Made by a program: the position numbers and the translations under genes. From positions 1-32,295 of the forward strand of contig CAJOML010000006.1 of the NCBI GenBank assembly GCA_905235705.1: a stretch of 32,295 nt of DNA, read 5' to 3'. The DNA is from an uncultured Bacilli bacterium (GTDB lineage Bacteria; Bacillota_I; Bacilli_A; RFN20; CAG-826). The notes below the pieces were generated by a model. The model saw nothing but the letters and a program-made list of their open reading frames with translations. It did not search any database and had not been told where the DNA came from. Positions 1 to 32,295 of the stretch are shown here, piece by piece (the first letter of the stretch is position 1; every line of letters begins with the position of its first letter).

Positions 1-744
1 TTCTCATTGCTGTTTATGTTCTCGTATTTGTTTATGTACGTTGTATTCTACATGGCAATTACAAAGATTACAGTTCCTTCTGGAAAGGCAATGTTTGTAA
101 CATTGTTTAAGTCTCTTATTTCTTACATTCTTCCTGCTGCTGCTGTTGGTGTGCTTTCTATGCTCCTGCAGCCTGTAAACAGCGGACTTACAACTGCTTT
201 CATTATCGAATTTTCTCTCTTTTCTATTGTTGCAGTACTGTTTTCATTATGGATTAGTTCGGTTCTTTCAACTTCATCAAAACTTTATACCGCTGATTAT
301 GAAGCATCTCTCGAAAAAGACCTTGCAAGTATAGATTACAAGGAAAGCGAAATGGACCAGATTACGGCAAAGATGTTTGATATCATGCGCCGTAACGTAG
401 AATCTTCTTCTATGTCAGTTTACATTCTTGCCGGTAACGGGCTTGATGTTGCATATACTTCTAACAATATGAACATCACAATTCCTTTGAATAACCCTAT
501 GTTCGATGCTCTCTTGAACATCAACAAATCAATTGTTGTTCAGAGTCAGATAGAAAAAGAACACGATCTTGCAGTTGTTCAGAAAGATTTGGAAAAATTC
601 TTTAAACTTACAAAATCAGATGCTTTCTTTATTCTTAATGAAGGTCACAATATCTTTGGTATTATTACTCTTGGTAAAAAGGTCAGTGGTGACCACTACA
701 AGGAATATGACTATAACGTATTTGTAAAGCTTTATTCTTACTTC
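1..744 (+). CDS. Partial membrane-anchored GAF-domain sensor-type protein, probably foreign to this contig
   Basis: The frame is open from the left edge, so the true start lies outside the window and the TTG at base 7 is only the track's choice. Residues ~1-90 are hydrophobic and contain three or so membrane segments. A charged linker follows, and then a region ending in a GAF-like pattern ([34 protein letters not shown]). In known families this membrane-plus-GAF layout sits upstream of a SpoIIE phosphatase, kinase or cyclase output domain; here nothing remains of the output domain. Codon use is AT-rich (many TCT, CTT, AAA, ACA) and unlike the genes from base ~750 onward. The style resembles Treponema proteins, which is an impression rather than a search result. 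The frame after ~750 reads antisense through the oxidoreductase gene and is meaningless. The function of the whole protein cannot be assigned. Confidence 0.6.
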
Positions 745-760
745 TTCGTATTCGGCGATG
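735..760. other. Chimeric junction between two unrelated coding sequences
   Basis: To the left the plus strand reads sensibly as a GAF-domain protein; to the right the minus strand reads sensibly as an FAD oxidoreductase. Each real frame runs into meaningless sequence on crossing this point. The sequence around CTTCTTCGTATTCGG could belong to either gene, so the exact breakpoint is blurred by shared bases. An assembly join through a short overlap is the simplest reading. A genuine recombination is possible but would have destroyed both genes. Confidence 0.75.
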
Positions 761-2004
761 GCTTTTTTGGCGATCGCCTCTTTCGTCTTGAAATAATCTT
801 GGACGGGGACGTTTGCCCAAATATCATCTTCGAATTCGAGCGTCAAAGTCATGATGGATGTTCCTTTTGGCGAAGCCTCAGGGTAAATGCGGTTATAATG
901 GGTGGCGGCGGCTTGAAGATAATCTAACGGTCCATTGGTCAGCCGGGGATAACGCAAGTCACCAGGATAGAAAAGGGTATATTCATCGATGCCTAGTTCT
1001 TCGATAGATTTATTTAATCCGATATAAATATTGACGAAACGGCTTGAAGGCGGGGCGGCTTTATATCTTTTTCTTTCCCTCATCGGGACTTTGATATTGG
1101 GGCTAAGCAAACCATTATAGGCGCTTAACGGATACATATTGGCGATGACCCCTTTGCAAGCAAAGAAGCCGTGATCGGTGCTAACGCCGGTGATATTCCC
1201 TTTTTTGTCTGCTTCGACATGGATTGCTTTGACGCCGAAAAAGGTCTTGCCACCATAAGATTCGAATTTTTCCTGTAAGGATAAGGATAGGGCGTGGCTA
1301 TTAGGGATGATATAGCCCGGCTTATAGGCGATATAGCTATAAATCATTGTGGCCAAATGGGCGAAGGAAATGGTGTTGCCATCTACCCCTAAATAGACAC
1401 GATAGCAATTCAAAATATCAATCACGTCCTCGCTCATTCCAAGCTTGCGGCAGACTTCGTTATATGGTTCTTCGGCGACTTGAAGATAACGGAAGTAGTG
1501 CTTCATAAAGTGGAGGGCAGATATTTTCACGTCCCCGTTCCTTTTCTTTTTCAAGAACATGTGGGCATCAAAATATTGGGACACTTCATAGCATTCTTTC
1601 GATAAGGAAAGATAGGCTTCGACGGCATCTTTATTCCCAGGCACGGCTTTTTCCAGTGCCTTTGTAAAGGCTTCTTCGCCAAAAGGCAATGTGACATCAT
1701 AATATTGACCGCTTCGGGAAGTTAGCACGGCGCGGAAAAGTTCAGGTGCACAGCAAGTGTCGATATCGATGCCATATTCTTCTTTTAATAATTTCCCAGC
1801 GTAACCTAGATGTCCATCTTCCCCTAAAGCGCAAAATTCATGCAAGGCGGCATCGAATTCAAAACGCCCACGTACAAAAGAAGTGGAGCAACCCCCAGGG
1901 AGGTTATGCTGCTCTAAAAGGAGGACGCTTTTCCCTGCCTTAGCTAATGCTAAAGCGCTAGAAAGTCCACCTAAACCAGAACCGATAACGATGACATCGT
2001 ACAT
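745..2004 (-). CDS. FAD-dependent oxidoreductase, phytoene desaturase / carotenoid isomerase-like, 3' end missing
   Basis: The N-terminus begins with a Rossmann dinucleotide-binding motif, [19 protein letters not shown], followed by [12 protein letters not shown]. This is typical of the NAD(P)/FAD-dependent oxidoreductases related to phytoene desaturase, CrtISO and retinol saturase. I start it at the ATG giving MYDVIVIG rather than the track's upstream ATG, because the latter lies inside the preceding ROK gene; the chosen ATG follows the ROK stop by 7 bases. About 420 residues are real. Family members are usually near 500 residues, so roughly the last 70-100 are lost at the chimeric junction; the track's C-terminal tail (from about VRIKLYKY) is antisense of the foreign fragment. 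It is probably co-transcribed with pfkA-pyk-ROK. The substrate is unknown, and there is no carotenoid pathway in view. Confidence 0.8.
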
Positions 2005-2011
2005 AAGTGGA

Positions 2012-2851
2012 CTATTTTTGAGATTGAAAGCCATAGACCGCGGCCCCGATCAATCCGGCATATTGGCCACAGCCACATTCAACGAGTTTGGCGAAAGGAC
2101 AAGCTTTTTGGAGATCTTCGAAAAAGATATCTTTGGATTTCATGACCCCGCCGGTGAAAGCGAACACTTCCGGTTCGAAGGCATCTTGGTTCATCTTGAT
2201 CCAAGAAGCGAAAAGTTTTAGCCAATCGCTATAGACTGCCAAAGCGCGCTCGTCTTTATTTTTGACAAGGGCGAAAAATTCTTTGCTATTTTCGACTTCT
2301 AGGCCATTTAATGCGCAAAACTGCTTTGAATATGACCCGGCGCAAAGTCTTTCGAATTCATGAATCTGCCCTTTATAGAAAGTGGCGGTATGACCGACTT
2401 CGGAAGAGGAAGGAACGAGTTTCCCGCCAAGGGTCATCGCTCCTCCAACGCCGGTAGAGACGGTGACGAAATATAATGATTTGTAAATTGAATTAGGGCC
2501 GACATTGGCTTCGGCTAAAGCGGCGGCTTCAGCGTCATTCCTGACAAAAGCAGGGATGCCGAAAACCGATTTCAAGAAAGCGGCTAAAGGAATATCGGAA
2601 ATGCCTACGTTAGGAAGGGCATCGATATATCCGTCATAACGGACCCGTCCGGGAACGCCTGCGGCAATGGCGATAACCTCTTCACGATTAGGAACGGCTT
2701 CGTTGACGACGTTTACAATGGAATTAAGGAAATCGTCTTTATTGCCAACAATGGTATCTTTGATGAGGACTTGCTCGACCTCATAATTCTCATTGATGAG
2801 AGCGCATCTGGTATTGGTGCCTCCAATATCTAAAGCGATGACCTTTTTCAT
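2012..2851 (-). CDS. ROK-family sugar kinase, glucokinase-like
   Basis: This is a 279-residue protein of the ROK/ASKHA fold, likely phosphorylating glucose or another hexose in the cytoplasm. Visible motifs are the phosphate-1 loop LDIGGTNTR near the N-terminus, GVPGRV, the catalytic aspartate region [11 protein letters not shown], and the phosphate-2 loop STGVGGAM. The usual ROK zinc site (CxCGxxGCxE) is not present: the corresponding stretch VGHTATF...[10 protein letters not shown] has the histidine but only one cysteine, so this is a zinc-less variant. The start codon shares one base with the pyk stop (TAATG), implying translational coupling. With pfkA and pyk next door, a glycolytic entry role (glucokinase) is the best inference, but N-acetylmannosamine or fructose kinase activity cannot be excluded. 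Confidence 0.85.
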
Positions 2852-4308
2852 TATTCGAAATCCTGAATTTCGTTGACGTTGACGATACGCATGAAGTTGG
2901 TTTGCCCGGCGCCAGTGGGGGTGCCGCCGACGATGATGATGGGCTCACCGGCTTTAATGCCAAGATCACGAGCGATCTTAAGGGAAAGAACTTCCATTTC
3001 TTCGATGAAGTCAGGCATCGAGGTCTTTAATAAGACGCTATAGATTCCCCACATCCAAGCCCCTTGCATAGCAACGGTGCGGTTAGAGGTGACCGAAATA
3101 ATGGGGCAGCAAGGCCGGGCATGGGAAATACGCCAAGAGGAGAAGCCCCTTTCGGTGAAGCTGACGATAAGCTTAGCACCGATAAGAAGGGCGGTATTTG
3201 CGACGGCATTGGAGATGGCATCGTTATTGGAATGTTCGGAATAATCATAAGCTTGGGCGGCGAGCTTTTCATAATCGAGGTGGTTATCTTCCTCGGTACG
3301 GGCGATGGCCGCTTGCATTTCAACCGCTTTGACAGGATATAAGCCAGATGCGCTTTCGGCCGAAAGCATGATGCAGTCGCTACCTTCGTCAACGGCGGTG
3401 GCACAGTCAGTCACCTCAGCACGAGTGGGGCGGGGATGAGAGATCATCGAATCAAGCATTTGGGTAGCGGTGATGACGGGTTTGCCTTTGCGGCGGCAAG
3501 TGGTGATGATTTGGCGTTGGACATCAGGAACCGTTTCAGGTGGAATCTCAACACCTAAATCGCCACGAGCGACCATGACGCCATCGGCGGCATCGATGAT
3601 TTCTTCGATTTTTTGGACCGCTTCGGGGTTTTCGATTTTGGCGAAAACAGGCATATCGGGACGTCCGTATTTGGCGCAGACTTCCTTGACTGCTTTGACG
3701 TCTTCAGGACGGCGGGTGAAGGAAGCGAAAACGCAGTCGACCCCATTCTCGCAGCCAAACTTCAAATCGGCCTCGTCTTTTTCGGAGATGAAGTCCATAG
3801 AAAGACGAGAGAATGGGCAGTTAACACCTTTTTGGTTCTTTAAAACGTGGGCGTTTTGGGCTTCGACGATGATTTCTCTGGCGGCTTCGTCTTTTTCGAC
3901 GATGAGGAAATCGAGATTGCCGTCATCGATGAGGATATGATCGCCGACTTTGACATCATCATATAGGCCTTTGTAGGTGACGGAGAATTTTTCCATCGTG
4001 CCAAGGCATTCTTCCATTGAGATTCTCATGCGGTGGCGATCGGGAATGGAAAGCTTATCCCCTTCCATATAGCCGGTGCGGATTTCGGGGCCCTTGGTAT
4101 CTAAAGCGACAGGAACATAGATTCCACGACGTTCGAATTCACGGGCGATTTCGATTTTCTCTAATTGTTGAGGATAGGTGCCGTGGGAGAAATTGATACG
4201 CATCACGTTCATGCCAGCTTTATATAATTCGAAACATTTATCGAAATTATCGGAAGCGGGGCCGATTGTCGCGATGATTTTGGTTTTCTTGGAAATATTG
4301 AATAGCAT
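2851..4308 (-). CDS. pyk: Pyruvate kinase
   Basis: Pyruvate kinase catalyses the final ATP-yielding step of glycolysis, phosphoenolpyruvate to pyruvate. At 485 residues it matches the short bacterial form without the extra C-terminal PEP-utiliser-like domain found in Bacillus. Diagnostic motifs are KIIATIGPAS at the N-terminus, MNVMRINFSHG, the KIENPEA catalytic lysine region, VARGDLGVEIP, TATQMLDSM and PRPTRAEVTD, followed by a C-terminal allosteric domain ending in VGGTPTGAGQTN. It lies 14 bases downstream of pfkA, preceded by the ribosome site AAGGAA, and overlaps the ROK start by one base. Co-transcription with pfkA is typical of Bacilli. Confidence 0.97.
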   Translation of the reverse strand: MLFNISKKTKIIATIGPASDNFDKCFELYKAGMNVMRINFSHGTYPQQLEKIEIAREFERRGIYVPVALDTKGPEIRTGYMEGDKLSIPDRHRMRISMEECLGTMEKFSVTYKGLYDDVKVGDHILIDDGNLDFLIVEKDEAAREIIVEAQNAHVLKNQKGVNCPFSRLSMDFISEKDEADLKFGCENGVDCVFASFTRRPEDVKAVKEVCAKYGRPDMPVFAKIENPEAVQKIEEIIDAADGVMVARGDLGVEIPPETVPDVQRQIITTCRRKGKPVITATQMLDSMISHPRPTRAEVTDCATAVDEGSDCIMLSAESASGLYPVKAVEMQAAIARTEEDNHLDYEKLAAQAYDYSEHSNNDAISNAVANTALLIGAKLIVSFTERGFSSWRISHARPCCPIISVTSNRTVAMQGAWMWGIYSVLLKTSMPDFIEEMEVLSLKIARDLGIKAGEPIIIVGGTPTGAGQTNFMRIVNVNEIQDFE

Positions 4309-4322
4309 GGGTAGGTTCCTTC

Positions 4323-5351
<1,029 letters not shown>

Positions 5352-5364
5352 TTAAAAAATGTCG

Positions 5365-5428
5365 CGTGAACAAAAATGTGAATAAGTTAAAAATCCCCCG
5401 TTATAAAGGGTATTTTAAATGTGAAAAA
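5365..5428 (-). promoter_or_regulatory. Cluster of three DnaA-box-like sites around an imperfect palindrome
   Basis: Read on the minus strand, TTATTCACA (5377-5385) fits TTATNCACA exactly, TTTTTCACA (5420-5428) has one mismatch, and TTGTTCACG (5365-5373) has two. All three share orientation. Between two of them is an imperfect palindrome, TTAAAAATCCC/GGGTATTTTAA (5387-5418, 11-bp arms, 9 matching). The cluster lies between divergent pfkA and dnaB, upstream of the dnaB -10. DnaA-mediated control of dnaB-dnaI is the inference; the TGTGAA cores could instead be Rex-like half-sites, but they are direct rather than inverted. Confidence 0.4.
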
Positions 5429-5485
5429 CTCTAAAAAAGTCCGATGGTTACGAAACTTTTTATATCAAAGAAAATGAGTTGATGC

Positions 5486-5491
5486 TACAAT
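5486..5491 (+). promoter_or_regulatory. -10 box of dnaB, placed for a leaderless start
   Basis: TACAAT lies 9 bases before the ATG at 5501. No Shine-Dalgarno sequence lies between them, so transcription would begin within a few bases of the start codon. No convincing -35 is visible (TATCAA at 17-bp spacing). Confidence 0.4.
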
Positions 5492-5500
5492 TTGCCCGCT

Positions 5501-6754
5501 ATGGTCATCATCGATTCTGCTGATTTTTATGAAGTGCGAGTCATGGAAGAAGTCTCTTCCCGTGGCTTCGAATCGCTTAACGTCTGCTACTTGCCTATTA
5601 TCGGCATGGAAGCGGTGGCGGCCTTTTCTTTGCTTTATTACGATCCTACTAGACGCGATGCCTCCAAGCTTTGCAAAAGGGAAGATATGCTTCGCCGGAC
5701 GGGTTTGACTTCCGGCCAATTCCAACGTGCCATACAGGCCCTTGAGGCAGTTGGCTTGGTCCGTTCTTTTGTTAAAAAAGGAGAAGGGGCTTCTTATTAC
5801 GTTCATTGTATCTTCTCCCCTGTCGATATTTCTTCTTTCCTAAACGATCCCTTGCTTGGCGGAATGCTGGAAAAGACACTTGGGCATGAGAAACTAGAAC
5901 AAATCAAAATCGATCACCGTGTCGCTAGCCTCCCTACTGATATGGAAGAAGTAACCGAGAAGTTTTCCGATTTCTTTAACCCTTCCTTTAAGTCCGCGAT
6001 TCAAAATCATCCGGAAACCGTGGGCAAGGCTGGGGTGAATGTGCCGCTGACTTTTTCGTTAACGAAGTTTGAAGATGAAATCCGCCAACTAGGCGTTAAC
6101 CCGAATAGCCTTAGCGTCGCGGAAAAGGAAATCGCAGCGAAAATGGCTGAACTATATCGACTAGACGAGAGCTCGATGGCTTCTTTTGTCTTCGATGCTT
6201 TTGAACAAACGAAAGTGAAAGGCAATCGCCTCAATAGACGTAAGCTTTCCGAGTTATGCCAAGGCTCGTTACGTTTCGCTTATGCTAGGGCAACAGCCGA
6301 AAAGAGCAAAGTCTCAGGCAAAGGAGCGATGGCGGAAAAAATCCAGATGATGGATGAAATCAATCCCATCGAATTCCTCTCCGTGCTCCAAGGTGGGCAT
6401 CGCCCGCCCAAAGCCGACCTTCAACTTATCGAAACCCTTTCGGGACTCGGCTTAACCTATCCTTGTATTAATGTCTTGCTCGATTATGTCCTTCAAAAAA
6501 AGAACAATACCTTGCCTGCATCCTATTGCGAAAAGATTGCCGGGGCATTAGTCAGGGAAGGCTGCCAAACCGCTCGTGATGCGATGGATTATTTATATCG
6601 TGTCGATGCTGAAAATAAAGCGAGAAAACCTCGCAAAAATTATGCAAAACCCCCGCAGAACCTAGATAATAGGCCAATTGATACAGAACCTAAAGAAACG
6701 GTAACCGACGAAGAAATCGATTCCCTTTTGGACTCTTTAGATGAGGATGAATGA
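5501..6754 (+). CDS. dnaB: Replication initiation and membrane attachment protein DnaB (Firmicutes type)
   Basis: This is the Firmicutes primosome protein DnaB (not the helicase), which with DnaD and DnaI loads the replicative helicase at oriC and restart sites. The N-terminal ~120 residues form a DnaD/DnaB-type winged-helix region (REDMLRRTGLTSGQFQRAIQALEAVGLV). The C-terminal part contains a DnaD-like helical domain (QLIETLSGLGLTYPCINVLLDYVL...LYRVDAE) and ends in an acidic tail (DSLLDSLDEDE). I use the ATG at 5501 (417 residues) rather than the track's TTG at 5492, because the ATG gives MVIIDSADFYE and follows the -10 at leaderless spacing. It overlaps dnaI by four bases (ATGA). Confidence 0.88.
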   Translation: MVIIDSADFYEVRVMEEVSSRGFESLNVCYLPIIGMEAVAAFSLLYYDPTRRDASKLCKREDMLRRTGLTSGQFQRAIQALEAVGLVRSFVKKGEGASYYVHCIFSPVDISSFLNDPLLGGMLEKTLGHEKLEQIKIDHRVASLPTDMEEVTEKFSDFFNPSFKSAIQNHPETVGKAGVNVPLTFSLTKFEDEIRQLGVNPNSLSVAEKEIAAKMAELYRLDESSMASFVFDAFEQTKVKGNRLNRRKLSELCQGSLRFAYARATAEKSKVSGKGAMAEKIQMMDEINPIEFLSVLQGGHRPPKADLQLIETLSGLGLTYPCINVLLDYVLQKKNNTLPASYCEKIAGALVREGCQTARDAMDYLYRVDAENKARKPRKNYAKPPQNLDNRPIDTEPKETVTDEEIDSLLDSLDEDE

Positions 6755-7653
6755 TTATGGAAAAAATGAAAATCGTGAATCCTCTTAAGGGAGATAATTC
6801 GGTTAAAGCGTTGCAGGAAGACGCCTACGTTTGTCTTCGTAAAGACGAATTGGTTTATCCTCGTCTTGCTGAACTTTCCCTAACCCGTGCCGAAGCCAAA
6901 AGGGGAATGGCGGTTTTATTGGATTTCCAAGAAGATGTTCATATCTGTGCGTCTTGCCCTGGGTTAGAAAAATGCCCAAAGGCGACCCCCGGCTATAGGA
7001 TGAGCGTGGTCAAAGAAGAAGGGATGTTACGCCCTTGCTTTGATTCCTGCACCCATCTAGAAAAGGCGCTTGAAATCAGGAATCGCTTTGTCCTCGCCGA
7101 TTTCCCGTCTTCTTGGTATGGCGTGGATTTGAAAGATATCGAAAAAAGCGCCTCTACCCGTAACCCTCTTCTAAAAGAAATGGTTGCCATTGCCAAAAGG
7201 GAATCTTCCCGCTGGCTCTATGTAAGTGGCAAAAAGAAGATGGGCAAGTCTTTTATTTTGGTTTGCTATGCCCATCGCATCGGAAAAATCGAACCCGGGG
7301 TGGCTTATGCGAATTCAGGTAAGCTTTTCGCCAAATTAAGAGAACAATCTTTCAAAAACGGAGGCGAAAAGTTCAGACGGAATCTTGATTTGTTAAAGAA
7401 TGCCTCCTTGCTTGTCCTTGATGAATTTGGGTTAGGGAATGTTAGCCCCTACGATTTTGAAAATATTATCGAGCCTCTTTTAAGCTATCGCGCGGAGAAT
7501 GATTTATTGACTGCTTTCGGATCGACTTTGCCGCTTGAAGAGGTTGGAGAAAAATACGAAAAGCGTCTAGGTGATAAGGCCACCAAACTATTCCAACTGA
7601 TCAAAAAGAAAACGAAATCCTTCGATATCACCGGAGTTAAACTATATAACTGA
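6751..7653 (+). CDS. dnaI: Primosomal helicase loader DnaI
   Basis: DnaI is an AAA+ ATPase that loads the replicative helicase onto DNA. The N-terminal third carries a cysteine-rich zinc-binding region (CASCPGLEKCP...RPCFDSC) characteristic of DnaI. The C-terminal ATPase has a Walker A motif SGKKKMGKS and a Walker B motif LLVLDEFG. At about 300 residues it has the family length. Two starts are possible: the ATG at 6751 overlapping the dnaB stop, and the ATG at 6757 with better spacing from the AGGA at 6744; I keep the former. The stop codon TGA directly abuts the stop of the convergent mutM-coaE gene with no base between them. Confidence 0.92.
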   Translation: MIMEKMKIVNPLKGDNSVKALQEDAYVCLRKDELVYPRLAELSLTRAEAKRGMAVLLDFQEDVHICASCPGLEKCPKATPGYRMSVVKEEGMLRPCFDSCTHLEKALEIRNRFVLADFPSSWYGVDLKDIEKSASTRNPLLKEMVAIAKRESSRWLYVSGKKKMGKSFILVCYAHRIGKIEPGVAYANSGKLFAKLREQSFKNGGEKFRRNLDLLKNASLLVLDEFGLGNVSPYDFENIIEPLLSYRAENDLLTAFGSTLPLEEVGEKYEKRLGDKATKLFQLIKKKTKSFDITGVKLYN

Positions 7654-9054
7654 TTAAGGTAGTTTTAGTTTCCTTATTTGAAGTGATAAATCCTCAATAG
7701 AACCATCATTTTCAATGACACGGGTCGCTTTATTTTTGGTTTCTTCTAAGGGATAAGAGGAATTAATCCTAACGAGTTCCTCTTTCGCTTTCGGGTCATC
7801 GGAAAAACGTTCAAGGCGATTCTTGATTGGGGAATCAATCAAGATGATCTCGTCGCATAAAGAATCCATTTTGGCTTTGACGAGCAAGGGAACGTCAAGA
7901 CAAATCTTGCTCCCCTTTTCAAATGAGGAGATGAAAGATACCGCCCTCTTTTTTACTTGGGGATAAAGATAACGTTCCCATCTTTCTTTCTTCGCCGGGG
8001 AAGAGGCAAAGGCTTGCCGAACATAGGCAACATCGAATTTGCCATTTTTGATGGCCTTGGCTCCGATGATGGTTTTGGCTTTTGCTAAGACTAAAGGAGA
8101 GGAATACATCTTCTTCACTTCTTTGTCGGCATCAAAAACCTTATATCCTTTTTTCTTCAATAACGAGGATAAGGAGGACTTTCCAGAATGGATGGGACCA
8201 GTGACTCCAACGACGAAAGTTTTCTCCTTTTTTTGATGCACGTGCTGGCATTTTGGGCAAAAATAAGTGCCACGTCCAGCAACTTCTTCCCGCCTAATCG
8301 GAGTTTGGCAAAGAAGGCAGGGCTCTCCTTCTTTGCCATAGACTTTTAATTGAAGTTGCATCAGACCATCAATGCCATCAAGGGGATGATAACTACGGAT
8401 TGTTGAGCCTCCTTCATGGATCGAAGCAGTCAAGATTTCTTTGGCTGAAGATAAAATATCTTGGGCTTGTTTATAAGTGATTTTATTGGCCGGGGTAAAA
8501 GGCGAAATCTTGGTAGCGAAAAGGACCTCGCAATCATAAATGTTTCCAATCCCGGAAATGAGGTGCTGGTCGAGTAAAGCTTCTTTGATGGAGATGCTTT
8601 TCCTTTTCAAACCGTTCCAGAATTCCTTTGGATCGATATCAAAAGGTTCGGGTCCAATCTCGGCAAAAGGGGAATGGAGCTGGCTTTCGCTTGTCTTGCC
8701 TAAATGGAATCGACCGAATTTCCTTGTATCGTTATAACAAAGGGTTTGGCCATTATCTAAAGCGAAAAAAGCGAGGTCGTGCTTTGAAAAAGGCTCTCCT
8801 TCATTACGGAAGAAGTATTTTCCTTCCATCCGTAAATGGGAATATAAGCTATATCCATTATCAAAATCGAAACGGAGGCACTTCCCTTTTCTTTTTAAAG
8901 CGATGAAGGTAGCGCCAGCTAAGGCTTCTTGATAGATTTTCCCGCCGCCGACGAAAACGGGTTCGTGGATCCACCGGATAGACAAAACCTTTTTGCCAAG
9001 AAGAAGCGGTTCAAGGCTGCGTCTAACGGTTTCGACTTCAGGAAGTTCGGGCAT
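7654..9054 (-). CDS. mutM-coaE: Fusion of formamidopyrimidine-DNA glycosylase (MutM/Fpg) and dephospho-CoA kinase (CoaE)
   Basis: One continuous 466-residue ORF joins two enzymes. Residues 1-~272 are MutM, which removes oxidised purines such as 8-oxoguanine: it has PELPEVETV with catalytic Pro2 and Glu3, the helix-two-turn-helix SGIGNIYDCEVLF (~168-180), and a C4 zinc finger (Cys246, 249, 266, 269) ending AGRGTYFCPKCQ. After a short lysine-rich linker, residues ~280-466 are CoaE, the last step of coenzyme A synthesis: P-loop GVTGPIHSGKS (283-293), FDADKEV and LDVPLLV. The start is the second Met of the track, since MutM needs Met-Pro-Glu for its N-terminal proline. It begins two bases after the polA stop, with AAAGGA upstream. 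In Bacillus these are separate genes in the polA-mutM-coaE locus. Confidence 0.92.
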   Translation of the reverse strand: MPELPEVETVRRSLEPLLLGKKVLSIRWIHEPVFVGGGKIYQEALAGATFIALKRKGKCLRFDFDNGYSLYSHLRMEGKYFFRNEGEPFSKHDLAFFALDNGQTLCYNDTRKFGRFHLGKTSESQLHSPFAEIGPEPFDIDPKEFWNGLKRKSISIKEALLDQHLISGIGNIYDCEVLFATKISPFTPANKITYKQAQDILSSAKEILTASIHEGGSTIRSYHPLDGIDGLMQLQLKVYGKEGEPCLLCQTPIRREEVAGRGTYFCPKCQHVHQKKEKTFVVGVTGPIHSGKSSLSSLLKKKGYKVFDADKEVKKMYSSPLVLAKAKTIIGAKAIKNGKFDVAYVRQAFASSPAKKERWERYLYPQVKKRAVSFISSFEKGSKICLDVPLLVKAKMDSLCDEIILIDSPIKNRLERFSDDPKAKEELVRINSSYPLEETKNKATRVIENDGSIEDLSLQIRKLKLP

Positions 9055-9056
9055 AA

Positions 9057-11681
9057 TCAATCCTTTGCCTCATACCATGAAGAACCGGCATTCCCTTCCA
9101 CTTGTAATTTAACGGGAAGAGAGATGGCGTGTTCCATGATTTCTTTGATTTTGGGGGTGATTTCTTCAAGTTCGCTTTCATCGACGGCAAAGAGAAGTTC
9201 GTCGTGGATTTGAAGGACCATTTTGGTTTTATAGTGGCCCTGTTTAAGGAAAGCGTCGACTTTGAGCATCGCGATTTTGATTAAGTCAGCGGCCGAACCT
9301 TGGACAGGGGCATTTAAGGCGGCGCGTCTTGCTGCTTCACGCTTAGCATAGTTGGGGTCATTGATATCGCGAAGATAACGACGACGTCCAAACATCGTTT
9401 CCACGTATCCCTTGGATTCGACTTCACGAATGATGTTTCCTAAGAAGGCGTCGATTTCTGGATAGGCGGCGTAGAAAGAACGGATGATGTTGCTTGCCTC
9501 TGTCGGGGTGGTGTTGATTTGATCGGCTAAGCCAAAGGGAGTGGTGCCATAGATGATGGCGAAGTTCACGGCTTTGGCCCTTCTTCTTAAATCGTGGGGA
9601 ACTTCTTCGTTTAAAGGGAGATGGAATATTGCTCTGGCGGTCTCGCTATGAACATCGTGGCCATTATTGAAGACGTCGATATATGTTTTGCAATTTGACA
9701 TTGCGGCAAGGATGCGAAGTTCGATTTGCGAATAGTCTAAAGATAATATTTTTGTATGCGCGTCAGGATAAAAGAAGGCTTGGCGGATAAGACGGCTTTC
9801 TTCATCGCGTGTCGATATATTTTGTAGATTCGGATTAGAAGAAGATAAACGTCCCGTGCTCGTTTGAGCTTGGTTGAAACAAGTGTGGATTTTGCCATCG
9901 CTTTGGATGTGAGGGGTTAATCCATCGATATAGGTGCTAACGAGTTTGGCGTATTTACGGTATTCGAGGATTTTAGAGACGATAGGATGCTTATTAACAA
10001 GCGACTTCAAGACCTCAACCGAAGTTGACATCGATTTGGAAGAAGCAAGTTGAAGACGGTTGAACAAAAGCTCGCCGACTTGTTTCGGGGAGGATACATT
10101 AAAGGAATATCCAGCCATCTCGATGATTTCTTTTTCAAGCGAATCCCTTTTTTGGCGGTAACTAGCTCCGATTTCCTCAAGTTTATCCTTATCAAGTGGG
10201 AAGCCTTCGCTTTCCATATCGGCCAAAACAAAGCAAAGAGGGAACTCGATTTGGTTATATAAATCAAGGCAACGTTCTTGGGAGAGCATCTCTGACGCTT
10301 TCTTTTTAAGGGCAAGCGCGTAATAAGACATCTTCCCGGTCGCTTCGACTTCCCCTGTATCAAATAAAGATAAGCCGTTAGAAGAAGGGGAAACATCGAC
10401 CCCGAAATTAGAATAGACCATCCGCCTATCGCCGCTTAAGGAGGAGTCGATAAGATAAGAGGCTAGCAATAAATCAAAGACGATCCCTTTGATCTCAATG
10501 CCGATTTTCCTTAGTCCGACAATGATAAGCTTAGCGTCGAGAACGTCTTTAGAAATGCTAGGATTTTCAAGGATTTCTTTAGCTTTTGCGTCTTTTTTGA
10601 GGTTTTCAAAGGAAATGTAGAAACTATTTTTGTTATCGGAAATCGATAGGCCTAACATGTCCTCGCTTTGGATTGAATCGCCATCGAAATCTAGGGCGAT
10701 ACCGATTTCTTTCTCTAGCGAGATTCCTTCAAATGAAGAGACCTCGGTTGGTTCAGGTGCTTTATTCTCGCCACCTTCTTTTTTCAAAGAGGAAGGAAGG
10801 CGAGACATAAATTGGCGGAGCTCATATTTTTTGCAGAATTCGGAAATGGCTTCGAAGTCGTAGCCTTGGTAAAGCAATTCATCTAAGCCAAAAGGTAATT
10901 CGACATCTAGTTTGATATGGGCTAAGGAATAACTTTGGCGTCCGAGTTCTTCGTTAGCGACGATGTTTTCGCCGACTTTGCCTTTGATGCGCCCGTCTTT
11001 GGCGGCGGCGATGATCGATTCGAAGTCGCCATATTCGGAAATCAGCTTGACGGCCCCTTTTTCGCCAACCCCGGGGATACCGGGAAGGTTATCCGAACTA
11101 TCCCCACGTAGACCTTTATAATCGATAATCTGAAGGGGGCTAAAGCCAAATTGCTCAACCATCGAAGCGGGGGTGATGGGGTTAATGTCGCTTAGCCCTT
11201 TTTTAATGAGGTTAACGGTGATTTTTTCATCGACGAGTTGAAGATAATCTTTGTCGGAAGTATAGACGGTGACTTCATACCCTGCCTTTGATCCCATCTT
11301 GGCGATGGTACCGCAGATGTCATCGGCTTCGACCCCATGGCTTTCATAATGAACGATATTTAAGGCGTCGAGGAATTCTCTTGAGATAGGGAATTGGGGG
11401 ATGAGGTCAGGGGGTGCTGGTTTACGGTTAGCCTTATATGCGGCGAATTCTTCTTTGCGGAAGGTTTGGGAGTCGGTATCGAAGCCGATGAAAAGGGATT
11501 CCCCGCCTTTGAAGCCTTGCATGATTTTCGAAAGCATATTGGCAAAAGCGAAGATGGCATTCGTCGGGGTGCCGTCTTTGGTGCGCATAATGGAAGAAGC
11601 ATCGCCATAACTAGTGGCAAAATAGGCCCGGAAAAGAAGGCTATTCCCGTCGATGATAATTAGTTTTTTCGTGTTTTCCAT
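9057..11681 (-). CDS. polA: DNA polymerase I
   Basis: DNA polymerase I carries out repair synthesis and Okazaki fragment maturation. The start is MENTKKLIIIDGNSLLFRAYF (874 residues); the longer track start reads back into dnaE, and this ATG has AGGAGA 7 bases upstream. Residues ~1-290 are the 5'-nuclease (FIGFDTDSQTFR, VEADDICGTIA, LRGDSSDNLPGIPGVGEKGA). The middle domain is a degenerate 3'-5' exonuclease: the DxE site is replaced by ALDFDGDS, so proofreading is probably absent, as in Bacillus PolA. The polymerase domain has LSLDYSQIELRILA, RRRAKAVNFAIIYG and LQIHDELLF. It lies 10 bases after dnaE and 2 bases before mutM-coaE, so the three form a replication and repair operon. Confidence 0.96.
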   Translation of the reverse strand: MENTKKLIIIDGNSLLFRAYFATSYGDASSIMRTKDGTPTNAIFAFANMLSKIMQGFKGGESLFIGFDTDSQTFRKEEFAAYKANRKPAPPDLIPQFPISREFLDALNIVHYESHGVEADDICGTIAKMGSKAGYEVTVYTSDKDYLQLVDEKITVNLIKKGLSDINPITPASMVEQFGFSPLQIIDYKGLRGDSSDNLPGIPGVGEKGAVKLISEYGDFESIIAAAKDGRIKGKVGENIVANEELGRQSYSLAHIKLDVELPFGLDELLYQGYDFEAISEFCKKYELRQFMSRLPSSLKKEGGENKAPEPTEVSSFEGISLEKEIGIALDFDGDSIQSEDMLGLSISDNKNSFYISFENLKKDAKAKEILENPSISKDVLDAKLIIVGLRKIGIEIKGIVFDLLLASYLIDSSLSGDRRMVYSNFGVDVSPSSNGLSLFDTGEVEATGKMSYYALALKKKASEMLSQERCLDLYNQIEFPLCFVLADMESEGFPLDKDKLEEIGASYRQKRDSLEKEIIEMAGYSFNVSSPKQVGELLFNRLQLASSKSMSTSVEVLKSLVNKHPIVSKILEYRKYAKLVSTYIDGLTPHIQSDGKIHTCFNQAQTSTGRLSSSNPNLQNISTRDEESRLIRQAFFYPDAHTKILSLDYSQIELRILAAMSNCKTYIDVFNNGHDVHSETARAIFHLPLNEEVPHDLRRRAKAVNFAIIYGTTPFGLADQINTTPTEASNIIRSFYAAYPEIDAFLGNIIREVESKGYVETMFGRRRYLRDINDPNYAKREAARRAALNAPVQGSAADLIKIAMLKVDAFLKQGHYKTKMVLQIHDELLFAVDESELEEITPKIKEIMEHAISLPVKLQVEGNAGSSWYEAKD

Positions 11682-11691
11682 GGGTCTTCTC

Positions 11692-14600
11692 CTATAAGGC
11701 GGCAATATTAGAACCGACGATGCTTTCGCGGCCTTTGAAATAGTCTTTTTTGGCAAGCAAGGTAATCGCGTTACCTTCTTTTAGAAGGGGATAAGCTTTT
11801 GAATAATCCGAGGCGAACAAGGTTAATTCCAGTTCGGAGTCGTCATCATAAATCGTAAGGAAGGCCATCTTAGCCCCGCTTTTGGTGATGATGGTTTTCA
11901 CCGAGGACACGATGCCGCAGATATATAAGGGGTAACGTGAATTTAAGAAGGTGGTAATAGAGGCAAGCTTTTTGGCTTTGATTTCTTCTTTCCGGCTTTC
12001 TAAGGGTGAGCCTGACACCATCATGCCGAGAACTTCTTTTTCGGCAAGGAGATCGCCCATGCGGTTTTCTTCGATGGAGATAATCTCGGGCTTGGCAAAG
12101 CCTAAATCCAAAGCGATGGTCTCACCGTTTTCGCCAACGAAATTGGTCGCATAATCCAAAGCCGAAGAAGAGGCAAGACGTAAACTCCCGCGTCCTGGAT
12201 AAATGTTATCGAAGCATCCGGCATCGATTAATTTGGTGAGGCTAGATTGATTGAGCCCATGCTTTTTTGTGCGTAAGGCAAAATCAAAGATATCCCCATA
12301 AGGGCCATTTAGGCTACGTTCTTCGACGATTCCTTTGGCTAAAGCAAAGGGAAGGCCCTTGATGGCGGTGAAGGGGAAGATGATCGCGCCTTTTTTAGGA
12401 AGGAAGGCAATACTTGCTTCGTTGATGTAGGGAACTTCGAATTTAAGCCCGCTGCGTTTAATCTCGGAGACCATGGCCGGGAATTTATGGTCGTTAGTGG
12501 CGGTGCCGTCTAAGATAGCGCAATAGAATTCTTGCGGATAATAGCATTTAAGATAAGCCATCTGGCAAGTTAACATGCCATAGGCAAGGGCGTGGGATTT
12601 ATTAAAGCCGTAATTGGCGAATTTTTCGATCAAATCAAAGACCTCGGTGGCCTTATCTTTGGAGGTTCCATGATCGATGCAGCCTTGGATGAATTCTTCT
12701 TTTAGCGAAAGCAGCTTATCGGTGTTTTTCTTGCTGATGGCACGACGGAACAAATCGGCCTGCCCAAGGCTAAATCCGGCGAGTTTGCAGACAATTTGCA
12801 TGATTTGCTCTTGGTAAATGATGATGCCATAGGTCGAAGAAAGTATCTCTTCAAGGGCGGGATGAGGATAGGAAATGGCTTCTCTTCCTTGCTTCCTTCT
12901 TCCATAAGAGGGAATGTTTTCCATCGGTCCAGGGCGGAACAAAGCGATGATGGCGACGACATCTTCGAAAGTGGTGGGTTTGACCTCGGCAATCGCCCGG
13001 TTCATACCAGGGCTTTCCAACTGGAATAAACCCATCGTTTTGTTTTCACCGATCAATGAGATGGCCTTTGGGTCATCATAAGGAATCTCTTGATAATCCA
13101 AATGGATGCCACGGAGTTTCGCCACCAACTGGAGGCAACGTTCCACGATGCTGAGGTTGCGTAGACCGAGGATATCCATTTTCAGGAAGCCTTGCTCTTC
13201 AAGATAATTCATTTCAAAAGCCGCGACTGACCCATTGACGGGATCGCGGAATACGGGAATTGAGGAAGACAAAGGCGAATCGTTTAAAACGATGCCGGCG
13301 GCATGGAGCCCGCTTTGGCGGGGAAGCCCTTCGATTTTAGAAGCGAGGGAAACGATCTCTAAATAATAAGGGTCGCTATCGACGATTTGGCGGAAGGCGG
13401 GGTTGCTGACATAGTTCTTTCGCAAATCGTTGTTGCGTACCTCGATGTTTTTAGCCAAGACATCGATGTCATGAGGTGGATAATCAAAGACACGGCCGAT
13501 ATCACGTAAGGAAGCTTTCGCACCTAGGGTTTGCATGGTGATGATATGGCCAACGTGGTCAACGCCATATTTATCGATGAGATAAGTGACGACTTGGTCG
13601 CGTTTGGTGTCGGAAAAATCAACGTCGATATCCGGCATCGAAAGTCTCATTGGATTGAGGAAGCGCTCGAAAAGAAGATCGTATTTGATGGGATCGGGAC
13701 GGACGATATCAAGGGCATATGAAACCAGTGATCCAGCCCCTGAGCCTCTACCTGGGCCTACCATGACGCCATGGGTTTTGGCAAAGCCGACATAATCGGC
13801 GACAAGGAGGAAATAAGAGTCATATCCCATTTGGTGGATAACGCCTAATTCATATTCGAGACGGTTACGGTAAGTGTCATTAAAATCGGGATTCTTTTTG
13901 GCTAGCCCCTCATAAGCTTTTTTCCGAAGATAGGTTTCAGGCGTTTCTCCTTCAGGCACGGGGAAAGAAAGAAGGCCGCCCCTTTTCTTGAGGAATTCGA
14001 AAGAAGAAGTGGAAGAGATTAAGGCCTCGCATTCATGGAGTTCTTCCCTAAGGTAGAATCCATTGATTTCTTCTTCGCTAGGCCAATAGGAATATCCGTT
14101 GGCTTTTTTCTCCGTGAGTTTTGAATCTTCAGCGATTGCCCTAACGATGCGAAGGGTAATCTCATCTTCCATTTTTTCATAACGGACAAAGGGGAAGGCG
14201 ATGAGGGGGTAAGGATATTTATTTGCGAATTCACGAATGGCTTTCACTAAAGGCGAATAAGGCTGACCAAAAGGAAGGCCGATCCTAAAATCGGGGAGGC
14301 GTTTGGAGAATTTAGCAAGTTCAGCGGCGATTTGTCCTTCTTGCAAAGGCAAAGTAAATAAGGGGCTTTGGTCAGGATGATAGACGAAGCATAAACCCTC
14401 TTTATCGAAAATATTCTCCCACGTCAATTTCCCTTCGGAATCAAGGGCAACGATTTGAAGGAGGTTCTTATAGCCTTCTTCGGATTTGACGAAAAGAGAA
14501 AACCCGTGATTCTCGATTTCGCTATCATAGCCAAAGACCGGATGCATGCCCTCTTGCATGCAAAAGTGATATAGGGTGGGATAGCCCGAAATGGATTTAT

Positions 14601-14721
14601 AGTCGCAAAAACAAAGATATTTGACCCCTTCGGCTTTGGCTTTGCGAAAGATCTTGCCAAGGGGAAAACCGCTGCGCAGGAAACTAAAGCCGGAATAAAG
14701 ATGAAGCGGGGCGAAATCCAT
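11692..14721 (-). CDS. dnaE: DNA polymerase III alpha subunit, DnaE type
   Basis: This C-family DNA polymerase extends primers on the lagging strand in Firmicutes that also have PolC. It has 1009 residues, shorter than Bacillus DnaE (~1115). The N-terminal PHP domain appears degenerate: HLYSGFSFLRS is followed by LCFCDYKS where active PHP domains have a TDHG-type motif. The polymerase core has GVMVGPGRGSGAGSLVSY, the catalytic MPDIDVDFSD, GLHAAGIVL, and YGIIIYQEQIMQI. A helix-hairpin-helix region and a C-terminal OB fold (YICGIVSSVK...DDDSELELTLFASDY) follow. I start at the ATG giving MDFAPLHL rather than the track's GTG at 14742, because that GTG lies upstream of a perfect -10 box that sits 6 bases before the ATG. 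polA follows by 10 bases. Confidence 0.95.
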   Translation of the reverse strand: MDFAPLHLYSGFSFLRSGFPLGKIFRKAKAEGVKYLCFCDYKSISGYPTLYHFCMQEGMHPVFGYDSEIENHGFSLFVKSEEGYKNLLQIVALDSEGKLTWENIFDKEGLCFVYHPDQSPLFTLPLQEGQIAAELAKFSKRLPDFRIGLPFGQPYSPLVKAIREFANKYPYPLIAFPFVRYEKMEDEITLRIVRAIAEDSKLTEKKANGYSYWPSEEEINGFYLREELHECEALISSTSSFEFLKKRGGLLSFPVPEGETPETYLRKKAYEGLAKKNPDFNDTYRNRLEYELGVIHQMGYDSYFLLVADYVGFAKTHGVMVGPGRGSGAGSLVSYALDIVRPDPIKYDLLFERFLNPMRLSMPDIDVDFSDTKRDQVVTYLIDKYGVDHVGHIITMQTLGAKASLRDIGRVFDYPPHDIDVLAKNIEVRNNDLRKNYVSNPAFRQIVDSDPYYLEIVSLASKIEGLPRQSGLHAAGIVLNDSPLSSSIPVFRDPVNGSVAAFEMNYLEEQGFLKMDILGLRNLSIVERCLQLVAKLRGIHLDYQEIPYDDPKAISLIGENKTMGLFQLESPGMNRAIAEVKPTTFEDVVAIIALFRPGPMENIPSYGRRKQGREAISYPHPALEEILSSTYGIIIYQEQIMQIVCKLAGFSLGQADLFRRAISKKNTDKLLSLKEEFIQGCIDHGTSKDKATEVFDLIEKFANYGFNKSHALAYGMLTCQMAYLKCYYPQEFYCAILDGTATNDHKFPAMVSEIKRSGLKFEVPYINEASIAFLPKKGAIIFPFTAIKGLPFALAKGIVEERSLNGPYGDIFDFALRTKKHGLNQSSLTKLIDAGCFDNIYPGRGSLRLASSSALDYATNFVGENGETIALDLGFAKPEIISIEENRMGDLLAEKEVLGMMVSGSPLESRKEEIKAKKLASITTFLNSRYPLYICGIVSSVKTIITKSGAKMAFLTIYDDDSELELTLFASDYSKAYPLLKEGNAITLLAKKDYFKGRESIVGSNIAAL

Positions 14722-14727
14722 GCCCTT

Positions 14728-14733
14728 ATTATA
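14728..14733 (-). promoter_or_regulatory. -10 box of dnaE, placed for a leaderless start
   Basis: Read on the minus strand, TATAAT lies 6 bases (AAGGGC) before the dnaE ATG. The start point would fall on or next to the A of ATG, and no usable ribosome site fits. The -35 position falls in the T-run of the upstream nrnA terminator (TTTTTG at 16-bp spacing). Confidence 0.5.
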
Positions 14734-14750
14734 CAGGCGCACGAATAAAC

Positions 14751-14782
14751 AAAAAATCCCAACTCCATAAAAAGTTGGGATT
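14751..14782 (-). terminator. Rho-independent terminator of ackA-nrnA
   Basis: On the minus strand there is a perfect 10-bp stem, AATCCCAACT/AGTTGGGATT, with an 8-base loop and a following T-run, just after the nrnA stop. It also insulates the dnaE promoter immediately downstream. Confidence 0.92.
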
Positions 14783-14787
14783 GATGA

Positions 14788-15801
14788 CTAATTATCTTCG
14801 ACGAACAAGGCGTCTAAGTCAGCGATGAATTTATCCAAATCGGCGATGTCGACGATTTTGGCCCCGCTAGCTTGGGCATGGCCTCCGCCTTCCCATTTAT
14901 TGGCGACACCGGAGATATCCTTCCTCTTGCTGCGGATAGAGACGCGCCAACAATAATCTTTGGGGTTAGGATCCTCGGTAATCGAGCACCAGGCGTTGAT
15001 GCCTTTGATGTTGGAGAAGAGATTGACGTTCTCTTTTCCAAGTTCGGGCGTGATATGGAGTTCCTCTTGGACTTCTTTTGGAAGCAAGTAATAGGCGACG
15101 CCATGGGGCGAAACATGGAAATGAGAGAGGACGTAGGCTTGATTCTGAAGCGAATTGATGGTCTTCTCATACATCGTGAGATAGATGGCGGAGATATCAA
15201 TGCCAGTGGCAAGAAGGGCTTGAGCGATGGCAAAGGTGTGCGGGGAAGTGGAAGAGAACATAAACCTTCCTGAATCGCCAACTAAGGCAATGTAGAAGTG
15301 ACGTGCCGCTTCTTTTGAGATTCTCATGCCTTTGAAATGGAGCAAGGCATCAACGACAACTTCGCTTGCCGCCGCCGCATCGATATCGCAGATGGTGAGC
15401 TCGGGTGCGGCGATTTCGGCTTTGCAGGGGTGGTGGTCGAATTTGATGATGGCGCTAGCTTTTTCAAAGCGCGGATCGGCAATGCGACTTGCATCGCCTA
15501 CGTCGACAACGATGGCGAGGAATTTATTCTCGTTGAACCATTCTTCGCTTAGTTTCTCCGTTTCGGGGAATAACCTAGGGGTGAAGGAAACATGATCATC
15601 TCCCACAAAGTGGACTTCTTTTTCGGGGAAATTATCCTTAAGAAATTGGACCACACCCATTTGCGTTCCCATCGCATCGAAGTCGGGTTTGAGGTGGCGG
15701 AAAACAACGATTTTGTCGTACGCTTTGATGGTTTTGAAAGCGGCTTTATATTGCTTAGAAAACCTTTTGCCGTATTCCTTGACTTGCTTAGATAGCGCCA
15801 T
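14788..15801 (-). CDS. nrnA: DHH/DHHA1 phosphoesterase, NrnA-like oligoribonuclease / pAp phosphatase
   Basis: This DHH-superfamily phosphodiesterase probably degrades nano-RNAs and dephosphorylates 3'-phosphoadenosine 5'-phosphate in the cytoplasm. Motifs in order: HLKPDFDAMG (usual form HxNPDGDAxG, so one unusual Phe), VVDVGDASRIAD, the DHH motif IIKFDHHP, ALVGDSGRF, and the C-terminal DHHA1 signature EGGGHAQASGA. The start giving MALSKQVKEYG is chosen (337 residues): it overlaps the end of ackA by 14 bases, with AGAGGA inside ackA as the ribosome site. The overlap implies coupled translation with ackA. A perfect terminator follows. The orthologue lies in the same broad neighbourhood in Bacillus, which supports the assignment. 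Confidence 0.9.
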   Translation of the reverse strand: MALSKQVKEYGKRFSKQYKAAFKTIKAYDKIVVFRHLKPDFDAMGTQMGVVQFLKDNFPEKEVHFVGDDHVSFTPRLFPETEKLSEEWFNENKFLAIVVDVGDASRIADPRFEKASAIIKFDHHPCKAEIAAPELTICDIDAAAASEVVVDALLHFKGMRISKEAARHFYIALVGDSGRFMFSSTSPHTFAIAQALLATGIDISAIYLTMYEKTINSLQNQAYVLSHFHVSPHGVAYYLLPKEVQEELHITPELGKENVNLFSNIKGINAWCSITEDPNPKDYCWRVSIRSKRKDISGVANKWEGGGHAQASGAKIVDIADLDKFIADLDALFVEDN

Positions 15802-16996
15802 TGGTGATCCTCTTGTAGCAGTCACGGGCAATCATGACTTCTTCATCGGTGGGGATAACGACGACTTTGATCTTGGAATCGGGGGTGGAAAGAATTTCTT
15901 CGCGGCCTCTTACTTTGGCATTGAGTTCGTAATCAATCTTTAAGCCAAGGGCTTCTTGGACATCTTCGAGGATGGCTTTGCGGAAGTAGGCGGAATTCTC
16001 GCCGATACCAGCGGAGAAGATGATTAAATCGATGCCACCGAGACGGACATAATATTGACCGATGAAATCAGCGACACGTCTAGCGAAAAGTTTGGACGTA
16101 AGAATGGCACGCTTGTTGCCTTTTTCGGCGGCCTCTTCAACGTCACGGGTATCATTGGAGATGCCAGAGACACCAAGCAATCCGGATTTCTTGTTGAAGA
16201 TATCATACATTTCGTGGACGTCTTTGCCGGTGCAGGTGCAAAGGTAATCCATGACGGAGGGGTCGAGGTCGCCAGTGCGGGTGCCCATCATGACCCCGCC
16301 TAGCGGAGTAAGACCCATGGTGGTGGCGACGCATTTGCCATCGCGGATGGCGCATAAGGAAGCGCCAGAGCCGATATGGCAAGAAAGGATGCGGCTTCCT
16401 TCGGCTTTGCCACCGAAATAATGCTCGATGGCGAGGTTGGCGAGGTAATTATGGGAAGTGCCGTGAGCCCCATAACGACGGCAATCATATTTTTCGCTCA
16501 TCTCATAAGGAATGGGATAGAGGTAATCTTCGGGTTCCATGGTTTGATGGAAGGAAGTATCGAAGACGGCGATGGCCGGAACTTCAGGAAGGGCGGCTTT
16601 GAAGGCTTTCCAACCGGTGATATGGGCTGGTGCATGAAGCGGATCAAGCGGGGTCATGGATTCGATCAAATCGGCATTGTGCTGATCGAACTCGGCGGAT
16701 TTAGAGAAGTATTTGCCGCCTTGGACAACGCGGTGACCGACGCATTCGATTTCATCTAAGGATTTGATGATGCCATATTTGATAAGGGCTTCGAGGACGA
16801 GCTCGACACCACGGGAATGGTCAAGGATAGGTTGGGTGATTTTAATGTTCTCGCTGCCGAATTTGATGCCAAAGATCCCATCTTCGTGGCCGATGCGTTC
16901 GACATTGCCTGAGCAAAGGACCTTTTCCTCGGGCATTTCATAAAGTTTGTACTTGAGGGAAGAACTCCCGGCGTTGACCGCCATGACTTTTGCCAT
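15788..16996 (-). CDS. ackA: Acetate kinase
   Basis: Acetate kinase converts acetyl phosphate and ADP to acetate and ATP, the energy-yielding end of mixed-acid fermentation. At 402 residues it has the usual length. Diagnostic motifs are VMAVNAGSSSLKYKLY at the N-terminus, VGHRVVQGG, VFDTSFHQTM, the RRYGAHGTSH signature, CHIGSGASLCAI, GVMMGTRTGDLDPSV and IFSAGIGENS. The ribosome site AAGGAG stands about 9 bases before the ATG. It is the first gene of a two-gene unit with nrnA. No pta is in the window, so acetyl phosphate formation is encoded elsewhere. Confidence 0.97.
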   Translation of the reverse strand: MAKVMAVNAGSSSLKYKLYEMPEEKVLCSGNVERIGHEDGIFGIKFGSENIKITQPILDHSRGVELVLEALIKYGIIKSLDEIECVGHRVVQGGKYFSKSAEFDQHNADLIESMTPLDPLHAPAHITGWKAFKAALPEVPAIAVFDTSFHQTMEPEDYLYPIPYEMSEKYDCRRYGAHGTSHNYLANLAIEHYFGGKAEGSRILSCHIGSGASLCAIRDGKCVATTMGLTPLGGVMMGTRTGDLDPSVMDYLCTCTGKDVHEMYDIFNKKSGLLGVSGISNDTRDVEEAAEKGNKRAILTSKLFARRVADFIGQYYVRLGGIDLIIFSAGIGENSAYFRKAILEDVQEALGLKIDYELNAKVRGREEILSTPDSKIKVVVIPTDEEVMIARDCYKRITNGAI

Positions 16997-17126
16997 AATA
17001 TATCTCCTTATTTGGTAACGGGCTTAGTATAAACCCTTTTTTCTTCGATTTCCTTAAAAAGGAATGAGATTATTTCCCCTCACCCATGATTTGTTCTAAA
17101 ATAAGATAAATTAAAGGAGACCACCC
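16997..17126. promoter_or_regulatory. Divergent ackA / hydrolase promoter region with a small palindrome
   Basis: For ackA (minus strand) a TATACT box is seen at 17026-17031; for the hydrolase (plus strand) a TAAAAT box is seen at 17097-17102. Neither has a good -35. Between them is the perfect palindrome TTCCTTAAAAAGGAA (17050-17064, 6-bp arms), a possible operator. The hydrolase has a clear ribosome site, AAAGGAGA. Confidence 0.35.
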
Positions 17127-18029
17127 ATGTCTGAGATTTTTAACGTAGAAATTACCGGCGGCATCGTTTTAAAAGGCCGCAAGTGGATTGCCAAAGACGC
17201 CAAAGCCAATCTTTCATTCATTACCGGGATGGAGGAACATGCTGCCCGTTATGAACGTTTTGGGCAGTTTTTAAATGAGAATGGCGTCAACCTTTTCGTC
17301 CTCGATCATTTTGGTCAAGGCTTAAACGTTGAAGACCCGAAAGACCTGCAAAAGTGGCCTAAAAACGCCTTTGCAATGACAATCGAAGCAATGGAAAAGG
17401 AGCGTCAGCTTGCTGCCTCCAATGGTCTTCCGACGGTTGTTGGCGGACATTCGATGGGCTCTTTTATGACGCAAGCTTATATTGAGACTTATCCTAATCC
17501 TGACCAAAAAGTCATCATCATGGGTTCTAACGGCGGTCAAGCCGGCTTAATGGGATTGGCCTTTATGATTTCTTCGATGATTGTCCATAAATCAAACTGG
17601 GATAAACCGAATAAGACGATGCATAATCTTGGCCTTGCCCCTTATGCCAAAGCCATCAAAGATAGGAAGACCGATTTGGATTGGCTTTCTTATAACGAAG
17701 AAAACGTCAAAATTTATGCCGCCGATCCTTATTGCGGCGTCATGAATACCGGTGGCTTCTGGAAAGAATTCACCCGCGGGATGAAAGAAATCTGGAAAAA
17801 GAAGAATATGAGACGAGTCGAACCTTCTTCCCATATCCTTATCGTTTCCGGCCAAGATGACCCCGTAGGTCAAATGGGCAAAGGCGTACGTTGGCTCGAA
17901 GAAGCTTATAAGAAAGTCGGCGTCAAAGACGTTAGAGCCAATCTCTATCCCCATATGCGTCATGAAATCCTTAATGAGAAAGAACATGACATCGTCGACA
18001 AAGACCTCCTTGCATTTATTTTGAAATAA
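17127..18029 (+). CDS. Alpha/beta hydrolase, serine aminopeptidase S33 / monoacylglycerol lipase-like
   Basis: This 300-residue cytoplasmic alpha/beta-hydrolase shows the Hydrolase_4 pattern shared by monoacylglycerol lipases and lysophospholipases. It has GMEEHAARYERF, LDHFGQG (family DHRGHG) near residues 60-65, and the nucleophile elbow GGHSMGS with Ser109. The other triad members are the Asp in SGQDDPVG and the His in MRHEILNE near the C-terminus. No signal peptide is present. The likely role is hydrolysis of lysolipid or monoacylglycerol esters, but the substrate is not fixed by sequence. A three-TM protein follows after 5 bases and is probably co-transcribed. Confidence 0.85.
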   Translation: MSEIFNVEITGGIVLKGRKWIAKDAKANLSFITGMEEHAARYERFGQFLNENGVNLFVLDHFGQGLNVEDPKDLQKWPKNAFAMTIEAMEKERQLAASNGLPTVVGGHSMGSFMTQAYIETYPNPDQKVIIMGSNGGQAGLMGLAFMISSMIVHKSNWDKPNKTMHNLGLAPYAKAIKDRKTDLDWLSYNEENVKIYAADPYCGVMNTGGFWKEFTRGMKEIWKKKNMRRVEPSSHILIVSGQDDPVGQMGKGVRWLEEAYKKVGVKDVRANLYPHMRHEILNEKEHDIVDKDLLAFILK

Positions 18030-18034
18030 AAACT

Positions 18035-18433
18035 ATGAAAAAAGCCGTCCGTATTGTTTCCATCGTCATGATCCCCGTTTTGGTCATCACCTTTTTAAGT
18101 CTCTTATTCGCTAGCGTCATTATTTTGAATGCTGACCCAAGCCAGGTTGAAGGTTCTACAAGGAAACCTATAGCGGCCGAAGAAGTGAGACTTGTTTTGA
18201 CCATGACTGCCACGATTTTGTTGACTACCGCGGTTTCCTTTATTCCGGGCATAGTGCTAGATATCGTTATCCTAAGTCGGAACGAAAAAGACCTCGATGT
18301 CCCCGAAAACGGGCATAGCATTGGACTTTCCGTCCCTGCCATCATCTTTGGCGCCATTCCAACAGGTATCCTATATATCATTCGCAATAACGTTGCCAGA
18401 AACGCCGCTAAGATTGATAAGCAAAGCGAATAG
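18035..18433 (+). CDS. Small three-helix membrane protein of unknown function
   Basis: This 132-residue protein is not recognised. It has a hydrophobic N-terminal segment (~7-30), a second (~53-78, LTMTATILLTTAVSFIPGIVLDIVIL) and a third (~95-115), joined by polar loops, with a charged C-terminal tail. It begins 5 bases after the hydrolase stop with no ribosome site of its own, so translation is probably coupled. Its product may anchor or serve the neighbouring lipase-like enzyme at the membrane; that is only a guess from adjacency. Confidence 0.7.
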   Translation: MKKAVRIVSIVMIPVLVITFLSLLFASVIILNADPSQVEGSTRKPIAAEEVRLVLTMTATILLTTAVSFIPGIVLDIVILSRNEKDLDVPENGHSIGLSVPAIIFGAIPTGILYIIRNNVARNAAKIDKQSE

Positions 18434-18436
18434 GGA

Positions 18437-18465
18437 TTGGATTTCTACCGATTTACCGATAGAAT
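18437..18465 (+). promoter_or_regulatory. rex promoter, placed for a leaderless start
   Basis: TTGGAT, a 17-bp spacer and TAGAAT lie 8 bases before the rex ATG. No Shine-Dalgarno sequence is present in AATCTCAT. This is the best-formed example of the leaderless arrangement in the window. Confidence 0.65.
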
Positions 18466-18473
18466 AATCTCAT

Positions 18474-19118
18474 ATGAAAAAGTATTCCAAGAACCAACTC
18501 GAGCGTTTTCCTATCTATTTAAAGTATCTCAGGGAATTGCGCGATCAAGGGGTCCGTCACACATCCTCTCCTTTGATGGCGGAAAAACTTGGCTATTCGC
18601 AGGAATTAATCCGCAAGGATTTACAAGTCGTCTGCCGCGACTCGGGAACGCCCAAAGTAGGCCGTGGCGTAATGCAGATGATTGATGATATCGAAACCTT
18701 TTTAGGCTACCGTAAACTTATCCCGGCCATCGTTATCGGGGTAGGTCATTTAGGCGGAGCCCTTCTTAACTATAAAGGCTTCTTGGATATGGGCATGCAT
18801 TTAGAGGCCGCTTTTGATAACGACCCGCGTATTGTTGGCACCGAAATCGGTGGCAAAAAGGTCTTTGGCATGTCGATGCTGGGGACTTATATCCGCGAAA
18901 AAGGCATTAAGATCGCCGTCTTCACCGTTCCCGCCGAAAAAGCCCAGCTTCTTGCTGAACAAGTGGTGGAATATGGTGTCACGGCCATTTGGAATTGGAC
19001 GCCGATATCCTTGAAAGTGAAACCTGGAATCGTCGTTGAAAATGTCAATTTGGCCTCATCTTTAGCCAAACTTTGCCACAAGATGGCCGATAGCGATCGA
19101 AGGAGCTTCACACGATGA
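18474..19118 (+). CDS. rex: Redox-sensing transcriptional repressor Rex
   Basis: Rex represses fermentation and respiration genes and is released from DNA by NADH. At 214 residues it has the family length. The N-terminal winged helix (residues ~5-70) contains RFPIYLKYLREL, TSSPLMAEKLGYSQELIRKDL and a GRG turn. The NAD(H)-binding Rossmann domain begins with VIGVGHLGGALLNY, followed by AAFDNDPRIVG, and ends with WNWTPISLKV and VENVNLASSLAKL. The start is the only ATG consistent with the promoter 8 bases upstream. It overlaps the DUF2804 gene by ATGA. Likely targets include fermentation genes, but I found no clear inverted Rex operator in this window. Confidence 0.94.
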   Translation: MKKYSKNQLERFPIYLKYLRELRDQGVRHTSSPLMAEKLGYSQELIRKDLQVVCRDSGTPKVGRGVMQMIDDIETFLGYRKLIPAIVIGVGHLGGALLNYKGFLDMGMHLEAAFDNDPRIVGTEIGGKKVFGMSMLGTYIREKGIKIAVFTVPAEKAQLLAEQVVEYGVTAIWNWTPISLKVKPGIVVENVNLASSLAKLCHKMADSDRRSFTR

Positions 19119-20152
19119 GCGAGCAGCATCAATTAGGGCCAGGCCCTCTATTAAACGCGGCCGGCAATTTGGCCGAAGCCGGTTTTGCCTATTCTCTTGT
19201 CCGTCATTATGACCGTAATCTCATCAAGGCCAAAAAGAGCCGCATCAAAGAATGGGACTACTATTACATCGGTAACGCCGAATATGGGGTAGCCCTTACC
19301 ATTGCCGATAATGGCTACATGTCGATGGCTTCCGTTTCCCTTTTGGATTTCCGTAAGAAAAAAGACATCACCGTTTCTAAAATCGGTCTATTCCCCATGG
19401 GCAAATTGAAGATGCCTTCTTCTTCGATTGCCGGAGACACCATTTACGAAAACAAAAAGAAAGGCATCGAGCTGAAATTCCTCCATCAAGGGAATAAAAG
19501 ACGCATCCTTTGCAACTTCCCGAAGTTCGATAAAGCGGGGCGGACTTTCCGTTGCGATATCTTATTACAGGAAACTAACAAAAAATCGATGGTCATCGCG
19601 ACCCCCTTCGATAAGACCCGTCATTTCTACTACAACCAAAAGATCAATAACCTCGTTTCCTCGGGCTATGCCAAGCTTGGCGATGACTACTATGACCTTA
19701 ATAAAGATACTTTTGGGGTCTTGGATTGGGGACGTGGAGTATGGACATATAAGAACACCTGGTATTGGTCTTCCCTCTCCGGGAAACAAGACGGCCACTA
19801 TATCGGTTTTAACCTCGGCTATGGTTTTGGCAACACCTCTAGAGCCAGCGAAAATATGCTATTTTATGACGATTATGCGGTAAAACTCGATGATGTGAAG
19901 ATGGACATCCCGATGTTTGCCAACGGGAAAGATAACTTCATGGCCCCTTGGCATTTCCGCTCATCCGACGGCACGATTAACTTGACCTTCACGCCCGTAT
20001 ATGACCGTCACGCGGACATGAACCTATTGATATTAAGGTCAAACCAACATCAGGTTTTTGGGACCTTCTCAGGCACCTTCACTTTAGAAGACAAAACGAT
20101 TGAAATCCACGACCTGCCAGGCTTCGCCGAAAAGGTTTTCAATAAATGGTAA
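19115..20152 (+). CDS. DUF2804 domain-containing protein
   Basis: This 345-residue protein resembles the DUF2804 family, beta-rich proteins of unknown function. Recognisable stretches are GPLLNAAGNLAEAGFAYSLV at the N-terminus, IKEWDYYYIGN, GVLDWGRGVWTYKNTWYW centrally, and GHYIGFNLGYGFGNTS. It has no signal peptide or membrane segment. Its ATG overlaps the rex stop by ATGA, so the two are co-translated, though a functional link between them is not evident. A Rho-independent terminator follows directly. The family may bind lipids or carotenoid-like molecules by analogy to other DUF2804 relatives, but this is unproven. Confidence 0.85.
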   Translation: MSEQHQLGPGPLLNAAGNLAEAGFAYSLVRHYDRNLIKAKKSRIKEWDYYYIGNAEYGVALTIADNGYMSMASVSLLDFRKKKDITVSKIGLFPMGKLKMPSSSIAGDTIYENKKKGIELKFLHQGNKRRILCNFPKFDKAGRTFRCDILLQETNKKSMVIATPFDKTRHFYYNQKINNLVSSGYAKLGDDYYDLNKDTFGVLDWGRGVWTYKNTWYWSSLSGKQDGHYIGFNLGYGFGNTSRASENMLFYDDYAVKLDDVKMDIPMFANGKDNFMAPWHFRSSDGTINLTFTPVYDRHADMNLLILRSNQHQVFGTFSGTFTLEDKTIEIHDLPGFAEKVFNKW

Positions 20153-20159
20153 ATCATGG

Positions 20160-20188
20160 AAACTGGAGTTCCTTCTTCAGTTTTCTTT
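20160..20188 (+). terminator. Terminator of rex-DUF2804
   Basis: AAACTGGA pairs with TTCAGTTT (8 bp with one G-U) across an 8-base loop, followed by TCTTTG. It lies 7 bases after the DUF2804 stop. Confidence 0.7.
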
Positions 20189-20189
20189 G

Positions 20190-20220
20190 TTGAAATCAGT
20201 ACCGTTTTTTGCTTTACTAT
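20190..20220 (+). promoter_or_regulatory. Promoter of the sugar symporter gene
   Basis: TTGAAA and TACTAT are separated by 19 bp, placing the start point near 20227, at the edge of the cre site. The spacer is long but both hexamers are reasonable. Confidence 0.5.
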
Positions 20221-20225
20221 AGCCA

Positions 20226-20241
20226 ATGTAAGCGCTTTTAT
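20226..20241 (+). promoter_or_regulatory. cre site (CcpA operator)
   Basis: ATGTAAGCGCTTTTAT fits the Bacillus cre consensus WTGNAANCGNWNNCAW with one mismatch (T for C). It overlaps the predicted transcription start of the symporter gene, a position where CcpA would repress when preferred sugars are present. CcpA itself is not encoded in the window. Confidence 0.75.
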
Positions 20242-20256
20242 GCGTAAGGAGGCTTT

Positions 20257-21981
20257 ATGTCTAGAGTCAATAAGACTTACACCGGCAACAAGGTCCCTCG
20301 CTTGACCAAGTTCTTATATCCGTTTTCTGGTATCTTCAGAGACGCTTGTTACGCTTTGGTCGGTTCCTTCTTGCTCCAATACGCCCTCAACTCGGGCGTC
20401 CTAAGTTCTGGTGCAAGTGATTTCGCTGCTCAATACTCCGTTATCACCGTCGCCATGTTCATCGCCCTTGTTTGGGACGGCATCAACGACCCGATTATGG
20501 GCTTCATCGTCGAAAAGGTTCACTTTAAACTAGGAAAATTCAAACCCTGGATCCTTATCGGTGCTATCGGTAATGCGATCGCCGTTGTTTGTATGTTCCT
20601 TATCCGTCCGACCAATGCGGATGGCTCTGCCAATGGTTGGGCTTTCGTCGGCGTGATGATTGCGTTCTATTTCTTGTGGGACCTCTTCTTCACGATGAAC
20701 GATATCGGCTATTGGGCCATGTTACCGTCATTAACCAATGACGACAAAGAACGTGCGACCATCACTTCGCGCATGACAATCTGCGCTTCTATCGGTGGCT
20801 TCATTATGACTGCCGCCTGTATGTTGCTCCCCACCGCCTTTAGCTCCATCTCCTCCGCGAAGATGTATATGATCCTCGCGATTGTCACCTCTATTTTGTT
20901 CCTTGTTTCGCAGGTGCTTGTCTTCTTCCTTTGCCAAGAAAAAGCCCGCGACGAAGCGCAAGAAGCCTCTTCTCAAGACGCCTCCTTGCTTGACCTATTC
21001 AAGGTCGTTGGCAAAAACGGGCAGGTACGTGTCGCCGTTATTGCCATGTTCCTCTATTACTTGGCCTCTGGCGTTCTCACCGGCGGTATCGGACTTAACT
21101 ATTTCTACCTCTCCTTGGGTTATGGGGCAGGGCGTGGTGGCTTAGTCTCCGCCATCATCTCGGTTATGTATGTTCTTGGCATGGTCGGCTCTCAAGCCCT
21201 TTATCCGGCTATGGCCAAAAAGATGCCGAAAAAGAAAATCCTTCTTATCTCCTTCATCATCCAATTGGCAGGATTTGCCGGATTCTTCCTTTGCTGCGTG
21301 CCGCTATTCTCCTTCGAAGGAGTCATTCGTCCGTTCGCCTATAATGTTGCGACCTCTACCGACTTCTCCACTATGGACTTCGGCTGGGCGTTTGGTGGCA
21401 CGATGGCCCTCTATTACATCTTCCCGCTCATCTTCTTCTTTGGCATGGGCATGATGTATATGGTCATCATGGTTATGCTCCAAGACTCTATCGACTACAA
21501 CGAATATAAATTCGGCGATCGAAAAGAATCCATCATCTCGGCTTGGCGCCCACTTGACGTTAAGTTATCTTCCGCCATGCTCCGTGTCTTCCAAATTATC
21601 ATCTTCGCTTCGGCTGGACTTCTTGATGCCGTTAACGCCATCTCCAATGCCGAACAAGCCCATAACATTTGGGTTGGCACCACCCATGAACCTGGTGAAG
21701 TCGATCCCTTTGATGAAACTATCCAAAGTATCCAATCTGGTATCAATCCCGCTTCCTTGCGTGTTGCCGGCATCTTGATTGTCGTCATCTTGGTTGCCGC
21801 GGTTGTTGCCGCTTGGGCCGTTCTCCACTTCGGTTATAAGATTGACGAGAAGTTCCACGCCCAAATCGTCGACGAACTTAGCAAACGTCATGCTGTCGCT
21901 CCTGAGGGTGCCCTTGCCCCTGAAGTCGGCTTAGGCGTTGGTCAAGAGCCGAGCCAAGTCGAAGAAATCAGCAAAAAGTAA
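20257..21981 (+). CDS. GPH-family (MelB-like) sugar:cation symporter
   Basis: This 574-residue, 12-helix transporter belongs to the glycoside-pentoside-hexuronide family of the MFS. The signature WDGINDPIMGFIVEKVHFK with GKFKPWILIGA near residues 70-100 is the MelB-type Asp-containing helix 2 and loop. DSIDYNEYKFGDRKESIISAW in the second half is the second family signature. A long polar C-terminal tail (~60 residues) follows the last helix. The ribosome site AAGGAGG stands about 5 bases before the ATG. It is preceded by a cre, followed by a terminator, and lies near GH2 and GH36 galactosidases, so galactosides such as melibiose, raffinose or lactose are the likely substrates. It has TM-rich codon bias but otherwise normal composition. 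Confidence 0.9.
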   Translation: MSRVNKTYTGNKVPRLTKFLYPFSGIFRDACYALVGSFLLQYALNSGVLSSGASDFAAQYSVITVAMFIALVWDGINDPIMGFIVEKVHFKLGKFKPWILIGAIGNAIAVVCMFLIRPTNADGSANGWAFVGVMIAFYFLWDLFFTMNDIGYWAMLPSLTNDDKERATITSRMTICASIGGFIMTAACMLLPTAFSSISSAKMYMILAIVTSILFLVSQVLVFFLCQEKARDEAQEASSQDASLLDLFKVVGKNGQVRVAVIAMFLYYLASGVLTGGIGLNYFYLSLGYGAGRGGLVSAIISVMYVLGMVGSQALYPAMAKKMPKKKILLISFIIQLAGFAGFFLCCVPLFSFEGVIRPFAYNVATSTDFSTMDFGWAFGGTMALYYIFPLIFFFGMGMMYMVIMVMLQDSIDYNEYKFGDRKESIISAWRPLDVKLSSAMLRVFQIIIFASAGLLDAVNAISNAEQAHNIWVGTTHEPGEVDPFDETIQSIQSGINPASLRVAGILIVVILVAAVVAAWAVLHFGYKIDEKFHAQIVDELSKRHAVAPEGALAPEVGLGVGQEPSQVEEISKK

Positions 21982-21996
21982 TTAAACATTCGATTT

Positions 21997-22021
21997 AGCG
22001 CCCCTTTGTGGGCGCTTTTTC
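21997..22021 (+). terminator. Terminator between symporter and GT-B-like gene
   Basis: A perfect 7-bp stem, AGCGCCC/GGGCGCT, with a 6-base loop is followed by a T-run. The next gene starts 16 bases later with no visible promoter, so it is probably expressed by read-through at a lower level. Confidence 0.88.
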
Positions 22022-22036
22022 GAAAAAGGAGTCGTT

Positions 22037-23479
22037 ATGGATAAAACATCAACTATTTTTGGCAATCCCGTTTCGCCAAAAACCATCAAGCAAGCGGAAA
22101 AAGGAAAAGCCAAATACATTAAAAAATTCGGTGATGATTCTCACAAGGAATATCATCTTTCCTACATATCCATTCCCTCTTTGGAACATATGGGTGTGAA
22201 AAACCTGGTCCTTGATAAAGAAGGTAAGGCGATGGAAGGCAAACCTTTCATTATCGGGAATATCCGTATGGGCTTTGGCCATTATCGCATTTCGATGGCC
22301 ATCGCTAGCTGCGCCAAATCAATGGGCTACGACCCTTATTGGTTTGATCTAGCTTCTTTCGACGCGACCGGCTCGAAAATGATTCGTTATCAAAACGATT
22401 TATATTCGATGGCTTCGAAGATTTCCCAAAAGTCACGCCTTTTTAACCATTTCTTCTGGGAACCCTTAAATAGCGAAGGCTTCCGTAAACTTTCCTATAA
22501 CGCCAAAGACCAAAAGGCGAGCGAATTGCTTGTCCCATTATTTCATGACCTTCCCAAAGACGTTCCTTATGTCGCGACACACGTTTGGCCTAGCCAAGGC
22601 GCCGTCCACGCTGGGTTAACGCATGTCGTTAACGCAATCCCCGATAACTGGCCGATGGCCCTCCATCTTTCCGAAGGCGCCATCCATACCGTTCAGACAC
22701 CTTTTGCTTACTTAGGCTATAAGATGCTTAATGGCATGGCGAAAACCAGGCTTCAGGGAATGGGGGACGATGATTTATATGAAGTCGGCTGCTATGTCGA
22801 TCATGAAATCGTCGCCAATGTCGAAAAAGATATCGAAGCTAGACTTGCTAGGAGAGAAAAAGATGAGCCTCTCCGTATCCTTCTCACCGTCGGTGGGGCA
22901 GGGGCTGGGGCTAAGCAATTCTGCGCGATGATTAAATTTTTAATCCCCTTTGTCACAAGCAAGAAAGTTGCCCTCTTCATGAATTTCGGCGACCACCTGA
23001 AGATGTTTGAGTATCTCAAGAAACAAATCGAAGGATTTGAGAACATGGTCCGCCCTTATTTCAATGACTATGACAAATTCCTCAAACTCATCGATAAGAT
23101 GGACAAGGAAGTCATCGATGGGATTTATGTTTTTGAGCATGACGATATCTTCCAAGCCGTCTATAGCACCAACTTGTTGATGAGAAAAGTCGACTTAATG
23201 GTCACTAAACCTAGCGAGCTTGTCTTCTATCCCGTCCCCAAGATCTTCCAACGTCATATCGGCGGACATGAAGTCTATGGGGCGATTTATGGACGTGAAG
23301 TGGGGGATGCAACCTTTGAATGCCCCGATGAGAAATCCATCAGCCGTATGCTTCAAACCATGATCGAGGATAAAGCCTTATATGCCCATATGTGCCAGCA
23401 TATCTTGGAACGGAAAAAACAAGGCGCATATGATGGCGGATATAAAGTGGTTGAGTTAGCCGTTAAAGGCAGAAACTAA
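22037..23479 (+). CDS. GT-B-fold-like protein of unknown function, next to sugar symporter
   Basis: This 480-residue soluble protein is not assigned to a named family with certainty. It has features of GT-B glycosyltransferases of the MurG/MGDG-synthase type: a glycine-rich loop IIGNIRMGFGHYRISMAIA (the GxGH position) at ~75-92, a mid-protein strand and loop ILLTVGGAGAGAKQF at ~290, and late acidic and lysine motifs LMVTKPSELVFYPVPK. Conserved-looking HVWPSQGAVHAGL and HLSEGAIHTVQTPF may form an active site. The ribosome site AAGGAG stands 8 bases before the ATG. It could glycosylate lipids or process an imported glycoside, or be an inverting phosphorylase-like enzyme; the sequence does not decide. 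Its stop codon overlaps that of the convergent GH2 gene. Confidence 0.6.
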   Translation: MDKTSTIFGNPVSPKTIKQAEKGKAKYIKKFGDDSHKEYHLSYISIPSLEHMGVKNLVLDKEGKAMEGKPFIIGNIRMGFGHYRISMAIASCAKSMGYDPYWFDLASFDATGSKMIRYQNDLYSMASKISQKSRLFNHFFWEPLNSEGFRKLSYNAKDQKASELLVPLFHDLPKDVPYVATHVWPSQGAVHAGLTHVVNAIPDNWPMALHLSEGAIHTVQTPFAYLGYKMLNGMAKTRLQGMGDDDLYEVGCYVDHEIVANVEKDIEARLARREKDEPLRILLTVGGAGAGAKQFCAMIKFLIPFVTSKKVALFMNFGDHLKMFEYLKKQIEGFENMVRPYFNDYDKFLKLIDKMDKEVIDGIYVFEHDDIFQAVYSTNLLMRKVDLMVTKPSELVFYPVPKIFQRHIGGHEVYGAIYGREVGDATFECPDEKSISRMLQTMIEDKALYAHMCQHILERKKQGAYDGGYKVVELAVKGRN

Positions 23480-25779
23480 GCGACGATAATCTCTAATTCT
23501 TCCTCAAAGCCGTTGCCTTTAATTATCACGGAGGCGCGGCTTTCTTTTTTGACTTCTTTTGAAGCGACATAGATACCGAGATGTCCACCTTCTAGATGAA
23601 GGTATTTCGGGCCAAGGAGACGGATGGGTCCACTTACTTCGACTTCAAAAGCGTCAAAGGCGTGGTGACATAATCTCCCATAATGATCTTTCTTCTGGAT
23701 TTGGAGGAAGGTCGTGTCGAATGTGTCTTTATTCACCAAACGTTTTTGGCTAAGGGAGACTTCATAATGCCCTTCAAGGGAAGAACCCGATTTGATCCGT
23801 CGCACTTCTTGACCGCCTTTTTTGGCGACGAAGGTGAAATCATCCCCTTGCGATCCCCAGTGGTTAATATATTTGCCATAGAGGTTATAAACGTCGGTAA
23901 AGGAATAATGGTATTTAGCCATCAATAGCCCCATCTTAATTTTGAGTCCAAAAGGCAAATGATTAAAACCTTTTTGGGCCGAGAAATTTAAGCCTTTTAT
24001 GATGGTTTTTTGGTCTTTTGCGGAGATTTTTGGTTCATCAAACCTCTTTCCAATCCAATCATCGATGACGACTGGAGGGTGAGGCAAGTGAGGGTAATTC
24101 TTGCGGTCGGGGAGGAAGGTTCCGATTAAATTCTCGCCTTGATAGACATCGACTTCATCGGCGTTAGTGAAGATGATGGCAGGTGGAAATAAAGCGGCAT
24201 TATAGTCACTAGATTGCATCGATGAAGCGAGATATAAAACGGGTACATCATCGGCTTGGGATTGGTAGAAATAAGCGGCTGCTTTCTTACCACGGTCAAG
24301 CGTAGCGACGCCATGACGGCAAATATGGTCAAGGCTGCCGAAACGTTTGTGGGTGTAATAATCGAAAGCGCACCATGACAAAGCTCCTCCAAGTCCTTCT
24401 TGCCCCATCGCATCATCTAAGACTTTGGCGTGGCGAAGGGCGTGTTCGACGCGACGTGAAGTCTCATCGAAGATGGTGGTGGGGAACATATGGCCATTGC
24501 TCTCGGAAACGAGTTTGCCTTTTCCTTTTGCCCCTGGCCAAGAGGAAATATCATCAAGTCCATGGGCGAGGCTTTCATTAGAAAAGTCATTATAGGCATA
24601 GATATCTTCAAGACATTCGGAGTCTTTGAAGTTACGGACGCCTAGACTTGGCCTCGTCGGATCGAGTTCGGCTTTGATGGCTTGGATTCTTGTATATAAT
24701 TCGTGGTCATCTCCGCTTTCATCGATGCGAAGGCCATAAGCGATTAAACTTGGATGGTTCCGTTCTTTGATAATCATCGCGCGGGTTAAATAAGCAAGAT
24801 TATCGCGCCATTGTTTTTCTTCCCCGATATGCTGCCATCCCGGGATTTCATCGAGAACAAGGAGGCCGATTCGGTCGCACTCATCGAGAAAATCCTCGCT
24901 TTGGGGATAATGGGAGGTGCGAACAACGTTGCAACCTAATTCGTATTTGAGGAACCTTGCGTCTTCTTTTTGGGCGGAAGAGGGTAAAGCAGCCACTTGG
25001 TAAGGATAAAGCTGATGACGGTTTAAGCCGCGGAGGAAGACTTTCTTTCCATTAAGGAAGAAGCCTTTTTCATCCCATTTGACGTCACGGAAGCCAAAAT
25101 GGTGGCTATAGGTCTCCCCATCTAGTTCGGTTCTTAGCTCATATAAATGGGGATCTTCTAAAGAATAGGGGTGAACGTCTTCGACCTGGAACGCGTCTTC
25201 TTTGAAACTAGCGATTTCTTTGCCGTTATCGTAAAGATGGTAAGTGGGGGTGGCATCGCCTTTGACTTTGCTTTGGATACGTAAAAAGCCATCGCCGCTA
25301 GCCATGATAAATTGGTCTTCCAAATATGAACCTTCATAGGTGTATAGATAAACGGGGCGATAGATGCCGGCGCCGGAAATATAATCGACTTCCCCGCCAA
25401 AAGGGGGAACAAGGGGATCTTCATGGCTATCGATGGCGACAATGATTTCGTTTTCGCCTTTTTTAACAAAGGTAGAAACATCGACTTTTACCGGAACATA
25501 GCCAGAAAGATAATGGCCGACAAAATGCTGATTAAGATAAAGATCGAATTGGACTTGGATTCCTTCAAATTCGATAAGGGTTGTTTTCGATATTTTTTCA
25601 AGTTTGAAGGTTTTGCGATAAGAGAATTTCCCTTGGTAGGAAGATTCGTCGAAATAAGAGTAGTCGAGCATCACCGCGTTATGGGGGATATCGACTTTCT
25701 CGCTCTTAGGAAATTTGTTTAGATATGCGTTTTCGAAACCGGGCACAAAATCCCAGTCAAAATTTAATGGTATTCTCAT
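23476..25779 (-). CDS. Glycoside hydrolase family 2, probable beta-galactosidase
   Basis: This 767-residue cytoplasmic GH2 enzyme has no signal peptide. An N-terminal jelly-roll sugar-binding domain (residues ~1-160, with SYRKTFKL, GAGIYRPVYL) is followed by an immunoglobulin-like domain. The TIM barrel starts at FFLNGKKVFLRGLNRHQ and contains VVRTSHYPQSEDFLDECDRIGLLVLDE. The acid/base region is NHPSLIAYGLRIDES, an RI(N/D)ES variant of the usual GNE motif, and the nucleophile is likely the Glu in LVSESNGHM. Fucosidase, glucuronidase or mannosidase activity cannot be excluded, but the symporter and GH36 neighbours favour beta-galactosidase. It has no ribosome site; a TAATAT box lies 6 bases before the ATG. 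Confidence 0.85.
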   Translation of the reverse strand: MRIPLNFDWDFVPGFENAYLNKFPKSEKVDIPHNAVMLDYSYFDESSYQGKFSYRKTFKLEKISKTTLIEFEGIQVQFDLYLNQHFVGHYLSGYVPVKVDVSTFVKKGENEIIVAIDSHEDPLVPPFGGEVDYISGAGIYRPVYLYTYEGSYLEDQFIMASGDGFLRIQSKVKGDATPTYHLYDNGKEIASFKEDAFQVEDVHPYSLEDPHLYELRTELDGETYSHHFGFRDVKWDEKGFFLNGKKVFLRGLNRHQLYPYQVAALPSSAQKEDARFLKYELGCNVVRTSHYPQSEDFLDECDRIGLLVLDEIPGWQHIGEEKQWRDNLAYLTRAMIIKERNHPSLIAYGLRIDESGDDHELYTRIQAIKAELDPTRPSLGVRNFKDSECLEDIYAYNDFSNESLAHGLDDISSWPGAKGKGKLVSESNGHMFPTTIFDETSRRVEHALRHAKVLDDAMGQEGLGGALSWCAFDYYTHKRFGSLDHICRHGVATLDRGKKAAAYFYQSQADDVPVLYLASSMQSSDYNAALFPPAIIFTNADEVDVYQGENLIGTFLPDRKNYPHLPHPPVVIDDWIGKRFDEPKISAKDQKTIIKGLNFSAQKGFNHLPFGLKIKMGLLMAKYHYSFTDVYNLYGKYINHWGSQGDDFTFVAKKGGQEVRRIKSGSSLEGHYEVSLSQKRLVNKDTFDTTFLQIQKKDHYGRLCHHAFDAFEVEVSGPIRLLGPKYLHLEGGHLGIYVASKEVKKESRASVIIKGNGFEEELEIIVA

Positions 25780-25825
25780 AAGAGAATATTAACACAAGGC
25801 TACAATAGTTTGTTACAATATTCCC
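25780..25825. promoter_or_regulatory. 46-bp overlapping bidirectional promoter of the GH2 and GH36 genes
   Basis: Toward GH36, TTAACA (25789-25794) and TACAAT (25814-25819) are spaced 19 bp, and the -10 is 6 bases before the ATG. Toward GH2, TAATAT (minus strand, 25791-25786) is 6 bases before its ATG. The -35 of one promoter overlaps the -10 of the other. The region is near-symmetric, with GAATATT (25784-25790) facing AATATTC (25817-25823), a possible operator. Neither gene has a Shine-Dalgarno sequence. Confidence 0.6.
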
Positions 25826-28132
25826 ATGATTAATAGAGACGGAAACACATTTTTTCTTTCAACGAAGAAATCCACTTTGATTTTAAGGATCAACGAAGTC
25901 GGAAAACCGATTTGCGAATATTATGGTCATCGCGTTCCTTCGACCACCCCTGAAGCCGCCTTTACCAAGCCGGAAATGATGATGGGCCGATCGGTCGCCT
26001 ATGATAAAACCAAATCCGAGCAGATTTGTCTTAATGATTTGGCATTAGAGATTTCCACTCCCTTAAAAGGAGATACCCATGCCCCTTCTTTGATTTTAAG
26101 AAGTGAAGATAGCGTTGTTTTCGATTTCACCTTTGCTGAAGCTCAAATCGGCGAAGCCAAGTTGATGGAAGGCTATCCAACGCCAAGAGGCGCTTCGGAA
26201 GAACTTGTTTTGGCCTTAGAAGACAAAGCCCTCCTTGCCAAAGCCGAGCTCCATTATGTCGTTTATGAAGAGGAAGACGTCATTGGCCGTTATGTCGTCA
26301 TCGAAAATGGGAACGATAAATCTTTCGATATTGAAAAGGCCATGTCGATGCAGCTAGTCCTTGAAGATAAGGGCTTTGAATTAGTTAGCCATTATAGTAA
26401 CTGGACAGGCGAATTTAGCGTTGAGCAACAACCTCTTTTCCATAACCGTATTGAGTTCGGTTCGAATACCGGCTCTAGCGGAGATGACCATAATCCTTTC
26501 TTCTATTTGAAAGCAAAAGGATGCAGCCTACATCATGGCGAAGTCTATGGGTTTAACCTCATCTATTCTGGGAATCATCTCGAACAAATCGAAAAAGACA
26601 ATTATGGAAAAGTCCGCATTTTGCAGGGAATTTCCCCTTTAAATTTCCGCAAAACCCTCGCAAAAGGCGAAAAATTCATCACCCCGATGGCGGTTATGAC
26701 TTATAGCGAAGAAGGGCTAAATGGGATGGCTCACCAGTTCCATGACTTTGTTAACGGACACGTCATCCCGGAAGAATTCTCTTATGTCACGCGACCTATT
26801 TGCTATAACAACTGGGAAGCGACTTATGCCAAATTCAATGAGGGGAAAATCCATGCCTTAATAAAGAAGGCGGAGAAAATGGGGATTGAGTTATTCGTCC
26901 TCGATGATGGCTGGTTCGGTCACCGCGATGATGACAAATCATCATTAGGAGATTACAACGTCTATAAGAAGAAGTTGCCTCATGAGATAAGCGGCTTATC
27001 CGCGTATGTCCATAAGCACAATATGAAATTCGGCCTTTGGTTTGAACCGGAGGCCATTTCTGTCGATAGCGATCTTTTTCGCGCCCACCCCGAATACGTG
27101 ATGAGGGACAAACTTCATAACCCTAGCGAGGGGCGAAACCAATTGCTTTTGGATTTAACTAATCCCGAAGTTAGGGAATATCTTTTCAAACAATTGAAGT
27201 CCACCATCGGGCCGGCCCAAATTGACTATATCAAATGGGATTACAATAGAATCTTTTCTGATGTCCCTGCCGATAATGGAACTTATATGCACGACTACAT
27301 TCTTGGCCTCTACGATTTGCTGAATAAAGTTAGGGCCGAGTTTCCAAATCTGATGATGGAAAATTGCGCCTCTGGCGGTGGCAGAAATGACCTTGGGATG
27401 TTTAGTTATTTTTGTCAGGGCTGGGTTAGCGACGACACTGATTCTTATGAAAGAGGAAAGATTCAAACGGCAATGGCGATGGGATATCCCCAAAGCGTCT
27501 TATCTAACCACGTTTCCGCGAAAACAAACCACCAATTACTCCGCAAAACCAGCCTAGGAACAAAATTTGACGTCGCTTCAATCGGCGTTCTTGGATATGA
27601 ACTGGATATCACAAAACTAGATCCGATTGATGAACGTGAAATCAAAAACCAAATCACTTACTATAAAGAAAATAGATACCTATTCCAATTTGGCCGCTTC
27701 GATTTGCTCCAAGAACTTGAGGAGGGGGCTTTAATTTATCAAGTTTCCGATGGGAAGAATGCTGAAGTTGTGTATATGAACAACCTTCAAACAACCCATT
27801 CCGGCATTGAAACATTGGTTCCAGTCAACCTGGATTCATCCCTGACTTACAATTACAAGGTTAGGCATGAAGAAATCGATTTTAAGCGTTTTGGTTCTTT
27901 GATTAATCAAGTTACGCCGATCCATTTAAAGGAAGAAGGGAAGCTAGTTAACTTCATTTCTCGTCGCTGGGGGTATGGGACAGAAAAATTTGAAGGCGAA
28001 ATAAGCGGTGATATGCTTCTTGGAGGGGCTTTGAAGCTTCCCCGTCAATGGGCAGGGACCGGTATGAATGAATACACGAGGATTATCTTAGATTTTGGAG
28101 CCCGGATTTATCGTATCAGCCCTACAAAATAA
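25826..28132 (+). CDS. Alpha-galactosidase, glycoside hydrolase family 36
   Basis: This 768-residue enzyme removes terminal alpha-galactose from melibiose and raffinose-type sugars in the cytoplasm. It has an N-terminal beta-sandwich (~1-325), then a TIM barrel with FVLDDGWFGHRDDD, KFGLWFEPEAI and the nucleophile Asp472 in DYIKWDYNR. The acid/base lies in WVSDDTDSYE (Asp536-539). SNHVSAKTNHQ and the C-terminal beta domain complete the fold. Length and motifs match the tetrameric GH36 type of Bacilli. The ATG at 25826 has no ribosome site and follows a TACAAT box by 6 bases. It is divergent from GH2, and a strong terminator follows. Confidence 0.95.
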   Translation: MINRDGNTFFLSTKKSTLILRINEVGKPICEYYGHRVPSTTPEAAFTKPEMMMGRSVAYDKTKSEQICLNDLALEISTPLKGDTHAPSLILRSEDSVVFDFTFAEAQIGEAKLMEGYPTPRGASEELVLALEDKALLAKAELHYVVYEEEDVIGRYVVIENGNDKSFDIEKAMSMQLVLEDKGFELVSHYSNWTGEFSVEQQPLFHNRIEFGSNTGSSGDDHNPFFYLKAKGCSLHHGEVYGFNLIYSGNHLEQIEKDNYGKVRILQGISPLNFRKTLAKGEKFITPMAVMTYSEEGLNGMAHQFHDFVNGHVIPEEFSYVTRPICYNNWEATYAKFNEGKIHALIKKAEKMGIELFVLDDGWFGHRDDDKSSLGDYNVYKKKLPHEISGLSAYVHKHNMKFGLWFEPEAISVDSDLFRAHPEYVMRDKLHNPSEGRNQLLLDLTNPEVREYLFKQLKSTIGPAQIDYIKWDYNRIFSDVPADNGTYMHDYILGLYDLLNKVRAEFPNLMMENCASGGGRNDLGMFSYFCQGWVSDDTDSYERGKIQTAMAMGYPQSVLSNHVSAKTNHQLLRKTSLGTKFDVASIGVLGYELDITKLDPIDEREIKNQITYYKENRYLFQFGRFDLLQELEEGALIYQVSDGKNAEVVYMNNLQTTHSGIETLVPVNLDSSLTYNYKVRHEEIDFKRFGSLINQVTPIHLKEEGKLVNFISRRWGYGTEKFEGEISGDMLLGGALKLPRQWAGTGMNEYTRIILDFGARIYRISPTK

Positions 28133-28156
28133 GTTAATAAACCCATCGCTTCAACT

Positions 28157-28178
28157 AGGGGGGTCTACCCCCTTTTTT
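28157..28178 (+). terminator. Terminator of the alpha-galactosidase gene
   Basis: AGGGGG/CCCCCT, a 6-bp GC-rich stem with a 5-base loop, is followed by six T residues about 25 bases after the stop codon. Confidence 0.9.
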
Positions 28179-28186
28179 AACTCCTG

Positions 28187-28566
28187 AATGGAGCAAGATT
28201 TAAGAAGCCAATAACCTTAAAATTTATCCCACGAAAAGAATGATCAATTGAAGCCTGAAACTGCAGCCATTTCCCAAAATGTTTAAAAATATAGAAAATA
28301 GAATGCATGGTATACCTAAAATTACATTTTTTAAGCGTTAAAAAGGGGAAATCTTGGAATCTCATACTCAGCAAAACGGTTTACTTATTTTGATTTTTGG
28401 AATTAGATGCACGTCATCGATGAAAATTTTCCCGTTTAAGAGTGCCAATCTTGGCATTTCCGCTTTGATAATTTGTCCCCAATGCTTTTTCTTTTATCAA
28501 AATTTGTTGGATTTAAAAGTTTCACGTATGGCGTAAATTTACCAATATTGGCCTGGTTGCTCCATT
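28187..28566. repeat. Possible 380-bp non-coding element with terminal inverted repeats (MITE or decayed IS)
   Basis: The ends carry a perfect 10-bp inverted repeat: AATGGAGCAA at the left (28187) and TTGCTCCATT at the right (ending 28566). The inner ~30 bases are also related imperfectly: left GCCAATAACCTTAAAATTTA against right, read in reverse, GCCAATATTGGTAAATTTA. The interior is AT-rich with only short ORFs and no transposase motif I can recognise, plus a small hairpin, TGCCAATCTTGGCA (28443-28456). I see no target-site duplication. Together with the flanks it accounts for most of the 605-base gene-free stretch between GH36 and the GT4 gene. Confidence 0.4.
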
Positions 28567-28586
28567 TTATAGAAGTTTTAGCTTTT

Positions 28587-28619
28587 CAAAATTTATCGGG
28601 CCAAATCTGATAAATTTTG
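28587..28619. repeat. Perfect 11-bp inverted repeat
   Basis: CAAAATTTATC and GATAAATTTTG are separated by 11 bases. The AAAATTTATC arm also occurs at 28219-28228 inside the adjacent putative element. It has no T-run that would make it a terminator; it may be an operator or part of a mobile-element end. Confidence 0.5.
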
Positions 28620-28691
28620 CCGATTGCTATATTATAATTACTTTCCCTCAATAAACCCTCTTTCTAGTGATACCTTTTTGAGAAGATTTTA

Positions 28692-28720
28692 GGAAAAGAA
28701 AACAGGCACACGTCCTGTCT
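28692..28720 (-). terminator. Terminator of the GT4 gene
   Basis: On the minus strand, GACAGG-ACGTGTG-CCTGTT (5 Watson-Crick pairs plus a G-U) leads into TTCTTTTCC, about 20 bases after the GT4 stop codon. Confidence 0.7.
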
Positions 28721-28737
28721 CCTTTATTTGGAGTTTA

Positions 28738-30006
28738 TTAAGCTTTAATGTTGGCCGGCATCTCGTCGATGACGCCTTCTTTGATAAGTGTTTTGAAGAT
28801 TTTCTTTTTCTTCTTTTCGTCTTTTTTACGAACCCGGTTTTGGGCGATATCGCAACCGGCTTGGTGATCTTTGATCGCCGCTTCGAACATCTCTACCATT
28901 TTGTCTACCATCTTGTCCAAGGTAAGGTTCTTGGCCATCTCCTGGTAAGGCAAAGATAACGACTTCCTTTCTTCCTCGTGCTCGATGAAGTATTCCAATC
29001 CTTTTTTGAGGGAGCGCCAACTTCCATGTTTGAAGATACATTTTGGCGAGAGTGAGAAAGAATTGGTCGCGGAGAGTTTTGAGTCCGAAATAAGAGGGAC
29101 GGCGCCACAGGCGAATGCCTCGATCGCGGATATGCCTTCAATTTCGAAGTCGCTGGCATGAACATATATATCTGAATTAGATAATATCTCTCTTAGTTGT
29201 TCTTGATCGCAGAACTTAATGATAAGAGGATTCGCTAATCCCTTCTTCTCGGCTAATTTCTTGTAATGCTTTTCTTTTGGTCCTTTGCCGCAGAAAACGA
29301 TTTGAATCCTGTCGTTATATTTCGATTTGGAAACAGCTTTGATAATGATGTCTTGGCGTTTCTCTCCAGCTAGACGACCTGACATTGTCACAATGATTTT
29401 ATCCTTGAGTTCTGCGGGCTTTTCGACATTAATCTTGTGGAAATAAGGGATATAGCCATTGGAAATGACATGGAAAACGTTGTTATCGTAGTGATGGGAG
29501 ATCAATTGGTTTTTGATCATTTCCGAGGGACAATGGATATGGCGAACATGATCGAATAGATAGTTCTTAAAGGACAAATATAAAGCCCAGTTCGCAAAAT
29601 GGAATTTTCCCATGTGAATGGCCGAGGTAATATTTTGAGGCTGTAAATGGAAAGCCGCGGTCACAGGCACATCTAGAACCTCGGCGATAAGCCTTGCGAC
29701 CGAACAAAGCTTAAAGGGAATGAAGAGGTGGACGAGGTCCGCCCCTTTGATTGCATCATAGACGACCTTGGGGTCGCATTTAACGAAATTAAAACCGTCT
29801 TTGAGGATCAAACTTTCAAAAACGGGGAACTTGTAATGTTCTAGTCCAAAATAACGGAAAGGGAACGTCGATGGGTCGGCTGGCTTTTCGCAAACCATGG
29901 TAACTTCATGCCCTAGTTTTTCCAATTCCTTGGCAAAACGATGGCAAGTTGCACCTGTCCCATTCGTGATGGAATTCGCGCATTCTAAGACAAACACCAA
30001 CTTCAT
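28738..30006 (-). CDS. GT4-family glycosyltransferase, candidate membrane glycolipid synthase
   Basis: This 422-residue GT-B retaining glycosyltransferase has an N-terminal acceptor domain that begins KLVFVLECANSITNGTGATCHRFAKEL, and a donor domain from about residue 205 with VTMSGRLAGEKRQDIIIKAV. It also has FCGKGPKEKHY and the E-x7-E-type motif EGISAIEAFACGAVPLISDS. The acceptor domain resembles diacylglycerol glucosyltransferases of Bacilli and Acholeplasma (LVHLFIPF, AAFHLQPQNIT), so a glycolipid role is plausible. The C-terminal ~50 residues are lysine-rich (RVRKKDEKKKKK), which could bind acidic membrane surface. No ribosome site precedes the ATG; TACACT lies 8 bases upstream. It appears to be a single-gene unit. 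Confidence 0.85.
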   Translation of the reverse strand: MKLVFVLECANSITNGTGATCHRFAKELEKLGHEVTMVCEKPADPSTFPFRYFGLEHYKFPVFESLILKDGFNFVKCDPKVVYDAIKGADLVHLFIPFKLCSVARLIAEVLDVPVTAAFHLQPQNITSAIHMGKFHFANWALYLSFKNYLFDHVRHIHCPSEMIKNQLISHHYDNNVFHVISNGYIPYFHKINVEKPAELKDKIIVTMSGRLAGEKRQDIIIKAVSKSKYNDRIQIVFCGKGPKEKHYKKLAEKKGLANPLIIKFCDQEQLREILSNSDIYVHASDFEIEGISAIEAFACGAVPLISDSKLSATNSFSLSPKCIFKHGSWRSLKKGLEYFIEHEEERKSLSLPYQEMAKNLTLDKMVDKMVEMFEAAIKDHQAGCDIAQNRVRKKDEKKKKKIFKTLIKEGVIDEMPANIKA

Positions 30007-30068
30007 AGAAGTTTAGTGTAACTAATTCCCATGATAAATGCTAGAAAAACAGGTAAATACGAATTTAT

Positions 30069-30097
30069 TTGAATAGATATGTATTTGTATGTATACT
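30069..30097 (+). promoter_or_regulatory. Promoter of the small-gene/NfeD/SPFH operon
   Basis: TTGAAT, a 17-bp spacer and TATACT lie 23 bases before the ATG of the frameshifted small gene, which has a strong AGAAAGGAGG ribosome site. Confidence 0.8.
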
Positions 30098-30119
30098 GAT
30101 GTAGAAAGGAGGACAATCA

Positions 30120-30474
30120 ATGGGAATCATATGGTTCGGATTAAAAGAAAGAGAAGGCGTTGCTTCCTTCTACGACAACAATATCACCTTAAATACAGTT
30201 GCTTCCTATCCTCTTAAAAGTTGGCATGGATGAGAATAAACGCATCTTAATTGCCCCAGTAAGCAAAGAAAAAGCCGAGTCGGGAATCTATGATGAATAC
30301 GCCCTTCTCCCTTACGAAGTTCGGAAGTCATTCTCTCGCATTAATTCCGCATCTTTGATGCGACAAATCGAACAGGCGTTTGGGCTCGCCTTTGGAAAAA
30401 CGCCTGCCAAATTCAAGACGACTTGGGATCCAAAAGAGAACATCCTCTATGTCGATATGGGAAAGGAGATTTAA
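30120..30474 (+). pseudogene. Frameshifted small protein gene leading the NfeD-SPFH operon
   Basis: A strong promoter and ribosome site precede ATG 30120, which reads MGIIWFGLKEREGVASFYDN and stops at TGA 30231 after 37 codons. The rest of the protein continues in the +1 frame (the track's 30199 ORF): KVGMDENKRILIAPVSKEKAESG... to 30474. Removing one A from the AAAA run at 30216-30219 restores a single ORF of 117 residues through TYPLKVGMDE-type sequence, so this is a one-base insertion. Whether it is a sequencing error, a phase-variable run or true decay cannot be told here. The protein (beta-rich start, C-terminal helix RQIEQAFGLAFG) is not recognised. Its position suggests a role with the SPFH pair. 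It stops 3 bases before nfeD. Confidence 0.7.
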
Positions 30475-30477
30475 TCT

Positions 30478-30936
30478 ATGGAACAATATATGTGGATTAT
30501 ATGGTTAAGCGTGTTCGTTATCGCCCTAATCATTGAAGCCATTGGAACCGACTTAGTTTCCATTTGGTTCTCTGCTGGCGCCCTCGTAAGCTTGATCATC
30601 TCGTTCATCCCCGATGTGCCATGGTGGGTCGAAATCATAATATTTGTTGTGATTTCGGGAATTTGCCTTCTGACTTTACGACCGTTAACACGGAAATACA
30701 TGAGAGGTAAAATCGTATCCAGCAATGCCGACTCCTTGATTGGGAGAAAAGGGATGCTACTTGAGAAAATCGGTCCGCTCCACCGGGGTATCTGCCAATT
30801 AGGCGATGTCAAGTGGACCGCCCTAGGCATCGATGAGTCAACCAAAATCGAAGCCGGGAAAGTGGTGGAAGTCGTTGCTATCAGCGGCAACAAACTCATT
30901 GTCAGAGAAGCGGATATAACCGCGGAAGGAGAATAA
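30478..30936 (+). CDS. NfeD-like membrane protein
   Basis: This 152-residue protein has two to three membrane segments in residues ~5-75 (WIIWLSVFVIALIIEAIGTDL, AGALVSLIISFI, VEIIIFVVISGICLLTL). A C-terminal soluble OB-fold (~90-148) contains LIGRKGMLLEKIGPLHRGICQLGDVKWTAL and KVVEVVAISGNKLIV, the NfeD pattern. NfeD proteins of this short type are encoded with SPFH/stomatin partners and are thought to organise membrane microdomains; the SPFH gene follows by 2 bases. The ribosome site AAGGAGAT lies at the end of the preceding gene. No ClpP-class protease domain is present, in contrast to long NfeD proteins. Confidence 0.88.
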   Translation: MEQYMWIIWLSVFVIALIIEAIGTDLVSIWFSAGALVSLIISFIPDVPWWVEIIIFVVISGICLLTLRPLTRKYMRGKIVSSNADSLIGRKGMLLEKIGPLHRGICQLGDVKWTALGIDESTKIEAGKVVEVVAISGNKLIVREADITAEGE

Positions 30937-30938
30937 AA

Positions 30939-31901
30939 ATGAAAGTATTAGCAGGCCTTGATGGTGGAATCGTTGCCGCCATCGTCATCTCTATCGTCGT
31001 CTTAATCCTTATTATTGTTGTGGTGACCCATATTCGCGTTATCAAGCAAACGGAAAAAGCGATAGTCGAACGTTTGGGTGCCTATCACGCCACCTGGGGC
31101 GTTGGGGTCCACTTCCTTATCCCCTTCATCGACCGCATTTCCAGCCGCATTTCGATGAAGGAACAAGTCCGTGACTTCCAACCTCAATCAGTCATTACCA
31201 AAGATAACGTCACGATGAAGATCGACACCGTCATCTTCTTCGCCGTCACCGATCCGAAACTTTATGCCTATGGCGTGGATAACCCCATCGCCGCCATTGA
31301 ATATCTCTCGGCGACCACCCTTCGCAACATCATCGGCGAACTCGATTTAGATGCCACCCTTACTAGCCGTGACATCATCAACGAAAAGATGAGAAAGATC
31401 CTTGACGAAGCGACCGACCCCTGGGGCATCAAGGTCAACCGCGTCGAGGTCAAGAACATCCTCCCGCCTAACGATATCCGCGAAGCCATGGAACGCCAGA
31501 TGAGGGCTGAACGTGAAAAGAGGGAAAAGATCCTACTTGCCGAAGGCGAAAAGCAGTCCGCTATCTTAATCGCCGAAGGTAAAAAAGAATCGGCTATCCT
31601 TAATGCCGACGCCGAAAAGCAAACCGCCATACTTCGTGCCGAAGGCGAAGCGCAGTCTCTCCGCGAAATGAAGGCTGCCGAAGCTGAAGGTATCCGTTTG
31701 GTCAGGGAAGCCGAAGCGCAAGGCTTAGAAGCCCTTAAAGCGGCCGCTCCTAGCCAAGAAGTCTTAACCCTCCGCTATTATGAAGCCTTGGGAAAAGTTG
31801 CCGATGGCAAAGCCACTAAGATCTTCTTGCCTGAATCTAGCAAAGGCATCGCTTCCTTGGCCGCCGTTGCCTCTGAAGCCGCCAAGACCACCGAAGAATA
31901 A
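30939..31901 (+). CDS. SPFH / band 7 (stomatin, QmcA-like) membrane scaffold protein
   Basis: This 320-residue protein has one N-terminal membrane anchor (residues ~10-32, IVVLILIIVVV). The SPFH domain follows: EKAIVERLGAYHATWGVGVHFLIPFID, VITKDNVTMKIDTVIFF, IEYLSATTLRNIIGELDLDATLTSRD, and WGIKVNRVEVKNILPP. After it comes a repeated alanine-glutamate coiled-coil segment (LLAEGEKQSAILIAEGKKESAILNADAEKQTAIL), typical of the oligomerising flotillin/stomatin tail. Such proteins form ring-like oligomers that stabilise membrane complexes and often act with FtsH-type proteases. It starts 2 bases after nfeD, with AAGGAG at the end of the latter, and a terminator follows. Confidence 0.95.
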   Translation: MKVLAGLDGGIVAAIVISIVVLILIIVVVTHIRVIKQTEKAIVERLGAYHATWGVGVHFLIPFIDRISSRISMKEQVRDFQPQSVITKDNVTMKIDTVIFFAVTDPKLYAYGVDNPIAAIEYLSATTLRNIIGELDLDATLTSRDIINEKMRKILDEATDPWGIKVNRVEVKNILPPNDIREAMERQMRAEREKREKILLAEGEKQSAILIAEGKKESAILNADAEKQTAILRAEGEAQSLREMKAAEAEGIRLVREAEAQGLEALKAAAPSQEVLTLRYYEALGKVADGKATKIFLPESSKGIASLAAVASEAAKTTEE

Positions 31902-31912
31902 AGTAATGATTT

Positions 31913-31942
31913 GGGGATCTCCAATCGGGGGTCCCCTTTCTT
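31913..31942 (+). terminator. Terminator of the NfeD-SPFH operon
   Basis: GGGGATCTCC pairs with GGGGGTCCCC (10 bp with two G-U pairs) around loop AATC, followed by TTTCTT, 11 bases after the SPFH stop. Confidence 0.85.
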
Positions 31943-31958
31943 AATGAAAAGAAAACAC

Positions 31959-31987
31959 TTGCCCTCGGTGGTTTTCAAGGGTATATT
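31959..31987 (+). promoter_or_regulatory. Promoter of the initiator tRNA gene
   Basis: TTGCCC, a 17-bp spacer and TATATT lie 24 bases before the tRNA 5' end. Confidence 0.7.
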
Positions 31988-32011
31988 AATCGAGCCCTTA
32001 AAGGCAAGCAT

Positions 32012-32088
32012 CGCGGGTTAGAGCAGTCTGGTAGCTCGTCAGGCCCATAACCTGAAGGCCGGTGGTTCAAATCCATCACCCGCAACCA
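32012..32088 (+). tRNA. tRNA-fMet (initiator, anticodon CAT)
   Basis: This 77-nt gene encodes the 3' CCA. The acceptor stem is CGCGGGT/ACCCGCA, with the C1:A72 mismatch that marks the initiator. The D-arm is GAGC/GCTC and the T-arm GGTGG-TTCAAAT-CCATC. The anticodon arm TCAGG-CCCATAA-CCTGA has CAT in the loop. The initiator's three G-C pairs at the anticodon stem are AGG/CCT here, so the first pair is A-U, a variant known from some mollicutes as far as I recall. Confidence 0.97.
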
Positions 32089-32099
32089 TTCGATTGATA

Positions 32100-32132
32100 C
32101 TGGACTGGTAGATTAAATCAGTTCAGTTTTTT
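32100..32132 (+). terminator. Terminator of the tRNA gene
   Basis: CTGGACTG pairs with CAGTTCAG (8 bp, one G-U) across an 11-base loop, followed by six T residues. The next ~110 bases are AT-rich, and I see no gene in them. Confidence 0.85.
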
Positions 32133-32240
32133 CTTTATTTTTAATAAAAAATAGCCCTTTTTTGGAATTTGGACTATTTTCTCGCTTATTGATAAGAGAC
32201 AATTTTTTGATTTTTCTCAAAATTTTAAAGTAGACCCCGA

Positions 32241-32295
32241 CGGGATTTGGGCGAGTTCAAATCCCATACACGCACCCTCAAATCCCATACACGCA
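32241..32295 (+). repeat. Tandem 18-bp repeat resembling a tRNA 3' end, at the contig edge
   Basis: TCAAATCCCATACACGCA occurs at 32257-32274 and again at 32278-32295, at a 21-base period. The first copy is preceded by GAGT, so GTTCAAATC recalls a tRNA T-loop, and ACGCACC recalls an acceptor end. GGGATTT (32242-32248) can pair with AAATCCC in the first copy. A full tRNA does not fold here; the 5' half is absent. It may be an integration-scar tRNA fragment, or an assembly artefact at the end of the sequence. Confidence 0.5.

Follow-up and report, generated by a model that had tools for sequence, protein, structure and literature searches.

The window (the whole 32,295-nucleotide stretch of DNA that was analyzed, from an uncultured Bacilli bacterium) carries at 7654–9054 a single uninterrupted open frame that encodes an Fpg/MutM DNA glycosylase followed by a CoaE dephospho-CoA kinase, and that closes with a TAA at 7654-7656. 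The fused gene, its parts, and its neighbors are as follows:

7654..9054, minus strand: fused mutM::coaE gene, 466 codons plus TAA, with its ATG at 9054
8707..9054, minus strand: Fpg N-terminal catalytic domain, Met followed by Pro1-Glu2 (Pfam PF01149 and conserved catalytic residues)
8392..8658, minus strand: Fpg H2TH domain (Pfam PF06831)
8239..8328, minus strand: Fpg C4 zinc finger, C..C...C..CQ (Pfam PF06827; all four Cys kept, 38/38 in the family)
8215..8238, minus strand: linker HQKKEKTF, partly with pLDDT below 50 (residues 272-275)
7690..8214, minus strand: CoaE (dephospho-CoA kinase) domain (Pfam PF01121; matches PDB dephospho-CoA kinases)
8176..8199, minus strand: CoaE P-loop, GPIHSGKS
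9057..11756, minus strand: polA, upstream of the fusion, presumed operon
6751..7653, plus strand: dnaI-like ATPase gene, convergent (named by its position and its counterpart in locus L032; no Pfam hit)
5492..6754, plus strand: dnaB-type replication initiation gene, convergent (Pfam DnaB_2)

All four Pfam domains scored above their cut-offs in this one frame (Fapy_DNA_glyco 3e-29, H2TH 2e-23, zf-FPG_IleRS 3e-9, and CoaE 2e-23), and the fusion protein also passed the NCBIfam profiles TIGR00577 fpg and TIGR00152 CoaE, the CoaE scores being 83.6 bits for PF01121 (cut-off 27) and 80.5 for TIGR00152 (cut-off 65.55). The first part shows the Pro-Glu after Met, the N-terminal domain, the H2TH domain, and the C4 zinc finger that mark a protein as Fpg/MutM, and the second shows the marks of CoaE, i.e., the P-loop GxxxxGKS/T (here GPIHSGKS), a DXD motif (DAD), and a score above the curated profile cut-off. 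That one ORF holds both enzymes, as a preliminary description of this DNA had proposed, was confirmed by the presence of these four domains in a single frame; no stop or frameshift interrupts it near 8210-8240, where that description had advised checking. A profile search returned no second CoaE or H2TH match elsewhere in the draft genome (a metagenome assembly of 1.26 Mb, 76.6% complete), so the separate CoaE or Fpg copy that the description had named as evidence against a fusion was not found there. The MutM–CoaE fusion is real.

The polA TGA (9057-9059) stops two bases ahead of the fusion ATG. On the other side, the dnaI-like gene and the fusion gene converge back to back with zero intergenic bases (window 7651-7656). 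The named relative RUG14006 (L032) shares this neighborhood of polA, fusion, and convergent dnaI/dnaB; in its locus (L032 4000-5416), Fpg is interrupted by an in-frame TAA adjoining a ~30-base tandem duplication, which is possibly an assembly error, and L010 has such a stop too.

In Fpg chemistry, the free N-terminal Pro, exposed after Met removal, acts as the nucleophile, and CoaE could therefore be attached only at the C-terminus. Pro1, Glu2, Glu5, Lys57, Asn170, Arg260, and the four Cys vary little or not at all in the family, and the best fold matches of the Fpg part are MutM/Fpg crystal structures; the Fpg residues are intact. The preliminary description had called both domains complete, which holds for the Fpg part (Pro, Glu, and C4 finger) and needs qualification for the CoaE part, where the P-loop is there but conserved lid residues are missing (see below).

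From the last Cys-Gln of the finger to the first CoaE strand, the linker spans only ~9 residues, and its length varies from 2 to 11 aa among loci. An AAGGAG at 8224-8229 lies within it with no suitably spaced start codon, and the sole start-like codon nearby, the GTG at 8239-8241, closes the zinc finger. Between finger and P-loop, an in-frame ATG survives in just 4 of 77 fused loci, and thus CoaE appears, from these sequences, to be obligately fused; any ATG, GTG, or TTG is found there in 22/77, many of these being codons for Val or Leu within the CoaE strand. Production of a separate CoaE from an internal start was rejected, as the window linker has no usable start and in-frame ATGs are rare in the other fused loci. 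The AlphaFold2 model (16-row alignment) has a mean pLDDT of 88.8 and a pTM of 0.61, with only residues 272–275, in the linker, below 50. This suggests that the relative orientation of the domains is undefined, and in the model they resemble separate folding units joined by a short flexible tether; the tight packing that had been expected from the short linker is not supported. No PDB chain among the matches listed spans both domains.

Having established the fusion in the window, we then considered its distribution. Across the 196 genomes surveyed in the order, CoaE was detected in 184 and H2TH in 182, and both were absent in ten, a pattern that fits a single gene or two adjacent ones. Frames of ~460-490 aa surround CoaE, and likewise H2TH, in almost every listed genome of families f1 (the family of the window), f2, f3, and f5, and the fused loci were confirmed by domain-by-domain inspection. 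Mapping the extent of the fusion, as had been proposed, thus found it to be common to most of the order, whose members have small genomes; the statement that the two genes are normally separate is correct for most of the class but not for this order, where most are fused. No stop between the domains, which would have spoken against the fusion if seen in close relatives, was observed within the family. The sole f1 locus scored as separate (L098) belongs to a same-genus MAG of 140 contigs (G161), in which the P-loop is gone and the reading frame changed owing to a deletion at the junction; this deletion may be an assembly error. Four f4 loci (L105-L108) have Fpg without an adjoining CoaE, and two of these genomes (G003 and G017) yielded neither CoaE nor CoaD hits.

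Elsewhere in the class, the junctions of separate mutM and coaE are very tight, with many coaE starts ≤15 bases from the mutM stop or overlapping it. For example, the coaE ATG of L128 overlaps the last finger Cys codon in a different frame, and L131–L133 overlap similarly. In family f8, which belongs to the same order, one in-frame TAA parts the domains in three of four loci, with the coaE ATG following 3–6 bases later, and in the fourth mutM and coaE overlap in another frame. Alignments crossing a single in-frame stop were also obtained in f13, f18, f21, f23, and f27, and continuous fusions occur outside this order in f12, f16, f19, f25, f26, f27, and f28. On a gene tree of both domains for the class, the fused/separate label changes at least 13 times (one change being the G161 deletion), although this is a quick tree of 104 rows with 28 open forks on which gain and loss are not distinguishable. 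Repeated change of state is nonetheless hard to avoid, because fused and separate states are mixed within f16, f19, f25, f27, and f28. By these comparisons, the fusion apparently arose repeatedly from a gene pair that already lay end to end. A stop codon lost between neighboring genes, one of two origins that the preliminary description had offered, is supported by both this recurrence and the single in-frame TAA at exactly this place in f8, and the fusion most likely reflects such a loss rather than a newly made repair–metabolism connection. The locus is a clean case of a recurrently fusing gene pair: overlapping, single-stop, and fused states all occur within a single class, which makes the route from operon to fusion directly readable.

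The CoaE half gives a mixed picture. By sequence, its best match to a solved dephospho-CoA kinase reaches 7e-18, and 38/38 members of f1 keep both the P-loop GK and the second DXD Asp. The lid, however, is shortened and diverged in f1: its Gln is present in 40/42 separate CoaEs vs 0/38 in f1, the lid-region Lys in 41/42 vs 0/38, the lid Arg in 41/42 vs 20/38, and the Glu of PLLFE in 42/42 vs 17/38. By alignment, the window CoaE has Ser in place of the lid Gln, Asp in place of the lid Arg, and Lys in place of the PLLFE Glu; the window retains the Arg of the R..Q motif, which most of the family lacks. The lid Gln corresponds by motif position to Mtb Gln144, which together with Arg140 is said to stabilize the dephospho-CoA phosphates in a modeled complex (PMC2765170). 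With the Gln144 counterpart, the lid Arg, and the PLLFE Glu all missing from the window, residue conservation leaves the kinase activity in some doubt. Decay of the lid as a consequence of fusion was ruled out: the fused lineages f12, f16, f28, f19, and f27 keep the lid residues and the lid Gln is missing from f6, whose CoaE is separate; the change therefore goes with the order rather than with the fusion.

CoaD was detected in 188/196 genomes of the order, against 2/196 for CoaBC; in the genus, DFP was found in 0/26. With CoaD present and CoaBC absent, the CoaE step is probably still needed, and the pattern suggests that an imported or salvaged CoA precursor is used, as has been discussed for mycoplasmas (PMC8721197). 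PanK III was found in 24/26 genomes of the genus, yet the genus has no CoaBC or DFP.

We think it likely that the locus is a polA–mutM::coaE operon whose fused gene specifies a pair of tethered enzymes, produced by the recurrent fusion of a tight gene pair through stop loss. In Bacilli, mutM and coaE are usually found end to end, often overlapping; in the window, loss of the mutM stop and decay of the coaE start would have led to one message (polA-mutM::coaE) and one protein, or the same end could have been reached by a frame change between translationally coupled neighbors. CoaE, on its short flexible linker, would phosphorylate dephospho-CoA independently. Co-transcription with polA, both activities, the independence of the domains, and fusion mainly as a by-product of gene coupling are what we infer here. 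Alternatively, the fusion may have been selected for a functional link, in which the Fpg and CoaE activities influence each other (e.g., repair tuned by CoA or ATP status, or CoaE by DNA binding); the fusion does recur in many lineages and is retained across an order, and repeated fusion could equally mean selection for stoichiometry or for such a link. We regard this as improbable, since mutation alone predicts recurrence in two genes that are coupled neighbors to begin with, the linker is variable in length and the domain orientation undefined, and the open-access literature searched held no biochemical hint of it. The other origin offered in the preliminary description, a link between repair of oxidized DNA and CoA synthesis, found no positive evidence. 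Still more doubtful is a version in which the domains are interdependent, the diverged lid being partly replaced by Fpg or DNA contacts, with DNA binding and CoA synthesis regulating each other.

The lid changes also bear on whether the CoaE of this family is still a true dephospho-CoA kinase or a weak or re-purposed P-loop domain. Complete loss of the lid Gln and lid-region Lys, partial loss of the lid Arg and PLLFE Glu, and, relative to Fpg, the faster divergence of CoaE in f1 (ratio 1.66 vs 1.38) would fit the latter, which we nevertheless consider unlikely: the P-loop GK and second DXD Asp are invariant, the TIGR00152 cut-off is still exceeded, CoaD is present with no other CoaE found, and the separate f6 CoaE shares the lid change, which is thus not fusion-driven decay. 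That a stop codon was removed by an assembly or sequencing artifact is barely credible. The source is a draft metagenome assembly and odd in-frame stops interrupt the Fpg part of two relatives, but dozens of other assemblies share the fusion, single-contig and few-contig ones included, and the coaE start codons have decayed; assembly error as the source of the fusion was ruled out by its conservation across the order.

No paper describing a MutM–CoaE fusion as such was found in the open-access literature searched, and the fused architecture may well already be in protein databases. The closest precedents are the adjacent or overlapping mutM-coaE gene pair of Bacilli and the 'DNA glycosylase / Dephospho-CoA kinase' frame-transition cluster of GeneTack, for which experiments suggest that programmed frameshifting and translational coupling may both occur (PMC3711429). 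As here, the two activities are encoded side by side in both, and frameshifting would yield a two-domain protein; in contrast to that cluster, in which two frames are joined by frameshift or coupling, the window has a single continuous frame, a decayed coaE start, and a seemingly obligate fusion. In four phytoplasma genomes, CoaE is annotated as formamidopyrimidine-DNA glycosylase (PMC3322544), which would imply one gene with both functions and the same fusion; the paper does not state a fusion. As a caution for annotation pipelines, CoaE may hide behind the Fpg name in the genomes studied here, as apparently in phytoplasmas, and a hidden CoaE would make CoA pathways look incomplete. The mycoplasma HAD-DPCK (PMC8721197) is similar to the window in carrying a C-terminal CoaE on an unrelated enzyme in reduced genomes, with an N-terminal part of ~260 aa, but its partner is a HAD phosphatase and not Fpg. 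The mycobacterial CoaE-UPF0157 (PMC2765170) is likewise a CoaE with an extra domain; this one sits at the C-terminus and is no DNA glycosylase.
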